Positions 1-62,084 of a stretch of 62,084 nt of DNA are shown in pieces. The notes below the pieces were generated by a model. The model was not told the origin of the DNA, made no database searches, and worked only from the letters and a program-made list of their open reading frames with translations. This DNA is from an uncultured Spartobacteria bacterium (lineage in GTDB: Bacteria > Verrucomicrobiota > Verrucomicrobiia > Chthoniobacterales > Chthoniobacteraceae): NCBI GenBank assembly GCA_903901425.1, contig CAIURC010000017.1:1-62084 (forward strand), written 5' to 3'. How positions within the stretch are numbered: the stretch's first letter is position 1; the number at the start of each line of letters is the position of its first letter. The position numbers and the translations under genes are program-made.

Positions 1-105
1 TGGCGAATCCCCCCTCAATAGCCCCCTTGGGATAATTGTCGTCAGGGGTCATTTTTAATTGTCGCTGGTGACAAATCGTAATTGTCGCTGGACAATCCTT
101 CTTGA
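1..105. repeat. Three 23-bp-spaced direct repeats, probable end of an IS21-like element
   Basis: The 9-mer TAATTGTCG occurs at 33-41, 56-64 and 79-87, exactly 23 bp apart. The second and third copies extend to TAATTGTCGCTGG. Short repeats in tandem at a transposon end are typical of the IS21 family. The element interior would lie left of the window, so no transposase is visible to confirm it. The array abuts the broken IS3 orfA relic at about 105, which suggests insertion into it. Confidence 0.5.
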
Positions 106-294
106 CGCCTCCGTAATGGCTCTTCCAACGCTGGCAGGTTGCAACGCTGAATCCGAGCGCCCGCAGACCTCCTCCACGTTCTTGCCTGCCGCAAACATCC
201 CGCCGGCATCCCGCAGCTTCTTGATGATCTCTTCAGGTGTGTGTCGCTTTATCTTTATGATGTTGGACCGTGCTGTCGCGCAGCCGAATCTCAC
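105..294 (-). pseudogene. IS3-family transposase orfA relic, frameshifted and truncated
   Basis: The minus strand encodes the start of an IS3-type OrfA helix-turn-helix protein, with KRHTPEEIIKKLRDAGG followed by KNVEEVCGR. The reading then changes frame at about 160 and continues as LGFSVATCQRWKSHYGG, the expected second half of the HTH. After GGVKKD the homology stops where the direct repeats at 1-105 begin. The leucine-zipper part of OrfA and all of OrfB are missing. It is a dead fragment broken by a frameshift and by a neighbouring element. Confidence 0.75.
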
Positions 295-1095
295 AATTCA
301 TGGATCTGTTTGCGGAGAGCACTCCGAGGGCAGCCGGGAGCGTTACCTCACTGGCACGAGCTGGGAGAGATGCAACACGCCTTGCGTCGAGAGCCTTCGG
401 ATTCTGCGCTCATTGGGATTGAGCGCGGTGGTGCATATTCAGAAGACCGATATAAAACCGGAATATAACAAATGGCGGACCCTTGACCGGGCAGTCAGCA
501 AAATCCCGGCGCAACGATTGCGCTCATTGCACCAACGCCTCAACCAAACACCCCCCGTTCTGATCCCACTTCCACCCATGGTCGCCAGAGATCAAGCGGA
601 CAGCGCTTTCGAACAGCATCAGATCAGTCTGCCTGTTGAACGCAGCTTTAATCTGGAGCCGTTTCCCGCAAATGTGGTGGTTCGTGTGGGTGGCGCCGGA
701 ACAGATCAGATTTATCTCAACGATCAACTCGTCCGAGAGATGAGCGGTCGCGACCGTAAGGGCTATCCGTCCACTTCCTTAGCGCTGCCTTCGCCCAATG
801 CCCACAAAGCATTGCGACTCGGCACGAACGTTTTCAGGGCGCTACCGAGTCAGCCCACCAGTGGCGAAAAGAAACAAAAGGCGGACTCAGAACCCACGAA
901 GCGCAAAGCCGCGAGTGTTCGAGCCATCGACACAGGCCTTTTCGAGGTCGATTTCAGGCGTTAAACCCGTTTACACCACCGCTACACCATGCGCCCCGTT
1001 GATGTCCGATATGCACAACCATTCCTGTCTCGGGAGACTTGAGGAGACAGGCATTTTATTCTCGTTTCCGCGCCTGAGCTTTACGGCATTGTTCC
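295..1095. other. Degenerate region with no recognisable gene
   Basis: Several open frames cross this stretch on both strands, for example 59-964 on plus and 524-727 on minus. None shows a domain I recognise, and the plus-strand one starts antisense to the IS relic. I read the stretch as decayed mobile-element or gene debris. Confidence 0.5.
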
Positions 1096-1165
1096 GGCAC
1101 CAAATCGACATCGTGTCGTTTTCGTGCCTGCGATGCTCCGGATTTTTCTGGCACCAAATCGACAT
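1096..1165. repeat. Perfect 16-bp direct repeat pair, probable IS end
   Basis: GGCACCAAATCGACAT occurs at 1096-1111 and again at 1150-1165, spaced 54 bp. Read on the minus strand the motif is ATGTCGATTTGGTGCC. Paired internal copies of a sequence like this are typical of IS21-family ends. No transposase is attached, so the element is either a solo end or has been deleted. Confidence 0.45.
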
Positions 1166-1759
1166 TGACTCAAGCAAAATGGCCCCCCAAGGCCGTTCTA
1201 CGCCCGACTCCCGCTCACCCCTAGCACGAGCATGTCCGGAGAAGACGGGTTTTTAGATTACCCGTTCTTTAGGGCGGCAGTTTGTTCCTGAGGAGCGAAA
1301 ACGCCTGAAGGACTGGGCGCGTCGCCTGTAAGACATGGTCGGCGATCGGTTTGAGATCGGTGCAGCGGAGAGCCTTCCGGCTGTTGCGAATGTGCCGCTC
1401 CATCGCCTGGAGATGATCCTTGCTTCTGCTGCCCGCAGCCTCGGCTTCGAAACGCTCGACGTGCAAACTCAGGAACAGCGATTCAACGCCATGGCAGTCT
1501 TTCAGCTCTCTGGGCTTTGGCGCAGATTGCGCTCGAGACGCTCCAGAGCCTCCTTCAGTTCACGGACGCGCTTGATGTCTGGCTTCGACCCGCGGCCACC
1601 GAGCCGTGGCACACCGTCGGCCACGCTTCCTCGGGCACCAAGGCTTCACCCAAATCGCAGGAAGGCTGCAAGGTCCATGCCTCCGCCCGGGCCAAGCGCT
1701 GCCTACCGCATCCCAGAGGGTGAATACCGAACTCTTCTCACACCCCGGCCGTTCGGTTC
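1166..1759. other. No supported gene; possible decayed coding DNA on minus
   Basis: A 65-codon minus frame (1269-1466) and a helix-rich minus frame ending near 1503 (KRVRELKEALERLERNLRQ) look protein-like. Neither has a recognisable family, a convincing start, or an intact neighbour. They may be pieces of one broken gene. Nothing else is visible before the oxidoreductase that ends at 1760. Confidence 0.35.
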
Positions 1760-2884
1760 TCAGCCAATCTCCAGCACCGACTGGCTTTTCTGCGACTCCA
1801 GCGCCGCCGCAAAAATCTCGTGGGTCGCCACCGCCTCCTGCGGCGTGGCGCATCCGAACCGGCCCTCCAAAAGGCCCTCCCGTTCCGCCAAATAGGCCGC
1901 CCACATCTGCTGGATCACGTCTGGAAATCCGGGCTCGAAAATGCCGCCGGTGACCGTCTTGAACGGGGTGCCGAATCCGAGATCCGTCCGTTTCCACCAC
2001 TGCTCCTTGCCGCGTTCAAACACCTCCAGCGTCTTGGGCATGGACGTGCTGAACCGGACACCGGACTCCGTGCCAAGCACCTCGATGAACCACGTGTTGG
2101 TGGCTCCGGGCGCGAGCCGCTTCATCTCGAGACGCAACGGCACTTCCACGCCTCCCACCTCGGTCCAGCTGTGCAGCACCGCGTTGTCCCACGTGTCGCA
2201 CACGGCCATTCCGCCGCGCCCGTCAGGCCGCTGTCCGTACCCTTTCTGCAACTGCGCGTACAACCTCTTCGGACGCCACCCCAGCCGCAACGGGACATGG
2301 CAGGCGTGCATCCCGAGATCGTTCAAAACCCCGCCCTCGCCGCATGTGACCGATGACCGCTTCCAGTTGGCTGGCTTGGTTGGATCCAAATCGCTGCTGT
2401 GATGAAAACCCGATACCACCTCCAGCACCCGTCCCAACTGGCCGCCACGCGCCATCTCAAACGCGCGCTGGGCTCCGGGGAAAAACGGCATCTCGGAGCT
2501 GCACCGCACAAACCGCCCGCTGCTTTCCACGGCGGAAAGAATCCGGCGGGCCGATGCGAGATCGATCCCGAACGGTTTCTCGGCCAGCAGATCTTTGCCC
2601 GCAGCCAGCACATCGCAATAGAGTTTCTCGTGCAGGTTGTGCGGCACGGCCACGTACACCACATCCACAGCGGGATTCGCCAGCAGCTCCCGGTAATCCG
2701 CCGTTTTCTGGACGCAACTCGGGATACACTCAAACCAGGAAAGACTCGCAGGATTCAGGTCTGCGACCGCCACCAGCACCGGACGCACCGGCAGATCCGT
2801 GATCGCACACCACCGCGCAAAGGCACTCGCCATTTCCCGGCCCATCAGGCCGCCGCCAATGATTCCTACTCGGATGTCTTTCAT
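1760..2884 (-). CDS. Gfo/Idh/MocA-family NAD(P)-dependent oxidoreductase
   Basis: A 374-residue protein starting at MKDIRVGIIGGG. This glycine-rich Rossmann loop binds NAD(P). The family signature EKPFGIDLASA follows near residue 95 and supplies the conserved lysine, and the C-terminal half is the usual alpha/beta substrate domain. An upstream in-frame extension exists but overlaps glcF, so the ATG at 2884 is preferred. Members oxidise or epimerise sugars and inositols; the exact substrate cannot be read. It is the last gene of the 7542-1760 operon, five bases after glcF, which points to sugar or hydroxy-acid catabolism. Confidence 0.88.
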   Translation of the reverse strand: MKDIRVGIIGGGLMGREMASAFARWCAITDLPVRPVLVAVADLNPASLSWFECIPSCVQKTADYRELLANPAVDVVYVAVPHNLHEKLYCDVLAAGKDLLAEKPFGIDLASARRILSAVESSGRFVRCSSEMPFFPGAQRAFEMARGGQLGRVLEVVSGFHHSSDLDPTKPANWKRSSVTCGEGGVLNDLGMHACHVPLRLGWRPKRLYAQLQKGYGQRPDGRGGMAVCDTWDNAVLHSWTEVGGVEVPLRLEMKRLAPGATNTWFIEVLGTESGVRFSTSMPKTLEVFERGKEQWWKRTDLGFGTPFKTVTGGIFEPGFPDVIQQMWAAYLAEREGLLEGRFGCATPQEAVATHEIFAAALESQKSQSVLEIG

Positions 2885-2889
2885 AAATT

Positions 2890-4212
2890 TCAGTGTTTCC
2901 TTTCCGCACCCACCGGTTTCTCCGCGCGTTCGGCGCGATAAGCCCGGGCCAGCAGCGTCACGGGTTGCACCACGTCCACCGGCACACCGGCCGCCCGCAG
3001 CCCGTTGGCCACCTGCAGGTGGCAACCCGGGTTCGACGTTGCCAGAAACCGCGCGCCCGTCGCCGCAATGTGCCCCACTTTTCGCTTCAACAGCGCTCCG
3101 GACTGTTCGGGCTGGGTGATGCTGTAAACCCCGGCACTTCCACAACACCACGAGGATTCCGCCAGCTCCACCAGCCGCACCCCGGGAATCGATTTCAAAA
3201 TCTCGCGCGGTTGTTTCACCACCTTCTGGCCGTGCGCCAGATGACACGACTCATGGTACGTCACCACCGCTTCTTCTCCCGCTGCCGGTTTGCGGCATCC
3301 GATCTCCACCAGCCATTCGTGGATGTCGCGCACTTTCCGGTCCCATTCCGCCGCCCGCGCCGCGTACTCTGCGTCCCCGGCCAGCACCCGGGAATAATGC
3401 CGGAGATGCGCCCCGCATCCGCCTGCGTTCGTGATGATCGCGTCGTAGTTTTCGGGCGGCATCCGGTCGAGCATCCGGCGCGCCAGTTCCGCGGCCAGTC
3501 CGGGTTCCCCATTGTGACCGTGCAACGATCCGCAACATCCCTGCGCCGCCGGTGTATGGACCCTGCACCCGTTGGCCAGAAGCACATCCGCCGTGTCCCG
3601 GTTGATGTTGGAAAACGCGATGTCCTGAACGCACCCGGTCAGAAGCGCCACGCGGTACCGGGCCGGTCCTTCCGGCAGTTCCTCCTCGGCGATGCATTCG
3701 TCCGAGAAACACGCTGAAATCCGGGGAGTCTGCGGTTCGAGCCGCTGCAGATCCGCAGGGAGCACCCGGGTCAGCCCGAGCCGGCGCACCCACCCGTCCA
3801 GACCTGTTTTCTGGTAAATCCGCAAAACCCGCGCGACGATGCGGAGCGCCCAAGGCCGCATAAACAGGAACCGCAGGGTCAACGCCCGCCAGAGGACGCG
3901 CGCGGGCGTCTGCGGCAGCCCGGATTGTTCCACCTCCGCCCGGGCTGCCTCGAACAACCCGGCGTAATCCACGCCTGCAGGACAGGCGGTCTGACACGCC
4001 AGACACCCGAGGCAGTAGCTCATTTCGTCCGCAAACTCGCGCCCCGCCACCAGATCGCCATCCGCCACGGCGCGCATCAGGGCGATCCGGCCCCGGGGTC
4101 CGTGCCGTTCGCGCTTGGTGGCGTCAAATGTCGGGCAGGTTGGCAGACACATCCCGCAGTGCATGCACTGCTGCAGATCCGAGTAATCCAGCTGCTGGAG
4201 TGGGCCGCTCAT
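2890..4212 (-). CDS. glcF: Glycolate/lactate oxidase iron-sulfur subunit GlcF
   Basis: A 440-residue protein with two 4Fe-4S ferredoxin motifs, at C16/C19/C22/C26 and C67/C70/C73/C77. Two cysteine-rich CCG domains follow (AAQGCCGSLHGHNG and ESSWCCGSAG). No transmembrane segment is visible, so it should be cytoplasmic or peripheral. With GlcD it carries electrons from oxidation of glycolate or another 2-hydroxy acid to the respiratory chain. The glcD stop is only three bases upstream, so the two subunits are co-translated. In this operon the substrate could instead be lactate or a sugar-derived hydroxy acid. Confidence 0.93.
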   Translation of the reverse strand: MSGPLQQLDYSDLQQCMHCGMCLPTCPTFDATKRERHGPRGRIALMRAVADGDLVAGREFADEMSYCLGCLACQTACPAGVDYAGLFEAARAEVEQSGLPQTPARVLWRALTLRFLFMRPWALRIVARVLRIYQKTGLDGWVRRLGLTRVLPADLQRLEPQTPRISACFSDECIAEEELPEGPARYRVALLTGCVQDIAFSNINRDTADVLLANGCRVHTPAAQGCCGSLHGHNGEPGLAAELARRMLDRMPPENYDAIITNAGGCGAHLRHYSRVLAGDAEYAARAAEWDRKVRDIHEWLVEIGCRKPAAGEEAVVTYHESCHLAHGQKVVKQPREILKSIPGVRLVELAESSWCCGSAGVYSITQPEQSGALLKRKVGHIAATGARFLATSNPGCHLQVANGLRAAGVPVDVVQPVTLLARAYRAERAEKPVGAERKH

Positions 4213-4215
4213 GGA

Positions 4216-5598
4216 TCAATCAAAGATTTTCCCGGGATTCAACAACCCAGCCGGGTCCAGCGCCACGCGCACCTGTTTCATCAGTTCGTAACTCGCATCC
4301 CCCAGTTGCCGACGGAGCCACGGTTTTTTCGCCAGTCCCACCCCATGCTCGCCGGTGATCGTTCCACCCAGTTCCAGCGTCCGCTCCACAATCTCGTCCA
4401 ATGCCAGGTGCACTTTCCGCATCTCCTCCGTGTCCCGTTCGTCCGTCAGAAACGTCGGATGGAGGTTGCCGTCCCCCATGTGGCCGAAGGTTCCCACCTG
4501 CAGACCGTGCCGGTCCGCGATCTCTGCAATGTACGCCACCATCCGGGCCAGTTCGCTCCGGGGCACGGTCACGTCCTCCAGAATCGTGGTCGGGCGCATC
4601 CGGGCCAGCGCGGAAAACGCGCTGCGCCGCGCCGTGGCCAGCTGCTGCGCTTCCTCCACGGAACCCGCGACGCGCACCGCCCGCGCACCGCGTTCCCGCG
4701 CGATTTGTTCCATGCGCGCCGCCTCGTCCCGGACGGCTTCCGGATGCCCGTCGGTTTCCATCAACAACAACGCGGCGCAGTCTGTCGGCAGCCCCACCTT
4801 CGCGTAGTCTTCCACGCACTGGATCGTGCGCCGGTCGAGAAACTCCAGGGTGCACGGAATGATCTTGGCTGCGATGATGGCCGAAACCGTCTCAGCCGCG
4901 TCTTCCATCCGGTCATACAGAGCCAGCATGGTGCGGCGCGCAGCGGGCCTCGGCAGCAGCTTCAGCAGGACCTCGGTCACAATCCCGAGCGTCCCTTCGG
5001 AGCCGATGAACAGGTCTTTCATCGAATACCCGGCCACATCCTTCACACAGGCGTTCCCGAGCCGGACCACGCGCCCGTCGGCCATCACGACCTCCAGACC
5101 CATCACATAGTCCCGGGTCACGCCGTACTTCAACCCGCGCAGGCCGCCCGAGTTTTCTGCCACGTTCCCGCCAATGGTGCTGATCTTCATCGAACCCGGA
5201 TCGGGCGGGTAAAACAACCCGTGCACGCCCGCTGCCTCGTCGATCTTCAGCGTAATTGCCCCGGCCTGCGCCCGCAGCGTCAGGTTGTTCGGATCCACCT
5301 CCAAGATCCGGTCCATCCGGACCAGACACAGCACCACGCATCCTCCCGAGGGCACGCTCCCCCCGCTCAGCCCGGTGCCGGATCCCCGTGTCACCACGGG
5401 CACCCGGTTAGCCGCAGCCCAGCGCACCACTGCCGCCACCTGCCCGGTGTCGGCGGGAAACACCACGGCTCCCGGCCGTTCCTTGAGCGCTGCCGTGCCG
5501 TCGAATCCGTAGGGAAGGATGTCCTCGGGCCGCCAGAGGACGTTCTCCGCCCCCACCAAACCCGCCAGTTCGCTCAACGCTGTTTCGGATAATGCCAT
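4216..5598 (-). CDS. glcD: FAD-binding 2-hydroxy-acid oxidase subunit GlcD
   Basis: A 460-residue flavoprotein of usual GlcD length. The N-terminal PCMH-type FAD domain shows PVVTRGSGTGLSGGSVPSGG and PPDPGSMKISTIGGNVAENS. The C-terminal FAD-oxidase domain shows FGHMGDGNLHP and GTITGEHGVGLAKK. The ATG at 5598 (MALSETALSEL) is chosen over an upstream in-frame start because homology begins there. It oxidises glycolate, D-lactate or a related acid and passes electrons to the adjacent GlcF. A second GlcD-like gene without a partner lies at 47042. Confidence 0.93.
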   Translation of the reverse strand: MALSETALSELAGLVGAENVLWRPEDILPYGFDGTAALKERPGAVVFPADTGQVAAVVRWAAANRVPVVTRGSGTGLSGGSVPSGGCVVLCLVRMDRILEVDPNNLTLRAQAGAITLKIDEAAGVHGLFYPPDPGSMKISTIGGNVAENSGGLRGLKYGVTRDYVMGLEVVMADGRVVRLGNACVKDVAGYSMKDLFIGSEGTLGIVTEVLLKLLPRPAARRTMLALYDRMEDAAETVSAIIAAKIIPCTLEFLDRRTIQCVEDYAKVGLPTDCAALLLMETDGHPEAVRDEAARMEQIARERGARAVRVAGSVEEAQQLATARRSAFSALARMRPTTILEDVTVPRSELARMVAYIAEIADRHGLQVGTFGHMGDGNLHPTFLTDERDTEEMRKVHLALDEIVERTLELGGTITGEHGVGLAKKPWLRRQLGDASYELMKQVRVALDPAGLLNPGKIFD

Positions 5599-5654
5599 GG
5601 TCGTTCCAAGTTTCGCCTCGGAGTCTCTCCGATTTCCGGCGGAACTCCAGCAGC

Positions 5655-6482
5655 TCAAATGTGCTTCAGCGCATCTTCCACACTCAGCCCGTCGTGTACC
5701 ATCCCCATCAGCGCCCGCGTGATCCCACCGGGATTCGGATGCTGGATCACGTTCCGCCCGTACACGATCCCCGACGCCCCCTGCTCCATCAACGCCTGGG
5801 TCCGCTCCAAGATCACACGGTCACTCACCCGGCCGCCGCCCCGGACCAGAATCGGGATCCCCGCCGCCGTTTCCACGACCCGGTGGTACACGCTCACGTC
5901 ATCCGTTGGATCCGCCTTGATCACGTCCGCACCCAGCTCCACCGCCTGCCGCACCAGATGCAGGATCTTCTCCAAGTCGCCGTCCACCATGTAGCCGCCC
6001 GCCTCCGAGTTGGGCCGGAACACCAGCGGCTCCACCATCATTGGCATCCCGTAATGATCCGCCTGAACTTTGAGACGCAGGATGTTCTCAATGCATTCCG
6101 CGTGCACCTCCGGAGCGCCTGGGATTTGGAACAGGTTCACGCACACACAGGCCGCATCCAGCCGGACCGCCTGCAGCATGGCTTCTTCGATCATCAGACT
6201 GAACCGCCGTGCCGGTAGCTCACGCCCGTACACGTTGGCCACGTCCGTCCGCAGGACCAGACTCGGCTTCTGACGACCCCGGATCTCTTGGAGATGCCGC
6301 GCCTGACCGACCGTGAGCTGGATCGCGTCCGGCCCCGCATCCACCAGAGTCCGCACCACTTTCCGCATGTCCTCGATGCCTTGGAGGAACCCGGGCTGGT
6401 TGAAAAAACCGTGGTCGACGGCCACGTCAAAACACCGGCCGGAACGCGCATTGAACAAACGTTGGAGACGATAGGTTTTCAT
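5655..6482 (-). CDS. Class I (Schiff-base) aldolase of the DeoC/FbaB/LsrF type
   Basis: A 275-residue TIM-barrel protein. FDVAVDHGFF near residue 18 matches the first barrel strand of the DhnA/FbaB group. DVIKADPTDD near residue 190 holds the expected Schiff-base lysine. LVRGGGRVSD and GIVYGRNVIQHPNP form the phosphate-binding end of the barrel. It should split or form a ketose phosphate or keto-sugar. It lies between the sugar isomerase and the glycolate oxidase genes, so it probably produces the hydroxyaldehyde or acid that GlcDF oxidises. The exact substrate is not readable. Confidence 0.85.
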   Translation of the reverse strand: MKTYRLQRLFNARSGRCFDVAVDHGFFNQPGFLQGIEDMRKVVRTLVDAGPDAIQLTVGQARHLQEIRGRQKPSLVLRTDVANVYGRELPARRFSLMIEEAMLQAVRLDAACVCVNLFQIPGAPEVHAECIENILRLKVQADHYGMPMMVEPLVFRPNSEAGGYMVDGDLEKILHLVRQAVELGADVIKADPTDDVSVYHRVVETAAGIPILVRGGGRVSDRVILERTQALMEQGASGIVYGRNVIQHPNPGGITRALMGMVHDGLSVEDALKHI

Positions 6483-6498
6483 GAGGGAAAAGTTCTGT

Positions 6499-7542
6499 TT
6501 ATTTCACACCGAGCAGATGCTTGAGGATGTAGCACTCCAGCGCCTCGTAGTCTCGCGCTTCCCGGTACTGACGCACAAGTTCACCGTCCAGCGCCCGGTA
6601 TTTCTCCACCAGATGCAGGAAAATTTCGCGGCTATTCCGGAGATGCACGGTCACCGGGCTTCCCTTCTGTGTCCGCATCGCCTTCACATCCAGGCCGATG
6701 AATTCGCCCCGGCGGCCGTACCCCGCCTCTTCCAGAACCCGGACCTGATTGAACGCCGCACGCAGGTTGGCGCCGCCGAAGTTTTTGTCCTGATCGTACT
6801 TGAGCCCGTTCTGGTCGTTGAGATGCACGGACGCCAGTTTGTCATGGGCCAGCGCAAACGCCATCTCGTCGCTGGGATCGAGCCCGGCCAGAAGCGCATG
6901 CGCGCTTTCGATCAGCCCCTTGACCCGGCGATGATCCTTGGACGCGTAGGCCAGAGCCACGGTGTGGCCGATGGTCGGCACATACGCCTGGTCCGTGGGC
7001 TCGTTCGGCTTCGGTTCGATCCAGATCTCAATCTCCCGGTCGTACTCCAGCATCGCGTTGATCGTCCCCAAAATCCGCTCATACGCCAGCCGCGCATCCT
7101 TGGCCTCCCGGATGTAACTTCCCTCCCGCGACAACCAAAGCACAATGGCTTTGCACCCCAGCGCCCGCGCAATGTCGATGCACTTCTGGGTCCGTTCCCA
7201 TGCGTACTTCCGGTCGGATTCGCTGTTCGACGTGTACGCGCCGTCCACGGTCTGATCCGCAAACCACAAGCGCGGCGCCACGAACTCCGGCACCAGGCCG
7301 TGATTGCCCAGCATCGTTTTCACCTCGCCTGCCCGGGACAGCATCTGCGCCGGCGTCATCCCGTCCAAGCCTGGCACCACGTCGTCGTCGTGGAACTGGA
7401 CTCCCTCAAATCCGAGGGGCCGGTACAACGCAAACTTCTCCTCATGCGGGAAGGCCGGGCGCACCTCGGGACCAAAAGGATCTGCGCCTTCAGAAATGTT
7501 CCAGGGACCAAACGAGAAACGGTAGGGGATGGAATCGCTCAT
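6499..7542 (-). CDS. Xylose-isomerase-like TIM-barrel sugar isomerase
   Basis: A 347-residue protein. VQFHDDDVVPG near residue 48 carries the catalytic His-Asp pair of xylose isomerase (FHDxD). WIEPKPNEPTDQAY near residue 175 is the metal-binding EPKP(N/Q)EP motif, and SVHLNDQNG supplies further metal ligands. It is somewhat shorter than standard XylA (about 390 to 440). It should interconvert an aldose and a ketose such as xylose, rhamnose or fucose using two divalent metals. It is first in the operon, 16 bases before the aldolase gene, and faces an AraC regulator across 115 bp. No sugar kinase is present in the operon. Confidence 0.85.
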   Translation of the reverse strand: MSDSIPYRFSFGPWNISEGADPFGPEVRPAFPHEEKFALYRPLGFEGVQFHDDDVVPGLDGMTPAQMLSRAGEVKTMLGNHGLVPEFVAPRLWFADQTVDGAYTSNSESDRKYAWERTQKCIDIARALGCKAIVLWLSREGSYIREAKDARLAYERILGTINAMLEYDREIEIWIEPKPNEPTDQAYVPTIGHTVALAYASKDHRRVKGLIESAHALLAGLDPSDEMAFALAHDKLASVHLNDQNGLKYDQDKNFGGANLRAAFNQVRVLEEAGYGRRGEFIGLDVKAMRTQKGSPVTVHLRNSREIFLHLVEKYRALDGELVRQYREARDYEALECYILKHLLGVK

Positions 7543-7657
7543 GGGGATGATTTCTAGCGCGAGCAGGCACCGTTCTCTACGTTCCCAGTCTCCACGGCTC
7601 CCACTTTTGTCTCACGCCGCACCTTTACGGATGCGCGCAAAGTGCTAGCGTAACCCC

Positions 7658-8551
7658 GTGCGCGGCGAACGTGAGCAGGTCCATTTCCCAGCAGGCCACT
7701 CCTTCCGGCTCCTCCGCTGGACCGAAGACGTTTCCCATGTCGACTGTCTGCTTTCCCCCACAAAAGCCGAACCGCTCTCTGGCGAAGGCAACCATTGGCA
7801 TTTCCATGCCGCCATGGAACTCACCCTGTTCGCCGCAGGCACAGGCACGCGGTTCGTGGGCGACCACATCGGGCCGTTCCAGTCCGGCGATCTTGTGCTC
7901 CTCGGCGAAAACCTGCCCCATTACTGGCACACCCGAGGATCGTCCCGCGGACTGTCCGTCCAATGGCATTTCCCGCAAAGCCACCCCTTCTGGGCTTTCC
8001 CGGAGACCCTGTCCCTCACAGGTCTTTTCGAGAAAGCAGGACGCGGCGTCCGGATCGTGGGCGCAACAGCCCGGGAAACGACGCGGCACCTGACGCAACT
8101 GGCGCAGTCTGCCGGGCCTGCGCGGCTGGCCGGATTGTTCGCGTTGCTCGGGCAACTCGCCCAGGCGCCGGACTCCGATTGTGAGTTGTTGTCACGCCGG
8201 TCGTTTGTGTTGTCGGCGGAATCCAACTATCAGGCGGCGATTTCGCGGGCGGTCCGGCATTTGGTGGCGCATTTCCGGGAGGAGGTGGGCTTGGAGGACC
8301 TGCTGCTGGTGACCGACATGAGCCGGGCCACGTTTGCCCGGCAGTTCAAAAAACATTCCGGCAAGACGTTCAGCGAGTTCATCTCCCAACTCCGCCTCCA
8401 GGCGGCCTGCCAGGAACTGCGCGAAACCGACCGGTCCGTTCTGGACATCGCGTCGTCTGCGGGATTCAGCCAGCTCTCGTTCTTCAACCGGTATTTCCGT
8501 CGGGAAATGGGCTGCAGCCCGACCCAGTACCGCCAGACTTCAAGCCGCTGA
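7658..8551 (+). CDS. AraC-family transcriptional regulator of the sugar operon
   Basis: A 297-residue protein starting at GTG. The N-terminal half is a cupin-like sensor (HFPAGHSFRLLRW; LTLFAAGTGTRFVGDHI). The C-terminal 100 residues hold two helix-turn-helix units, the second with DIASSAGFSQLSFFNRYFRR followed by PTQYR, the AraC hallmark. It is divergent from the isomerase/aldolase/GlcDF operon, with 115 bp between start codons, so it most likely activates that operon in response to a sugar or its breakdown product. No clear operator repeat was recognised in the gap. Confidence 0.9.
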   Translation: MRGEREQVHFPAGHSFRLLRWTEDVSHVDCLLSPTKAEPLSGEGNHWHFHAAMELTLFAAGTGTRFVGDHIGPFQSGDLVLLGENLPHYWHTRGSSRGLSVQWHFPQSHPFWAFPETLSLTGLFEKAGRGVRIVGATARETTRHLTQLAQSAGPARLAGLFALLGQLAQAPDSDCELLSRRSFVLSAESNYQAAISRAVRHLVAHFREEVGLEDLLLVTDMSRATFARQFKKHSGKTFSEFISQLRLQAACQELRETDRSVLDIASSAGFSQLSFFNRYFRREMGCSPTQYRQTSSR

Positions 8552-8820
8552 TTCGGGATGGGTGTCGGCAGGATGCTTCTGAAAGAAAAGCTTCCTCCAG
8601 TGGCTCCGTGGGGACCATGTGCGTTTCTGTAAATGCCGTAGCCGGGCCCGCAGCCCGGCAGTAGCGTCAGAAGATTCGGCCAAAGGGCGCAGTGCATGTA
8701 GCCCAAGGCTCAAAACTGCGGGCTCCGCTCCAGTGACTTTCCAAGCGTGGTCGACGTGGCGCATTTGAAAGTGAATTTATTGAGGCAGGAAAGCGCCATC
8801 CGTGCGTCCGCTGGCTCTCA

Positions 8821-9264
8821 TCATTGTATGTTATAGCCTGGAAATTCCTTGGTGATTTCCTCTCTGAATGGACAGCCCATTTCACGGGATTTTGGGTTGT
8901 TCTGGAGTTCAATGGCCACAACGTGGTCCCCCACAGATCGGATTGCGCATACTAAAGACTGCTTTCCATCTAATGATTGAAGCCTGAACGCTGTTGCATG
9001 TTCTGGCTGTTTGAGGGTCAACCCCGCGCTGGAGGCAATCGCCTTGCATAGATGTTTGAGCGCGACATCCCATGGCAAATGCACGCGTGTTGCGGAAATG
9101 CCGTATTCGTCTGTCACAACAAACCCGGCACGCCCGGCAGCCGTTTGCACCCGTTCAGCGCTGGCTTTCTCAATTGCCTCACCTTCTGGCCCGCTCGCAG
9201 CTCGGACGAAAATGACAAGAGCCAAAGGAATCGCGAGCAGCCATTTTCTGACTTTGTATCCCAT
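8821..9264 (-). CDS. Small secreted protein of unknown function
   Basis: A 147-residue protein starting MGYKVRKWLLAIPLALVIF, a basic N-terminus followed by a hydrophobic signal segment with likely cleavage near VRAAS. The mature part has no family I recognise. It contains two cysteines that could pair and a repeated pattern of charged helices. The ATG at 9264 is chosen because the longer frame upstream is only the out-of-frame shadow of the IS3 relic. It abuts the broken end of that relic, so its promoter may have been replaced. Confidence 0.6.
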   Translation of the reverse strand: MGYKVRKWLLAIPLALVIFVRAASGPEGEAIEKASAERVQTAAGRAGFVVTDEYGISATRVHLPWDVALKHLCKAIASSAGLTLKQPEHATAFRLQSLDGKQSLVCAIRSVGDHVVAIELQNNPKSREMGCPFREEITKEFPGYNIQ

Positions 9265-9295
9265 ACAGTGAATCCGTTTGTTTTTAATACTTGGC

Positions 9296-10187
9296 TTTCC
9301 GTTTTGATAGCAAGTTTCAGCGTGGAGGTGCAGAGGCTGGTTTCGAGGGTGTCGAAGAGGTTCCTTGCGATGATTTTCCGGGTGCAAAGGTCGAGGGTGG
9401 CGCTGAGGTAACGCCAGCCCGCAGGGGTCTCGATGTGGGTGACATCGGTCTCCCAAACCTGATTGGGCCGGGTAGGCGGTGGTGCCGTTTGTAGGATATT
9501 GAAAGCGATGCGGCGGCGACTGTGGCGGCGGCCTTGGGAAAGAAGTTTGCGCAGGATGCGTTGTGCACCGTGGGTCTTGCGGCTGGCGCTAAACCAGGTC
9601 TGGATTTGCTCGGCACGAACCTAATTCTGCTGGCGACGAAGGCGTTCTGGCTTTGCGAGATGGTCGTAGTAGCCGCTCCGGCTGACCTCCAAGGCTTCGC
9701 AGCATTCGGCGATGCAGTAGGCAACTGGATCGGGCGTCTGAGGCTCGGCGATAGGGTGATGTAAGATGGAAATTATCTCGTAGAGGGTGGTGGTTGCTGG
9801 CTGAAAATGTCCAATGCCTTTTTTTAAAATGTCCCGCTGCCGGGTCATGTGATCGAGCTCGCGCTGGAGCCGGACACACTCGAAAGCGCCCGCTGCGGGA
9901 TCGCCTGAGTTGCGGCCCTTTTTGCCTACGGCAAGCCGGGCCTCCACTACGGCAGTCCCGTAGCGGCGCTTCCACTGGCCGAGTGTCACAACGCTGATCC
10001 CCAACTCCGCGACGAGGACTTTCTGGTTTCGATTGCTTTCATCCAGAAGTTTCAAGGCGTTGATTTTGAACTCCTCGCTATAACGTTTGCGGCTGTTTTT
10101 GATTTTCATTCCTGGCCCGGCTTGATGGCTCATTTTTCGTTCACTTTCAGGTTGCTACCCCGTGTCCTCCATTCTGGAGACACTTCA
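9296..10187 (-). mobile_element. IS3-family insertion sequence relic (orfA plus truncated orfB)
   Basis: From 10109 down, OrfA is readable: KRYSEEFKINALKLLDES, then GQWKRRYG, then LQRELDHMTRQRDILKKG. OrfB follows fused in the same frame with EALEVSRSGYYDHL. It is stopped by a TAG at 9621-9623 and continues in the same frame to NQVWETDVTHIETPAGWRYL, the first part of the DDE integrase core. A stretch before the DDE core looks deleted, and homology ends near 9296 before the remaining catalytic acids. The outer end begins TGAAGTGTCTCC at 10187. It cannot transpose on its own. Confidence 0.85.
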
Positions 10188-10484
10188 GACCAAGTTTTTG
10201 TCAGCGGCTTCGACGAACTCCGCCTTGCGTGCTTTCCAGTCCATGCTTTTTGCCTGATCCGCTCATATCACACCGTTGATCCCAGACTTCGAAATGACCC
10301 GGACTTCAAACGGATAACCCTTGATCTGGGAGGTGATTGGGCAGACTAGAACTAGCCCTACTTTCTTATGATAAGGACGAGGAGACACGACAAAAGCTGG
10401 GCGCCTTCCCGCCTGTTCGTGTCCTGCCTGCGGATTCAATGTCAGCCAGATAATATCGCCTCTTCGGGGAACGTATGAGGCCAT
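10188..10484 (-). pseudogene. mazF: MazF-type mRNA interferase toxin, inactivated by nonsense and IS3 insertion
   Basis: The reading opens at ATG 10484 with MASYVPRRGDIIWLTLNPQA then GHEQAGRRPAFVVSP, the classic MazF beta-barrel start, with PITSQIKGYPFEV following. A TGA at 10263-10265 replaces the leucine normally found before ADQAKSMDWKARK. That downstream sequence remains perfectly in frame to KNLV, where the IS3 relic begins, so the last dozen or so residues are lost. The gene overlaps the mazE stop (TGATG), the usual coupled arrangement. The predicted 73-residue product lacks the C-terminal helix. Confidence 0.9.
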
Positions 10485-10726
10485 CACCAGATCTCCTGAC
10501 CAACGGCAGAACCCGAGTCCATGGATGGATGGCGATTCTCAGGCGTGACGTCCTTGAGAAGCTGCTCGAGAGTGAAAGCCTTTTTATTGACTGGGGTGAT
10601 CACAGGAGTTCCCTCCAGAAGGCTCAGATCTACGGATGAGCCCTCCTGAATCTGCGTCTCCTCAGCGTAGGCGTTCGGGATCCTGAGCGCGAGGCTGTTG
10701 CCCCATTTTTGAACGGCGGTCCTCAG
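10484..10726 (-). CDS. mazE: MazE-type antitoxin, apparent CTG start
   Basis: An 80-residue AbrB/MazE-type protein too short to stand out as an open frame. It reads RTAVQKWGNSLALRIPNAYA, then the toxin-binding tail with FTLEQLLKDVTPENRH and GSAVGQEIW, matching MazE antitoxins end to end. The codon where ATG is expected is CTG (10726-10724), and a TAG lies a few codons upstream in frame. It is therefore either translated poorly from CTG or silenced. Its stop overlaps the mazF start. With mazF dead there is no selection to keep it. Confidence 0.8.
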   Translation of the reverse strand: MRTAVQKWGNSLALRIPNAYAEETQIQEGSSVDLSLLEGTPVITPVNKKAFTLEQLLKDVTPENRHPSMDSGSAVGQEIW

Positions 10727-10853
10727 GGATACACAATGACTCTACACCCCATTTTGGTCCACCCACCATTCACGAGGCGGGCATTTCGTTCCCGATGATT
10801 GCGTTTGCGCAGGCGTCAAAACTCCCGTGGCCCGGAACAGCATGAGGGAGACA

Positions 10854-11612
10854 TCATGGCAGGACATGAGTGGGCAGAGAACGCACCGGCTGCAGACATC
10901 GGGCGGGTACGCTCTCCCGTGCGAGGGCACGAAGGAACCGGCGCAATCCGGCGGCAACCGACTGGAAGAATTCCGTGCGGGTCGTGCCCAGCGCCCGGAG
11001 GCAGGCCCCGTTTTTTCCCACCCACAGAAACCCCGCACAGACCAATCCCAAAACCAGAAAACACAGTCTCCAGAGCGCACCCACGCCTTCTGGATGCGCC
11101 TCTGCAAGGCGGTTCTGGTGAAAGGCAACATGACCTACCTCGTCCCGAATGATGAGTCGGCACATGGCCGCTATGGGTTCATCGCCCACATGGCGGCGGA
11201 TGCACCGGTAGTATGTGGTGCTCACAATCTCCACGATCAACAGAACTAACAGCTCAAACTGGACCCCCAACGCCCGTCTGCATGCATAAAAAAGGCGCAT
11301 GGCCGGTGTGTCTGTGACAAACTTTCCGCCCACCCTCCGCACCGCGTGCGAAAGGAGCCGCGAATGTTCCCGCTCCTCCTCAAACCAGAGGTCCACGAGC
11401 CGGTCCATATCACGTTCGGAACCTCGAAACACGGCCGCATCCCGCGCCACGAGGCGGCATTCGCCGCCACCATCCCCGAGTTGATACTCCGCCAGCGAGC
11501 GCGCCAGATGCGCGCGTTTACCCTCTGGCACCCTGAATGGCGCGTCCCAATCAGGCTGAGGCCGGTTCTTTTTGTTTCGTTCGAAGTGCGCGATCCAGTT
11601 TGCGGTTTTCAT
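10854..11612 (-). CDS. Ferritin-like diiron-type protein with a hydrophobic C-terminal segment
   Basis: A 252-residue protein whose helices carry a carboxylate/histidine pattern typical of the ferritin-like superfamily: E42/E51, E80 with H83 (FEEEREHSRLL), E120/E128, and RDEVGHVAFH at 156-165. A hydrophobic segment at about 180-198 (LCFLVLGLVCAGFLWVG) suggests membrane attachment. The start at ATG 11612 is four bases after the ispH stop, so the two are co-transcribed. A diiron hydroxylase acting on an isoprenoid-derived lipid would fit that pairing, but this is inference; the substrate is unknown. Confidence 0.7.
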   Translation of the reverse strand: MKTANWIAHFERNKKNRPQPDWDAPFRVPEGKRAHLARSLAEYQLGDGGGECRLVARDAAVFRGSERDMDRLVDLWFEEEREHSRLLSHAVRRVGGKFVTDTPAMRLFYACRRALGVQFELLVLLIVEIVSTTYYRCIRRHVGDEPIAAMCRLIIRDEVGHVAFHQNRLAEAHPEGVGALWRLCFLVLGLVCAGFLWVGKNGACLRALGTTRTEFFQSVAAGLRRFLRALARESVPARCLQPVRSLPTHVLP

Positions 11613-11616
11613 AAGT

Positions 11617-12474
11617 TCAATGGGTTGCGGGTTGAATTGATTCTGCGATCTCTGCGAGGCGCCCGCACACCTCAGCAACGGTTTCTCTAAGCGTTGAAGT
11701 GCCGGCGGTGACGCCCACTCTCTGCCCATGCTCGAACCACTCAGGCCGAAGCTCGGCGGCACGTTCCACATGGAAGACGGTCCGGCCCGCCACCTCCGCG
11801 GCCGCCACCAGTTGAAGCGTGTTGTTCGAATTTCGTCCGCCCACCACAACCAGCGTCTCGCACTCCGCCAGCAGTTCCCGGAGCGCCATTTGCCGGTTCT
11901 TGGTCGGCTGACAGACGGTGTCCACAAACCGCACCTCGGATCCCGGCCGTTCCGCGCGGATTGCTTCAACAAGCGCCAGTACCCGCTCAATGGGCTGGGT
12001 GGTCTGCGAAATCAGCCCGAGCCCTCGGTCGAAGGGGAGCGCCACAATGTCAGCCTCTTCCTGCACCACGCAGGCTTCAGGAAAATCTCCCGTGAGCCCG
12101 TTCACCTCCACGTGGCCCCGTTTCCCAATGACCACCGGGAAGAATCCAGCGTCGACGAGTCGACGCAGTTGGTTGTGGGCATGGCGCACCAAGGGACAGG
12201 TTCCGTCAGCAACTTGGCGCCCGGTTGCCCCCCAAGCCGCACGGGCAGCGTCGCTGGCACCATGGGCGGTAATCATCACCCGGTGAGTGTCTGCAGGGCG
12301 GTCCAGCCCACCTTCCCGGACCCCGGCCCGGATGAGGCGTTCACGGACAATCGGGTTGTGAACCAGTTCCCCCAGAATGGTGAGGGGTCCATGTTGGGCC
12401 ATCTGTTCCGCCTCGGCGATGGCGTCTCGGACGCCAAAGCAAAGGCCGTAATGTTCAGCGAGTTGGATGTGCAT
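11617..12474 (-). CDS. ispH: 4-hydroxy-3-methylbut-2-enyl diphosphate reductase IspH
   Basis: A 285-residue protein of normal IspH length. The three iron-sulfur cysteines are C12 (LCFGVRDA), C93 (GTCPLV) and C188 (DTVCQPTKNRQ). Substrate-binding histidines H39, H71 and H121 are present, as is catalytic E123 (HVEVNG in place of the usual HPEVxG). GGRNSNNT near 212 binds the diphosphate. It catalyses the last step of the non-mevalonate pathway, making IPP and DMAPP. The region just upstream of its ATG holds an inverted repeat shared with the neighbouring winged-helix operon. Whether this is the only copy in the genome cannot be told here. Confidence 0.93.
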   Translation of the reverse strand: MHIQLAEHYGLCFGVRDAIAEAEQMAQHGPLTILGELVHNPIVRERLIRAGVREGGLDRPADTHRVMITAHGASDAARAAWGATGRQVADGTCPLVRHAHNQLRRLVDAGFFPVVIGKRGHVEVNGLTGDFPEACVVQEEADIVALPFDRGLGLISQTTQPIERVLALVEAIRAERPGSEVRFVDTVCQPTKNRQMALRELLAECETLVVVGGRNSNNTLQLVAAAEVAGRTVFHVERAAELRPEWFEHGQRVGVTAGTSTLRETVAEVCGRLAEIAESIQPATH

Positions 12475-12491
12475 AGGGAATCGAATGGGTT

Positions 12492-12508
12492 GCTTTGCGC
12501 GGCAAAGC
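12492..12508. promoter_or_regulatory. Inverted repeat upstream of ispH, candidate operator
   Basis: GCTTTGC-GCG-GCAAAGC is a perfect 7-bp inverted repeat with a 3-bp spacer. It ends 17 bp before the ispH ATG. The same arms and spacing recur at 13483-13499 in front of the adjacent winged-helix operon, which argues for a binding site of that regulator rather than a chance hairpin. There is no T-run after it, so it is not a terminator. Confidence 0.6.
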
Positions 12509-12522
12509 GTTTGGGCAAAACT

Positions 12523-12828
12523 TCAGGCCGGAGGACGCATCGCGCGCACAATGCTCTCCAGCACCTCAAGGTACTCCTTGAACCGTTTTCTCCCCTCCTC
12601 GTTCAACCCGTAGGTCGTTCGCGGGCGGGTCCCGGTGTCGTCCTTTTTTTCCTCCACAAATCCCGCCGCCATCAGGGTGCGCAAATGCGTGATCAGGTTG
12701 CCGTCACTCATCCCCAACTCGGCTTTCAACTCCTGAAACGACCAAACCGCCCGGCTCGCCAAAAGCGTCATGATCGAAAGGCGCGCCTTCTCGTGGATGG
12801 TTTTGTCGAGTCGGTCGAAGTCGATCAT
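12523..12828 (-). CDS. Winged-helix transcriptional regulator (ArsR/MarR-like, HTH_34 type)
   Basis: A 101-residue protein made almost entirely of one winged helix: IHEKARLSIMTLLASR (helix 1), WSFQELKAELGMSDGNLITH (helices 2-3), then the wing EEKKDDTGTRPRTTYGL and a dimerisation helix. Small one-domain regulators of this kind often repress their own operon. Its GTG/ATG region overlaps the stop of the membrane-protein gene by four bases, so they are translationally coupled. Matching inverted repeats upstream of this operon and of ispH are its probable targets. Confidence 0.85.
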   Translation of the reverse strand: MIDFDRLDKTIHEKARLSIMTLLASRAVWSFQELKAELGMSDGNLITHLRTLMAAGFVEEKKDDTGTRPRTTYGLNEEGRKRFKEYLEVLESIVRAMRPPA

Positions 12829-13475
12829 TGCTGCGTCCTGATTTCAGGCTTTGACCCCATGCACACGCATCCGGCGTAAATGAGATGCAACAGGCCGAAA
12901 CTGGCTGCCATGGCGAGCGATGCCCCGCGGCCGCTCCGGAGAAAGGTTTGAAGATCGCCATACCCGCTCCCGAGCACCGCGAACAAGGCGACGCCCAGCG
13001 CGATGAATCCCCAGCCCAGCCATACCAGAGACCGTGGCGAGAAACTGTGCGTCCCGAGCAGCGCGAGACCGTAAAACAGCATCCAGTAGGTGGCTGCCAT
13101 CCCCATGTCCCCGCTCCAGAGCAGCGTTCCAATTCCCAGAATCCCTCCGACACCTACAGGTGGCAGAATCGTTCGCATGGCCATCCGCATCCCTTCGGAA
13201 ATTGTCGGCTGGTTGCGGCGCGCGGCTTCCCGGGAAAGGAGCCAGAAATTCGCGGCGCTTGTCAGGACCAAAATAAGGAGCCAGGTGGCGAGAAAGGGTC
13301 TGGGTTGCGAGAAAAATTCTCCCACCCCAGGAACTGCACCTGCCACGCCTGCGGCCACTGCAAACAGCCCTCCAATCGTCGCGGCCGGAGCGGAAATCGC
13401 GCGGTAAATGTGCGCCCGCTCCATGAGGGAACGGATGACTCGCAGGCTTTCGAGGGCATCGAGTTGGATGGACAT
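12825..13475 (-). CDS. Multi-pass membrane protein of unknown function, coupled to regulator
   Basis: A 216-residue protein with about six hydrophobic segments, for example TIGGLFAVAAGVAGAVPGVG, then FLATWLLILVLTSAANFWLL and VGVGGILGIGTLLW. The start is ATG 13475, since the in-frame upstream extension covers the operator repeat. No catalytic motif is visible. The gene pair (membrane protein then winged-helix regulator, stop and start overlapping) is common in bacteria, where the membrane partner is often proposed to modulate the regulator. That role here is inference. Confidence 0.75.
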   Translation of the reverse strand: MSIQLDALESLRVIRSLMERAHIYRAISAPAATIGGLFAVAAGVAGAVPGVGEFFSQPRPFLATWLLILVLTSAANFWLLSREAARRNQPTISEGMRMAMRTILPPVGVGGILGIGTLLWSGDMGMAATYWMLFYGLALLGTHSFSPRSLVWLGWGFIALGVALFAVLGSGYGDLQTFLRSGRGASLAMAASFGLLHLIYAGCVCMGSKPEIRTQQ

Positions 13476-13482
13476 AAGCCGA

Positions 13483-13532
13483 GCTTTGCGGCGCAAAGCA
13501 CGGATGTCAACGAAAACTTTGCCACACAAAGC
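13483..13532. promoter_or_regulatory. Tandem candidate operators upstream of the winged-helix operon
   Basis: GCTTTGC-GGC-GCAAAGC lies at 13483-13499, seven bases before the ATG at 13475. A degenerate second copy, ACTTTGC-CAC-ACAAAGC, lies at 13516-13532. The copies start 33 bp apart, about three helical turns, which suits cooperative binding on one face of DNA. The first copy matches the site in front of ispH. Confidence 0.6.
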
Positions 13533-13622
13533 CCATGGCCCCAGCCGGCGGGTTTTTTCCCCGATTCAGCCCGGCACACCCGCCCTCCCCTGTCCTCCGC
13601 TCCGAGCCGTTGCCGACTGCAA

Positions 13623-14246
13623 TCAAGGTTCTTTGCAGTGCCCATCCGTTCGGGTTTCCGGTTTCAAAAGAAGCCAGAGCGCAAGCATTCCAGGGTCATG
13701 CGCGCCCCTGCTCTTTTCCGGAAACATCCGGGCGCGTCCCACTTTGCACGGAGCTGGAAGGAACTGCTCCAAGGCCGCCTGTGCCCCTGCTGCGGCCGCC
13801 GCAGCCATCCCGCTCTCCGATGCCGCGAGGCGCGCAGCAATCGCCTTCGCGCTGTCGAGAATCGTCTTGTCGCCCAGACTGGCCTTGCCCCGCTGCATCA
13901 TCGCGACAATCGCCTGCTCCAGCATCTCGGCAAGCCTCGCGGAGGTAACCGACTCCTGGCCGGAAGACGCCTTTGAAAAACTGAGCAGCGCCGTGGCGAG
14001 CAGCGTTCCCAGGCTCGAACCCGTCGCAAACAGCGTGGCCTTCGCGAGCTCGGCAAATGCCGTGCCCAGATCCGGGCACCGGCTCAAATCAACGGCCGCC
14101 ATTCTTTCCAAAACGCGAGCCAGCATGGATCCGGTGTCGCCGTCCCCAAGAACGGCATCTGCAGCGTTGAGCTCCGCTTCGATTCGGGCCATGCGGGAAT
14201 GCCCAAGGGCCACGGTTTTCTGAAGTGCGCGGAGGTCGAGTGCCAT
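13623..14246 (-). CDS. dhaL: Dihydroxyacetone kinase L subunit (DhaL-type, nucleotide-binding)
   Basis: A 207-residue protein. AVLGDGDTGSMLARVLERMA near residue 31 carries the Mg-nucleotide-binding aspartates of DhaL. FATGSSLGTLLATALLSFSK near residue 75 matches the following conserved helix. It phosphorylates a triose or short keto-sugar bound by DhaK. The start at ATG 14246 is four bases after the dhaK stop. It is last in the lyase/symporter/sialidase/DhaK operon, so the bound substrate may be a product of that pathway rather than dihydroxyacetone from glycerol. No PTS partner DhaM is seen nearby. Confidence 0.9.
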   Translation of the reverse strand: MALDLRALQKTVALGHSRMARIEAELNAADAVLGDGDTGSMLARVLERMAAVDLSRCPDLGTAFAELAKATLFATGSSLGTLLATALLSFSKASSGQESVTSARLAEMLEQAIVAMMQRGKASLGDKTILDSAKAIAARLAASESGMAAAAAAGAQAALEQFLPAPCKVGRARMFPEKSRGAHDPGMLALWLLLKPETRTDGHCKEP

Positions 14247-14250
14247 GGTT

Positions 14251-15246
14251 TCAGATTTTCCAAAAGGGACACCGTGCCGATGCGAGGAGCAGTTCCTCCA
14301 GTTCAGGATCCAACAGGTGCACCGAGAGGGAGGCACCTCCCATTTCCATGGAAGTCACGTAATTGCCGACCAGCGGTTGCACGACTGTGATTCCCTGTCC
14401 GCTGAGAATCTGGTGCGTCCTTCGGTAAAGAATGAAGAGTTCCTCCAACGGCGTTGCACCCAACCCGTTCACAAGCACGGACACCCGGCTTCCAGCCCCA
14501 ATCGGACGGTCTGCGAGTAGGCGTTCCCACATCTCCTCCACCACCGCATCGGCTTTTCCCAGCTTCGCCCGCCAGATCCCCGGTTCTCCGTGAATACCCA
14601 TGCCCATCTCGATCTCGTCGTTGCCGATCTGGAAATTGGGAACGTCGGAGGTCGGCACCCTGCAGGGAGTGAGCGCTACGCCGATTGTGCGTGTCGCCTC
14701 CACCGCTTTCCGTGCCACCCGGGCAACCTCCTCCAGATTTGCTCCGCTCTCCGCCGCTGCGCCCGCCGCCTTGTAGGCATACACGATTCCTGCCACCCCG
14801 CGTCGTTTTTCCGATTCCGTCGGAGAGGCGCTCGCAATGTCGTCGGTACCCAGCACGGTCAGCGTCGGAATTCCCTCGCCGGCAAGAAGCTCACAGGCCA
14901 TGTCGAAATTCATCCGGTCGCCTCCGTAGTTGCCGTACAGACAGAGCACGCCAGCTCCATGGTCTGCGAGGCGAATGGCTTCCATGCAACTGCCGGCATT
15001 GGGGCCTTCAAACACATTGCCGATCGAACAGGCATCCAGCAGTCCTTCCCCGACGTAGCCGGTAAACAGTGGCAGGTGTCCACTTCCGCCGCCCGATACG
15101 ATCCCGACTTTCCCGGATCTCCCGGGATGCGCCCGGCAGATCACTCGGCCGCTGGCGCCTTCGCGTCGAAGGCTCGGGTTGGCAAGAACCAGGCCCTCGA
15201 GCAGTTCGTCGACGTAATCAGCCGGATGGTTGATGAGCTTTTTCAT
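14251..15246 (-). CDS. dhaK: Dihydroxyacetone kinase K subunit (DhaK-type, substrate-binding)
   Basis: A 331-residue protein of usual DhaK length, starting MKKLINHPADYVDELLEG. GIVSGGGSGHLPLFTGYVG (from residue 48) is the signature substrate loop, and MGIHGEPG contains H219, the residue that forms a covalent hemiaminal with the keto substrate. VLGTDDIASA is also conserved. A GTG two codons upstream is an alternative start. It works with the downstream DhaL. Related two-subunit kinases also act on erythrulose and similar four-carbon ketoses, which would fit this operon better than glycerol metabolism. Confidence 0.92.
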   Translation of the reverse strand: MKKLINHPADYVDELLEGLVLANPSLRREGASGRVICRAHPGRSGKVGIVSGGGSGHLPLFTGYVGEGLLDACSIGNVFEGPNAGSCMEAIRLADHGAGVLCLYGNYGGDRMNFDMACELLAGEGIPTLTVLGTDDIASASPTESEKRRGVAGIVYAYKAAGAAAESGANLEEVARVARKAVEATRTIGVALTPCRVPTSDVPNFQIGNDEIEMGMGIHGEPGIWRAKLGKADAVVEEMWERLLADRPIGAGSRVSVLVNGLGATPLEELFILYRRTHQILSGQGITVVQPLVGNYVTSMEMGGASLSVHLLDPELEELLLASARCPFWKI

Positions 15247-15289
15247 CGGCACATGACGATGGTGTCTTCCATGTTCGTGCAGATGCTGA

Positions 15290-16459
15290 TCACGGGAACA
15301 GACTCCTGATGGGAATCACTGCGAGTTCCGCACTGTTGTTGTTCCAAAGCTCGCGGCCTGTCCCCACCCGCCCCACGTTGCCGCCCGTGTTCGAGTACCC
15401 CACATAGAGACTGCCCCCGCGTTCCACGGCATAGGGGTAGGAAAGGGCCGCCTTGGGATGCGATTCCACCTCCGTGCCTTCCATGACGGCGTGCCGGATC
15501 ACAAAGACTTTGCTGAATTCCTTCTCACCTGGCCTGCTCACCGCAAGCGTCAACGGCGCCCGCCGTTGCCCGCTGTCGGCGGTGGTGGTGCACACCAGAT
15601 ACCGCTGGCCGTTGCTCAGAATCCCGGCGCTGGGTTTGCTGGTGGTCATAGGCAGGTTGCTGGGCTGCATGGGCTCCCATGTCCGGCCGTAATCCAAGCT
15701 CCTCGCCACAAGCGCCTGCGCCCTTTCCCCGTACCGGGAGATGCTCGTCACCTCGCAGCCCTGGACAAGGATCGCCGATTCACCCCACATCTTTTTGACA
15801 CTGGGCCCGGGCGGAATCGAAACCACGTCCCAACGGGTGAAGTCTTCGCCACGGCTAATCGCAACCGCGGCAGGATTTTGCCCACCCACCTGCAAACCGG
15901 CCATGATCCAGTTGCCGTCATCCATTTTTTGGGGTTCCTGCATGGGCCAGAAACCGGCCTCGATCACCGTGCCTTTCGGAAGCCATTGCTGGCTTTGCTC
16001 ATCGAGCAGATAAGCCCGGGTGTGAACGCCTTGCATGATTCCCGTGTAGGCGCCTTGAAACGCCCAGAGCCTTCCTTTGTGAGAAAGGAACGCTCCATGG
16101 CTCACACCCACAGGCCCTTCCCCGGCATCGATCGTCCGCACCGCACCCCATGTCCGGCCGTCATCGTCACTCACGCAGAAGCGGGCTTCCTCCGTGTCTG
16201 TGTTTTCACCGCCCTGGTTATGGCCAAAGGACGCGTACAGCCGCCCCTTGTGGAAACAGAGGGCGACCCCGTGGAGAAACCGGTAGCCGTCCCTTTGAAA
16301 CTCGTAGGGTTTGATCACGTTGAAGCGCAGATCTCCAAGAACCGTAATTTCGGCTGTGCCGGGCACAGGGAGCGGATCCCTCCAGAGACGGGCTTCCGTT
16401 TCCGCAGCGAAGACCGAGCCGGCACCGCAAAGAAGCGTAAGAAGCAGTTTTATTTTCAT
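15290..16459 (-). CDS. Secreted sialidase-like (BNR/Asp-box) six-bladed propeller protein
   Basis: A 389-residue protein with signal peptide MKIKLLLTLLCGAGSVFAAE. Asp-boxes are visible as SDDDGRTWG near residue 98 and SLDYGRTWEP near residue 265, the repeats that mark sialidase-type propellers. The classical YRIP-type arginine motif is not evident, so activity on sialic acid is uncertain and another uronic or keto-sugar glycoside is possible. Its operon partners, a lyase of the N-acetylneuraminate lyase family and a sodium symporter, support release and uptake of a keto-acid sugar. Confidence 0.8.
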   Translation of the reverse strand: MKIKLLLTLLCGAGSVFAAETEARLWRDPLPVPGTAEITVLGDLRFNVIKPYEFQRDGYRFLHGVALCFHKGRLYASFGHNQGGENTDTEEARFCVSDDDGRTWGAVRTIDAGEGPVGVSHGAFLSHKGRLWAFQGAYTGIMQGVHTRAYLLDEQSQQWLPKGTVIEAGFWPMQEPQKMDDGNWIMAGLQVGGQNPAAVAISRGEDFTRWDVVSIPPGPSVKKMWGESAILVQGCEVTSISRYGERAQALVARSLDYGRTWEPMQPSNLPMTTSKPSAGILSNGQRYLVCTTTADSGQRRAPLTLAVSRPGEKEFSKVFVIRHAVMEGTEVESHPKAALSYPYAVERGGSLYVGYSNTGGNVGRVGTGRELWNNNSAELAVIPIRSLFP

Positions 16460-16484
16460 GGGATGTTGGGGGTTTTAAGGATGA

Positions 16485-17480
16485 TCAGAGGTCGGGCCGT
16501 TTCCGCCACCAGGAGGCGAGCGCGGAACTGGTAATGGCACTCCACGGGCCGAACACGGCGGCACCGAGGGCTGCGGCCGGGCTTTGCAGGACGTTGAAGG
16601 CGAGCCCCGTCGCCATGCCGCCATTCTGGATGCCGACTTCCAGCGCGCAGGTGCGCGCGTCGGTTTCATTCAGGCCGCTCCAGCGCCCTCCCCAGTACCC
16701 GAGGAGATAGCCGGTGGCGTTGTGACAGGCGGCAGCGGCAAAGACAGCAAGGCCGACGGAGAGCAGTTGTTCCCGCGAGAGCGCGATCGTGACGCCGACG
16801 ATCGTGCAAATGGCAAACATCGCCATATAGGGCAGCACGCGCACGAGTCTCTTTGCCACACCAGGCAGCAGGCGTTGCACACTGAGGCCGATGAGCAATG
16901 GCACGATGACCATTTTCAAAATGGAGAACATCATCGCTCCCGCATCGATGGGCAACTCCGCCCCAGAGAGCCACTTCATCGCAAACGGCGTGACCAAGGG
17001 CGAGATGAGTGTGGAGACAGCCGTGACCGTCACGGAAAGCGGCACATTCACCCGGGCGAGCAGCGAGATGACATTGGAAGAGGTCCCGCTGGGAACCGAG
17101 CCAATCAGGATCAGACCGGTCGCGATCTCGCCGTGCAGACCAAAGAGCCACGCAAAACACCACCCGCCCAGCGGCATGATGGTGTAATGCAGGACGCAAC
17201 AGAGCACGACTCCACGGGGCATCACAAAGACGCGACGAAAGTCGTCGAGTGTCAGCGTGAGCCCCATACCGAGCAGGATCAGTTGCACCAAGGGCGTGAT
17301 CGCAGACTTCAAGGGGAAGCCGCCCCATGCAGTGAAAGCCTCGGGAAACACCAGCGCCGCGGCACCCACCGCCAACACTACAAAGCTGAATCCAAGTCCC
17401 TGCAGTGCCCGCACCCTGCGGGATGCAAGTGCCAGAATCAGAAACAGCGCAACTAGGGGAAGACCAGTCTGGGGGGACAT
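16485..17480 (-). CDS. Sodium-dependent BASS-family symporter
   Basis: A 331-residue membrane protein with nine or ten hydrophobic segments. LILIGSVPSGTSSNVISLLA near residue 140 and PLSVTVTAVSTLISPLVTPF match the crossover helices of bile acid:sodium symporters, where sodium is bound. The family carries organic anions including bile acids, pantoate and keto acids. Between a lyase gene and a sialidase-like gene it is the obvious candidate to import the acidic sugar that the lyase cleaves. The substrate is inferred from context only. Confidence 0.88.
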   Translation of the reverse strand: MSPQTGLPLVALFLILALASRRVRALQGLGFSFVVLAVGAAALVFPEAFTAWGGFPLKSAITPLVQLILLGMGLTLTLDDFRRVFVMPRGVVLCCVLHYTIMPLGGWCFAWLFGLHGEIATGLILIGSVPSGTSSNVISLLARVNVPLSVTVTAVSTLISPLVTPFAMKWLSGAELPIDAGAMMFSILKMVIVPLLIGLSVQRLLPGVAKRLVRVLPYMAMFAICTIVGVTIALSREQLLSVGLAVFAAAACHNATGYLLGYWGGRWSGLNETDARTCALEVGIQNGGMATGLAFNVLQSPAAALGAAVFGPWSAITSSALASWWRKRPDL

Positions 17481-17495
17481 GGGTAAGGGTTCAGA

Positions 17496-18434
17496 TTAAC
17501 TCATCGACTCGGCAAGGCGAAGCACGGCTTCCAAGGCCGGCTTGATCTTTGCCCGTTGCGCCTCCGTGGCCGGACGCATCGGCATCCGCGGGAGGCCAGC
17601 ATCGACTCCCTGCAACGACTGGGCGTACCGGATGCAGGCAGGGAGGTTGTAATGATCCATCGCATTCCAGAGGTTGAGGATCGCCTCGTGCAGCAGGCGC
17701 GCTCCCGCGTGATCGCCCTGTGCCACCGCATCCCGCAGGACAGCCGTTGCCCGCGGAATCGCGGCGGGCGTGGCCGCGATCACGCCGGGGGTTCCGAGGC
17801 AGAAGGAGGGGTACATCAGTGCATCCACCGCGCTGTAAATTTTGCGGTCTTTGGGGGCATGAACCATCAAATCGGCGAAGAGTTTCAAATCTCCCGCGCT
17901 TTGTTTGATCCCGAGGATCCCTGGCACCTCGTTCATGAGTCGGACCGTGAGCTCTGGCGAAAGATAACACCAGTGGATTACGTTGTAGATGATAAGTGGG
18001 ATTCCTGTTTCCTCATGAATCACCCGAAAATGCTCGATCATCATCTCATCGTCAGGTCGGAAAAGATAATGGACCGGCGTGATCTGAACCGCATCGACGC
18101 CGAGGTCTTGAACAGCCTGGATGGCCCGGATCGCCTGCCGGGTGCTGTCCACAATCGCGCTCGCAATGAGCGGCATGTCCGTGGGCATGACATTGCGCAC
18201 TTCGCTGACGCAGGCCCGGAGTTCGTCGGGAGCGAGCGTCTGGCCCTCCCCGGTGGAACCGCCCACCGCGAGGCTGTCGGCCCTTTCACGGACCAGAAAG
18301 TCGACCTGGCTCCGGATGGATCCCGTCTGCAGTTCGCCGTCGTGGGCGAACGGCGTTGTCATGGGGGAGATGACTCCAAAAGGGACTCTGCGCGAGATGC
18401 TGGAGGAAGACAGGGGTTTTGTTTGATCTGGCAT
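17496..18434 (-). CDS. DHDPS/N-acetylneuraminate-lyase family aldolase
   Basis: A 312-residue TIM-barrel protein. VGGSTGEGQTLAPDE near residue 57 is the family's GxxGE keto-acid-binding loop, IIYNVIHWCY holds the catalytic tyrosine, and GIKQSAGD near residue 176 holds the Schiff-base lysine. Members cleave or form 2-keto acids such as N-acetylneuraminate, KDG-type sugars or dihydrodipicolinate. The usual YNxP is here YNVI, so it is not a typical DapA. Being first in an operon with a symporter and a sialidase-like protein, catabolic cleavage is the likely role. Confidence 0.87.
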   Translation of the reverse strand: MPDQTKPLSSSSISRRVPFGVISPMTTPFAHDGELQTGSIRSQVDFLVRERADSLAVGGSTGEGQTLAPDELRACVSEVRNVMPTDMPLIASAIVDSTRQAIRAIQAVQDLGVDAVQITPVHYLFRPDDEMMIEHFRVIHEETGIPLIIYNVIHWCYLSPELTVRLMNEVPGILGIKQSAGDLKLFADLMVHAPKDRKIYSAVDALMYPSFCLGTPGVIAATPAAIPRATAVLRDAVAQGDHAGARLLHEAILNLWNAMDHYNLPACIRYAQSLQGVDAGLPRMPMRPATEAQRAKIKPALEAVLRLAESMS

Positions 18435-18487
18435 AGCGTGGGTGGGTGCAGTACATCCTTCCTCGGCCCGCCGAGCGTTTTCAATTC

Positions 18488-19369
18488 ATGGATTGCGCAG
18501 CTGGCCTCTTTGCTCCCGCCCGCATACCCCAATGCCTGATTTCGCATATTTCTGACATGACTCCTGATGAACTGCGCCGGCTTTCGGAGCTCCGATCCCT
18601 TCTTGAAGGCCTCGCGGCACGCCATGCCGCCCACCACGCCAAGGCATCGCCGCGGCGTCTGGAACAGCTCCGCGTGATTCTGGCTCAGCTGATCCGGACG
18701 CTGCGGGTTCGTGACTATCCCGCCTTCCGGGAAGCTGACCTCGAACTGCACGAAGCCATCATTGATCTCGCACAGGTTCCCACCCTCAAATCCTCATGGC
18801 GTCTCGCATGGCAGGGGTTGCTCGATTTTCACGCACAGGGTTTTGAGGACTATTTCCCAGACTCACGCGTCCTCGCAGAAGAACACGAGCATCTGGTTGA
18901 GACCATTGCACTCGGGGATCCCGCTGCAGCCGAAGATGCCGCCCGAACCCATGTGGAGGCTGTCTGGCTTCGCGTCGCCGAGAAGTCGGATGCTTCCACA
19001 GGCCAGAACCATGATCCGCTCCGACGCGCCATCGCCCATCTTGCATTCCGCCTGCATTGCCCGCTCAAATTGACCTCGGTGGCACGGGACGTCGCCTTTA
19101 CTAGCCCGGGCAACCTTTCCCGCCTCTTTCGCCAGAACCACGGACTCAGTTTCCAAGCGTATCTTCAGAGGCTCCGTCTCGAAAAAGCCGCCGAACTCCT
19201 CCTCTCCACCAGAATCCCCGTGGCACGGATTGCAAAGCGCGTGGGCTACCGGGATGTCTCCCGGTTCGGTCAGCATTTTAAACGCAGATTTGGGAACACT
19301 CCCGCCGGGTTCCGCGCCTGCTGCCCTGCCAAAACAGGCTCGCCCTCCGTTGGAAAAGCGATTCTTTAA
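18488..19369 (+). CDS. Hybrid regulator: GntR-type FCD sensor domain fused to AraC HTH
   Basis: About 293 residues from ATG 18488; a GTG at 18446 gives a longer form, but it lies only 11 bp from the divergent lyase start. The N-terminal part is an FCD domain: ELRSLLEGLAARHAA, ADLELHEAIIDLA, EEHEHLVETIALGD and ARTHVE supply the Asp/His metal ligands. The C-terminal 100 residues are an AraC DNA-binding domain with LTSVARDVAFTSPGNLSRLF, then VARIAKRVGYRDVSRFGQHF. FCD normally follows a GntR winged helix, which is absent here. It should control the divergent lyase/symporter/sialidase/DhaKL operon. Confidence 0.85.
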   Translation: MDCAAGLFAPARIPQCLISHISDMTPDELRRLSELRSLLEGLAARHAAHHAKASPRRLEQLRVILAQLIRTLRVRDYPAFREADLELHEAIIDLAQVPTLKSSWRLAWQGLLDFHAQGFEDYFPDSRVLAEEHEHLVETIALGDPAAAEDAARTHVEAVWLRVAEKSDASTGQNHDPLRRAIAHLAFRLHCPLKLTSVARDVAFTSPGNLSRLFRQNHGLSFQAYLQRLRLEKAAELLLSTRIPVARIAKRVGYRDVSRFGQHFKRRFGNTPAGFRACCPAKTGSPSVGKAIL

Positions 19370-19420
19370 ATCAGGACAGAGGATTCCTCCCCTCCCCATC
19401 GGGGCGGCGTTGCGTTGGAC

Positions 19421-20851
19421 TCACGCAAACAGATCGGTGATCACCCGGGCGGATTCCACGCCCGTCAGCCGCTGGTCGAGTCCCTGAAACCGGAAACTCA
19501 GTTTTTCGTGATCCAGCCCGAGCAGAGCGAGGAGCGTGGCGTGGAAATCGCGGACATGCACCTTGTCGCGGACGGCCTTGTAGCCGACCTCGTCCGTCTC
19601 GCCGTAGTGGACTCCGCCCTTGACCCCACCCCCTGCCATCCATGCAGTGAACGCGTGTGGGTTGTGGTCCCGCCCAGGCTTGGCCGCCTTCTGCGCCACG
19701 GGCGTCCGCCCGAACTCGCCAGCCCACACCACCAGCGTGTCCTTCAACATCCCGCGTTGTTCCAAGTCCGCCAGGAGGGCCGCCACGGGCTGGTCCGCCT
19801 CCAGCGCGAACCCGCGGTGGTTGCCCACCAGATCCGAATGACAATCCCAGCTCTGCTGGTTCTCCATGCCACCAGAATAGATCTGCACAAACCGTACGCC
19901 GCGTTCCACCATCCGGCGCGCCATCAGACATTGGGCCGCGAAGTGTCCGCAATGTTGGGTCCCAATTCCATACGCAGTTTTGATGTGCTCAGGTTCTTCG
20001 TGGATGGCGAAGGCTTCCGGAGCCGCGGTTTGCATCCGGTAAGCAAGTTCGAAACTCTCGATCCGCGCCGATAACTCGCTCTCAATGGGGCTTTCCGCAA
20101 GGCCACGCCGGTTGAGCCGCCCCAGCAAATCCAACTGCGCACGCTGGGTGTTCCCGGCAATTTCCGGCTTCAGGTTTTCAATCGGTTCGCCCGACGGCTT
20201 CAGCCAGGTGCCTTGGTAGACGCTCGGCAGGAATCCCGCCCCCCAGTTCAGCGCGTTGCCTTTGGGCAACCCGCGGTTCAATGGATCGCTCATCACCACA
20301 AAACTCGGAAGGCTCTCCGCCTCGGACCCGAGTCCGTAGGTCACCCAGGAACCGACGCAGGGCGACCCCATCCGCGTGATCCCGGTGTTCATCATGAAGA
20401 GGGCCGGGCTGTGGTTGTTGGATCCGGTCCAACACGAATGCACAAATGCCATCTTGTCCACGTGCCGGTTGAGATGGGGAAACAGGTCGCTGCCCCAGGT
20501 GCCGCTGGCTCCATGCTGCGCCCACTCAAACGGCGACTTCATCAGCGCCCCGGCGGAGCCCGGGAAAAAGCCGGTCTTGGGGTCGAACCCCTCCAGTGTC
20601 TGCCCATCGCGTTTCTGCAACTCGGGCTTGTAATCCCAGGTGTCCACCTGGCTCGGACCGCCATTCGCAAAGATCCAGATCACGGATTTTGCCCGGGGCT
20701 GGAGCGGCGGCCGCTTCGGGGCCAGCGGGTTCCCGGACGCAGCCATGGCATTCCATCCGGTTTTGTCGAGCAGCGCGGCGCAGGCCAGCCAGCCAAGGCC
20801 GCCTCCGGCCCGCATCAGTGCTTCGCGACGGGAAAAGAAGGTGGGGTTCAT
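19421..20851 (-). CDS. DUF1501 protein, twin-arginine exported
   Basis: A 476-residue protein starting MNPTFFSRREALMRAGGGLG, a twin-arginine signal. VIWIFANGGPSQVDTWDYKP near residue 55 and the C-terminal VVWAGEFGRTPVAQ are the DUF1501 landmarks; the fold resembles alkaline phosphatase/sulfatase. The family is very common in Planctomycetota and Verrucomicrobiota and nearly always sits beside a DUF1549/DUF1553 cytochrome, as here. Biochemical function is not established. The ATG at 20851 is preferred; the longer in-frame form overlaps the upstream gene. It is 37 bases after that gene's stop. Confidence 0.92.
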   Translation of the reverse strand: MNPTFFSRREALMRAGGGLGWLACAALLDKTGWNAMAASGNPLAPKRPPLQPRAKSVIWIFANGGPSQVDTWDYKPELQKRDGQTLEGFDPKTGFFPGSAGALMKSPFEWAQHGASGTWGSDLFPHLNRHVDKMAFVHSCWTGSNNHSPALFMMNTGITRMGSPCVGSWVTYGLGSEAESLPSFVVMSDPLNRGLPKGNALNWGAGFLPSVYQGTWLKPSGEPIENLKPEIAGNTQRAQLDLLGRLNRRGLAESPIESELSARIESFELAYRMQTAAPEAFAIHEEPEHIKTAYGIGTQHCGHFAAQCLMARRMVERGVRFVQIYSGGMENQQSWDCHSDLVGNHRGFALEADQPVAALLADLEQRGMLKDTLVVWAGEFGRTPVAQKAAKPGRDHNPHAFTAWMAGGGVKGGVHYGETDEVGYKAVRDKVHVRDFHATLLALLGLDHEKLSFRFQGLDQRLTGVESARVITDLFA

Positions 20852-20888
20852 GGGGATTGTGTGGGGGGTTCGGCGTGAAGGGAGGCTG

Positions 20889-23800
20889 TTACGGCAGATA
20901 CGCAAACTCGTTGAGTTCCAGAAGGACCTGGCACCACTCGGCCAGTCCCGTCTTTCCGCCGGACCGCGCAGATTCCGCCGACAGAAATTCAACGGCCATC
21001 TGTCGCTCATCCGGCTCCGGCTCGCGTCCGAGGGCGAGTCGGTAGCCGGCTGCGACCTGTGCCGCAATGGGCGCATTGTCTCCGGTCAGTTTCCGGATCC
21101 GGCTGGCGAAAGCTGTGGCGGAATCGCGAACCAACCGGCTGTTCAGGAGCATGAGAGCCTGGGGCGTCACGGTGGTCGTGGGCCGGATCCCCTGGCTAAC
21201 CAAGGGCTCGGGCTGGTCAAAGCTCACCATGGTGTTGAGCAGTTTGCTCCGTTTCACCCGCAGATAGACCGACCGCCGCGGCGTTTCCTCGGCCGACACC
21301 GGCGGCCCGTACAGGGTCGGATCCAGACGCCCGCTCACTGCCAGAACGCTGTCCCGCACCGCTTCAGCCTCCAACCGGCGCGGAACGCGCCGCAGGAAAT
21401 ACTGGTTGTCGGGATCGGCAGCGATCGCTTCTGGATCTTTGATGCAGGCCTGCCGGTACGCCGCGCTGGTCATCAAAAGCCGGTGCATCGCCTTAATGCC
21501 GCCGCCGGTCTTTAGAAACTCCGAAGCCAGCCAGTCCAACAGCTCAGGATGCGTGGGCGCGACTCCGCTTTTCCCAAAATCGTTGGGCGATGAGACAATG
21601 CCGCGTCCGAAATGATGTTGCCAGAGCCGGTTGACAAACACCCGGGCCGACAACGCGCCCGCGCCCGACTCCGCATCCAGAATCCATTCCGCGAGCTGAC
21701 GGCGTTTTCCGGCATATGTCGCACCCGCGGGCGGATTCCAGTTCCAGCGGGTTTCCGGGGCGCGGCTCAGTGCCTGCAGGAAGCCCGGGGTGGCCACGCC
21801 ATCCTTGAGCCCGACGTTGCCTCGTTTGAGGAAAAAAGTCTCTTTGTAGGTCTCCACCGCACCGCCCGCTGTGTGATACCGGACCGCCGGAAAACTTTCT
21901 GATCCCACGAGCACCTTGGTCAGCCCTTTGGGTTCCGCGCCGGCCAGGGACACCCTTGCTGCATCCCGTTTGCGGTACTCCGGATCCCGCCGGAACCACC
22001 AACCTTCGAGGTGCTGCTGTGCCTCGAACGCCGTGCCTGGCCGTTGCTTCTGCTGGAGGAGCGCAGCGACACGTTCGTCCATCCATTCGGCGTCCAGTTT
22101 GGAATCGGCTCCAAGCAGGAACGCGAGTCGGATCCTGCCGGGCGCTGCCTTGCCTCCCTGCCCGACCTCCATCTGGACCCTCCAATGGCCTGAACCCAAC
22201 TGGGCCTGCTCAAATTTCCATGCGGCAACGCCTCCTTTTGCGGTTCCTTTCCAGCCTTTGCCCTCCGGAAGCAGATCCGCTCCGGAACTTCCAGCGATCG
22301 CGTTCGCCAGATTCACCGCTGTCCATGAGCCATCCGGATTCTCCCGCTCCACGCGGACCGTTCGGACTTCGAATGTGCCGTTCTTGGCGTGGCCAGCGCC
22401 ACCACCCGGAAGATCGCGGTCGGACATGGCCTCGACACGGAACCCGTGCACATTCTCGCAGGCCAGCGCTCCTTCCCACTGCAGTTTTCCGGATGCCGGC
22501 GCGGCTTTGGAAGAGAGCGACCCATCTTCTCTGCGCTCCCAAGTGCCAGGCTGCGGCGCTGCGCCCCATACCGCCCAGCCTTCCACCGCAGGAAAGCTCG
22601 GAAGGTCGCGCTCCAAAAACTGTTCCAAGGTCCGGCGCAGCTCGGCTTCACGCTGGCGCACCGAGGTCGTGGCAGCGTCCAGTTTTCCCCGCCACTCGGC
22701 TTTTTTCCGGGCCGTCTCTTCCGGGTTCAAATCCAACTCGGGCTCGCTCCGAACGGTTCCGGTGAATGTGGCGAGCATCCGGTAATAATCACGGCTGGGG
22801 ATCGGATCGAACTTGTGGTCATGACACCGGGCACAGCCCACGGTGAGCCCCAGAAATGCGGAGCCGGTGGTGGACAGCATGTCGTCCATGTCCTCGTACC
22901 GGACCCGTTCGAGTTCGTTCACGGTGATCTGGGTCGGAAACACGCCCAGGGTCAGGAACGCGGTCGCAGCAAGGGAACGCACATCGCCGGGCCGGTACTC
23001 GTCGGCAGCCAGTTGCAGCCGGACAAACTCCGGGAACGGCAGGTCGCGGTTGAACGCATCGATCAGAAAGTCGCGGTAATGATACGAGCCGGTCCGGTCG
23101 TAATCCTGCTCAAAGCCGGAACTCTCGCCATACCGGGCCACATCCATCCAATGCCGCGCCCAGCGTTCGCCGTACGCGGGCCGAGCCAGCAGCCGGTCAA
23201 TGAGCCGCTCCCAGGCACCTGGCTTCTGGTCCTCCAAAAATTCTGTCACTTCCTCCGGAGTCGGCGGAAGCCCGGTCAGATCCAGCGTGGCCCGGCGAAC
23301 CAGCGTCCTGCGGTCGGCTTCGGGAGCGGGTCCTTTCCCGGCGGCTTTTGCAGCCAAAAACCTGTCTACCGGATGGGCGGCAGTGCCCGGAGGAACCGCT
23401 GGCGCACCGAGGGGCTGGAACGCCCACCAACTGCGGTCTTCGTCCGTCACTTTGCTCCGGTCCCGTTCCTCTTTCCGGCCGGCCACGAGGGGTGCAGAAT
23501 ACGGCGCGCCGTTTCCGATCCATGCCGCGATTTTTTCAATCACGCTGTCCGGGAGGCGCGGCTTGTTCTCGGGCATGTAGGGCTCCTCCTCGTGCCGGAG
23601 CATCTTCAGGAGCCGGCTTTTCTCGGGATGAAACGGCACCACGGACGGGCCGTCGGCGCCCCCCTTGAGAAGCCCCTCCCGCACCGCCAGATCGAACTCG
23701 CCCTTGGTTTTTGCGCCACCGTGGCATTTCAGGCAGTGGTCATTGAGGACGGCCCGGATTTCAGCATCAAAAGCTCCGAGCCCCGCCTTCATTCGGGCTG

Positions 23801-23909
23801 CGTGATCGTCGGGCAGATCCGCTGCGGACAGGGCGCCGGGCAGGGAAATAAACCAGAACAGGCTCGGGACAACGGGACGCAACAACCGGGACAGGCGGGA
23901 TTCGCTCAT
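20889..23909 (-). CDS. PSD1-type cytochrome c protein with DUF1549 and DUF1553
   Basis: A 1006-residue exported protein. After the signal peptide, DHCLKCHGGAKTKGEFDL holds the CxxCH heme site at C59/C62/H63 (planctomycete cytochrome C domain). DUF1549 follows at about 165-370 (VRRATLDLTGLPPTPEEV), then a variable beta-rich middle of about 300 residues, then DUF1553 near 690-960 (WQHHFGRGIVSSPNDFGKSG). It forms the canonical pair with the DUF1501 gene downstream. The pair is thought to act in periplasmic carbohydrate breakdown, but no activity is proven. Confidence 0.93.
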   Translation of the reverse strand: MSESRLSRLLRPVVPSLFWFISLPGALSAADLPDDHAARMKAGLGAFDAEIRAVLNDHCLKCHGGAKTKGEFDLAVREGLLKGGADGPSVVPFHPEKSRLLKMLRHEEEPYMPENKPRLPDSVIEKIAAWIGNGAPYSAPLVAGRKEERDRSKVTDEDRSWWAFQPLGAPAVPPGTAAHPVDRFLAAKAAGKGPAPEADRRTLVRRATLDLTGLPPTPEEVTEFLEDQKPGAWERLIDRLLARPAYGERWARHWMDVARYGESSGFEQDYDRTGSYHYRDFLIDAFNRDLPFPEFVRLQLAADEYRPGDVRSLAATAFLTLGVFPTQITVNELERVRYEDMDDMLSTTGSAFLGLTVGCARCHDHKFDPIPSRDYYRMLATFTGTVRSEPELDLNPEETARKKAEWRGKLDAATTSVRQREAELRRTLEQFLERDLPSFPAVEGWAVWGAAPQPGTWERREDGSLSSKAAPASGKLQWEGALACENVHGFRVEAMSDRDLPGGGAGHAKNGTFEVRTVRVERENPDGSWTAVNLANAIAGSSGADLLPEGKGWKGTAKGGVAAWKFEQAQLGSGHWRVQMEVGQGGKAAPGRIRLAFLLGADSKLDAEWMDERVAALLQQKQRPGTAFEAQQHLEGWWFRRDPEYRKRDAARVSLAGAEPKGLTKVLVGSESFPAVRYHTAGGAVETYKETFFLKRGNVGLKDGVATPGFLQALSRAPETRWNWNPPAGATYAGKRRQLAEWILDAESGAGALSARVFVNRLWQHHFGRGIVSSPNDFGKSGVAPTHPELLDWLASEFLKTGGGIKAMHRLLMTSAAYRQACIKDPEAIAADPDNQYFLRRVPRRLEAEAVRDSVLAVSGRLDPTLYGPPVSAEETPRRSVYLRVKRSKLLNTMVSFDQPEPLVSQGIRPTTTVTPQALMLLNSRLVRDSATAFASRIRKLTGDNAPIAAQVAAGYRLALGREPEPDERQMAVEFLSAESARSGGKTGLAEWCQVLLELNEFAYLP

Positions 23910-24079
23910 GGGAGGGGTTTTGCCTGTTACTCCCGGCTTACGGGCTTTTGCCCATTTTTTTTGGGGAAAATTTTGGGGGCGCCCTCTTTTCCCCCGGGTC
24001 TTGCGGCTCGGGTTTCGGTCTGCGCCCGCGGGTGGGGGGGGAAGGGGGAGGCCGAGGACCGCTTTGAGTGTTTCTGGCG

Positions 24080-24919
24080 CTACCGGCCGGCACGGTACTC
24101 GCTGGGACTCATTCCAACCACGCGCTTGAACGCCCGAGAAAAGGCCAGCCCGTTTTCGTAGCCGACATCCTGGGCCACAGCCTCCATTTTTTCGTCGCTG
24201 CTCTCGAGCATCTGTTTGGCGCGCTGGATCCGAATAAAAGCGAGGTGTTGCATTGGGCTGCGGCCGAGTTCCCGCTGGCAGAGCCGGCGCAGGTGTTCAC
24301 CGCTCATGTGACAGGCGGCGGCGAGCGCATCCAGATCCCAGGGTTCCACAAGGCGGCGCCCCACCTCCTCCCAGAGCTTCCAGACGCGGTCATGCACCTG
24401 CCACGGTTGCACCATCCTCCGCACCATTCCCTGGACCAAGCCCACCCAGTGGTGGATGAGTTTCGGGTCCCTGCTTGCCGCCCATTCCGCGAGAAGCCCT
24501 TCCAGGGCGCGGCCAAACTCGGTGGCGCCCTCCCGGATCCGGACGGGAGACTCTGCGCCGACGAGTGGAGCCACCGGGGCGGGTTCATCGTACCGCACCC
24601 AACCGATCCGCCAGGGCCTGCCTTTGACCGCGTAAAATGCGTTCACGACGCGGGGCGGCGCCATGCAAACCATCCCCTCGGTGACACGCTGCCACCGGCC
24701 CTCGAGCAGGACCCGGCCTTCGCCCCCCAGACAGGCCATGACAAAGCTACCCCCCGGCCGCATCCGAACCCGGCGGTAAGGCGCGGTGGCGATGTCCATC
24801 CCGAGGCGCGCGATGCGGTGGGCAGCGAGTTCCGGGCATTCGCCGGCCTCCACCACGCGGCGGGAACTGCCCGGGCCGTCGATGGTGGTTTCGGCAAGGT
24901 GAATGTGGATTTCAGCCAT
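24080..24919 (-). CDS. AraC-family transcriptional regulator
   Basis: A 279-residue protein. The N-terminal cupin-like part is seen around VRMRPGGSFVMACLGGEGRV. The C-terminal DNA-binding part has LDALAAACHMSGEHLRRLCQ and MEAVAQDVGYENGLAFSRAF, followed by SPSEYR. It is divergent from the giant cytochrome gene at 25004, with 84 bp between starts, and its stop lies 170 bp from the start of the PSD1/DUF1501 operon. It probably controls one or both, responding to an extracellular sugar product. No operator repeat was identified with confidence. Confidence 0.9.
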   Translation of the reverse strand: MAEIHIHLAETTIDGPGSSRRVVEAGECPELAAHRIARLGMDIATAPYRRVRMRPGGSFVMACLGGEGRVLLEGRWQRVTEGMVCMAPPRVVNAFYAVKGRPWRIGWVRYDEPAPVAPLVGAESPVRIREGATEFGRALEGLLAEWAASRDPKLIHHWVGLVQGMVRRMVQPWQVHDRVWKLWEEVGRRLVEPWDLDALAAACHMSGEHLRRLCQRELGRSPMQHLAFIRIQRAKQMLESSDEKMEAVAQDVGYENGLAFSRAFKRVVGMSPSEYRAGR

Positions 24920-25003
24920 ACCCGTTGTCTGGCCCGCATGCTAAATGCTTCCACGGTCGCAATCGACCTCTCTTTACCCAAAAAGAGTCCCCCCTGTCTT
25001 CCC

Positions 25004-28000
25004 ATGAAAACACCCCGCATCCTCCCCACCATTCTGGCTTCCTGCGCCTCCTCGCTGATCCTTGCCAGCCAGTCCTTTGCTGCCCCCCTGCCGCTGTTTG
25101 ACGGCAAATCCCTCGCCGGATGGGAGGGCGACCCGGCATGGTGGAGGGTCGAGTCGGGCGAAATCCGGGGTGGCTCGTTCACCCAGAAGGTTCCCGCCAA
25201 CTTTTTCCTGGCAACCGCCAAGTCTTATCAGAACTTCGATCTGAAACTCGAACTCAGGCTGACCGGGACGGGCTTTGTGAACTCGGGAATCCAGATCCGA
25301 AGCATCCGCCTGCCCAAAGGCACAGAGATGAGCGGGTACCAGGTCGACTACGGTCCGGGCTGGTACGGAAAACTGTACGACGAAAGCCGCCGCAAAAAGG
25401 TGATTGCCGATTCGGCGGACCCGCAGGCGGTGGCAAAGGCCATCCGGCCCAATGAATGGAACGAGTACCGGATCCTCGCCGAGGGACCCCGGATCCGGAC
25501 ATGGATCAACGGGGTGCCCGCCTTGGATTACACAGAACAGGATCCCGCAGTTGCGTTGGACGGCCGGATTGCGATCCAGATCCACAGCGGCGGTCTGGCG
25601 GAGATTCAGGCCCGGAACATCCAGATAGAGGAGTTGCCACCGACACCCAATGCACCAACTTGGGAATCTCTGGAGAAAAAGACCCCGCCTCCCGCCGCGA
25701 GCGCGCCTGCGGCCCCGGCACCGAAGAAAGACATCAGCTACAACGACGTCCAGGGCGTTCGGAGAAGCGCTGAGGAAGAACTGGCTCTGTTGAAACCGGC
25801 GGACGGCTTTGAGGTGGAACTGTTTGCGAAGGAATCCGAAGGGATCGGCAAGTTTGTGATGGTGGTGTTCGACCAGCAGGGCCGGGCATGGTCCAGCACG
25901 GCTGTGGAGTACCCGGTGGACGCCAACGAAAACCCGGCAGCGGCGGAAGCGCTGTATGCTTCGAAAGCCCGCGACAAGGTGGTTGTTTTCGACAAACCTT
26001 TTGAAAAAGGTCCGCACCAGCCGCGCACATTCGCGGACGGCCTTGCCATCCCGCTCGGCGTGCTTCCCTACAAGGATGGCGCACTCGTCCAGCACGGACA
26101 CGACGTGGTCTTTCTCCGTGACACAGATCAGGACGGCAAATCGGACCGCCGGGAAATTGTGCTCACGGGGTTTGGGGTGCAGGACAGCCACCTGTTTCCC
26201 CACCAGTTCACGCGCGCCCCATGGGGCTGGTTCTGGCTGGCTCAGGGCGCATTCAACAAGGGCGAGGTCAAGACCACCAAGGGAGCGCTCATCGATTTTC
26301 CCAGCACCCGGATGGCGCGGTTCCGACCAGACGGCAGTTATTTCGAGCCGACCAGCACCGGCCCCTGCAACATCTGGGGACTCGTGATGACCGGCGAAGG
26401 CGAGACGTTCATCCAGGAGGCCAACGACTACGGGTTCCCCGTGATGCCCTTCCACGAGTACGCATGGTACCCGGGCTGCGCGGACCGGCTCGCCAAATCC
26501 TATCAGCCGCCCTTCCCGGTCCAAGCGCCGGACTTCAAAATGGGCGGGACCGGTCTTTCCGGCCTGGCTCTTTCCGATCCCGGCGTCTGGCCGGGTGGCA
26601 ACGATGGCGTCATGTATGTCGCCAACCCGATCACCTCGCGGATCAACGCGGTCCGCCAGCACAAGGACGGTCCCCGGTACCGGCTTGAAAAACTGCCGGA
26701 CCTGTTGACCAGCGAAGACCCGTTTTTCCGGCCGGTGGCAATGACCATGGGGCCCGACGGCTGTCTCTACATCGTGGACTGGTACAACAAAATCATCAGT
26801 CACAACGAAGTCGCCCGGAACCATCCTGACCGCGACAAATCCTCTGGCCGGATCTGGCGCGTGAAACCCAAGGGATTCCAACCGCGGCTCGTGCCGGATT
26901 ACTCCAAGCTCTCCTCCGGGGACCTCATGGCGCGGCTCGGAAGTCCAGTAGCCGGCGACGCCCACCTCGCGTGGCAGACCCTTGCGGACCGGCCCCAGGA
27001 GGCGAAGACCACGGAATCGCTGCTGGCCGCAGTGCGCGACGAGAACGCACCTGCAGCTCGCCGGATCCAGGCGCTGTGGACCCTTGGCTGGCAGAAGAAC
27101 TTCCCGCTGGACACCCTGGATCTGCTCCTCAAATCACCCAACCGCAACCTGCGCCGGGAGGCCGTCAACTTGGTGCGCGAATCTGGAGCTGCGCCGCAGT
27201 TCATGCCGTTGCTGCGCTCCCTTGCTGCCGATGCGGATCCCGAGGTGCGCCAGGCGGCAATCAAGACCCTGGGCGAAACGCTGCCCGGCCACACGGCCTC
27301 CATCGCACCGCTTCTGGAGTTTGCCAAGCCCAGCTTGGACGGGCCGCTTGCACAGGGCCGGTCGGCCGGAAAGATGGTGAAAGACAAGGAAGCCTATGAC
27401 CGGGACTTCGAACGTTACCTGATCCGGATGTACATGGAGAAATCCTCGGACGCCGTGGCCACGTTCCTTGCCGCGCCGGACGCCGCATCGCTTCCACTTG
27501 AGAACCGGATTTTTGCGGCGCTCGCCATGGATCCAAAAACCGGCGCGCCTCTGGTGGCACGGTTGGTGTCGGAACTGCAGCGACCGCCCTCCACAGAGGA
27601 ACTGCTGACCCTGGCCAAGTCGGCCCAGGACCCTGCCTGTTCCAAAACGCTCCAGCATCTGCTCGGGCGGCCCGAATCGCGGGCAGCCACTGTGGAGCAA
27701 CTGCTTGCATTCCGCACCCAGCTTGACCCCGCGCAGGTGGCGCGGGTCGTTGAAGCCCCGGCACGAACCCTGTTGCAGGGGACTGGAGCCGAGAAGGTGC
27801 TCGGAGCGCAGCTGGTGGGAGGGTTCCAGATCCTTTCGCTTGAACCCGAGCTGTTCAGACTGGCGGACCAGGACCGGGACCCGGCACGGCTTCTGTCGGT
27901 TCTCCAGGCGTTGCAACAACTCCGGTGCACGCGGATCGGCGGCCTGCTTCCTCTGATCCAAACACTGGCGCAGTCCAAGGACGCAGTTCTTGGGGATCAA

Positions 28001-29341
28001 GCTCTGGCAACGCTGGTGGCGAGCCGGGACCCGGAGGCTCCCGCGCGCGGCTTGGAACTGGCGCCGTCACTGGCGCCGCGGCAGCGCAAGGTGCTGCTGG
28101 AAGGCCTGAGCAGTTCCAAGGTCGGCGCCAAATCCCTCCTCGGGGCGCTTGCCGGACGGACCCTTGCGGCTTCGGAGATCGACGGCCCGATCGCGGAAAA
28201 ACTCGCGCTGTCACTGGGTGAAGGTCCGGAGCTCGACCAACTGGCGTCGCTCCTCGGGAACGTGTTCAAGCCTGTGCTCCGGCTGAACGGCGAGAACGAT
28301 GCGTGCACGGAGTCCAACATCGCCCTCAAGGGGCCGTTCACGGTGGAAGCTTGGGTCCGGCTCGAGCCGGGCATCGACAACAATGACGGCCTGCTGGGTG
28401 CCCCCAACCAACTCGACTTGAATTTTTATGGTGCAAAGTTCCGGGCGTTTGTCACCGCACCCGCAACGGGCTCAGGCCCAGCAAAAGGGCAGGACGCGGT
28501 CGTGGCTTCCAAGCCCGTGACGCCGGAACTCTGGACCCACCTGGCACTGACCCGGGACGCCGCGGGCATCCTCCGGATTTATCAGAACGGCGAGCTGGAC
28601 GGGACCTCCAAGGAGGCGGTCACGCGGGATTTTGAGAACCTGCAGGTCGGCTGGTCTGGCCCAGCCAAGGGAACCAAGGGATCGGTGGCTGAATTCCGGG
28701 TTTGGGACACCGCACGGAGCGCGACCGAGATCCGGGCCAACTTCACGCGGACTTTTGCCGGCGAAGGGTTGCCCGGCGGCCTCCGGTTCTACAACGCGGG
28801 CGGCGAATCCAGCTGGAACAAACTGCAGCCAGGCGCCCGGGTGACCCGGACCACGGACGTCCCGCCCCTGCTGACCGCCGGTCAGTTCCAGGCGCTGGAA
28901 GACAAGACGCGCCGGTTGATGGCGTTGGGTCACAAAGGCGGGAACCCGGCTGATGGCAAAACTCTGGCGGCGCTCTGCATGTCCTGCCACACCATCCAAG
29001 GACAGGGCGGGCTGATTGGCCCGAATCTGAGCGGGGCAGGCGCAATGGGGCTGGAGGCCGTGATCCGAAACATCGTGGATCCGAATGCCGCGATGGAAGC
29101 CGCCTACCGGATTTTCCGGGTGGAACTGAAGGGCGGCGAACTCGTGGAAGCGTTCTTTGTCAGCGAAGACAGTTCGGCAGTGGTGGTCCGGCAACCCGGC
29201 GGTGCGGATCGACGGATTGCGAAGTCGGAAATCCTTTCATCCCGTTACCTCCGGCGTTCGCTAATGCCGGAAGGGCTGCTCGATGGGTTCAACGACCAAC
29301 AGACGGCTGACCTTCTGGCCTTCCTAATGACGCTCAAGTAG
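25004..29341 (+). CDS. Giant secreted multidomain cytochrome: DUF1080, PVC propeller, HEAT, LamG, cytochrome c
   Basis: A 1445-residue protein with signal peptide MKTPRILPTILASCASSLIL. In order: a DUF1080 (3-keto-disaccharide hydrolase/LamG-like) domain at about 25-210 (LFDGKSLAGWEGD); a proline/alanine linker; a PVC-type propeller at about 245-625 (LLKPADGFEVELFA; FRPVAMTMGPDGCLYIVDW); HEAT-like repeats at 640-1080; a concanavalin-like LamG domain at about 1100-1250 (FTVEAWVRLEPG); and a C-terminal cytochrome c with CMSCH near residue 1324. An oxidoreductase acting on keto-sugars outside the cytoplasm fits, but is inference. A strong terminator follows. No Shine-Dalgarno precedes the ATG. 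Confidence 0.9.
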   Translation: MKTPRILPTILASCASSLILASQSFAAPLPLFDGKSLAGWEGDPAWWRVESGEIRGGSFTQKVPANFFLATAKSYQNFDLKLELRLTGTGFVNSGIQIRSIRLPKGTEMSGYQVDYGPGWYGKLYDESRRKKVIADSADPQAVAKAIRPNEWNEYRILAEGPRIRTWINGVPALDYTEQDPAVALDGRIAIQIHSGGLAEIQARNIQIEELPPTPNAPTWESLEKKTPPPAASAPAAPAPKKDISYNDVQGVRRSAEEELALLKPADGFEVELFAKESEGIGKFVMVVFDQQGRAWSSTAVEYPVDANENPAAAEALYASKARDKVVVFDKPFEKGPHQPRTFADGLAIPLGVLPYKDGALVQHGHDVVFLRDTDQDGKSDRREIVLTGFGVQDSHLFPHQFTRAPWGWFWLAQGAFNKGEVKTTKGALIDFPSTRMARFRPDGSYFEPTSTGPCNIWGLVMTGEGETFIQEANDYGFPVMPFHEYAWYPGCADRLAKSYQPPFPVQAPDFKMGGTGLSGLALSDPGVWPGGNDGVMYVANPITSRINAVRQHKDGPRYRLEKLPDLLTSEDPFFRPVAMTMGPDGCLYIVDWYNKIISHNEVARNHPDRDKSSGRIWRVKPKGFQPRLVPDYSKLSSGDLMARLGSPVAGDAHLAWQTLADRPQEAKTTESLLAAVRDENAPAARRIQALWTLGWQKNFPLDTLDLLLKSPNRNLRREAVNLVRESGAAPQFMPLLRSLAADADPEVRQAAIKTLGETLPGHTASIAPLLEFAKPSLDGPLAQGRSAGKMVKDKEAYDRDFERYLIRMYMEKSSDAVATFLAAPDAASLPLENRIFAALAMDPKTGAPLVARLVSELQRPPSTEELLTLAKSAQDPACSKTLQHLLGRPESRAATVEQLLAFRTQLDPAQVARVVEAPARTLLQGTGAEKVLGAQLVGGFQILSLEPELFRLADQDRDPARLLSVLQALQQLRCTRIGGLLPLIQTLAQSKDAVLGDQALATLVASRDPEAPARGLELAPSLAPRQRKVLLEGLSSSKVGAKSLLGALAGRTLAASEIDGPIAEKLALSLGEGPELDQLASLLGNVFKPVLRLNGENDACTESNIALKGPFTVEAWVRLEPGIDNNDGLLGAPNQLDLNFYGAKFRAFVTAPATGSGPAKGQDAVVASKPVTPELWTHLALTRDAAGILRIYQNGELDGTSKEAVTRDFENLQVGWSGPAKGTKGSVAEFRVWDTARSATEIRANFTRTFAGEGLPGGLRFYNAGGESSWNKLQPGARVTRTTDVPPLLTAGQFQALEDKTRRLMALGHKGGNPADGKTLAALCMSCHTIQGQGGLIGPNLSGAGAMGLEAVIRNIVDPNAAMEAAYRIFRVELKGGELVEAFFVSEDSSAVVVRQPGGADRRIAKSEILSSRYLRRSLMPEGLLDGFNDQQTADLLAFLMTLK

Positions 29342-29368
29342 CCAGGCAGCTCCAGACCTTGTTTCGAG

Positions 29369-29402
29369 GCGGCCGGACCAATGGGGTCCGGCCGCTTTTT
29401 TT
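29369..29402 (+). terminator. Rho-independent terminator of the giant cytochrome gene
   Basis: An 11-bp GC-rich stem, GCGGCCGGACC (29369-29379) pairing with GGTCCGGCCGC (29385-29395), a 5-base loop, and seven Ts at 29396-29402. It starts 28 bases after the stop codon at 29341. Confidence 0.92.
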
Positions 29403-29472
29403 CAGCGCCATGCCCGGATAAGGCGGAAACGGACCGGGAACAGAAATTCGCGAACGCCCTGGTGGCGCAATC

Positions 29473-30360
29473 TCACGCGCCGCGGCTGGCGGACCGGCGG
29501 CAGGACTCCACGGTATTGGCCATGAGCATGGCGATGGTCATGGGGCCGACGCCGCCGGGCACCGGGGTGATGGCGCGGCATTTGGGAGCCACCTCGTCGA
29601 AATGGACATCGCCCACGAGCCGGCTGCCCTTCGGGGATCCGGGATCGTCCACGCGGTTGATGCCCACGTCGATGACCACGGCACCGTCCTTCACAAAGTC
29701 TTTCCGGACAAAATGGGGACGGCCAATCGCGGCAATCAGGATGTCCGCGCTCCTGCAGACCTCTGCCAGGTTCCGGGTCCGGGAATGAGCAACGGTAACG
29801 GTAGCGTCGCCGCCCCTGCCTTTCTGCATGAGGAGAAGCGCCATGGGTTTGCCCACGATCATGCTCCGGCCAAGCACCACGACATGGGCGCCTGCCGTCT
29901 CGATTCCGCTCTCAATCAGGAGCCGCTGGCAGCCCAAGGGGGTGCAGGGCACGAATCCGTCGCTGTCGCCGAGGGCGAGTTTGGCGACGTTGACTGGATG
30001 AAAACCGTCCACATCCTTGGCGGGATCAATGGATTCAATCACGGCCCGCTCGTCGATGTGTGCCGGAGGCGGAGACTGGACAAGAATCCCGTGAATGGCG
30101 GGATCGGCGTTCAACTGGCGGACCCGCGCAATCAAATCCTGCTGCGAGGTGGTGGCAGGCAACTCGTACTTCACGGAATGCATCCCGAGTTCCTGGCACA
30201 TCTTGTCCTTGGACCGGACATAAGCGCGGGAAGCCGGGTCTTCACCGACAAGCACCACCGCAAGGCCAGGCACACGGCCCCGCGCTTTCAGTTCCGCGAC
30301 AACGGCTTTGGTCTCCGCGTTGATCTTCTGTGCAATTGCTTTCCCGTCGATGAGTTCCAT
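29473..30360 (-). CDS. folD: Methylenetetrahydrofolate dehydrogenase/cyclohydrolase FolD
   Basis: A 295-residue protein of normal FolD length. [20 protein letters not shown] near residue 38 contains the catalytic tyrosine and lysine. [14 protein letters not shown] and [15 protein letters not shown] are the substrate-binding signatures, [17 protein letters not shown] is the NADP loop, and [16 protein letters not shown] the C-terminal signature. It interconverts methylene-, methenyl- and formyl-tetrahydrofolate in one-carbon metabolism. GAGG lies 13 bases before the ATG. It follows the folP-like gene by 41 bases on the same strand, giving a folate cluster. Confidence 0.97.
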
Positions 30361-30401
30361 GGCGCACTTCCTCTACCCGGATTTTCCCGGGGAGCAAACC
30401 T

Positions 30402-31265
30402 TCAAACGCTCGGGACCGCGGACAGGCCACCGGATTCAGAGGCCAACTCCAGCTGTCGCAGGGGCCAGACCGTCCGGACCGTCTGAACCGCCGCCAGAAC
30501 GTTGTGGACCCGGAAGAGCGCCGCGCCCTTCAAAATCCCCTGAACCACGCAGGCTACGGTTCCGGCATCCCGGTCGGCTGGATTCGGGATTCCGAGGACC
30601 TCGCCCACCACGGTTTTCCGGGAGACCGGCAGGAGAATCGGGAGTCCGAACCGGTGCAACCGGTCCAATTCGCGGTAGATCCGGAGATTGTCGTCCTTCT
30701 GCTTTGCAAAATCGATTCCGGGATCGAGGACGATGGCATCTCGGGAAACACCGGCATCCAGAGCCATCCGGATTTTCTCTTCGAAAAAGGCCTCCAGCGC
30801 CGTGAACACATCGGGATACCCGACATGCGTGTGTGCGACCTTGGGCTGACCGATGCTGTGCATGATCAGCAAGGCCGCCCCGGTTTCGGCGCAAATCCGG
30901 GCGTTCCGGTCGTCGGGCAAGGCACCAATGTCGTTCAACAGGTCGCCGCCCTCCGCGAGGACGGCGGCAGCGACTCCAGGCCTCCATGTGTTGATGGAGA
31001 GCGGAACCGTGCCGGGCCAGCGACGGACAAATTCGAGGAGCCGCTCGGCTTCTTCCTGCTCGGAGATCGGGCCACGGTTCGTCCGGGCGCTTTCGGCCCC
31101 AAGATCGATCACGGCGGCCCCGTCGGCCACCAATTGCGCTGCCCGTTCAAGGGCGCGATCGACCTCCGGAATGCCGTCCCCGGAAAAAGAGTCGGCCCCG
31201 AGGTTCAAAATCCCCATTACTTTGGGTCCGTCATCGAACCGCAGGTCCCAACCTCTGCACCTCAT
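30402..31265 (-). CDS. folP: Dihydropteroate synthase (FolP) or close pterin-binding relative
   Basis: A 287-residue TIM-barrel protein. KVMGILNLGADSFSGDG near residue 13 aligns with the FolP signature, but the normal TPDSFS reads GADSFS. AAVIDLGAESARTNRGP replaces the usual GGESTRPG. LDPGIDFAKQKDDNL and LLPVSRKTVVGEVLG match the pterin- and phosphate-binding parts well. It should join dihydropterin diphosphate and p-aminobenzoate. Given the two altered loops a paralogue with another pterin or corrinoid role is possible. It overlaps the HisJ-like gene by four bases and precedes folD. Confidence 0.82.
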   Translation of the reverse strand: MRCRGWDLRFDDGPKVMGILNLGADSFSGDGIPEVDRALERAAQLVADGAAVIDLGAESARTNRGPISEQEEAERLLEFVRRWPGTVPLSINTWRPGVAAAVLAEGGDLLNDIGALPDDRNARICAETGAALLIMHSIGQPKVAHTHVGYPDVFTALEAFFEEKIRMALDAGVSRDAIVLDPGIDFAKQKDDNLRIYRELDRLHRFGLPILLPVSRKTVVGEVLGIPNPADRDAGTVACVVQGILKGAALFRVHNVLAAVQTVRTVWPLRQLELASESGGLSAVPSV

Positions 31266-32119
31266 CCCATGTCCTCCGAAATGGCGGCAACCGCGCTCGG
31301 CGCGCCGGGATTCGTGCCTGAGGTGGGCTCAAGCGAAACAAGGTGACGGACCCGTTTTTCGAACCGGGCCACCTGACGGTACCCGGCACCCCATGCCAAC
31401 TGGAACCCGGAGGCGAAGTCCGCCCCCAGTTCTTCAACCGCATGCGCATCGGAATTGATCAGGAGCGGGACCCCGGCCTTCTGGGCAAGGTGCACAAACG
31501 CGTCCGCGGGGTAGAGTTCGCAGCACTTCTTCCGGAGACCCGCCGTGTTGATTTCGAACGCGATACCCGTGTCGGCCAGGGCCTGAATGGTGGGCTCGTA
31601 GTACCGGCTCAGATCTCCCGCCGGCTTGTGGCCGAATTTTTTGGGAAGATCGGGGTGGGCCACGAAATCGAAAAGGCCGCTCCGGATACAGGCTTGGTAG
31701 GTGGCCCAATAACTGTCCCAGATGGCTTCCGAGTTGCCAGCATGGCGTCCGATGTACTTGGGATGATCGACTTCCCAGCCTTCCGGGAGGTAATGCACGG
31801 AGCCGATCAGGTAATCCCAGTCCGCCATCGCGGCGAGTTCCTCGATCCAGGATTCCTTGCCGGGCAGGTAATCGCATTCCAGCCCCAGCCGGATCTTGAG
31901 CTGGGGGAACTTCTCCCGGGCTTCCTGAACGGCCTCGAGATATTTGGGCAACTCGGCGATCTCCATGCGCCAGTCGTCAAAAGGGCCGGGCATGGGGTTG
32001 TGATCGGAAATGCCCAGCTCAGTGAAGCCGAGCTCCACGGCGCGTGCAGCCATTTCCACCGGCCATCCGGAGGCATGCCGACAAAGCGGCGTGTGAACAT
32101 GATAGTCGGCCAGATGCAT
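31262..32119 (-). CDS. PHP-family histidinol-phosphatase-like protein
   Basis: A 285-residue protein starting MHLADYHVHTPLCRHASG, the PHP metal-binding motif of HisJ/HisK. LGISDHNPMPGPFDDW, LGLECDYLPGKESW, GSVHYLPEGWEVDHP, FVAHPDLPKKFG and INSDAHAVEELG supply the remaining metal ligands of the trinuclear centre. Such proteins hydrolyse histidinol phosphate or related phosphomonoesters. The ATG at 32119 is chosen over an upstream in-frame start that adds no homology. It overlaps the folP-like gene start (ATGA), so a link to folate precursor dephosphorylation is conceivable. Confidence 0.88.
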   Translation of the reverse strand: MHLADYHVHTPLCRHASGWPVEMAARAVELGFTELGISDHNPMPGPFDDWRMEIAELPKYLEAVQEAREKFPQLKIRLGLECDYLPGKESWIEELAAMADWDYLIGSVHYLPEGWEVDHPKYIGRHAGNSEAIWDSYWATYQACIRSGLFDFVAHPDLPKKFGHKPAGDLSRYYEPTIQALADTGIAFEINTAGLRKKCCELYPADAFVHLAQKAGVPLLINSDAHAVEELGADFASGFQLAWGAGYRQVARFEKRVRHLVSLEPTSGTNPGAPSAVAAISEDMG

Positions 32120-32247
32120 GAGTTGCCGGTGTTGAATCACCCATAACCCTAGCCGCGTGGTCCTCTCAGGGAACAGGTTTTTGTGAACATCCACCCACCG
32201 AGAGCCCGGCACCGCGTCCGGGTGCCAAGAACTGCAAATGCCCCGTC

Positions 32248-32976
32248 TCAAATCCGCCACTGGGACCGGTGCCCGCTCATTTCACTGAACTCGCCTGGGG
32301 TTTGGGTGCTGATCCAGACGAGCATGCCCATGACCAGGAGAAATGTGCCGCCCAGAATTGTGGCCACCATCCAGCAGGGAACCGAAACACCGACCCTGAG
32401 CGCCTCGTAGAAGGCATGGAGGCTGGTGATCGGTTCGGGCGCGTGAAGGAAGATCTTGGTGATCCACGCAGCCAAAATCAGGAGAAACAGATAGGCGTAG
32501 TTCCGCTTCAAGCGGCGCCCAACAGCCTCCCACTGGCTGATTTTGAATGACGGCAGCAGAAGATCTTCGCACACCAGCGTTCGCCAGTCTCCCTGCAAGA
32601 ACCCCTCGTGCTTTGCGAGAATGGGCACCAGAAAATGCGCCTCCAGCATCCGGACCCTCGCCCTGAACGCGTCGTAAAACCGGTATCGCCTCGCCTCAAT
32701 CCAGAGCAGCACGGCCACCACCGCGATGTTGAAGAAAAAAAGGATGTGCGGGACGGACTCCACCGAGAACGCGACCGTGAACATCGTGCCCGAAGCGGTC
32801 ACGGCCCAGTTGGTGGTGCTGTCCAGACGCGTCCGCCACGCCATGATCCGGCCCAGTTCTCCCCGGTAAAAATGGGAAATCGCCGTGATTGCACCCGGAT
32901 CCCATGCTCCGTCCGGCACGGATTTTTGAGTCCGCCCCCCGCCACTCTGGCCGCCTGTGTTGCGTTCCGCATCCAT
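32248..32976 (-). CDS. DUF2270 membrane protein
   Basis: A 242-residue protein. FYRGELGRIMAWRTRLDSTT near residue 37 and LLWIEARRYRFYDAFRARVR near residue 93 are typical of DUF2270 proteins. Four hydrophobic segments are visible: around 60-75, 78-95, 165-185 and 205-227. The function of the family is unknown. The start at ATG 32976 is preferred over a longer frame because the conserved region begins soon after. It may be transcribed together with the rhomboid-like gene upstream and the folate/PHP genes downstream. Confidence 0.8.
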   Translation of the reverse strand: MDAERNTGGQSGGGRTQKSVPDGAWDPGAITAISHFYRGELGRIMAWRTRLDSTTNWAVTASGTMFTVAFSVESVPHILFFFNIAVVAVLLWIEARRYRFYDAFRARVRMLEAHFLVPILAKHEGFLQGDWRTLVCEDLLLPSFKISQWEAVGRRLKRNYAYLFLLILAAWITKIFLHAPEPITSLHAFYEALRVGVSVPCWMVATILGGTFLLVMGMLVWISTQTPGEFSEMSGHRSQWRI

Positions 32977-33126
32977 TGTACCCTCGCCCGCCGAAACTGC
33001 CCAGCGCGCCCGGGCCGCCTTTTTGCAGGCGTTTACCCAAGGTTGCCCAAAGATTTCGTTGGATCTGCCTGCCCCCCCGTTCGGGTCGTTCCCAGCCACT
33101 CCACCGACGCCAGAGCGCCCAGTTTT

Positions 33127-34098
33127 TTAGCGGCGCGCCGTTTCTTTCCGCATCAACTCCGCGCGCGCCGCCTCGAGCCGGGCGCGTTCCCCGGGAGTCA
33201 GACTGGCCAGACCGCTGCGCGAGATCTTCTCCAACAACGGATCAATCGAGGCGAGCAACTCCTCGCATTCCATGCCTTCCACTCCTGCCCCGGAATCAAT
33301 CGGCCCCCGCACCACCTCGAACCGGGGTGTTCTTCGGAACCAGCCGCGCACCCGCCCCAACGCCCTGTTCCAGAGGGGCACCTGGGTCACGTTTTTCCTC
33401 CGGGCGGATGAACCCGGGGCGCGCCTTGAAAACGGGAGTGCACCAAACTCCCAAATGCCCTTCTCCCAAGTGGCGTACAGGCCGCCACCGAGTGAACCGG
33501 CCCAGAGCACCAGAAGTTCGCCCCAGGCCAACGCCCCGCCTCCGGCTCCGAGCAGGGTGAGCCGTTCGAGCGAATAGACCGCCAATAGAATCACCGCCAC
33601 CCAAACGGCTTTCAGGCCGAACAACACCGAGATGCCCGGGAACACACAGGCGTACGCGAAAAAGACGGCAAAATGGAGCCCGGAAGAACCTGAGAGCCGC
33701 AACCCGACGGGGCCCCATCCCATCCCCGCGCCGAGCAGATCCACCACAGTCAGGCAGAGCGGTGGCAACACCACCTGCAGCAGGTAAAGCCTCAGAAAAA
33801 CGGGGCGCCCCAAGAACTCCTCGATCTCCCGGCCGAACCGGTAGAGGAGGAACATTTCAAGAACGAACCAGATGCTGGGCTGGTTGCAGAGGGGATACGT
33901 CAGGTACTGCCAGACGCACCCCTTCCAGAGAGCGTTCTGAACGGAAAACTGCGCGGCCCCCATCCAGTCATGGCCGAGGACACCGGCAAACACCCCCAGC
34001 AGGAGGGCGGCGCCATGGAGCCCGACCAGCGCCGTGCTGGCGTACACCGGCAAGCCTCCCACCACCGTCCACGGACCTCTGTCGCTGAACTGGTTCAT
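33127..34098 (-). CDS. Rhomboid-like membrane protein lacking catalytic residues
   Basis: A 323-residue protein with six or seven membrane segments arranged as in rhomboids. WQYLTYPL at 63-70 aligns with the WR region, FLLYRFGREIEEFLGRP with the helix after the conserved asparagine, GSSG at 137-140 with the serine motif, and GSLGGGLYA at 201-209 with the HLGGxxAG helix. The catalytic histidine is replaced (S202), and the HxxxN oxyanion residues are missing. The C-terminal IDPLLEKISRSGLASLTPGE resembles the DUF6576 tail of PVC rhomboids. It is probably a pseudoprotease that binds membrane proteins. Confidence 0.75.
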   Translation of the reverse strand: MNQFSDRGPWTVVGGLPVYASTALVGLHGAALLLGVFAGVLGHDWMGAAQFSVQNALWKGCVWQYLTYPLCNQPSIWFVLEMFLLYRFGREIEEFLGRPVFLRLYLLQVVLPPLCLTVVDLLGAGMGWGPVGLRLSGSSGLHFAVFFAYACVFPGISVLFGLKAVWVAVILLAVYSLERLTLLGAGGGALAWGELLVLWAGSLGGGLYATWEKGIWEFGALPFSRRAPGSSARRKNVTQVPLWNRALGRVRGWFRRTPRFEVVRGPIDSGAGVEGMECEELLASIDPLLEKISRSGLASLTPGERARLEAARAELMRKETARR

Positions 34099-34215
34099 TG
34101 GCGTCCCTCCACTCTATAACCTCGGAAAAGAGGCTTCATCCCTTTAATTTTCATTTTTTCAAGCCTCCCGTGCCCCAATTGCCCCCTCCGCAAAACACAT
34201 AGCCCCCCCAGTCTG

Positions 34216-34270
34216 CTTCATTCCCGCCTCATTCCCGCCTCATTCCCGCTTCATTCCCGCTTCATTCCCA
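34216..34270. repeat. Imperfect tandem repeat of about 10-11 bp
   Basis: Five tandem units of the form TTCATTCCCGC/CTCATTCCCGC lie between 34216 and 34270. A related pair, ATTCTTATCC, follows at about 34271-34290. The array is not codon-sized and crosses no gene. Confidence 0.75.
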
Positions 34271-34462
34271 ATTCTTATCCGATTCTTATCCACTGTGATT
34301 CCGCCCTGAGTTTCCTTCCGACTCCGCCCCAATTTCCACCGCAAATCCTACCCCAAATTCCGCCCCAGACCCTGCCCCACGCTGCCTAGCCGGCTGTGGA
34401 TCGATCGGCTGCTCCCCATCCAGATTCCCGGGACGCCGGATTCCAGCGACACACCGGGACTC

Positions 34463-34507
34463 TCCCTTAAGTCCCTTAAGTCCCTTAAGTCCCTTAAGTC
34501 CCTTAAG
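34463..34507. repeat. Perfect 9-bp tandem repeat, five copies
   Basis: TCCCTTAAG is repeated five times without error (starts at 34463, 34472, 34481, 34490, 34499). Degenerate copies follow (CCCTGGGTCCCTTGGG). Perfect copies suggest recent slippage and possible strain-to-strain length variation. Confidence 0.9.
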
Positions 34508-34693
34508 TCCCCCTGGGTCCCTTGGGTGAGCCGGCGTAGGGAAACGTTCGCTCTCCAAGACCCGAAAAGCAAGAGCCCGGAACGAGCCGGGGCGGAAACC
34601 GGGGTGCAGGTGCCTCGGGAATCAGGGCGGAACCCCCGTTTGACGTTTGCCTCCCTCCGGGCGATGGATTAAAAGTCTGCGCCCGTCCCCTCC

Positions 34694-35926
34694 GTGAATC
34701 TCGCGCCCCCAGCCCCAATGACTGCCGCACCGCCCGCCCCCCCGGCCCCGCGGCACCCCCAGTTGCTCGCCGCAACCATCGCCGTGACGCTGGTCGCACT
34801 GCTGCTGACCGTCGGCACCTACTGGTGCCTGCACCTCGAGGAAACCCATGTCCATGCGCTGGCCCCGGAATTCACCCCGGAAAAGCTCCAGGGCGCCGCA
34901 CTTCAAAAACGGGCATTCGAACAGCCCGACCTTCTGGTGTTCTACGGGAGCTCCGAACTGGTGAAGGAGATGCCCAACAACGCCACCCAGTTCTTTGCGG
35001 ATTATCCGACGGGATTCCGGGTTTTTCCCGTGGGCAAACCCGGGTCAACCTCGCTGGGGGTGGTCCAGAAGGTGGCCGCCGTAGGCCCTCAAGTCCGGGG
35101 CCAGAAGGTGGCGTTTTCCATCTCGCCAGGCTGGTTCCTCACCGAAGTGTTTGATCCGAGCTTTTACGCAGGGAACTTTTCCGAGATGCAGGCGTACGAG
35201 ACGGTCTTCAGCACGGAGTTGAGCCGGGATCTGAAGCAGCGGATCGCACGTCGGATGCTGGATTTTCCCGACACCCTAAAGTCGCGCCCGTTTTTGCGGA
35301 TGGCGCTGCAGAAACTTTCCGGGAAACGGCTGGTGGACCGGATTGCGTACGCGGCCTGCTGGCCACTCGGCCGGCTTCAGGTCCGGATCTCGCGTCTGCA
35401 GGATCACGGGGAGGTGGCGATCCACATCCTCGAATCGGATCTCGCCGAGAAACCAAAGGGCCGCGGCATCCGGGGCCTGAACTGGAACGATTTGCTGAAA
35501 AAAGCCGCCCGGTTTGCGAATCTGACTGCGGTCCAGAACAAGAAAAACGAGGTAGAGCGGAAAAAGATGGTGCCGGGTTCCCAAGACGCGGCCTATCTGA
35601 CGGCGATTGGTTCCGCCCGGGAATGGGTGGACTTGGAGCTTCTACTCCGGACATTCCGGGAAATGAATGCGGACGTCCTGCTGCTTTCCATTCCCGTGGA
35701 AGACATCCGGCTGCAGGTGTACGGGATCACCAAGGCGTCCCGGGAGGAATATCTCCGACGGCTCTCGGCACTGGCGGCGAAGTACAATTATCCGGTCGCG
35801 GATTTCCGGGAACACGCCGCAAACGAGCGGTTTACGGTGGACTTTCTGGACCACCTGAGCGGGGAAGGCTGGCTCTACTACAACAAGATGCTGGACGACT
35901 TCTTCCACGACCGGCTCAAGCACTGA
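34694..35926 (+). CDS. DltD-like SGNH-fold membrane-anchored protein
   Basis: About 410 residues from GTG 34694, or 402 from ATG 34718. One N-terminal membrane segment (LLAATIAVTLVALLLTVGTY) anchors it. VFYGSSELVKEMPNN near residue 85 is the DltD serine motif, GWFLTEVFDPSFYAGNFSE is characteristic, and FLDHLSGEGWLYYNKMLDDF near the end carries the Asp/His pair. DltD transfers D-alanine onto teichoic acids in Gram-positives. No dltA, dltB or dltC is present here, so this is probably an acyl-transfer or esterase relative acting on another envelope polymer. Confidence 0.82.
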   Translation: MNLAPPAPMTAAPPAPPAPRHPQLLAATIAVTLVALLLTVGTYWCLHLEETHVHALAPEFTPEKLQGAALQKRAFEQPDLLVFYGSSELVKEMPNNATQFFADYPTGFRVFPVGKPGSTSLGVVQKVAAVGPQVRGQKVAFSISPGWFLTEVFDPSFYAGNFSEMQAYETVFSTELSRDLKQRIARRMLDFPDTLKSRPFLRMALQKLSGKRLVDRIAYAACWPLGRLQVRISRLQDHGEVAIHILESDLAEKPKGRGIRGLNWNDLLKKAARFANLTAVQNKKNEVERKKMVPGSQDAAYLTAIGSAREWVDLELLLRTFREMNADVLLLSIPVEDIRLQVYGITKASREEYLRRLSALAAKYNYPVADFREHAANERFTVDFLDHLSGEGWLYYNKMLDDFFHDRLKH

Positions 35927-36105
35927 CGCCCGGCCCAACCACGGTTGATGTCCCCAGCTGATTTCCGCCGTGGATATCCCCCGAACGGCATTGCCCAGAA
36001 CGGCCGGGGCACGCACCCCAGCCGCGCCCCGACGGAAAGCCAAACGTCTCCCAGACAGCGGTTTTGGCACCACCGGGGTTCAACGAAAAACTTCCGGCGG
36101 CGGTT

Positions 36106-39100
36106 TTACCGCGCCGCGGTGTTCTTTGGAGCCGCGGGTTTTTTCAATTCCTCGGCTGTCCAGGCCCGGTTCCGGTCGGCGTTTTCCGAACGCCAACGCG
36201 TAACATCGGCCGGGGTGACCGGCGAGGCGCCGTGTTCCCATTCGCGCCGGATGTAGGTCAGAACGCCGGCAATGTCCTCGTCGGAAAGCTGGCCGAGCGC
36301 GGGCATTTCCAAACGCCAGACCACGCCCGATACGGTGACCGGTCCGTTCAGACCGTGGAGAATGATTTTGCCGGCCCGGTCGGCAGGCCCGAGGACCCAG
36401 TCGGAGTCCACCAGAGGCGGAGCGAGTCCTTCGAGTCCAGAACCGCCAGGCTGGTGGCAGCCCGCGCAGATCCCGGTGTAGATGGTGCGGCCTTTTTCAT
36501 ACAGCGCCTGCTGGACCGGGGTCAGGGGCTGAACCACGGGCTTGGGCGGGACTCCGGGTTTGCCAGGCCACGCGAGTTTCTGGGCCACGGTCTGCACCAT
36601 GCCGCGGGTTTTTGAATCGGGCGTGGCAAGGAGCTTTGCCAAGGCGGCGGGTTCCTCGTCGAGATACACCAGCCGGGGTTTGGCCCCCTTGGCGAGCGGT
36701 TTTCCGGCCATGCCTTCCAACAGCGCCGCCTGAAGCGGGCTACGGGCGGGCTGCGCCGAAACCATCTCCAGAAGCCGGGCCGTCCGCGCAGACCGGTGTT
36801 CGGCAATCACGGCCCCGGACAGCAGCGGAAAAACACCGCTGCCTTGAACCGTTTTCTGTTTCTGGACGGGCAGCGCAACCAGCGTTTCAAGGAACTCGAG
36901 TTCGCGGCCGGCCAGACCGGAAACCACGGCCTCGCCCAGCAATAGGCTGCCGCCGGCTTCGAGGAGTTGCACGAGGGCCGTCTCCTGCCCGGGCTGCGGG
37001 CTGAGCGCAAAGGCCAGCTGAAGGCGGACCTCGGGATCCTTGTCCTGAAGGAGTTTAAGCAACTCGGGGAGCAAGGTGCGGTCGGCGAGGCGCACTGCGG
37101 CCACGCGGACCTTGGGTTCGCGGTCCCCGAGGGCGGCCGTGACGAGGGTGGGCTGGAGAGCGCGGAGCCCGTCCAAGGTCCAAAGCGCATGGACCCGGGC
37201 CTGCGGAGTGGGGCCATGGAGCGCCAGTTTTTCGAGGGCCGGCACAACGGCCATGTCCGCGCGTTCGACGAGGAGCTGCTGGGCCGTGTCCCGGACCCAA
37301 CCGTTGGGGTCCTTGAGGCGGTCGACCCAGAGAGCGGGCTGGTCGCCAAGGGGTTGGAACTTGGGTTTTTTGGCGTCGGGCGCGATCCTGTAAATGCGTC
37401 CGAGGCCGATGGGCTGTTCGAGTTTGCGCTCCTGAATGTTGGCGGCGAGGTAATAGGTGAGGAACGCCTTGTGCTGGATGATGCCCCGGGCGAAGTCGAC
37501 GACGTACAGGGCACCGTCTGGGCCCGTGTAGGCGTTGACGGGGCGGAACCGTTCATCGGTGGAGGTGAGGAACTCGGTGTCCTCAAGGGCGTTCCGGCCC
37601 TGAATCACGCCGCCGGACTCCTCCAGCTTGATCCGTTTGACCAGGTTCCCGGAGGGTTCCGGGGCAAAGACGTTGCCCTGATATTCCTTGGGGAAAAGCC
37701 CACCCCGGTACACTACGGCGCCGCAGGTGGCAGTGACGGAACGCAGGGTGCCATCTTCCCGGAGCGTGCCGGGCGACTTGGTGCCATCGGGCTTGGTGGT
37801 TTCTTCGATGTAGCCGCGGTTCACACCGGGGGTGGGATGAGACGGCCAGCAAATGCCGTCCGTCACCAGTTTGCGGTTGAGTCCGGTGCGGAGGGTGAGA
37901 TGGGGGTTGCGTGTGTACCACTTGGGCGGGACGAGGTCGGCATGGAGCAGGGCGCTGTTGTAGTTGAAGAAGGGGCGTCCCCAGTCGTCCTGGGTCAGGC
38001 CCCACTGCCCGCCTGGCACCGTGGGTTCGACCGTCCACTGGCCGCGCTCGAGCCGGAGCCGTTGTCCGTAGCCGGCACACTGGATCCAGTTGTCCCGCAT
38101 CCAAAGCGGGCTGTTGGCCATGTGTTCGGGCTGGCCGCCTTCCTTGCCGAAATCGCCGACCACCTCCTCATGGCGGTCTGCCACGCCATCGCCGTTGGTG
38201 TCATGGTACCAGAGTAGACGTGGCGGCACACCGACCAGGGCACCGTCCCCGAGCGCCATGACAGCGCGTGGCATGAGGAGCCGGTCTACAAACACGGTGG
38301 ACTTGTCCATGCGGCCATCGCCGTCGGTGTCCTCCAGGCGGCTGATCCTGCCGATGGGCTGGTCCTCGCCCTTGGCTTCCATGTCGTGCATGTACCCGCG
38401 CATCTCCACCACGTAGAGCCGCCCCTTGGCATCCCAGCTGACCGCCACCGGCGATTCAATCATGGGTTCAGACGCCACCAGTTCGGCATGAAACCCCTTT
38501 GGCAGTTTCAGACGTTGCAAGGCCTGTTCCGCCGTCAGCACTTCAGGCACCGGCGGGTGAAACTTCAAAACCGGGTTCTCCGGGCCGCCCCCCGCCCGGC
38601 GCGGGCCCGCCGGCTTTTCCCCCGCCGCTCCACTGGCCAGCACCTTCTGGGTTTCCTTTGTCGCACTCGCCAGCACCGGTGCTGCCGCTTTCTCCGGAAC
38701 CGCGGCAGCAGGCTTGGGTTCGACTTTTTCGGGCTTCTTGGGTTCAGGCTTTTTGGGAGCCTCGGCCTTGGCGCGTGTCACAGCAGGGACCGGCAGTTGG
38801 AGGCCGGTGAACGCGTTGGCCTGTTTCTGGATTTCTCCGGGCTCGGGCAGGCCGTTGGCGGAAACCATGAACCGGACTTTGATCTCCCTTTTTCCACCGG
38901 CAGGGATGGTGTCCTTGAACCATGCCCCGAACCGGCCGTAGTCGCGGTAGGCCGAGAAGGGGGTCTGTTTGGGGTTCTCGGGATGGTTCAGGAAAACGAC
39001 TCCGTAACGTTTGCCGCCCAGGGTGAAGTCCTCACCCACCCAGGGGTAGTCGCGGTCCTTGTGGGGCTCCGCATTTTCCCGGGGATACAGGAACTGGGTC

Positions 39101-39690
39101 TCGGCAGGGTCCAGCTCTCCGGCGGGCCGGAACTGAAGGCCGGCGTGTTCGGGATCCCCATCCAGCAGGGTTTCGCCCCCCACCGCATGGAGCACGGAGC
39201 GCATTTCGACCAGGAGCAGGCTGCCGGCAGGCGGGGTCAGGAACTGGAAGCTGCGCTCTTCGCGGAGAGCAACGCCATTGTCGCCGGTCCATTCCACGAG
39301 GGAAGTGAACCCGGCGTGGTCGGCGTCCGCCTCCTGACCGGTGAACCGGCGGTGGATTTGTTCGCCGCCCTTCATGTGCCAGCGGTCGTACACGTTCTCC
39401 CCCACCTTCAGCTTGCTCCAGCCCAAGAAAATGCCGCGGTGATGGGTGAAAGCGCCGCCCGGCCCCTTGGTGATGGGGGCGCTGCCCGCGGCATCCATCA
39501 CGTGGAGGAACGGCTTGTAATGGTCGTGCCGGAGTTCCGGGGTGCTGAAGTCCGAACTGTACATGTAACGCGCCACGGCCCGGCCATTCTCCCGGACCTC
39601 CAAATATTCACCCGGCTGGTCCTTCAGCTCAAAAGCGGCGGGAAGGGACTGCGCAGCCAGAAGGACAAAAAGGGCGGGGAATGTTTTCAT
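36106..39690 (-). CDS. Giant secreted cytochrome: DUF6807 (PmoA), PVC propeller, HEAT, cytochrome c
   Basis: A 1194-residue protein with signal peptide MKTFPALFVLLAAQSLPAA. Residues 18-310 resemble the DUF6807/PmoA family (HHRGIFLGWSKLKVG, GAWFKDTIPAGGKREIKV). A Lys/Pro/Ala/Glu linker at about 325-410 is low complexity. The PVC-type propeller follows (AELVASEPMIESPVAVSWDA; EDTDGDGRMDKSTVF), then HEAT-like repeats, and a C-terminal cytochrome c with GICAGCHQPGGSGLEGL near residue 1070. Start ATG 39690. It is a paralogue of the 25004 and 56530 genes with a different N-terminal module, which suggests the propeller-cytochrome unit is combined with several sugar-binding or hydrolase domains. Confidence 0.9.
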   Translation of the reverse strand: MKTFPALFVLLAAQSLPAAFELKDQPGEYLEVRENGRAVARYMYSSDFSTPELRHDHYKPFLHVMDAAGSAPITKGPGGAFTHHRGIFLGWSKLKVGENVYDRWHMKGGEQIHRRFTGQEADADHAGFTSLVEWTGDNGVALREERSFQFLTPPAGSLLLVEMRSVLHAVGGETLLDGDPEHAGLQFRPAGELDPAETQFLYPRENAEPHKDRDYPWVGEDFTLGGKRYGVVFLNHPENPKQTPFSAYRDYGRFGAWFKDTIPAGGKREIKVRFMVSANGLPEPGEIQKQANAFTGLQLPVPAVTRAKAEAPKKPEPKKPEKVEPKPAAAVPEKAAAPVLASATKETQKVLASGAAGEKPAGPRRAGGGPENPVLKFHPPVPEVLTAEQALQRLKLPKGFHAELVASEPMIESPVAVSWDAKGRLYVVEMRGYMHDMEAKGEDQPIGRISRLEDTDGDGRMDKSTVFVDRLLMPRAVMALGDGALVGVPPRLLWYHDTNGDGVADRHEEVVGDFGKEGGQPEHMANSPLWMRDNWIQCAGYGQRLRLERGQWTVEPTVPGGQWGLTQDDWGRPFFNYNSALLHADLVPPKWYTRNPHLTLRTGLNRKLVTDGICWPSHPTPGVNRGYIEETTKPDGTKSPGTLREDGTLRSVTATCGAVVYRGGLFPKEYQGNVFAPEPSGNLVKRIKLEESGGVIQGRNALEDTEFLTSTDERFRPVNAYTGPDGALYVVDFARGIIQHKAFLTYYLAANIQERKLEQPIGLGRIYRIAPDAKKPKFQPLGDQPALWVDRLKDPNGWVRDTAQQLLVERADMAVVPALEKLALHGPTPQARVHALWTLDGLRALQPTLVTAALGDREPKVRVAAVRLADRTLLPELLKLLQDKDPEVRLQLAFALSPQPGQETALVQLLEAGGSLLLGEAVVSGLAGRELEFLETLVALPVQKQKTVQGSGVFPLLSGAVIAEHRSARTARLLEMVSAQPARSPLQAALLEGMAGKPLAKGAKPRLVYLDEEPAALAKLLATPDSKTRGMVQTVAQKLAWPGKPGVPPKPVVQPLTPVQQALYEKGRTIYTGICAGCHQPGGSGLEGLAPPLVDSDWVLGPADRAGKIILHGLNGPVTVSGVVWRLEMPALGQLSDEDIAGVLTYIRREWEHGASPVTPADVTRWRSENADRNRAWTAEELKKPAAPKNTAAR

Positions 39691-40056
39691 GGGGAAAGGG
39701 GAGAGACAAAAAGGCAGGAGCAAACATCGGCACCGGAAAAAATCCGGCTGCATCTGGGTTATCCAGCAACCTCCCCCAGCCTTAGCAGAAAGCGGCTGGG
39801 AACGCTATAAATCGGACTCCCGAAGCTCTGCAATTTTCATAAGGGCGCGGCCAGTCTTCAATGGCGTATTGCCGTGAATCGGAATGACGAGGCGTTCGCG
39901 CCGACCGGATCTCCAGCCCGCTCTTTGTATGGAAGAGGGGACTTGATGGTCCATGGACCTTATGGACTTGATGGGTGGCTCTGACTCGAAATCTGGATCG
40001 GCCTGCGTCCGCTGCTTTTAGTGCCGCCGGCAGCCCGCCGGGTCTCCAGGAGAGGC
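39691..40056. other. Intergenic spacer, short direct repeat, no gene seen
   Basis: The 366 bp between the giant cytochrome start and the proS stop hold no supported gene or tRNA. GGACTTGATGG occurs twice, at 39939-39949 and 39964-39974. The left part must hold the promoter for the minus-strand cytochrome gene, but no clear -35/-10 was recognised. Confidence 0.6.
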
Positions 40057-41583
40057 TCAGTAGGATTTTGCGAAGATCACCCGGCGCGGGCTGGGGTCAC
40101 CGGTGAAAATACAGCGGCCGGGTTCCGGGCTGTCTTCCATTGGGATGCAGCGGATGGTGACCTTGAGATCGGCTTTCACCTGTTCCTCCACCTCGCGGGA
40201 GCCGTTCCAGTGGGCGAGGGCGAAGCCACCGTGGATTTCCGGACGGTCCGGGTTGGAAGGAGTGAAGAACCGGTAAAACTCTTCGCGGGTGTTGAGCACC
40301 ACCGTGTGGGCGTCCCGGAGCGCAGTCGCCCGGGCCAGGAGCCCGGCCTGGATGGACTCCAGCATTCCGGACACCCCGGACACGAAGGCGTCCGTGGTGA
40401 GGAACTCTTTTTCCTTCACCCCGCGGTCCCGGCGCGACACGGCAACACTGCCCTTTTCGAGGTCGCGCGGCCCGATTTCCACCCGCAACGGCACCCCTTT
40501 TTTGATCCATTCCCAGTTCTTGGTGCCACCCCCAATGTCGCGCCGGTCGATTTCAACGCGGACGGGTTCGCCGCCGAAGGTCTGCGCACGGAGCGCTGCC
40601 GCCAGTTGTTCGACGGCCTTGAGCACGGCATCCCGGGTCTCGGGTTTCGGGGTGACCGGGAGAATCACCACCTGAGCCGGCGCGATCCTGGGCGGGAGCT
40701 GGATGCCGTCATCGTCGCCGTGGGCCATGATGAGGGTCCCGATGAGCCGGGTGCTGACGCCCCAGCTGGTGGTCCATGCGAACTCGCGGGTGTTGGTCCG
40801 GGAAACAAACTCGATCCCGCTGGCCTTGGCGAAGTTCTGGCCGAGGAAATGGGAGGTGCCAGCCTGGATCGCTTTCCGGTCTTGAACCATGGCCTCGATG
40901 CACAGGGTCTGGACCGCGCCCGGGAACCGTTCGCCCTCGCTCTTTTCCCCCACGTACACCGGGATCGCCAGGTACTCGCGTGCGAAAGTCTCGTACACAC
41001 GGAGCATCTGGAGGGTTTCCTCGCGGGCCTCCTGTTCCGTCTCATGGGCCGTATGCCCTTCCTGCCACAGGAACTCGGCCGTCCGCAGGAAAACCCGGGG
41101 CCGCATTTCCCAACGGACGACATTCGCCCACTGGTTGATGAGGATGGGCAGGTCGCGGTAACTCTGGACCCACTTGGCGTAGGTGGCGCCGATGATGGTT
41201 TCGCTGGTGGGCCGGACCACCAGGGGTTCCGTCAGCTCAGCGGAAGGCGCCGGACGCAGCCCGCCCTGGCCGTCGGCCTCCAGCCGGTGATGGGTCACCA
41301 CCGCGCATTCCTTGGCAAAGCCCTCCACGTGCTCGGCTTCCTTGGCCAGATAACTGAGCGGGATGAACATCGGAAAATACGCGTTCCGGTGCCCGGTGGC
41401 CTTGAACATGCCGTCCAGCACCCGCTGCATGTTTTCCCAAATGCCGTATCCCCACGGCTTGATGACCATGCAGCCGCGCACATCGCTGTTTTCTGCAAGG
41501 TCCGCCGCGCGCACGACCTGCTGGTACCATTCCGGGAAATCTTCGTCGCGACGGGGCGTGATGGCGGTGGCGGGCTGGCTCAT
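40057..41583 (-). CDS. proS: Prolyl-tRNA synthetase, archaeal/eukaryal-type (ProS)
   Basis: A 508-residue class II synthetase. MVIKPWGYGIWENMQRVLDG near residue 40, VVRPTSETIIGATYAKWVQS (motif 2 region) and WEMRPRVFLRTAEFLWQEGH fit the short ProRS type without the bacterial editing insert. The C-terminal zinc-binding-like domain ends in ...RRVIFAKSY. It charges tRNA-Pro. The ATG at 41583 starts MSQPATAITPRRDEDFPEWY, typical of this type. No other translation gene lies nearby, and it stands 114 bp from the DUF1592 gene stop on the same strand. Confidence 0.95.
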   Translation of the reverse strand: MSQPATAITPRRDEDFPEWYQQVVRAADLAENSDVRGCMVIKPWGYGIWENMQRVLDGMFKATGHRNAYFPMFIPLSYLAKEAEHVEGFAKECAVVTHHRLEADGQGGLRPAPSAELTEPLVVRPTSETIIGATYAKWVQSYRDLPILINQWANVVRWEMRPRVFLRTAEFLWQEGHTAHETEQEAREETLQMLRVYETFAREYLAIPVYVGEKSEGERFPGAVQTLCIEAMVQDRKAIQAGTSHFLGQNFAKASGIEFVSRTNTREFAWTTSWGVSTRLIGTLIMAHGDDDGIQLPPRIAPAQVVILPVTPKPETRDAVLKAVEQLAAALRAQTFGGEPVRVEIDRRDIGGGTKNWEWIKKGVPLRVEIGPRDLEKGSVAVSRRDRGVKEKEFLTTDAFVSGVSGMLESIQAGLLARATALRDAHTVVLNTREEFYRFFTPSNPDRPEIHGGFALAHWNGSREVEEQVKADLKVTIRCIPMEDSPEPGRCIFTGDPSPRRVIFAKSY

Positions 41584-41697
41584 AAAAAAGGGCAGGTGGA
41601 AAAGGGCCGAGACCGTACCCGCGATTCCCGGGGCCGGCAAGCCATGCGTGAGGCGCCGGATCGATCGGGGGAAAAGCCCCGTGCCGAAAAGCCGACC

Positions 41698-44175
41698 TCA
41701 GCGCGACCTGAAGATCTCGCTCATCAGACAGAGCTCCAGCACCGTGCGCAGACCCGCTCCCTGCCGCTTGGCGGCCCCGCAGATTTCCTCGATCAGGAAA
41801 TCGTCGGCCAATTCCATCCGGCGTCCGGTTGCGTAGGTGAGAAACTGGCGGACCAGGTTCCGGGTGAACAAATCGGCCCGGGTGGAGGCAAGCACCCCCT
41901 TGAATCCGGCGAAATCAGCATAGGTTTCGCCGGAGGGAAACTCGCCGGAGGGATCGATCTTGGGCACGGGCTTTTGGCTGCCTGTGGGAGCGGGATACGT
42001 CTGGCGCCAGCGGCCGACCGGGTCGAACGTCTCGAGGCTGAACCCGAGCGGATCGATTTTCCGGTGGCACTCCGCGCAGGCCTTGTCGGCGCGGTGTTTG
42101 GCCAGCCGATCCCGGATCGTGGTCGCGCCGCTCACATCGGGATCAATGGCCGGAACGACGTCGGGCGGCGGCGGGGGCCGGACACCAAGGATGTTTTCGC
42201 TCACCCAAACGCCCCGGGTCACAGGGGAAGTCTCCACCCCGTTGGCGCTCACCGTGAGCACACCCGCCATCCCAAGCAACCCGCCCCGCTGAGGGTTCCC
42301 CTGGAAATTCACCCGCTGGAACCCGTCTGCCAGCCGCAACGTGTTCTGTTCCGGCAGCGCGTAGAGTTTCGCCAGCTTCTTGTCCACGAACCCGTAGTCC
42401 GCCTCCAGGAAGAGCCGGACCGGAGCATTCCGCGCAAGCAGGTCCCGGAAAAAGAGGCGGGCCTCTGTCTTCATCGAGGCCGGCAGTTCTTCCGCATAAA
42501 AGGCGCGGTTGGACTCGCGCGGGGGCGGCATTCCGCCCAGATCCCGGAGATTGAGCCAGCCATCCAGAAACCCGTTCACAAACCCCTCCATCCGTCCATC
42601 CGCCAGCATCCGGTCCATCTGCGACTTCAATGCCGCGTCCCGGACCAATTCCCCGGACTGCGCGGCCGCGAGCAGCTCCGGATCGGGCGGCCCGGCCCAG
42701 AGCGCATAGGACAGGCGGGACGCCAGGTCGTACGGGTGCAGCGCTTTCTCCGTCTCGGGCGTGATTTCGCTCAGGTAAAGAAACCCGGGCGAACAGAGGA
42801 TCATTTTCACGGTGTCGAGCGCAGCCTGACGCGGCGTTGCGTTTTGAGCGGTCCGGCTTTTGTAAAACGCGGCAACAGCCTCCCGGTCCGCCTCGGTGAG
42901 CGGACGGCGGTAGGCTTTTCCCGCAAAAGCGAGGAGCTGCTCCAACGCCTGTTCCGGCTGGAACCCGGTTTTGCCGAACACGGCCTGTTCCTCGACGCTG
43001 CCGGCCTCCTCCGGCACCGGTCCGTCGATCTGGACCTCGCTGATCCGGATATGCGGCAGCCTGCCTTCCAGAAGGACCCGGGTCCGGTCGCCGCTCCACG
43101 GGAGCTCGCCCTTGAACTCGTCTTTGTACCGATCGTTGACGGCGATCACCGAGGCCCGGGACTCGTACGGGCCGTTTGGAAAGATGAAGCGCGGGGTCTG
43201 GCCCGCTTCCAGCCAGACCCGGAACTTCAACCGGGCAGGCTGATCATCGGGTACCACGGCGCTGGCGAGCAGCGGTTCAATCGGCTGCGGGTAATGGATG
43301 TGCCCGGCGGTGATGTCTCCCGGGACAATCCCGAGCAGGAAAGGTTCGGTGAGGTCGATCCCGAAAATTTTTGGGTCGTAGTGCGTGTCCCGGTGGAGCG
43401 CCTGAGCTTCCACTTCAATGTCGTACAGGCCCGCCACCGGCACCCCCTTTTTGAAGTCTTCAATGTGCCCGTACCCGCCCTGCCGCGTGTCCGTGTTCGG
43501 CTGCTCGTAGAGGTTGAGGTACCGGAAATCGAACGCTTTCCGGTGCGGCCCGCCCAACTCCTCGTACTGCACAAAATGCCCTTTGAAACTCCAGTGCTTT
43601 GGCTCCATCCGGGGCTTCCCCAACCGCGCCTCCACGAGCCGGTGTGCCGCTTGGAAATGCTGGTCCACCAAAAAGCTGGAAGTCACTAAACCGCTGCCGA
43701 CCGTGTCCAGATGCTGCGTGGTCTTTTCCTTGGGAAAACCCGCCGTCAACCCCAGCGTGTCGACCCGGCGTCCAAACAACACCGCCAGCGTGTTCTCGTA
43801 TTCCCGGGTCGAAAGCCGGCGCATCACCGTCCGCGCGCCGGTGCTGGTGATCTTGTCCCGGGCAGCGGCCATGGCCTCGCGCAGGATCCCGAGCACGGCC
43901 AACCGGTCGTCGTCCGAGGGATGCGTCGCCTTTTTGGGCGGCATCTCACGGAGGGTGATCTGGTCAATGATCTCCTTGGTGGCGATCAGGTCCGATTCTG
44001 TGTTCAGCGGGAACCCGAACTTTTCAAAACTGCGGCCGCCTTTTTTTTCGGCGTCGTCATGACAGTTGAGACAGTACGTCTCCAGAAACTGCCCGATCCG
44101 TTGTGCAGGCCATTCCTGCGCGCCCAGCAGGCCGCCGGTCCCGAGGAGGACGGTCAAAATGCCGCGGAGGTTCAT
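41698..44175 (-). CDS. DUF1592/DUF1588/DUF1585 secreted cytochrome protein
   Basis: An 825-residue exported protein. ETYCLNCHDDAEKKGG near residue 33 holds a CxxCH heme site. DUF1587 (MRRLSTREYENTLAVLFG), a carbohydrate-binding-like middle, DUF1595 (FAGKAYRRPLTEADREAVAA), DUF1592 (SYALWAGPPDPELLAAAQSG), DUF1588 (GMAGVLTVSANGVETSPVTR, then VRPPPPPDVV) and DUF1585 (FLTYATGRRMELAD) follow in the usual order. It starts at ATG 44175, overlapping the stop of the DUF1552 gene (TGATG). The pair is widespread in PVC and Acidobacteriota; the reaction is unknown, but it is probably extracytoplasmic oxidation of plant or algal polymers. Confidence 0.93.
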   Translation of the reverse strand: MNLRGILTVLLGTGGLLGAQEWPAQRIGQFLETYCLNCHDDAEKKGGRSFEKFGFPLNTESDLIATKEIIDQITLREMPPKKATHPSDDDRLAVLGILREAMAAARDKITSTGARTVMRRLSTREYENTLAVLFGRRVDTLGLTAGFPKEKTTQHLDTVGSGLVTSSFLVDQHFQAAHRLVEARLGKPRMEPKHWSFKGHFVQYEELGGPHRKAFDFRYLNLYEQPNTDTRQGGYGHIEDFKKGVPVAGLYDIEVEAQALHRDTHYDPKIFGIDLTEPFLLGIVPGDITAGHIHYPQPIEPLLASAVVPDDQPARLKFRVWLEAGQTPRFIFPNGPYESRASVIAVNDRYKDEFKGELPWSGDRTRVLLEGRLPHIRISEVQIDGPVPEEAGSVEEQAVFGKTGFQPEQALEQLLAFAGKAYRRPLTEADREAVAAFYKSRTAQNATPRQAALDTVKMILCSPGFLYLSEITPETEKALHPYDLASRLSYALWAGPPDPELLAAAQSGELVRDAALKSQMDRMLADGRMEGFVNGFLDGWLNLRDLGGMPPPRESNRAFYAEELPASMKTEARLFFRDLLARNAPVRLFLEADYGFVDKKLAKLYALPEQNTLRLADGFQRVNFQGNPQRGGLLGMAGVLTVSANGVETSPVTRGVWVSENILGVRPPPPPDVVPAIDPDVSGATTIRDRLAKHRADKACAECHRKIDPLGFSLETFDPVGRWRQTYPAPTGSQKPVPKIDPSGEFPSGETYADFAGFKGVLASTRADLFTRNLVRQFLTYATGRRMELADDFLIEEICGAAKRQGAGLRTVLELCLMSEIFRSR

Positions 44176-45440
44176 CACGAAAACCGGCCCGTGCTGTTCC
44201 CGAACTCCGTGACTTCGACGCCCATCCGCTGGGCGATGTCCACAAACAGGTTGCAGAGCGGTGTCTTGTGGCTGCCGGACACCTGCCGGAACTCACCGTG
44301 CGCGTACCCGCCCCCGGCCAGGATCACAGGGAGATCGGAATTGTTGTGCACGTTGGCGTCTCCCATGCCGCTCCCGAAAAGGACCGTGGTGGAGTCCAAA
44401 AGCGTGCGTTCCCCGTCCTGGATTCCCGCAAGGCGGGTCAGGAATTTGCCGAACTGCGCCAACTGGTATTTCTCGAGAATAATCAGGTTCGCAATCGCCT
44501 CGGGATCGTTGCCGTGATGCGAGAGGCCATGGTGATCCTTCTGGATCCCGAGATGCTGCGGACGGAAGTCGCCTCCGATCTCCAGCGTGGCAATCCGGGT
44601 CGAGTCCGTCTGCAACGCCAGCGCAATCAAATCGTACAACAGCGGCAGGTCTTCCACCGCGTTCCGGTTGGTGGGCTGCTTCAACGGGGCTTCAGGCTTG
44701 GGCTGGTCCGTCCACCGGCTCCGCAGTTCCAGCCGTTTTTCCGCTTCCCGGACCGACGAAAGATATTCGTCCAACTTGGCTTTGTCCTCCCGGTTCACCC
44801 GCTGGGAAAGCCGGTTGGCATCCTTCAACACAGAATCGAGGATCGACGTCTGGAGCCCGTTCTCCTGCGCACGCCGCGCCCGGCGGTCCGCAGAGTCACT
44901 CACAAACAGCCGTTCAAACAATTCCGCAGGCGCCGTGATCGGCGGGACGCGCACCCCGGACTTTGTCCATGCCAGCTGGCACCCGCCATGAATCCCGCCC
45001 TCGGACCCCACCGTCAGCGAGGGAAACCGGGTTTCGAATCCCACCTCGTCCGCCAGATACTGATCCAGCGTCACGTTCCCGTTCGGCCGGCTCTGCGCTT
45101 CCGACTGCAGCACCCCCGAAAGAAACGAGTGCACCGCAAAATGCCCGCCTTTCACCCCGTGATCCAAGCCCCGGTACACCGTCATCTGGCTCCGGTTTTC
45201 CCAGAGCGGCTCCAGCAACGTCGTCTTCTCGTATTCCCGGCCGGGTGTGCTGGGAAAAAACTGTTTCCCCTGAAACCCGAGCAGGTTGCCAATCGCCACA
45301 AACCGGCGGGCCCCCGGCCCAGCCCCGCGCCCGGTTTGAATGGCGGAATTCGCGGCAACTTCCGCGGCCCGGAGAGACGGTAGCCAAGGCAGCGCCAGAG
45401 TGGTGGTCAGGGACCTGAGAATAAAACGGCGGCGGTTCAT
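44175..45440 (-). CDS. DUF1552 protein, twin-arginine exported
   Basis: A 421-residue protein starting MNRRRFILRSLTTTLALPWL, a twin-arginine signal. FVAIGNLLGFQGKQFFPSTP and GSHKTPLCNLFVDIAQRMGV are family landmarks, and LFGSGMGDANVHNNSDLPVI closes the alkaline-phosphatase-like core. An in-frame TTG three codons upstream is less likely. The gene is the upstream member of the DUF1552/DUF1592 pair and is translationally coupled to it. The function is unknown; co-export by Tat suggests it folds with a cofactor or metal before export. Confidence 0.92.
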   Translation of the reverse strand: MNRRRFILRSLTTTLALPWLPSLRAAEVAANSAIQTGRGAGPGARRFVAIGNLLGFQGKQFFPSTPGREYEKTTLLEPLWENRSQMTVYRGLDHGVKGGHFAVHSFLSGVLQSEAQSRPNGNVTLDQYLADEVGFETRFPSLTVGSEGGIHGGCQLAWTKSGVRVPPITAPAELFERLFVSDSADRRARRAQENGLQTSILDSVLKDANRLSQRVNREDKAKLDEYLSSVREAEKRLELRSRWTDQPKPEAPLKQPTNRNAVEDLPLLYDLIALALQTDSTRIATLEIGGDFRPQHLGIQKDHHGLSHHGNDPEAIANLIILEKYQLAQFGKFLTRLAGIQDGERTLLDSTTVLFGSGMGDANVHNNSDLPVILAGGGYAHGEFRQVSGSHKTPLCNLFVDIAQRMGVEVTEFGNSTGRFS

Positions 45441-45622
45441 GACGTTCAAATCCTACACGACCGGCCCGGAAATGAACCGCTCATTTCCACCACCTTTCTG
45501 CGTGGTTTTCCTTAGCCGGAAACCCTGCAGGAAAAAACAGATTTTGATAAACAATTTCCTTCGGTTCCCGCGTGCCCCTTTCCGCCGCCTCGCTGCGGTT
45601 TCAAACAATAAACATCCTCTGA

Positions 45623-46894
45623 ATGAAAACATCCCTCCTCAAAAGTCTCGCCGCCGCCGGTATCCTGCTCGCCTCCGGGCTGAGTGCCGCAGCTCAAACC
45701 CCTGACCAGCGTCTTTTTGTGACCGCCGTCTCCGTGGTGGACGACGCGCGGGCGACCCGGTGGTCCGGTCAGGTGAATCCCCAAGCTCCGGCAGATGGCG
45801 CATGGCATTTTGGCAAACTGATGACCCAGATGGCGGGCGCCACGGATCCCTCGGACTTTGTGCTGGCATGGCTGAACAGTTGGAAAACCAACCAGAGCGT
45901 CAACGGGTTCACCGCACCCGCCCGCCCGGCGATCGACCAGATCATCACCTCCTGGCCGAAATTGGGTTCCGGAAAACTGGACCTCGCCAAGTCGCCCCTC
46001 AGGCTTCTGGCGATTGTGAACCGGATGGATCTCCGGTTGCCGCGCGGGATTCCCAAACCTCTCCAGCCCGTTTCGGACGCGGGCGAGGGCCGATTTGTCT
46101 ATGGGTTTGTGGATCCGGCGAACCCATCGTCGGCTCCCTCGTTCACCGTGATTCTCGAATACAAACTCCCGGCCACCATCGGGGCCGATACCAAGGAATG
46201 GGCGGCACTCTGGGACGGACTGAAGTCGGAGACTCTGGGTTCGGCGGCGTACAAGGCCAAGCTGCAGACCATCACCGACCGGTTTACGGCTGCAGGCGTC
46301 GCGCCGCAGCGCCTGAATGGCAGCGCGATCAGCCAGGTCCGCACCAACGAGATCCATCTGGCCGGCCCGTGGGAACTCCGGGAATTCCGTCTCACGTATG
46401 CGCCCGCCACCAAGCAAGTGCGCCTCGCCCAGAGCGTGACGGCCAACTCCCCGTCCTTCTCGCTCTCCGGGAGCACCATCCTCAAGTCGTTCATCACCAC
46501 GCACAAAACCGAACTCGAAGGCGGCAATTTCCTGATGCCCCTGCGGTTCTCCAACAGGGGCTTCCTCGGCGCCAGTTCCATGAACGAACTGGCGGATTGG
46601 ACAATCCCGTCTCCAACCCCCGCCCTGAACACCGCCCTCAGAAGATTCGCTGGCGAGACCTGCAACGGCTGCCATGGAACCTCGACGGGCACCGTCTTTC
46701 TGCACGTCTCACCGCGGATCCAAGGACAAGCCGCCGCACTTTCCAGCTTCATGGCAACCGACCTTGCCCGGCGCAAAACGCTGTTTGATGCGCTGGTCGC
46801 CCCAGCCACCGCTTCCGCACAGGCGGATGCCGCCGACATTACCCTTCAGGAAACCCTCAGCGCCCTCGAAACGCCCCTGAGCCGGGTCCACTAA
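45623..46894 (+). CDS. Secreted protein with a C-terminal c-type heme motif
   Basis: A 423-residue protein with signal peptide MKTSLLKSLAAAGILLASGL. The body has no family I can name. Near residue 346 ETCNGCHGTSTGT gives a CxxCH heme-binding motif. It is therefore probably a periplasmic or outer cell-surface cytochrome-like protein. It is monocistronic, divergent from the DUF1552/DUF1592 operon with 182 bp between, and followed by a strong terminator. No Shine-Dalgarno is visible before the ATG. Confidence 0.75.
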   Translation: MKTSLLKSLAAAGILLASGLSAAAQTPDQRLFVTAVSVVDDARATRWSGQVNPQAPADGAWHFGKLMTQMAGATDPSDFVLAWLNSWKTNQSVNGFTAPARPAIDQIITSWPKLGSGKLDLAKSPLRLLAIVNRMDLRLPRGIPKPLQPVSDAGEGRFVYGFVDPANPSSAPSFTVILEYKLPATIGADTKEWAALWDGLKSETLGSAAYKAKLQTITDRFTAAGVAPQRLNGSAISQVRTNEIHLAGPWELREFRLTYAPATKQVRLAQSVTANSPSFSLSGSTILKSFITTHKTELEGGNFLMPLRFSNRGFLGASSMNELADWTIPSPTPALNTALRRFAGETCNGCHGTSTGTVFLHVSPRIQGQAAALSSFMATDLARRKTLFDALVAPATASAQADAADITLQETLSALETPLSRVH

Positions 46895-46911
46895 AATCAC
46901 CCTCCCTCCAC

Positions 46912-46948
46912 GGGGCGCTCCCATCCCGGGAGCGCCCCTTCTTTTTTA
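46912..46948 (+). terminator. Rho-independent terminator
   Basis: GGGGCGCTCCC (46912-46922) pairs with GGGAGCGCCCC (46928-46938) around a 5-base loop. It is followed by TTCTTTTTTA. It starts 18 bases after the stop of the heme protein gene. Confidence 0.92.
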
Positions 46949-47041
46949 CTGCTGCGCTCCGGGCCCTGAAAGGATCCACACCCGCTTCCCCCATTCCTCC
47001 GGCTTGGAATGCGCTCAGGGATCTGATCCAGTCGCGGATCC

Positions 47042-48424
47042 ATGGCCTTCGCCAACGCCCTCAAAAAAATTCTCGGTCCCGACGTGCTCAGGACCGATGC
47101 CGAAACCCTCCGGGCGCATTCCGGGGACAAATGGTTTGCCAGCCATCCGCCCGAAGCGGTCGTGCTCGCCCAATCCACGGCCGATGTCGCCAAGACCCTC
47201 GCGTTCGCCTCCAAACACCGGATCCCGGTTACACCGCGCGGCGCCGGCTACGGCTACGTGGGCGGCTGTGTCCCGGTCCGGGGCGGCATTGTGCTGTCCG
47301 TGGCGCGCATGAACCGGATCAAAGAAATCCATTTTGCCGACGGCGTGGCCGTGGTGGAACCGGGCGTGATCACGGGCGTCCTGCAGGAGGCTGCGAAAAA
47401 GAAGGGGCTCTTCTATCCGCCGGACCCGGCCAGCCTCAAGGACTGCAGTCTGGGCGGCAACATCGCCACCAATGCCGGCGGGCCGCGGTGCCTGAAGTAC
47501 GGCGTCACCCGCCAGTACGTGCTTGGCCTCGAAGCCGTGCTGCCCGATGGCGAGATTCTCCGGACCGGTGGCCGGACCCACAAAAACAAGACCGGGTTCG
47601 ATCTGCTCGGCATGTTTGTGGGATCGGAAGGTCTGCTGGGCGTGGTCACCGAAGCCACGCTCCGGCTCCTGCCCCTGCCGCCCGCACGCGCCACGCTTTC
47701 GGCGAGCTTCAAAACGTTTGCGCAGTCGGCCCGTGCCGTGCAGGCCGTGTTCAAGGCCGGGTTCCTCCCGGCCGCACTGGAGATCGCCGACCATTTCACG
47801 CTCCAAGCCGCCCGCGCCCATTGTGGCGAGTCGGTCGTCCCGGAAGGACAGGGCCACATCCTCATCGAACTCGATGGCCAGTCGGGCTCCGTCCGCTCCG
47901 AAGCCGGCTCCCTCCAGAAACTGCTCCGCAGCCTCGGCGCACTGCATCTTGAGAAAGCACTGACCGAATCCGCCTGCGAACGGCTCTGGCAGTTGCGCCG
48001 GAAATTCTCTGAGTCCCTGAAAGCCACGGGCCTCACGAAGCTCAACGAAGACATCGTGGTGCCCCGGGGCCGGCTGGTGGAACTGGCCCGGTTCGCCGCC
48101 CAACTCCGGACCCGGCACGGGTTTCCCGTGGCGTGTTTCGGACACGCCGGGGACGGCAACATCCATGTGAACATCATGGCTGCCCGGTATCATGAAGACC
48201 CGGACACCCGGCACCGGGTGGACCAGGCGTTGAACGAACTGTTTAGCCAGGTCCTGGCCTGGGGCGGCGTGATCACCGGCGAGCACGGGATCGGGCTCGC
48301 AAAAATGCCGTGGTTTCCGCAGGCGACCTCGGACATCAGCCGGAGGACGCACAGGGCGCTGAAAGACGCCCTCGATCCCCACGGGATTTTGAATCCCGGC
48401 AAATTCGTGGAGCCGGAACGCTGA
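47042..48424 (+). CDS. Lone GlcD-like FAD-linked oxidase
   Basis: A 460-residue flavoprotein. VTPRGAGYGYVGGCVPVRGG near residue 63 and PDPASLKDCSLGGNIATNAG near 125 are the PCMH FAD-binding segments. CFGHAGDGNIHVNIM and WGGVITGEHGIGLAKMPWFP are the C-terminal FAD-oxidase motifs. It should oxidise a 2-hydroxy acid such as D-lactate or glycolate. Unlike the copy at 4216 it has no GlcF neighbour, so it must pass electrons to another partner or borrow the operon's GlcF. Confidence 0.9.
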   Translation: MAFANALKKILGPDVLRTDAETLRAHSGDKWFASHPPEAVVLAQSTADVAKTLAFASKHRIPVTPRGAGYGYVGGCVPVRGGIVLSVARMNRIKEIHFADGVAVVEPGVITGVLQEAAKKKGLFYPPDPASLKDCSLGGNIATNAGGPRCLKYGVTRQYVLGLEAVLPDGEILRTGGRTHKNKTGFDLLGMFVGSEGLLGVVTEATLRLLPLPPARATLSASFKTFAQSARAVQAVFKAGFLPAALEIADHFTLQAARAHCGESVVPEGQGHILIELDGQSGSVRSEAGSLQKLLRSLGALHLEKALTESACERLWQLRRKFSESLKATGLTKLNEDIVVPRGRLVELARFAAQLRTRHGFPVACFGHAGDGNIHVNIMAARYHEDPDTRHRVDQALNELFSQVLAWGGVITGEHGIGLAKMPWFPQATSDISRRTHRALKDALDPHGILNPGKFVEPER

Positions 48425-48963
48425 CCCCAGCCACGCGCTGCGGAGAAGTCTCCGATGCGATGATCCTACCAGAACTGGAGTTCCCTTGCGGGCTTCAGGA
48501 TGCGCAGGTCGCGAAATCCCGCGAAAAGCTCGTCGTCCGTAAGCACGGCTGCATCGATCGCTCAGGCGCAGCTTGCGATCAGGATATCTTGGGCTGGCAG
48601 CGGGAGGCCCGCCCGGTCAAGGGACCATGGAGGAAAAACGGGGTCCGGGTGGAATTTTTGACGGTTTGAGTCGGTGTCCTAAAGCCCCGTGTCTTTTTAC
48701 AATCTTCAGAACTCGCCGCCCTTTGTCCTTTTTTGCCCCCTGACCCCACCCTGACCTCTTGAGAGCCTGTACTGGGGAGAGATGGGGGAGGGCAACACGC
48801 AGGCCGCGGTCGCCAAAAATGTGGGTCCTGATTTGCGGCAGGTTTCGGGGGAACGCGCGGGTTGTTCGGCGTGGAGGGCTGCGGGGTGAACTGGATTTCC
48901 GGGGTTACAGCAGCCACCAAAGAACCTCCGCAAGGTGTATCCTGATACGCGTTCCTCGATTAT
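48425..48963. other. Intergenic DNA containing a toxin relic, otherwise no gene seen
   Basis: Apart from the vapC fragment at 48466-48618 this 539-bp stretch has no supported gene. GTATCCTGATAC (48937-48948) is a near-palindrome upstream of the hipBA promoter and could be an outer operator. Confidence 0.5.
48466..48618 (-). pseudogene. VapC-type PIN-domain toxin, C-terminal relic
   Basis: The minus strand reads LPLPAQDILIASCA, a TGA stop at 48562-48564, then AIDAAVLTDDELFAGFRDLR in the same frame, ending at TAG 48466. This is the second half of a PIN domain: the (A/P)xDxxIAACA helix, then VLTxDxxF. The N-terminal half and any antitoxin are gone. It is a dead toxin fragment. Confidence 0.7.
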
Positions 48964-48999
48964 TTGACACCTAAAGCGTAACAGGTTATCCATTAATGG
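48964..48999 (+). promoter_or_regulatory. hipBA promoter with overlapping palindromic operator
   Basis: TTGACA (48964-48969) and TATCCA (48987-48992) are spaced 17 bp, a good sigma-70 promoter. The perfect palindrome CCATTAATGG at 48990-48999 overlaps the -10 end and the start point, where a HipB-type repressor could block transcription. The predicted start point coincides with the GTG start at 49000, so the mRNA may be leaderless. Confidence 0.5.
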
Positions 49000-49284
49000 G
49001 TGTTTTCAACCCCTGGCGAGATAGTGCGTGCTGTTGCCGAAAAGATGCGTGTCTTGCGGCTCGCGGCAGGGTGGTCCCAAGAAGAGTTGGCGCGGCGGGC
49101 GGGAATCGCTCCTGACACCTACAAACACTTTGAACGTACCGGGCAAGTGAGCTTCGAGCGATTGGTCCGCGCAGCGGTTGCACTGGGCCGGGCTGACGAA
49201 ATTGCAGCGATTTTTGAGAAGCCCGAGACAATTGAGGAGCTGGAAGACCAGGCTCCGAAGAGAAAGCGGGGGCGCACGCAGTGA
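49000..49284 (+). CDS. hipB: HipB-like XRE-family antitoxin/repressor
   Basis: A 94-residue protein with one Cro/C1-type HTH: VRAVAEKMRVLRLAAGWSQE, ELARRAGIAPDTYKHFERTG, then SFERLVRAAVALG. The GTG at 49000 is used because the helix before the HTH belongs to the fold; ATG 49045 would remove it. The C-terminal tail is basic (KRKRGRTQ). Its stop overlaps the hipA GTG start by four bases, so antitoxin and toxin are coupled. It probably neutralises HipA and represses the operon through the palindrome just upstream. Confidence 0.88.
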   Translation: MFSTPGEIVRAVAEKMRVLRLAAGWSQEELARRAGIAPDTYKHFERTGQVSFERLVRAAVALGRADEIAAIFEKPETIEELEDQAPKRKRGRTQ

Positions 49285-50555
49285 TCCTTGAGACATTCTA
49301 CGGTGGGCGCAAGGTGGGTCGCTTGGCAGAAAGCCGGAAACACCCGGGCCGAATTCTCTTCGAGTTTGATCCTGAGTGGCGCAACTCTGGCTTCGATCTG
49401 TCGCCTGTGAAAATGCCGTTGGCGAGCACGCCCGGCATCGTGTGGTTTGATTCGCCGGCAATGATGGGGTTGCCGGGACTCTTCTGGGATAGTTTGCCAG
49501 ACTCTTGGGGAATGCCTCTGCTGCGCCAGAGGATGAGGGACGCTGGACGCAATCCCGATGTGTCGAGCCCCCTGCTTTACCTGGCACACATCGGGGCGCG
49601 GGGAATGGGAGCCATCGAGTATGTGCCGGACCTTCTCGACAAAGAGGAAGCCGAGAGCATTGCGAGTCTTGGGCAACTGGATCGCGATGCTCTGAAGATA
49701 CAGGAGCGAGGGGAGGGAGAGTTTTGCGCTTCAGAACTCGCGGCAATATTGGACGCAGGATCCGCAGTAGGTGGCGCGCGTCCGAAAGCATTGATTTACA
49801 CGGATCGCAATGCCGTCCGGCTCTCGCCGGCCAAAGGTTGGGAGGCGTGGATTGTGAAGCTTTCCACGGTTCCGGCCGATCATAAGGACTCAAAACAGGC
49901 GGGAGAGGTAGAGGCGGCGTTTGCAAAAATGGCGGGGATAGCCGGGATCGATGTGCCAGCCGTGCGCCAGTTTGTGGTCGATTACCCGAAGGGAAAGCGG
50001 CAGCTGTTTGCGATTCAGCGATTTGATCGTGACGAATCGGGACGCCGGTTCCATGTGCAGACAGCGGCAGCTCTCATGCATGAGGCTCCCGTGCGTGGGG
50101 CTTCCAGTTACGAGACATTGGCTCGCCTGAGCAACGCCATCAGTGGTGACCAGCGGGATGTCGTGGCGTTATTTCGCCGCGGAGTCTTTAACGTTTTGGC
50201 GGGAAACAGGGACGATCATCTCAAGAATTTCAGTTTCATCATGGATGAAAAGGGCCGCTGGAGATTGTCTCCAGCCTACGATCTAACGGCGAGTCCCGGC
50301 CCGGGAGGATTGGGTGTCCACGGTCGTGATCAGTGCACTGCGATGAGCGGTTCCCTCCGCCCTGGCGTAGACGATATGCTTGCGTGTGCTGAGACCCTCG
50401 GTGTGGAAGACGGGAGAGGAATTATTGACGAGGTTTTGTATGCACTTTCTAAATGGCCTGAGATCGCTGAATCCTGCGGCGTCAGGAAATCCAGGGCCAC
50501 CACGATCGCAGGCGGATTTGCCTTTCGCGAAATCTCCCAGAAAAAGCGGCTCTGA
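49281..50555 (+). CDS. hipA: HipA-type serine/threonine kinase toxin
   Basis: A 424-residue protein of normal HipA length. GLFWDSLPDSWGMPLLRQRM near residue 75 is the N-terminal domain. SAVGGARPKALI holds the phosphate-binding loop, and GVFNVLAGNRDDHLKNFSFI carries the catalytic aspartate and the NxxDHxKN motif. LSPAYDLTASPG supplies the metal-binding DFG-like aspartate. All kinase residues look intact. E. coli HipA stops growth by phosphorylating GltX, but targets vary. It is the only toxin in the window that still reads through. Confidence 0.93.
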   Translation: MILETFYGGRKVGRLAESRKHPGRILFEFDPEWRNSGFDLSPVKMPLASTPGIVWFDSPAMMGLPGLFWDSLPDSWGMPLLRQRMRDAGRNPDVSSPLLYLAHIGARGMGAIEYVPDLLDKEEAESIASLGQLDRDALKIQERGEGEFCASELAAILDAGSAVGGARPKALIYTDRNAVRLSPAKGWEAWIVKLSTVPADHKDSKQAGEVEAAFAKMAGIAGIDVPAVRQFVVDYPKGKRQLFAIQRFDRDESGRRFHVQTAAALMHEAPVRGASSYETLARLSNAISGDQRDVVALFRRGVFNVLAGNRDDHLKNFSFIMDEKGRWRLSPAYDLTASPGPGGLGVHGRDQCTAMSGSLRPGVDDMLACAETLGVEDGRGIIDEVLYALSKWPEIAESCGVRKSRATTIAGGFAFREISQKKRL

Positions 50556-50711
50556 CCCGCTGGGCGGGACGGTGGCTGACATGCACCTGAGGCAGGCGGT
50601 TCGTGGCTCCGATCTTCTGGGCGCTCTTCACTCCCTTGATGGGCCCTTGGCATGAGCCTTTCAGTCCGCAGCAGCAACGTGGACCGGGGCCGCAACCTTC
50701 TGACTCCGGGC

Positions 50712-52331
50712 TCAGCGCCCGGCGGGCGCGCCAAAGTTTCGGAGCAGCAACTGCCCAAGCACGGCCGGCAACGACGCGCTCTCCATCAGCACCGGCGCCC
50801 CCGGAAACAGCGTTCCGATCTGGGCCGCGTCCGCCCCGATCCCGATGGCATGGAACCGGACGCCCTCCGCCTCCATGCCGGCTTTGGCCGCACGGATGCC
50901 CGCCTGCTGGACCCGGTTCACCATCCCGTCTGTGAGAACCACCACAAACCGGTCCCGTTCCCGGCGTTCCGCAATCAGCAGCGCGGCTTTTTCAAGGGCC
51001 TGTTTGAGGTCCGTGCCAAATGCGGGCTTGAGCACCAGCCCGAGCGCAGCGCGGGCTGCGGACTCGTCGACACGGTCCCAGCCCTGAATCACCTGCGCGG
51101 CGCTGTTGAATGCGACCACCGAAAACGGAATCCCGGCCCGGGTACAAGCCTCGCGCACCACCACGAGCGACTCAAATGCCGCCACCGACCGACCGTACTG
51201 TCGCATCGAATCCGACCGGTCCATCACCAGCACAAAGGCGGGGTCCGGCAACGTTCGGCGTTGCCGCCGGATCCACATCCGGTTCTGTTCCCGCGGGTCG
51301 GCCTCGGCCTGGAACGCTTTTCCCAAGTCGATCCGGTCGCCCGCTCTGTACCCGCGCTGGTGCCGGAGCCCCCGGTGGTTCGGAAGCAAATCGTCCAGCA
51401 CCCGCGACATCTGGGCAATCACGCCCGCATTCGATTCCACCGCCCTCTGGTAAGGCGCAGCACTCAGGCGCGCGAGTTCACTCCGGAGCGCACGCCGGGC
51501 GGTTTCCGCGTCCCCCGGACTCGAGCCCGCGAGGCTCTTGAGAACCTCCGCGCTTCCCATCAGAGGGCCGCCCCGGAGAGGCTCCAATCGCAGGAGTTCG
51601 AGGTAAACGGGCAGGATCCCGCGCACGCTGTGGAACCAGCATGCCGCCTGCATCATCCTCGCCCATTTCTCAAAGGGTGTCGGCTCCGACTGATCGTCCC
51701 GGTCCCGGTAACACGCGGAAACCGGATGGTTTTGATACAACTGCCCCGCCATGCCGCCTCCGTCCGCCACAAACGGGGGCCGGCACGCAATCGCCTGGCG
51801 CAACGGCTCCCGGATCCGGTCCAGCGCGTCGCGCACCTCCGGCATCGCGTCACTCAGGCCCGGGCTGGCGCCCGGCCGGCAGAGCTCCTCGGCCACCTCA
51901 AACAGCCCCATGCAGAATGCCTGAATCCTTTCCCGGACCGGCCCGGCGGGTTTCTCCTGGGCTTCGATGCGGCGACACACGTCACGCCACGGCCTTGCAC
52001 CCGGGAACCGATCCAGGAGCCATTCCTCGATCCGGATATCCTCGATGCAGTTCAGCAGGACATGGATTTCGCGCCGCTGCATGAGATCTGGGGAGACGAT
52101 GTCCTGGATCCGGGTCAGCCCGGCATGGGCAGCTTCATGCAGGATGATCCACGCGATGCGTTCCTCCGGAGAGGTCTGAAGCTCCTCAATGGGAATCGTG
52201 ATCTCGTTGCGCACCCAGTTGAACGCCCACCATTCGCCGAATTGCACCGAAAGGTCGTCCCGCAGCGAAACCATGGCCGCCATGCCGAGCGCCTCCTGGA
52301 GCAGGCCACCCATCCGCACACCCGGGTTCAC
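50712..52331 (-). CDS. VWA-domain protein with an N-terminal zincin-like HExxH motif
   Basis: A 539-residue protein. HEAAHAGL at 65-72 followed by NCIEDIRIEEWLL near 95 matches the zinc-binding arrangement found in CobT-like VWA proteins. The C-terminal third is a VWA domain: FVLVMDRSDSMRQYG gives the DxSxS MIDAS, with FGTD and VVVLTDGMV completing the metal site. It starts at GTG 52331 inside the stop of the AAA gene (GTGA). MoxR-type ATPases work with VWA partners to remodel or insert metal into target proteins. The zincin motif may make it a peptidase or only structural. Confidence 0.85.
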   Translation of the reverse strand: MNPGVRMGGLLQEALGMAAMVSLRDDLSVQFGEWWAFNWVRNEITIPIEELQTSPEERIAWIILHEAAHAGLTRIQDIVSPDLMQRREIHVLLNCIEDIRIEEWLLDRFPGARPWRDVCRRIEAQEKPAGPVRERIQAFCMGLFEVAEELCRPGASPGLSDAMPEVRDALDRIREPLRQAIACRPPFVADGGGMAGQLYQNHPVSACYRDRDDQSEPTPFEKWARMMQAACWFHSVRGILPVYLELLRLEPLRGGPLMGSAEVLKSLAGSSPGDAETARRALRSELARLSAAPYQRAVESNAGVIAQMSRVLDDLLPNHRGLRHQRGYRAGDRIDLGKAFQAEADPREQNRMWIRRQRRTLPDPAFVLVMDRSDSMRQYGRSVAAFESLVVVREACTRAGIPFSVVAFNSAAQVIQGWDRVDESAARAALGLVLKPAFGTDLKQALEKAALLIAERRERDRFVVVLTDGMVNRVQQAGIRAAKAGMEAEGVRFHAIGIGADAAQIGTLFPGAPVLMESASLPAVLGQLLLRNFGAPAGR

Positions 52332-53857
52332 AGCAACCCTCCCGCGCGCAGGATGTTGTGCACAGCACGCCGGTCCGCTTCGCCCTTGAGCCGTCCCAAG
52401 TAGAAGGTGCGGATCGCCTCCGACACGAGCTGTTCCCGGGCCGATTCACCCGAACGGATCCTGGCCGCCACATGCGCGACCAGATTCAGCAGGACGCGTC
52501 GGCTGAAACTGTAACGTTCCCGGTTCAGGCGCCCGATCGACGCCGTTGCGCCGCCGCCTCCGGCTGCCTTGAAGATTCCGTGGTGGAACACCGCCAGCCG
52601 TTGCAGCAGCGAACCGATCTCTGGAATCTGCTGCAGCTCGCCATACACCGGCACCGCAGCCGGGGCACGGTACACGCTGCCTGCCGCGTTGACGCGGGGC
52701 TGCTCCCCAAACACCAGGAACCGCAGCATCTGCCCGATCTCGCGTTCGCCGGGCGACTCGGACTGGTGCCAGACCGACCAGCGGTCCATGAAAGCCTGGC
52801 TCAGCACGGCCCGGCCCGCGTATTCCGAGGGGTTAAGCGTTGCCACCAGACGAAACCCGGGATGCACCGGGACATCGCCACCCGGTCCGAACACGGTTCC
52901 ATCGCCCTCGGTGAGGACAAGGCCGGGCGGGTTCTCGAGGGCGCAGTTCAGCCGTTCGAGCACCTGCGTTTCGGCGAGGTTGAGTTCGTCGAGCAGCAGC
53001 CACCACCCCCGGCGCATCGCTTGGGGCAGGCAGCCCTCTTGAAACCGCCAACTGCTCAGCGGGAACTGTTCCCGCCCGAGGACCGCCATCCGTTCTGCCG
53101 GATTCAGGCTGCGCCCTTCCCGGTGTGCATGCTCCAGAACCGCCCGCGTTTCCTTCCTCAACCAAGGGAAGGCGAGTCCCTCCCAGTCCAGTGCCCCAGC
53201 CGCATCCATGGGCACGTAACGCCCCACCAGTTCCGAGGCGTCTGTCTGTCCGCTCAGGTTCATTCGCACCACGGGCTGGCCCAGCAGATGCGCCAGATAC
53301 AACACCGCCGTGGTCTTGGAGGCGGCTGTCTCGCCTTCCAGCGCCACCGGCATTCCGTGCGATACCGCCAGCGCCACCGACCGGAGCGTCTCCAAAAACG
53401 GAGCGTCCATGCACAGGTGCAGAAACCGGTCCGCCGCCGGGATTCGCGCGACATCCGCTGGATCCGCTTTGGCCAGAGGCACCCAGACATCCAGCACGCG
53501 GACCCCGCGCTGCGTCACTTCCACCGGAACGGAACGGGCGGCGCTTGAATCGGAAGACTCAGCCACCGCCTCCCGGGCCTGCGGCTCCCCGGGCTCCGCG
53601 CTGGAGAAGGGCGCAGCGGCCTTGAGGTCCAGCATGGCTCGGAACTCGTCCCAGGCCACGAACCGGGTGCCGTTCAGGTTTGCGTGCTGGAGGAGTTCCG
53701 GGGAGGCATCGGGACCAGTCACGACGAGATCCGCGAGCGAGGCGAGCTGGATCACTTCCATGCCGTTGTTCCGGATCCAGTCGGCCATATCGGTCCGTTC
53801 TCGGTCGGCAAAACCGCGCAGAAGAATGCGTTTGGGATTTTTGACGGGGTTTTTCAT
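52328..53857 (-). CDS. MoxR/dynein-like AAA ATPase with N-terminal BRCT-like domain
   Basis: A 509-residue protein. Residues 8-78 (KRILLRGFADRER; LVVTGPDASPELLQHANLNG; VAWDEF) resemble a BRCT domain. The AAA core has Walker A EGETAASKTT (174-183), Walker B GWWLLLDELNLA (284-295) and sensor 1 VATLNPSEYAG, as in MoxR and midasin. The start is ATG 53857; a GTG two codons upstream is possible. It lies 18 bases after the small SH3-like gene and overlaps the VWA gene by four bases, so the three form one operon. BRCT fused to this AAA clade is unusual. Confidence 0.85.
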   Translation of the reverse strand: MKNPVKNPKRILLRGFADRERTDMADWIRNNGMEVIQLASLADLVVTGPDASPELLQHANLNGTRFVAWDEFRAMLDLKAAAPFSSAEPGEPQAREAVAESSDSSAARSVPVEVTQRGVRVLDVWVPLAKADPADVARIPAADRFLHLCMDAPFLETLRSVALAVSHGMPVALEGETAASKTTAVLYLAHLLGQPVVRMNLSGQTDASELVGRYVPMDAAGALDWEGLAFPWLRKETRAVLEHAHREGRSLNPAERMAVLGREQFPLSSWRFQEGCLPQAMRRGWWLLLDELNLAETQVLERLNCALENPPGLVLTEGDGTVFGPGGDVPVHPGFRLVATLNPSEYAGRAVLSQAFMDRWSVWHQSESPGEREIGQMLRFLVFGEQPRVNAAGSVYRAPAAVPVYGELQQIPEIGSLLQRLAVFHHGIFKAAGGGGATASIGRLNRERYSFSRRVLLNLVAHVAARIRSGESAREQLVSEAIRTFYLGRLKGEADRRAVHNILRAGGLL

Positions 53858-53875
53858 GCGCACAGGGTGGAGGCT

Positions 53876-54307
53876 TCACCGGGGGAGACGGCCCGGCGCC
53901 AGGAGTTCAGAGTCCAAAGCGTTCTCCGCAGCTTCCATGCTCGCGACGATCTGGTCGTCGATGGCAACCTGCGCATCCAGGATCCGTTGTTTGAGGTTGG
54001 GCAACTGGTTCAGGATGTGGTCCCGGATCTCGTCCCTGAGCCGGAGCTGTTCCAGCCCTTCAAACGCGCAGAGCAGCTCCAACACCTCCCCCGGCAGCTG
54101 GCCCCTGAGCCAGTCCCAGGAAATCTCCGGCCCGGCCTCCATGCAGAGCGCCCAGGGCACCCACTGGCCGTCTTTCCCGTTCGGGTCCGTGGCCGTCAAT
54201 GTGCTGTCGTCGGGATCCACTTGGTTGACCGTGTACACCTTGCCCGCCTCGTAGCCGCGGGTGCTGTGGGTGAGTCGGATGCGCTGGTTGCGATGCGGGT
54301 TTTTCAT
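53876..54307 (-). CDS. Small protein with SH3-like N-terminus, partner of the AAA/VWA genes
   Basis: A 143-residue protein. Residues 8-56 (RIRLTHSTRGYEAGKVYTVN, then WVPWALCMEAG) look like an SH3-like or KOW-like barrel. Residues 65-143 are helical and acidic, with LKQRILDAQVAIDDQIVASM. No named family recognised. It is first in the operon with the BRCT-AAA and VWA genes and divergent from a sigma factor. It may act as an adaptor or target-recognition subunit; that is inference from position. Confidence 0.7.
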   Translation of the reverse strand: MKNPHRNQRIRLTHSTRGYEAGKVYTVNQVDPDDSTLTATDPNGKDGQWVPWALCMEAGPEISWDWLRGQLPGEVLELLCAFEGLEQLRLRDEIRDHILNQLPNLKQRILDAQVAIDDQIVASMEAAENALDSELLAPGRLPR

Positions 54308-54439
54308 AGGGTTCTGTCTGGAATCAATGTCCGCCGTGCGGGATGCCGCGGGGATCTCCCCTGATTCTCACACATCGCAGTTCCATCGCGCCGCACCCCC
54401 ACAAAATCCCGTTCAGTGCGGTGCGCGATACTCAGTCCG

Positions 54440-55759
54440 ATGCAAACCTCCACGCCTGCCACCCAAAGCACGTCCGCCCCCGAATCCCTCGACACCTACC
54501 TCCTCCAGATCCAGCAAATCCCGCTCCTCGACCTGGAAGGCGAGCTCCATCTCGCCCGCCAGATCGAACAGGCCGAACTCCGGTGCGTCGCACTCCTCCA
54601 CCGCTTTGGCACCGTGTCCGGGCACTACCTCGCAGCCGCCCGGAACCCGTCCCGTCTCGATCCCGAGGCCGCTCAAGTGGATTGCCCGGCGGAACCGGAG
54701 AACACCCCAGGCATGTGGATCACCCGGGCGGAACAGCTCGAAGCCCAAATCCACGAAGCCCGCCGGATCCTGTTCCGCAGCCGGGACGCCCGCGGAGCAG
54801 TGGAACGGGTTGAGGACCTCCGCGCCGCCCAGATCCGCCACTGGGACCAGCTCGGACTCAAACGTCGCACCGTTCTTTCCTGGCTGGCATTGATCCAGCC
54901 CGTTGCGCGTCGCGCGGAACAACTCCGTCACGCCACCGAATCCACCTCCGCACGCCGGGATGCCGCCGGATTTTTCGTGGAACACGGTCTGAAGCCGGCC
55001 GAGTTCCTGCAGATCTATGCGGAGGCTACCGCGGAATTTCATGCATCGATCCGGGCACGGAACCGCCTGGTGGAAGCCAACTTGCGGCTCGTGGTCCACA
55101 TCGCAAGAACCTACACCCACCGCGGGCTCGCGCTCGCGGATCTGGTTCAGGAAGGCAACATCGGACTCACCCGGGCTGCCGAACGGTTCGAACACCAGCG
55201 CAACCTCCGGTTCTCCACCTACGCCGGCTGGTGGATCCGGCAGGCCGTGACCCGCGCCTTGGCCGACCAGTCCCGCACCGTCCGCATCCCGGCCCATCTC
55301 GGAGAACAAATCCGACAACTGAACCGCGTCCAGCGCCAACTCCAGGCAGATCTCGGACGCGAAGTCACCGCTGCCGAACTCGCCAGCGAAACCGGCCTCG
55401 CTCCCAAGCGCGTCGAGGAAATGCTCCGGCTTCAGCAAAGCACGCTTTCTCTGGACGCCCCGACCAGCGAGGACAGCGAGTCCGTGCTGGGGGACGCCAT
55501 TCCGGACGAATCCGCCCCGGATCCGGCCACCGCAGGCGACCCGGCGCGGATGGGGCGGATTCTCAGGTCAGCACTCCGGGGATTGGCAGAACGCGAGCGC
55601 ACGGTTTTGGAGCTTCGGTTTGGGCTGGGAACGGAATCGCCGCAGACGCTGGAAGAGATCGGGGTGCGGTTCGGCGTGAGCCGGGAACGGATCCGGCAGA
55701 TTGAGGGGCTGGCACTGAAGCGGCTGAGACGTTCGGGGGTAAAGGCGTGGGCGGCCTGA
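54440..55759 (+). CDS. Sigma-70 family RNA polymerase sigma factor (group 2 type)
   Basis: A 439-residue protein. Region 1.2 is [20 protein letters not shown], followed by a non-conserved insert of about 150 residues. Region 2 has [36 protein letters not shown] and [17 protein letters not shown]. Region 3 has [20 protein letters not shown], and region 4 ends with [20 protein letters not shown]. The acidic region 1.1 of the housekeeping RpoD is absent, so this is an alternative sigma. The ATG at 54440 is preferred over one 24 bases earlier. It is divergent from the SH3/AAA/VWA operon, with 132 bp between. Confidence 0.93.
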
Positions 55760-55792
55760 GAGGAGACCCTGGGCGGGAATGCAGGAGAGCGC

Positions 55793-55828
55793 TTGACAGG
55801 CATTTCCTGTATACAGTATACAGGGAGC
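55793..55828 (+). promoter_or_regulatory. Promoter and 17-bp palindromic operator of the GntR operon
   Basis: TTGACA (55793-55798) and TATACA (55817-55822), 18 bp apart, form a sigma-70 promoter. CTGTATAC-A-GTATACAG (55807-55823) is a perfect inverted repeat centred on 55815 and covers the spacer and -10. Such palindromes are typical GntR operators, so autoregulation is likely. The expected start point is within a base or two of the ATG at 55829, which would leave almost no leader; GGGAG at 55823-55827 is the only Shine-Dalgarno-like sequence. Confidence 0.75.
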
Positions 55829-56494
55829 ATGACCGAGGCGCTCTTTTCTCCCATCCTCCAGCCCACCCTCTCCTCCCAGGTCCTCCACGAACTCCGACGC
55901 CAGATCCTCCACGGCCAACTCCCCCCACTCGCACCACTCCGCGAAACCCAGCTCGCCGCCGCGCTCGGCGTCAGCCGTGTCCCCATCCGGGAAGCCCTCC
56001 TCCATCTCCAACGCGACGGCCTCGTCCTTCAAACGGCCAGCGGCGCACTCGCTCCGCGCGCATTTGTCCCGTCCGACCCCCAGCAGATCGCTGACACCCG
56101 CCGCCAGATTGAGGGCCGTGCCGCCAGCCTTGCTGCCACCGAACATACCGCCGCCGACCTTGCTGCCCTCCAGAACAACATCGCCGCGTTCGATGCCGCC
56201 ACCTCCCCCGAGGAACTCGCGCGGCTGGACGTGGAATTCCATGCCCTGCTCTGCGAAGCCGCCCATCAACCGTGGCTTGTTACCGCATGGAGCGCTCTGC
56301 GCTGGCCCTTTCACGCGCTCCTGGTCCGGGGCTTCCAGAAATATGTCCAAGCCACCAGCCTCGGCGATTCAAAGGCCTCTACCGCGGACCATTCCCGGAT
56401 CGTGGACGCCATCCGGAACCGGCAGGCCGGAGACGCTGAAACTCTGATCCGCCAGCATATCGCCCGCTGGGAGGAATGGCTCGTGGCCGCCTAA
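55829..56494 (+). CDS. GntR-family (FadR/FCD-type) transcriptional regulator
   Basis: A 221-residue protein. The N-terminal winged helix has VLHELRRQILHGQL and ETQLAAALGVSRVPIREALL. The FCD effector domain follows with RLDVEFHALLCEAA, TADHSRIVDAI and LIRQHIARW giving the Asp/His metal ligands. It is the first gene of a run ending with nagA and nagB, so it probably represses that run and is released by an amino-sugar or sugar-acid signal. The start at ATG 55829 is preferred over an upstream in-frame TTG inside the promoter. The next gene starts 35 bases downstream. Confidence 0.92.
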   Translation: MTEALFSPILQPTLSSQVLHELRRQILHGQLPPLAPLRETQLAAALGVSRVPIREALLHLQRDGLVLQTASGALAPRAFVPSDPQQIADTRRQIEGRAASLAATEHTAADLAALQNNIAAFDAATSPEELARLDVEFHALLCEAAHQPWLVTAWSALRWPFHALLVRGFQKYVQATSLGDSKASTADHSRIVDAIRNRQAGDAETLIRQHIARWEEWLVAA

Positions 56495-56529
56495 CCCCCC
56501 GGCCGAGCCGCAACCCACTTTCGCCCCCC

Positions 56530-59088
56530 ATGAAAAACCCCACCGCCCGCACGCTCCTGCTCGCGCTCCTTGCCACGCCTGTGTTTGCCCAGATCGGCGA
56601 CAAAAAAGGTGAGGACCAGAAACCGATCGTTCCCCCCGAGCGGATCCCGCCCGCCCCGGCCCTTTCCCCGGAACAGGAACTCGCCACGTTCCAGGTCGCA
56701 CCCGGGTACAGGGTCGAACTGGTCGCCTCTGAACCTCTGGTGGGCGATCCCGTGCTCGCCCAGTTCGCGCCCGACGGCCGACTCTGGGTGGCCGAAATGC
56801 GCGCCTACATGCCCGACCTCGACGGCAAGGGCGAGGACCAGCCCAACGGCCAGATCGCTGTGCTCACCGACACCGACGGCGACGGGCGCATGGACCGCCG
56901 CACCGTTTTCCTCGACGGCCTCTACATGCCACGCGCACTCGCGTTTGCCCGGGACGGCGTTCTGGTGGGCGACCCGCCTACCCTCTGGTTCTGCCGCGAT
57001 ACCGATGGCGATGGACGCGCCGATCAAAAAACCGAGGTCGCCACCGATTTTGGGGTCCGGGTTGATCCGGCCCGACCCGCCCTCGCCAATCCCGAACGCG
57101 CCCCCAACAGCCTCCTGTGGGGACACGACAACTGGCTCTACGCGGGTGCCTACGCGGCCCGGTTCCAGTTCCGGAACGGCACATGGCAGCGCGAACCCTC
57201 CACGTTCCGGGGCCAGTGGGGCCTTTCCCAGGACGACTGGGGCCGCCTCTATTACAACAACAACAGCGACCAGCTCCGGGCCGACCTCCTTCCCTCCCTC
57301 GCGCTCGGACGCAACCCGCATCTCGCCAAGCCCGAGGGCACCAACTTCGCCGTCGCCAAACATCAGACCGTCTGGCCCGCACGCGTCAATCCCGGCATCA
57401 ACCGCGGGTACCGGCCCGAAATGCTTTCCACCCAGCCCGGCACCGAGTTCCGGCTCAAGGAATGCACGGCGGCCTGCGCCCCGTGGATCTACCGCGGCCA
57501 CCTCCTCGACGCCGTCGGCGACGCCTTCGTCTGCGAACCCGCCGGCAACCTCGTCAAACGCAACCGCCTCCCGTCCGAGCAGGGTGTCCCGAACTCCGTG
57601 GACGCCCATCCCGGCACCGAGTTCCTAGCGTCCACCGACGAACGGTTCCGGCCCGTCAACCTCACCACGGGACCCGACGGCGCCCTGTACATCGTCGACT
57701 TCTACCGGGGCGTCATCCAGCACCGGATCTCGCTCACCAGCTACCTCCGGTCCCACATCGAACGCCAGAACCTCCACACCCCGATCGGACTCGGTCGGAT
57801 CTGGCGCGTGGTCCCCGACGACCACCCAAAAAGCACGGCTGCAAAGCCCGCCCTCGACAAAGCCGGACCGGCCGACTGGATCCGCGCCCTGGCGCATCCC
57901 AACTCCTGGCAGCGCGAAACCGCCCAGCGCCTCCTCGTCGAACGCGCCGGTGCCGCCCAGCGCGAACCGCTCGAATCCTTCCTCGCCTCCGCCCCCGAAC
58001 CGCTGGGCCGCCTCCACGCCCTCTGGACCCTCGACGGACTCGGCCTCACCCGCTGGCCCGTCCTCCAGAGCGCACTCCGCGATCCCGATCCCCGGGTCCG
58101 GCGCGCCGCACTCCGCGTCTCGGAATCCCTGCTCGCCACGCCGGACCGCGACAAAGTTCTGCGCGAATGGATCGACCGCACCGGCGCCGAGACCGTGCCG
58201 GAAGTCCAGGTCCAGCTCGCCCTCTCCCTCGGCGAAGCCCGCCACGCCGCCACCGACCTCGCCGGAGCCCGGCTCTGGATCCGCCACCCGGCCCTTCCCC
58301 TGCTCCGGGATGCCCTCCTCAGCGGCATGGCCGGACGCGAGCTCGAACTGCTCGAGCAGCTTCTACCCGACTCCACGCCGGACCAACTGCCGCTGCTCTC
58401 TGCACTTGCCCGCTGCGTGTTTGCAGAACGCAAGCCCGACCGCGTCGAACGCTGTCTCGCCGTCCTCGCTGGAGTTCCCTCGGAAAAACGGGCGGTTCAG
58501 GACGGACTGTTGCGCGCCCTCGCTACGCATCCCAGTGTGACCGCAAAACAGCCCATCCGGCTTGCATCGGCCCCCGCGCCGCTCGAGGGACTGGCGGCTG
58601 CCCAGTCCAGCGCTGCAAAACAGCTCCTGCTCGACCCGCGCCTGGTCTGGCCCGGCAAACCGGGCGTGTCCCTGCCGCCACCCGTGAGACCGCTCTCCGC
58701 TTCCGACTTGGCCCGGTTTGAAACCGGTCGCCAGCTGTTCCAGGGGATCTGCGCGGCCTGCCACCAGCCTCATGGACGCGGCCTCGAGGGCCTCGCGCCG
58801 CCCCTCGCGGACTCCGAATGGGTGCTCGGCTCGCCCGACCGCCTCTCCCGGATCCTGCTCCACGGGGTGCGCGGCCCGCTCATGGTGAAGGGCACCAGGT
58901 TCAACCTCGACATGCCGGCCATGGCGTTCTTTTCCGACCAACAAATGGCCGATCTCCTCACTTATGTCCGCCGGGAATGGAACCATGGCGCTGAGCCGGT
59001 CACCGCCGACATGGTCCACGCCGTCCGGAGCCGGGAATCTGGCCGTCAGGATGCATGGACCGAACCCGAACTGCTTGCGATCCCCTGA
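56530..59088 (+). CDS. Secreted PVC-type propeller/HEAT/cytochrome c protein
   Basis: An 852-residue protein with signal peptide MKNPTARTLLLALLATPVFA. It starts directly with the PVC-type propeller (VELVASEPLVGDPVLAQFAP; DTDGDGRMDRRTVFLDGLYM; FRPVNLTTGPDGALYIVDFY), followed by HEAT-like repeats at about 450-680. A C-terminal cytochrome c domain has GICAACHQPHGRGLEGL near residue 740. It lacks the extra N-terminal modules of its paralogues at 25004 and 36106. Within the GntR/NagAB operon it is likely an extracytoplasmic oxidoreductase feeding amino-sugar catabolism. The substrate is unknown. Confidence 0.92.
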   Translation: MKNPTARTLLLALLATPVFAQIGDKKGEDQKPIVPPERIPPAPALSPEQELATFQVAPGYRVELVASEPLVGDPVLAQFAPDGRLWVAEMRAYMPDLDGKGEDQPNGQIAVLTDTDGDGRMDRRTVFLDGLYMPRALAFARDGVLVGDPPTLWFCRDTDGDGRADQKTEVATDFGVRVDPARPALANPERAPNSLLWGHDNWLYAGAYAARFQFRNGTWQREPSTFRGQWGLSQDDWGRLYYNNNSDQLRADLLPSLALGRNPHLAKPEGTNFAVAKHQTVWPARVNPGINRGYRPEMLSTQPGTEFRLKECTAACAPWIYRGHLLDAVGDAFVCEPAGNLVKRNRLPSEQGVPNSVDAHPGTEFLASTDERFRPVNLTTGPDGALYIVDFYRGVIQHRISLTSYLRSHIERQNLHTPIGLGRIWRVVPDDHPKSTAAKPALDKAGPADWIRALAHPNSWQRETAQRLLVERAGAAQREPLESFLASAPEPLGRLHALWTLDGLGLTRWPVLQSALRDPDPRVRRAALRVSESLLATPDRDKVLREWIDRTGAETVPEVQVQLALSLGEARHAATDLAGARLWIRHPALPLLRDALLSGMAGRELELLEQLLPDSTPDQLPLLSALARCVFAERKPDRVERCLAVLAGVPSEKRAVQDGLLRALATHPSVTAKQPIRLASAPAPLEGLAAAQSSAAKQLLLDPRLVWPGKPGVSLPPPVRPLSASDLARFETGRQLFQGICAACHQPHGRGLEGLAPPLADSEWVLGSPDRLSRILLHGVRGPLMVKGTRFNLDMPAMAFFSDQQMADLLTYVRREWNHGAEPVTADMVHAVRSRESGRQDAWTEPELLAIP

Positions 59089-59090
59089 AC

Positions 59091-60098
59091 ATGAAAACCC
59101 TCCTCGCACTCCTGACTGTTTCACTCGCCACCGCCCACGCGGAACTCCGGATCGGCATCATCGGCAGCGACACCTCCCATGTGCCGGCGTTCACCCAGAT
59201 CCTGAACGACCCAACGCATCCCAAGCACATTCCCGGCGCCCGCGTGGTCGCCCTGCACGACGCGTTCAGCGCGGACATCGCCTCCAGCGCCAGCCGCCAC
59301 GAAGGGTACACCCGGGACCTTCAGGAGAAATGGGGTGTCCGGCTTGAACCCAGCCCGGACGCTCTGGCCGCCTCCGTGGATGCCGTACTGATCGAGAGCC
59401 TGGATGGCCGGCCTCACCTAGAGCAGGCCCGGGCCGTGTTCGCCCGGCGAAAACCCGTGTTCGTCGACAAACCGGTCGCCGGCAGCCTCCGGGACGCCAT
59501 TGCGCTCTACAAGCTCGCCGCGGACTCGAAGACCCCCGTGTTCAGCTCGTCCTCGTACCGCTTCTACCCCAGCCTGCGTGAGGTCAAAGCCGCCAACGTG
59601 GGCGCCGTCCACAGCGTCCTCTCGTTCGGGCCGGCTCATCTCGAGCCCACGCATCCCGACCTCTTCTGGTACGCTGTTCATCCCGTTGAAGCCCTCTACA
59701 CCCTGCTCGGCACCGGATGCGTCTCCGTTTCCCGCTCCAAGACGCCCGATTCCGATTCCGTCACCGGCATCTGGCAGGACGGACGCATGGGCGTCTTCCA
59801 CGGACTCCGCAACGGCGCCACCCCGCACCGGACCCTCGTCTTCGGCAGCAAATCGGTCGCCGAACAAAAACCGGGCGGCGACGACTACGCGCCGCTGGTG
59901 GCCGAGATCGTCCGCTTTTTCCAGACGGGCACGCCGCCCGTGTCCCCGGAGGAAACCCTGGAAATGTTCACGTTCATGGAGGCCGCGGATGAAAGCGTCC
60001 GGCGCGGAGGCGGCCCGGTGAAATTGGAGGAAGTGTTCCGGAAAGCGTCTGCAGAAGCGGCGGAGCTGTCCGCTCCGAAACACGCCCGCCAACCTTAA
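59091..60098 (+). CDS. Exported Gfo/Idh/MocA-like oxidoreductase
   Basis: A 335-residue protein with signal peptide MKTLLALLTVSLATAHAE, followed at once by LRIGIIGSDTSHVPAF, the Rossmann dinucleotide loop. VFVDKPVAGSLRDAI near residue 125 is the EKP-type motif (here DKP), and FWYAVHPVEALYTLLG holds the active-site histidine. Export with a Rossmann domain implies a tightly bound NAD, as in glucose-fructose oxidoreductase. It starts two bases after the propeller gene stop, so the two are tightly coupled. It is 10 bases before nagA. Confidence 0.85.
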   Translation: MKTLLALLTVSLATAHAELRIGIIGSDTSHVPAFTQILNDPTHPKHIPGARVVALHDAFSADIASSASRHEGYTRDLQEKWGVRLEPSPDALAASVDAVLIESLDGRPHLEQARAVFARRKPVFVDKPVAGSLRDAIALYKLAADSKTPVFSSSSYRFYPSLREVKAANVGAVHSVLSFGPAHLEPTHPDLFWYAVHPVEALYTLLGTGCVSVSRSKTPDSDSVTGIWQDGRMGVFHGLRNGATPHRTLVFGSKSVAEQKPGGDDYAPLVAEIVRFFQTGTPPVSPEETLEMFTFMEAADESVRRGGGPVKLEEVFRKASAEAAELSAPKHARQP

Positions 60099-60108
60099 CG
60101 AACCCGCG

Positions 60109-61041
60109 ATGGAACCCGACGACCTGTTCGACCTCCAGATCAACGGATTTGGCGGCGTCGATTTCCAGAACCCGCCCGGGCTGGATGCGGTGCGGCACGC
60201 CTGCCAGTCCCTGCATGCATGCGGGATGCGGCGCGTCCTGGCGACCTTCATCACCGACGCGCCGGAAGCGCTGCTCCGGAAGTTCGAGGCGTTTGAAGCC
60301 TACCGGGCGGCCGACCCGTTTGTGGCCGGGACCCTCGTGGGGTACCACCTCGAGGGCCCTTACCTCAGCGCCGAGCCCGGCTACCGCGGAGCGCATCCCG
60401 CCCACCACATGAAGGAGCCCGATCCGGCCGAGTTCCGCCGGTTTCAGGAAGCCGCCGGGGGCATGCTGCGCCTGCTCACGCTCGCCCCGGAACGGGACGG
60501 CGCGGACGAACTCATCGCAAAGGCCACCCGGAGCGGTGTCCGGGTCGCGCTCGGACACACCAACGCCAGCGACCCCCAGATCGACGCCGCGATCCGCGCC
60601 GGCGCGACCCTCTGCACCCATCTCGGCAACGGCTGCCCCGCCCAGCTCCACCGGCACGACAACATCCTCCAGCGGCTCCTGGCCCGGGACGAACTCATTG
60701 CCTGCCTCATCCCGGACGGAATCCATCTCCCGCCCGCCGTGTTCAAAAACCTGTTCCGCGCCAAACCGCCGGGCAAGGTCATCCTCACCACCGACGCCAT
60801 GTCCGCCGCCAACGCCGGTCCCGGCCGGTTCCCGCTGGGCGACACCGAACTCGAGGTCGGGGCAGATGGCGTTGTCCGGCTCCCGGGTTCGCCGTTGTTT
60901 GCCGGAAGCGCCCTCCGCCTCGATCACGGCATCCGGCTTGCGGCCGGCTGGCTCGGGCTCCCGGTCGAGACGGTTCGGGAAATGGCCAGCAGCCTGCCCG
61001 CACAGGTGCTCGGTTTCCCACCCAGCTCCGGTTCCCTCTGA
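60109..61041 (+). CDS. nagA: N-acetylglucosamine-6-phosphate deacetylase, N-terminally short
   Basis: A 310-residue protein. It opens with DDLFDLQINGFGGVDF, normally about 50 residues into NagA, so the N-terminal beta-sandwich part is missing. The barrel is intact: YHLEGPYLSAEPGYRGAHP, ALGHTNAS, THLGNG (usually THLFNAM), DGIHLPP and LTTDAMSAANAG keep the metal-binding glutamate, histidines and catalytic aspartate. It removes acetate from GlcNAc-6-P, producing GlcN-6-P for NagB directly downstream. The C-terminal strands that pair with the missing N-terminus also look reduced. Confidence 0.9.
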   Translation: MEPDDLFDLQINGFGGVDFQNPPGLDAVRHACQSLHACGMRRVLATFITDAPEALLRKFEAFEAYRAADPFVAGTLVGYHLEGPYLSAEPGYRGAHPAHHMKEPDPAEFRRFQEAAGGMLRLLTLAPERDGADELIAKATRSGVRVALGHTNASDPQIDAAIRAGATLCTHLGNGCPAQLHRHDNILQRLLARDELIACLIPDGIHLPPAVFKNLFRAKPPGKVILTTDAMSAANAGPGRFPLGDTELEVGADGVVRLPGSPLFAGSALRLDHGIRLAAGWLGLPVETVREMASSLPAQVLGFPPSSGSL

Positions 61042-61070
61042 CACCCCCCCGCCCTTTTCAAACACCCACC

Positions 61071-61835
61071 ATGCCCCTCATCCCCATTCCCGACGCACCC
61101 GCCCGCTCCATCCTTCCCACCCGCGCCGAGGCCGGTGCCGCCGCCGCCGCCCATGTCACGGCGATTCTGAACAGCGTCCTCCGCGAACAGGAAACGGCCC
61201 GTGTGATCTTCGCCTGTGCGCCTTCGCAGAACGAGTTTCTGGAGGCGCTCCGGTCCGGCTCCGCCGGTCCCATCGACTGGAGCCGGGTCACGGCCTTTCA
61301 CATGGACGAGTACATCGGCCTCACCGAGTCGCATCCGGCCAGTTTCCGGAATTATCTGCGGAACCATTTTCTCTCGTCGGTCCCGGTGGGCGCGTTTCAT
61401 CCGATCCGCGGGGAGGCCGTTCCGGAGGAGGAATGCGCGCGGTACACGGCGCTGCTCCGGGCGGCGCCGATCGACCTGATCTGCCTCGGGATTGGCGAGA
61501 ACGGGCACCTGGCGTTCAACGACCCGCCCGTTGCGGATTTTGAGGACCCGGCCTGGATCAAGCCCGTGGAACTGGACGACGTCTGCCGCAACCAGCAGGT
61601 GCACGACGGCTGTTTTCCGTCGCTGGACTCGGTGCCGACCCATGCGCTGACCCTGACGCTGCCGGTGTTCCTCGGAGCGCGTCACCTGAGCGTCGTCGTC
61701 CCCGGCCCGCGCAAGGCGGATGCCGTGGCCGCCACCTGCAACGGCCCCGTGGCCACGAGCTGTCCCGCCAGCCTGCTCCGGTGCCGAAAAAACGTCCGGC
61801 TCTTTCTCGACACCGCCTCGGCTGGAAAATTGTAG
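61071..61835 (+). CDS. nagB: Glucosamine-6-phosphate deaminase NagB
   Basis: A 254-residue protein of usual NagB length. VTAFHMDEYIGLTESHPASF near residue 75 contains the catalytic aspartate, and LICLGIGENGHLAFNDPP near residue 138 the catalytic histidine and its glutamate. It converts GlcN-6-P to fructose-6-P and ammonia, and so finishes the amino-sugar pathway begun by NagA. It is the last visible gene of the GntR operon, 29 bases after nagA; repeats follow. The allosteric-site lid of the E. coli enzyme is not evident, so regulation may differ. Confidence 0.93.
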   Translation: MPLIPIPDAPARSILPTRAEAGAAAAAHVTAILNSVLREQETARVIFACAPSQNEFLEALRSGSAGPIDWSRVTAFHMDEYIGLTESHPASFRNYLRNHFLSSVPVGAFHPIRGEAVPEEECARYTALLRAAPIDLICLGIGENGHLAFNDPPVADFEDPAWIKPVELDDVCRNQQVHDGCFPSLDSVPTHALTLTLPVFLGARHLSVVVPGPRKADAVAATCNGPVATSCPASLLRCRKNVRLFLDTASAGKL

Positions 61836-61865
61836 GGGGGGTGAGTGCACCCTTCCCGACGCTCC

Positions 61866-62015
61866 CGAGGTTCCCTGAGGGAACCTAGCTGGGCGTTGGC
61901 TTTTTGGGTTCCCGGAGGGAACCCAGCGGGTAGCCGGGCGGTGGCTGTTTGGGTTCCTGAAGGGAACAAAGAGAGTAGCCGGGCGGTGGCGCTCACGCGC
62001 CACCCCCGGTCCGCC
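61866..62015. repeat. Three copies of a palindrome-headed repeat of about 50 bp (REP-like)
   Basis: Units start with a hairpin, GGTTCCCTGAGGGAACC (61870-61886), then a variant GGTTCCCGGAGGGAACCC and a third GGTTCCTGAAGGGAAC. Each is followed by a conserved tail of the form AGCCGGGCGGTGGC. The last unit ends in a further hairpin (GGTGGCGCTCACGCGCCACC). Long minus-strand frames across them are low-complexity translations. They could be REP-type elements or act as a transcript end for nagB. Confidence 0.75.
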
Positions 62016-62084
62016 GGAAAAAAGCGATGCACCCCGTGAGGGCGTGCCAGAGGCGTGGAATGCAAACAACGCCTTTGTCAGCAA

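Follow-up and report, generated by a model that had tools for sequence, protein, structure and literature searches.

The window analysed here is a stretch of 62,084 nucleotides from an uncultured Spartobacteria bacterium. It carries, on the plus strand at 18557..19369 (the probable true CDS, with domains from Pfam and the start taken from relatives), a gene for a 270-residue regulator in which an FCD sensor domain is joined to an AraC-type DNA-binding domain, and on the minus strand a divergent operon whose first gene encodes a DHDPS-family aldolase (17496..18434; PF00701, E 1.6e-53). The aldolase gene is followed by genes for an SBF family symporter (PanS-like, 16485..17480; PF01758, with NF047939 below its cut-off), a BNR_2 protein of the sialidase fold with a signal-peptide-like N-terminus (15290..16459; PF13088, E 1.2e-20), and DhaK-like and DhaL-like dihydroxyacetone kinase subunits (14251..15252, PF02733, and 13623..14336, PF02734, respectively). 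Residues 1-15 of the aldolase are not conserved among relatives, and its true start may lie downstream of 18434. We do not call the BNR_2 protein a sialidase because its matches to PDB sequences were weak (best E 0.16). A PADLOC search gave no match.

The open frame beginning at 18488, which an earlier note on this DNA had taken as the gene, has 293 residues. Pfam matched FCD (PF07729) to residues 32-157 with an E value of 8.4e-20 (71.9 bits against a cut-off of 24.3) and HTH_18 to residues 203-276 with an E value of 2.2e-22 (79.6 bits against 33.6), and the sole further match was HTH_AraC. Neither a GntR domain (PF00392) nor, at E values up to 10, a cupin-type AraC_binding domain (PF02311) was found by Pfam in this frame. 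In the window, the FCD sensor domain spans 18581..18958 (+) and the AraC-type DNA-binding domain with its two HTH motifs (PF12833, PF00165) spans 19094..19315 (+), with an interdomain linker at 18989..19015 (+). The earlier note had proposed FCD and AraC domains in one chain and the absence of the GntR HTH; both proposals hold, the two Pfam scores being far above chance and the predicted fold (see below) in agreement.

In the relatives L053, L054, L055, L058, and L063, an in-frame stop codon lies 5-8 codons before the equivalent ATG, so the regulator probably starts at the ATG at 18557 and not at 18488 as noted earlier; the first 23 residues of the longer frame probably correspond to leader DNA. 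An N-terminal HTH would not fit in, because the upstream neighbor is the DHDPS gene on the opposite strand, annotated to start at 18434. We also considered that a GntR helix had been overlooked upstream and rejected this, since the upstream frames contain no such domain and stops sit just before the start in relatives. The window genome encodes 10 FCD proteins and the other nine (9/9) all carry a GntR HTH; the domain swap is therefore specific to the FCD-AraC gene. Among the loci from Verrucomicrobiota and from the window's own genome, all of the other FCD frames (18/18) have a match to an N-terminal helix. In contig C119 of the same genome (L008, 1-2169, minus strand), a GntR-FCD regulator continues in a single frame into PSCyt1 and PSCyt2 (DUF1549), which is either an unusual fusion or a lost stop codon.

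An AlphaFold model of the regulator was made with a 28-row alignment (A2), from which L061, with its diverged N-terminus, was left out. The model (mean pLDDT 87.4, pTM 0.77) consists of a helical bundle (residues 3-148) and a two-HTH domain (residues 154-255), joined by a stretch of lower confidence (pLDDT 65 for residues 141-150). When this predicted model was compared by VIA-align, the FCD half matched the inducer domain of DhdR with Z 20.5 over 135 residues, DgoR with Z 18.1 (30% identity), NanR with Z 15.9, and Zn-bound TM0439 with Z 13.7, and the AraC half matched AraT with Z 17.5 and the AraC DNA-binding domain with Z 13.6. The all-helical FCD fold is thus present in the predicted structure. 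The earlier note had named two results that would speak against an FCD half, a failing profile and a different all-helical sensor at the N-terminus; the region scored as FCD, and its predicted structure agreed with the FCD fold of DhdR.

The Zn ligands of NanR are Asp172, His176, His222, and His244 (PMC8012715). The regulator has D61 (18737-18739), H65 (18749-18751), H110 (18884-18886), and H132 (18950-18952), all within 18737..18952 (+), and the D61-x3-H65, H110, H132 spacing (4/45/22) is nearly that of NanR (4/46/22). These four residues and R13 are kept in all full-length fusions aligned (34/34), while the rest of the protein diverges to 33-37% identity. Judging from this spacing and conservation, we predict that D61, H65, H110, and H132 are metal ligands of the Asp/His/His/His type, which would place the domain in the metal-binding subgroup of FCD domains; the key residues claimed for the sensor half in the earlier note are borne out to this extent. 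FCD domains also serve in dimerisation, and that of PdhR even carries the name "dimerization domain," which would be in keeping with an FCD half that does not sense and merely dimerises the AraC half of a functional regulator. We regard this as unlikely, given that the four ligands and R13 are retained throughout so diverged a family.

Full-length FCD-AraC proteins were found in 7 of 97 near relatives (G000, G034, G036, G012, G016, G082, and G076), with two copies each in G036 and G016, and in 5 or more of the 387 genomes sampled from the phylum (292 bits or more, against 99 bits for the next matches, which are lone AraC domains), the latter count being a lower bound as at most six candidates were scored per genome. 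These figures agree with the word "rare" used for the architecture in the earlier note. One further FCD-AraC protein (L178) was found among 57 genomes of the class. A scan covering 84,980 species, each represented by a single genome, returned 79 loci, 27 of which contain a total of 28 fusion frames, and these are labelled as Verrucomicrobiota, one Kiritimatiellales, one Planctomycetota, and one "Paceibacterota" MAG. The fusions fall into two clades; members of clade A are 45-75% identical to the window protein, those of clade B 33-37%. The fusion of the Candidatus Paceibacterota MAG (L080) is a clade-A member with 50-53% identity to the window protein, and its contig may be mis-binned.

As the window belongs to a draft assembly (224 contigs), the fusion could in principle be an assembly artefact or a one-off gene accident. 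We consider this extremely improbable: the 28 fusion frames lie on 27 contigs of many projects, further genomes add to them, and the two halves are conserved together. Both the artefact and the one-off fusion were rejected on the evidence of these many relatives. In the tree of FCD domains, a single branch separates the halves of the fusions from 19 GntR-FCDs (SH-aLRT 99), although several branches are long and two rows represent one gene twice (L017, L047). The free quick tree of the AraC halves needed two changes, with one outsider inside the fusions, but keeping all fusions together gave a more likely tree (p-AU 0.83); of the 95 other AraC rows, these trees used the 55 that came first in the file rather than the best-scoring ones. 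A single old fusion event in Verrucomicrobiota and neighboring phyla fits both the FCD and the AraC trees. Independent fusions in other lineages were not found; within the frames of the collected loci, matches to the FCD model carried only a GntR helix or an AraC domain of this same family. A search of plasmids returned 33 records, none of which covered 80% of the query.

Locus L063, on a contig shared with L042, encodes one regulator of each clade, A at 4124-4909 (+) and B at 1422-2228 (-), on the two sides of a BNR gene at 2794-4038 (-). Orphan fragments in L050 (3150-3392), L073 (6031-6180), and L103 (5968-6120) resemble just the C-terminal 30-55 residues of the AraC half, with 78-82% identity, and are apparently remnants of decayed or duplicated copies.

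In the 18 clade-A loci of the species scan, neighbors similar to those of the window include DHDPS (11 loci), BNR (10), SBF (8), and DhaK (3), and at least one of BNR, DHDPS, and SBF occurs in 16 of these loci, some of which are incomplete. The link between regulator and operon persists in L056, L059, L060, and L062, where the aldolase is a distant DHDPS paralogue (23-30% identity). In clade B, a BNR_2 gene adjoins the regulator in four of the five loci scanned by Pfam (L068, L069, L071, and L110, but not L065) and an SBF gene is present in three of nine loci; the outlying fusion member L131 also has a BNR_2 neighbor. Judging from this linkage, BNR_2 proteins, SBF symporters, and DHDPS-family aldolases are the likely targets of the regulator. 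The control of acidic-sugar catabolism envisaged in the earlier note would be compatible with such neighbors (the aldolase family, the symporter, and BNR_2).

Conserved blocks stand out when the 170 bp preceding the clade-A start codons are aligned. The pattern GCATA-N17-GCATA, with one mismatch at most in all, occurs no more than 60 bp upstream of the gene in 16 of the 18 clade-A relatives (L061 was left out of these regions), compared with a mean of 0.04 and a maximum of 1 in 300 dinucleotide shuffles, although the repeats were discovered on the same related sequences that were later used for the counts. No other repeat period from 15 to 32 exceeded a count of 1 among the 18 regions. From these blocks we predict three half-sites on the plus strand: O3 (18532..18548; ATGC-N7-CGCATA), which matches YGATTTSGCATA with two mismatches at most in 17 of 18 regions; O2 (18510..18526; TTGC-N7-CGCATA), 22 bp before O3 in the same orientation, the O2-O3 pair being found with one mismatch at most in 16 of 18; and O1 (18419..18435), near the start of the divergent operon, found with one mismatch at most in 14 of 18. 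O3 ends 8 bp before the start codon of the regulator, and O1 overlaps the annotated DHDPS start in the window. The distance between O1 and O3 is 111-113 bp in 13 of the 14 regions with O1 and 88 bp in L058. The predicted 17-bp half-sites are bipartite, with a TG box and a GCATA box: in a table of 48 sites, which excludes L055 (no repeats) and four O1 sites with three or more mismatches, G is found at -14 in 48/48 and T before this G in 39/48, and the sites end in GCATA or something close to it. These blocks are noncoding: they lie at distances from the start that differ by numbers not divisible by three, and the likely start of the divergent gene lies beyond O1 in L051, L056, and L058. Footprinting had been suggested for 18435-18487, which is slightly off, the conserved sites being 18419-18435 and 18510-18548. 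A consensus scan detected no sigma-70-like promoter. A site at 12003-12014 with one mismatch was taken as chance, as it lies inside the frame 11617-12474.

Beyond the regions used for discovery, the bare repeat occurs once in the 5.1-Mb window genome (G000), at the FCD-AraC gene. Genome-wide, the bare pattern was not enriched in 14 genomes, with 14 sites compared with 27 for its reversed control, so that such a short pattern is of little weight by itself. Its longer form was found without mismatch in 3 of 97 relatives, each time before an FCD-AraC gene. With one mismatch, it was found at eight sites in seven of these genomes: four at the regulator, one, a second site of G034 (C236), before a LamG+BNR_2 gene (L194, 3271-5151), one in a coding frame (G012:C39), and two weaker ones in G059 and G075. 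G478 has three tandem copies (L184, 7598-7646) before an operon with genes for DHDPS, SBF, a sulfatase, URO-D, and BNR, whereas its regulator (L178/L185) is unlinked to this operon and has no repeat upstream; the repeats are thus tied to the target, not to the regulator gene alone. The upstream repeat is also missing in clade B, L055, and L131, and no shared direct repeats were found upstream of clade-B genes (best count 2/14). The G478 operon (L184, 2-7554, minus strand) has its SGSH-like sulfatase and URO-D family protein between the symporter and BNR genes, which hints at a sulfated glycan as the possible substrate.

What the sequences themselves show is the two domains, the predicted ligand residues, the recurrence of this architecture in relatives, the repeats and their conservation, and the linkage to the operon. 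We consider it likely that the protein is a ligand- and metal-responsive AraC-type regulator of the DHDPS-SBF-BNR_2-dhaK-dhaL operon that acts via paired half-sites. As a one-component regulator, it would bind a small ligand, probably an acidic sugar derivative, with its FCD half via a bound divalent metal. The FCD half would also dimerise, and the C-terminal AraC half would bind bipartite half-sites in pairs, each pair forming a direct repeat with a 22-bp spacing (O2 and O3 in tandem), with a flexible linker that might let the two-fold dimer reach direct repeats, as in AraC. Besides the divergent operon, the regulator probably controls its own gene too, because O3 ends so close to its start codon. 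As a guess from gene content, the ligand might be the product of the BNR_2 protein, imported by the SBF symporter and cleaved by the aldolase, with the aldehyde passing to the kinase.

As for the sign of control, which we infer along with dimerisation, the metal, and the ligand class, we judge ligand-dependent, AraC-like activation of the operon about twice as likely as pure repression. The position of O2-O3 upstream of the operon favors activation and that of O3 beside the regulator start favors autorepression, while O1 at a kept distance would allow looping and, at the operon start, would also suit repression. A repressor would, without ligand, occupy O1, O2, and O3 and block both promoters or start regions, perhaps through a loop of ~110 bp, until released by the ligand, as for many FCD-GntR proteins. 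We hold this to be possible but doubtful: O3 ends 8 bp short of the regulator start, O1 sits on or close before the start of the divergent gene, the spacing of O1 and O3 is conserved, and NanR, an FCD protein, is described as a repressor relieved by its ligand (PMC8012715), but O2-O3 show the tandem direct-repeat layout of AraC-type activators upstream of the operon, and the three copies in G478 are all upstream of the operon. Activation by tandem O2-O3 also enters a wider and tentative idea, to which we would give only limited credence, that an undescribed regulator family in Verrucomicrobiota and relatives was born once when an AraC protein gained an FCD sensor and that it acts entirely in the manner of AraC: a metal- and ligand-gated FCD dimer would switch the DNA between an O1-O2/O3 loop (~110 bp) that silences the sialidase-fold operon and tandem O2-O3 binding that activates it, the FCD domain acting as a portable switch.

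The FCD domain is mostly known from proteins in which a GntR helix precedes it. The FCD-type GntR regulators DhdR, DgoR, NanR, and TM0439 have the FCD fold and the Asp/His/His/His ligands in common with FCD-AraC, but they carry an N-terminal GntR winged helix, whereas FCD-AraC has none and its DNA-binding domain is C-terminal and AraC-type. That two-HTH domain, which has about 100 residues in AraC/XylS proteins, is shared with AraC, XylS, and RhaS. AraC/XylS regulators likewise lie divergent from their own operons and bind bipartite half-sites in direct repeat, as predicted here at 22 bp; the repeats of XylS and MekR are 21 bp when computed from the printed sites (PMC4514859), and the two-box geometry of half-sites has been published for AraC and XylS. 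The predicted operator layout is AraC-like, not GntR-like. The sensor of AraC/XylS regulators is the cupin-type AraC_binding domain, in contrast to the FCD domain of this family. Escherichia coli XylR, whose chains match the AraC half of the regulator, has an AraC domain with a LacI/GalR-type sensor and is similar in taking its sensor from another family, but that sensor has a different fold and XylR is not an FCD protein. FCD domains, AraC domains, and a foreign sensor on an AraC domain (XylR) are thus already known, and FCD as that sensor is a new variant. We found no paper on the FCD+AraC architecture in the open literature, though it may stand unremarked in domain-database lists, supplements, or subscription papers.

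A conserved FCD-AraC family tests the portability of the FCD switch and signal transfer with the domain order reversed; if the proposal is true, FCD would be a portable switch that signals to a DNA-binding domain on either side. It also supplies a predicted operator and predicted targets in environmental bacteria in which gene regulation has received little study, and a handle on the substrates imported via BNR_2-SBF-DHDPS clusters. On the other side of the regulator, the window contains on the minus strand (19421-23909 and 24080-24919) a DUF1501 gene and a large planctomycete-cytochrome-type gene next to another AraC protein, one with the usual cupin sensor.

Follow-up and report, generated by a model that had tools for sequence, protein, structure and literature searches.

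A bacterial operon of BRCT-AAA ATPase, zincin-VWA and SH3-like proteins as a candidate remodelling protease

The DNA analysed here (the window) is a stretch of 62,084 nucleotides from an uncultured Spartobacteria bacterium (contig CAIURC010000017.1). It carries an operon of three minus-strand open reading frames (54307-50712) that encode, in this order, a small SH3-like protein, an AAA ATPase with a BRCT domain (BRCT-AAA) and a VWA protein with a zincin-like region (zincin-VWA). We tentatively propose that the operon specifies an ATP-driven remodelling protease that is targeted by its BRCT domain to a nucleic-acid-bound client and works with SH3-like partners (HEAT-repeat ones in relatives), a reading that we regard as possible rather than probable.

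Results

Organization and conservation of the operon

The first gene (53876-54307) encodes 143 residues, the second (52328-53863) 511 and the third (50712-52331) 539. The gap between the small-protein and ATPase genes is 12 bp if the ATPase begins at the GTG codon at 53863 and 18 bp if it begins at the ATG codon at 53857. The ATPase and VWA genes overlap by 4 bp (GTGA). The original prediction had placed three genes at these positions, and its 18-bp junction holds with the ATG start. The genes also stay together in relatives. In Verrucomicrobiota, all 13 loci at which this could be assessed keep the SH3-AAA-VWA order, with the small-protein gene upstream of the ATPase gene. The AAA and VWA genes are adjacent in 19 of 20 Myxococcota stretches; in the remaining one (L105) the contig stops at the expected VWA position. 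Judged from gene order, the three genes are strictly linked and the operon is real. Chance is excluded because many loci carry this set of genes and the catalytic residues are invariant. A HEAT-repeat gene accompanies the AAA/VWA pair in Myxococcota and some Verrucomicrobiota, and a search of unproven sensitivity for the LRV/HEAT protein of some relatives found no match in the window's own genome.

The ATPase

The 511-residue protein (52328..53863, minus strand) matches Pfam AAA_5 (3.4e-13), and midasin is its top PDB sequence match. Its Walker A motif, GETAASKT (residues 177-184; 53312..53335, minus strand), departs from the canonical GxxxxGK[ST], which is usual in MoxR/midasin-type AAA+ proteins and not strictly defining. 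Throughout the operon clade the last glycine of this motif is replaced by serine or alanine, a pattern that carries an ascertainment caveat. The position is S, T, A or G in other Myxococcota members, and GK[TS] is present in 12 of 12 phage, plasmid and other CobS-like outgroups. From these alignments, the change is lineage variation of the P-loop and not a loss of the AAA fold, and it may reduce ATP turnover. The Walker B motif is LLDE (residues 290-293; 52985..52996, minus strand), and Asp292, Glu293, Asn344 (sensor 1) and Arg361 are all invariant.

The N-terminal BRCT domain spans approximately residues 10-80 (53600..53836, minus strand). The window copy alone scores 15.1 bits against Pfam BRCT, below the 21.3-bit cut-off, and its identity is confirmed at the level of sequence through orthologues that pass the cut-off (L039, 5.6e-7; L104, 2.3e-6; L105, 2.3e-5). 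A profile of the region retrieves the LigA and RFC1 BRCT domains, both of the DNA-binding type, first from the PDB. In the profile alignment the lysine of the LigA GSK motif falls on a non-conserved position of the window-type BRCT, and DNA-end binding may therefore be lost. The AAA protein of one phage homologue (L049) carries a ROS/MucR-like zinc finger (4.2e-5, just below cut-off), another type of DNA-binding domain, in the same N-terminal place.

The zincin-VWA protein

The 539-residue protein (50712..52331, minus strand) consists of an N-terminal zincin-like metallopeptidase region and a C-terminal VWA domain (VWA_2, 3.4e-10) with an intact MIDAS. The predicted zinc-binding and catalytic motif HEAAH occupies residues 65-69 (52125..52139, minus strand). 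It is followed by NCIEDIRIE (residues 94-102; 52026..52052, minus strand), which holds a candidate third zinc ligand. The HExxH motif and the downstream acidic ligand suggest that the region is a metallopeptidase of the zincin type. In the MIDAS, DRSDS (51207..51221, minus strand) contributes Asp371, Ser373 and Ser375, together with Thr440 and Asp468. Both signatures, HExxH...ED.RI and DxSxS-T-D, are invariant in 15 of 15 VWA proteins compared, including His65, Glu66, His69, Glu97, Asp98, Arg100 and Ile101. The HExxH motif is absent from 3 of 20 Myxococcota VWA proteins, and proteolysis is therefore perhaps dispensable in some members.

In a fold search with the VWA model, NorD of the NorQD complex was the best solved structure and the midasin MIDAS domain came next, and the full-length structural matches were phage CobT-like proteins. 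The search with the zincin half gave VWA matches alone among the matches listed.

The small protein

The 143-residue protein (53876..54307, minus strand) found nothing above noise in sequence-family searches. It models as an SH3-type barrel of the SH3/KOW/Tudor-like kind (about residues 2-61) followed by C-terminal helices, with a pLDDT of 88.8 in the AlphaFold prediction. A fold search with model residues 2-61 reached Z scores of up to 8.8 with several families tied; the rmsd is 1.7 over 55 residues for Hpy99I and 1.3 over 53 residues for NusG, and the best Foldseek E value is 5.1e-3. A PADLOC ThsB match (0.012) was taken as noise, and an SH3-like domain fused into a Parcubacteria ATPase was unsupported (hhalign E 0.42). 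The domain content given in the original prediction, namely a MoxR/midasin-type AAA protein with a BRCT-like N-terminus, a VWA protein with HEAAH and IEDIRIE, and an SH3-like small protein, agrees with our analysis.

Distribution and genomic context

The window family has 7 strong matches among 97 relatives, and one additional genome among 388 across the phylum contains it. A profile search found the AAA and zincin-VWA pair in 23 of 379 Myxococcota genomes. The family had at first seemed rare (16 loci in ~85,000 genomes), a view that was dropped because the pattern scan behind it is biased towards the variant P-loop. The window ATPase alone found no match in viral contigs, and phage homologues were reached there only through an ATPase alignment. 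The viral-contig homologues show HExxH...ED.R[IV] and DxSxS, and the bacterial operon clade is split from the phage sequences with a support of 100/100 in an unrooted tree. The plasmid matches examined are other CobS-like genes outside the window family, and the VWA protein found no match in plasmids.

As predicted, hipBA-like genes and a divergent sigma-70 factor flank the operon. The sigma factor (54416..55759, plus strand) is of the RpoD type and starts 108 bp away; its association is uncertain and it is not a core part. At 4 Verrucomicrobiota loci, in differing arrangements, an RpoD-type sigma gene is found no more than ~1.4 kb away, and a sigma factor as a fixed component is unsupported. 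Unrelated genes fill most neighbourhoods, and there are no recognisable defence islands. A Mza system was rejected, as the MzaA matches among neighbours are just as many as the sigma-70 neighbours. DNA-repair neighbours are limited to two loci, with recC and a RecB-like helicase following the operon at one (L040) and a photolyase at the other.

Discussion

The features described above suggest how the proposed remodelling protease could work. The AAA protein would form a hexameric ring, onto which the VWA domain would dock as NorD does onto NorQ. The MIDAS would hold an acidic ligand of the client, ATP hydrolysis would twist or pull the client, and the zincin domain could cut it or a part of it. 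The BRCT domain and the SH3-like protein, with the HEAT-repeat protein in relatives, may recruit the complex to its client, most probably on DNA or in a nucleoprotein complex. The DNA-damage- or phage-sensing role in the original prediction had been inferred, and the support for phage defence is thin; a function in stress or in genome maintenance is somewhat more likely. In a more specific version, which we consider rather unlikely, the BRCT-guided midasin-like ring and its VWA-tethered zincin extract and cleave proteins stuck on DNA, such as DNA-protein crosslinks or stalled nucleoprotein complexes. If true, this would be a prokaryotic counterpart of eukaryotic SPRTN/Wss1 with p97.

Other functions have to be weighed against this proposal. 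In phage defence or another biological conflict, the ATPase would sense invading DNA or a phage complex via its BRCT domain and the VWA-linked protease would be the effector, a scheme predicted for ternary MoxR-vWA systems. MoxR-vWA conflict systems are known (PMC7159879), the family occurs patchily, and HipA/HipB-like genes adjoin the operon. However, the three proteins have no significant match among PADLOC defence families, the 68 neighbour proteins include MzaA model matches and single matches but no recurrent defence system, several loci sit among housekeeping genes (named from sequence, e.g. aspS, murI and lysS), and the third components of the ternary systems are missing, which together make this function unlikely. 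It is decidedly unlikely that the operon encodes a CobST/NorQD-like chaperone for metal insertion or cofactor assembly, one that opens the client for metal while the HExxH motif holds or delivers the metal and cuts no peptide. The BRCT domain has no role there, the neighbourhoods show no recurrent linked gene for a metalloenzyme or for tetrapyrrole synthesis, and HExxH and ED are kept (all 15 proteins compared have the catalytic glutamate), whereas genuine CobT lost both. Its appeal is that the nearest characterised fold partners are NorD, whose complex inserts iron (PMC13036017), and, in phage homologues, CobT.

The full-length structural matches to phage proteins, and the assembly role proposed in print for a jumbo-phage pair (PMC7824862), could also mean that a phage MoxR and metallopeptidase-vWA pair has been domesticated from virion assembly to act on a cellular assembly. 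We find this quite improbable, since the bacterial loci held no recognisable genes for phage structural proteins and the bacterial clade is clearly separate, in a tree that, being unrooted, is silent on the direction of transfer. A very improbable alternative is a transcription regulator whose client, to be remodelled or cleaved, is a sigma factor or an RNA-polymerase-bound protein; this would account both for the sigma-70 genes close by and for the NusG-KOW-like barrel. KOW-type barrels rank high in the small-protein fold search, the genomes concerned have just 2-7 RpoD-type sigma genes each, and in phage RHEph10 a sigma gene overlaps the CobS-like gene. But the sigma pattern was spotted post hoc, the four neighbouring factors do not form one clade, and no sigma factor was found at Myxococcota or IMG/VR loci.

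If the client of the proposed remodelling protease is a nucleoprotein complex, the operon would provide a bacterial AAA+ protease steered to DNA by a BRCT domain, a combination not found in the literature searched.

Comparison with known systems places the operon among MoxR-VWA pairs. Midasin/Rea1, the source of the closest solved AAA sequences, is a single, giant eukaryotic protein with multiple AAA modules that acts in ribosome assembly and has neither a protease nor a BRCT domain. In NorQ/NorD the docking is likely the same, and structures show the mechanism of the MoxR-VWA pair; the description mentions no metallopeptidase and no BRCT domain in NorQ (PMC13036017). Nitric oxide reductase genes are not near the operon. 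CobS/CobT (phrog_249; Pfam CobT, CobT_C) likewise combines an AAA_5 ATPase with a two-part VWA protein, and there is a weak alignment between the N-domain of CobT and the zincin region of the phage homologue. The operon is not a cobaltochelatase because genuine, solved CobT has lost HExxH; in addition, no cobalamin genes lie nearby, and the ATPase scores 19.9 bits against the CobS equivalog TIGR01650, whose cut-off is 558.55. In line with the original prediction, the N-terminus reads as BRCT, the genes are not scattered in relatives and the set is not identical to a characterised chelatase operon. The ternary conflict systems published in 2020 (PMC7159879) also add another component to a MoxR and vWA core, VMAP, FtsH or a beta-propeller, whereas the operon adds SH3-like or HEAT proteins; Pfam and PADLOC searches of the core and 68 neighbours found no VMAP, FtsH, beta-propeller or effector component, and effector-domain diversity was not seen.

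The phage CobS/CobT-like pairs have motifs in common with the operon pair. A close parallel is the chaperone pair of jumbo phages published in 2021, in which the gene for a MoxR-type AAA+ protein adjoins one for a vWA protein that has a metallopeptidase at its N-terminus, and which was proposed to process structural proteins during virion assembly (PMC7824862). The operon differs in its location on bacterial chromosomes, its separate clade, the BRCT domain and variant Walker A of its AAA protein, and an additional gene, which encodes an SH3-like protein in Verrucomicrobiota or a HEAT-repeat protein in Myxococcota and some Verrucomicrobiota. The original description of an undescribed system therefore stands for the BRCT-AAA/SH3 arrangement, of which we found no description in the literature searched, and not for the two-part MoxR and metallopeptidase-vWA engine, which was already known. 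What is new is the bacterial version: the protease-armed pair that had been suggested to act in the assembly of phage virions is also an established system on the chromosomes of Verrucomicrobiota and Myxococcota, where it is joined by a BRCT domain of the DNA-repair type and by adaptor proteins.

Organization of the operon

The operon lies on the minus strand and comprises the genes for the 143-residue small protein (54307-53876), the 511-residue ATPase (53863-52328; GTG start at 53863, ATG alternative at 53857) and the 539-residue VWA protein (52331-50712). The first two genes are separated by 12 bp if the ATPase begins at the GTG and by 18 bp if it begins at the ATG, and the last two overlap by 4 bp (GTGA). 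The window ORFs bear out the gene placement and the 18-bp and -4-bp junctions of the original prediction, as well as its neighbours: HipB- and HipA-like genes downstream (49000-50555, plus strand) and a divergent sigma-70 factor gene 108 bp from the operon (54416-55759, plus strand).

Domains of the three proteins

In the ATPase, an AAA_5 domain spans residues ~163-365 (Pfam, 3.4e-13). The nearest solved sequences are midasin rings, followed by NorQ and CobS. Walker B residues Asp292 and Glu293, together with Asn344 and Arg361, are invariant across 15 orthologues. Walker A is unusual (GETAASKT): the final glycine of GxxxxGK[ST] is replaced by serine or alanine in all 16 operon-clade sequences and is present in 12 outgroup proteins from phages, plasmids and other sources. 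The variant motif was one of the two patterns in our genome-contig scan, which therefore favours it. No such bias affects the profile searches of Verrucomicrobiota and Myxococcota, and the Myxococcota members carry Ser, Thr, Ala or Gly at this position. In the AAA tree, a branch with 100/100 support separates the operon proteins from the phage and CobS-like proteins.

The N-terminus of the window ATPase scores 15.1 bits against Pfam BRCT, under the cut-off of 21.3, yet orthologues pass it (Myxococcota loci L039, 5.6e-7; L104, 2.3e-6; L105, 2.3e-5) and a profile of the region finds the BRCT domains of LigA (4.5e-4) and RFC1 as top matches in the PDB. The domain is therefore BRCT, as originally proposed. 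Its window-subgroup version has diverged, and in the profile alignment the GSK-motif lysine of LigA is not conserved.

The VWA protein had been noted for an HEAAH motif with a downstream IEDIRIE. His65, Glu66, His69, Glu97, Asp98, Arg100 and Ile101 of these motifs are invariant among 15 orthologues, and so are MIDAS residues Asp371, Ser373, Ser375, Thr440 and Asp468. Such a pattern would be expected if selection maintains both the active site of a zincin and a MIDAS. In fold searches with the model (mean pLDDT 79.3), the VWA half matches NorD, as solved in complex with NorQ, and the MIDAS domain of midasin, and the full-length model matches phage CobT-like proteins. Several phage homologues share the order HExxH, ED.R[IV], DxSxS, and two are classed as CobT-like by Pfam.

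Family and sequence searches gave no meaningful match for the small protein. In its model (pLDDT 88.8), residues 2-61 form a barrel of the SH3/KOW/Tudor type, in line with the SH3-like fold first suggested, and helices lie towards the C-terminus. The top Foldseek match has an E value of 5.1e-3, and VIA-align gives a Z of 8.8 to Hpy99I and NusG. Because many families tied in the fold comparison, the modelled protein is given a clear fold class and no family. At Verrucomicrobiota locus L032, a second SH3-like copy of 177 residues (10281-10814) lies downstream of the operon and includes a stretch similar to the ATPase C-terminus; it is perhaps a decayed or fused duplicate.

Distribution and neighbourhood

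Strong matches were found in 7 of 97 relatives, and a profile search found one further genome among 388 across the phylum Verrucomicrobiota. The genes stay together in relatives: the order SH3-AAA-VWA is kept at all 13 testable Verrucomicrobiota loci, a count that leaves aside L045, which begins within the expected SH3 region, and L046, where the contig stops inside the VWA gene. Some Verrucomicrobiota loci have a BCS1-like AAA gene (L042, L044, L045) or a HEAT/LRV protein (L044, L045, L038, L032) added. At L044 (3616-7316) and L045 (2991-6752) these form a downstream cassette with a 200-residue protein, ClpP-like by eye and with no Pfam match; L042 has the BCS1-like ATPase alone (4538-5626).

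In Myxococcota, the ATPase was found in 23 of 379 genomes by profile search. AAA adjoins VWA in 19 of the 20 stretches examined; in the other, L105, the contig stops at the expected VWA site. Type 1 consists of BRCT-AAA plus a HEAT-repeat gene (L039, L104, L105); L043 and L106 have this layout but no significant match to Pfam BRCT. In type 2, the AAA protein carries a ~500-residue N-terminal region that Pfam does not clearly assign to a family; a similar stretch, GGA...W..D.D.W, is found repeatedly in these regions. These proteins of ~860-1040 residues are followed by the zincin-VWA gene at L107, L109, L110, L112, L117, L118, L120 and L122. HExxH is kept in 17 of 20 Myxococcota VWA partners; the three that lack it (L107, 7356-9377; L113, 2899-4134; L114, 7565-9499) are apparently degenerate zincins.

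In the 68 neighbour proteins, Pfam recognised HEAT proteins (5) and sigma-70 factors (4); the other families mostly occur once each, and many are housekeeping. PADLOC found no recurrent defence system among the 68. Its MzaA model matches four neighbours, the same count as the sigma factors, and these are presumably the same proteins. A link to DNA, as in the suggested role in sensing DNA damage or phage, is weakly supported by recC and a RecB-like helicase downstream of the operon at L040 and a photolyase at L034. RpoD-type sigma-70 genes lie within ~1.4 kb of the operon, in differing arrangements, at four Verrucomicrobiota loci (window, 54416-55759; L026, 3737-5095; L032, 3743-5218; L037, 2231-3457), and do not form one clade. 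In Rhizobium phage RHEph10, the CobS-like gene and a sigma gene (L083, 4891-5526) overlap.

Proposed mechanism and comparison with known systems

In this family, as established for NorQD (PMC13036017), a finger of the VWA protein reaches into the pore of the AAA protein, turnover of ATP twists the partner, and the client is presumably held by the MIDAS. From the domains, motifs and gene linkage found in the sequences, we infer a complex, cleavage, DNA targeting and a client for an ATP-driven remodelling protease. The VWA protein would dock by a finger in the AAA pore, as in NorQD. The client would be gripped by the MIDAS, strained by the AAA ring and, because the VWA partner here also bears a zincin region, then offered to the protease. 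The BRCT domain and the SH3-like protein could serve as recruitment modules. In phage relative L049 (4311-5798), a ROS/MucR-like zinc finger (4.2e-5, just under the Pfam cut-off) occupies the BRCT position of a CobS-like ATPase, which suggests by analogy that this position serves nucleic-acid targeting; the finger match in the CobS-like ATPase of viral contig L053 (4677-5888) is only 0.081.

The system was predicted to be undescribed. A jumbo-phage MoxR and metallopeptidase-vWA pair is a published precedent for the core (PMC7824862); the combination of BRCT with MoxR did not appear in the literature searched. The zincin region of L056 (6634-8688), a CobT-like protein from a phage, aligns with the N-domain of genuine CobT (PDB 9uka_G), although weakly in that stretch, and CobT has neither HExxH nor ED there. 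The bacterial and phage proteins thus retain a peptidase-like site that is absent from the chelatase, and the comparison, weakly aligned in this key stretch, suggests that CobT derived from a peptidase-bearing ancestor.
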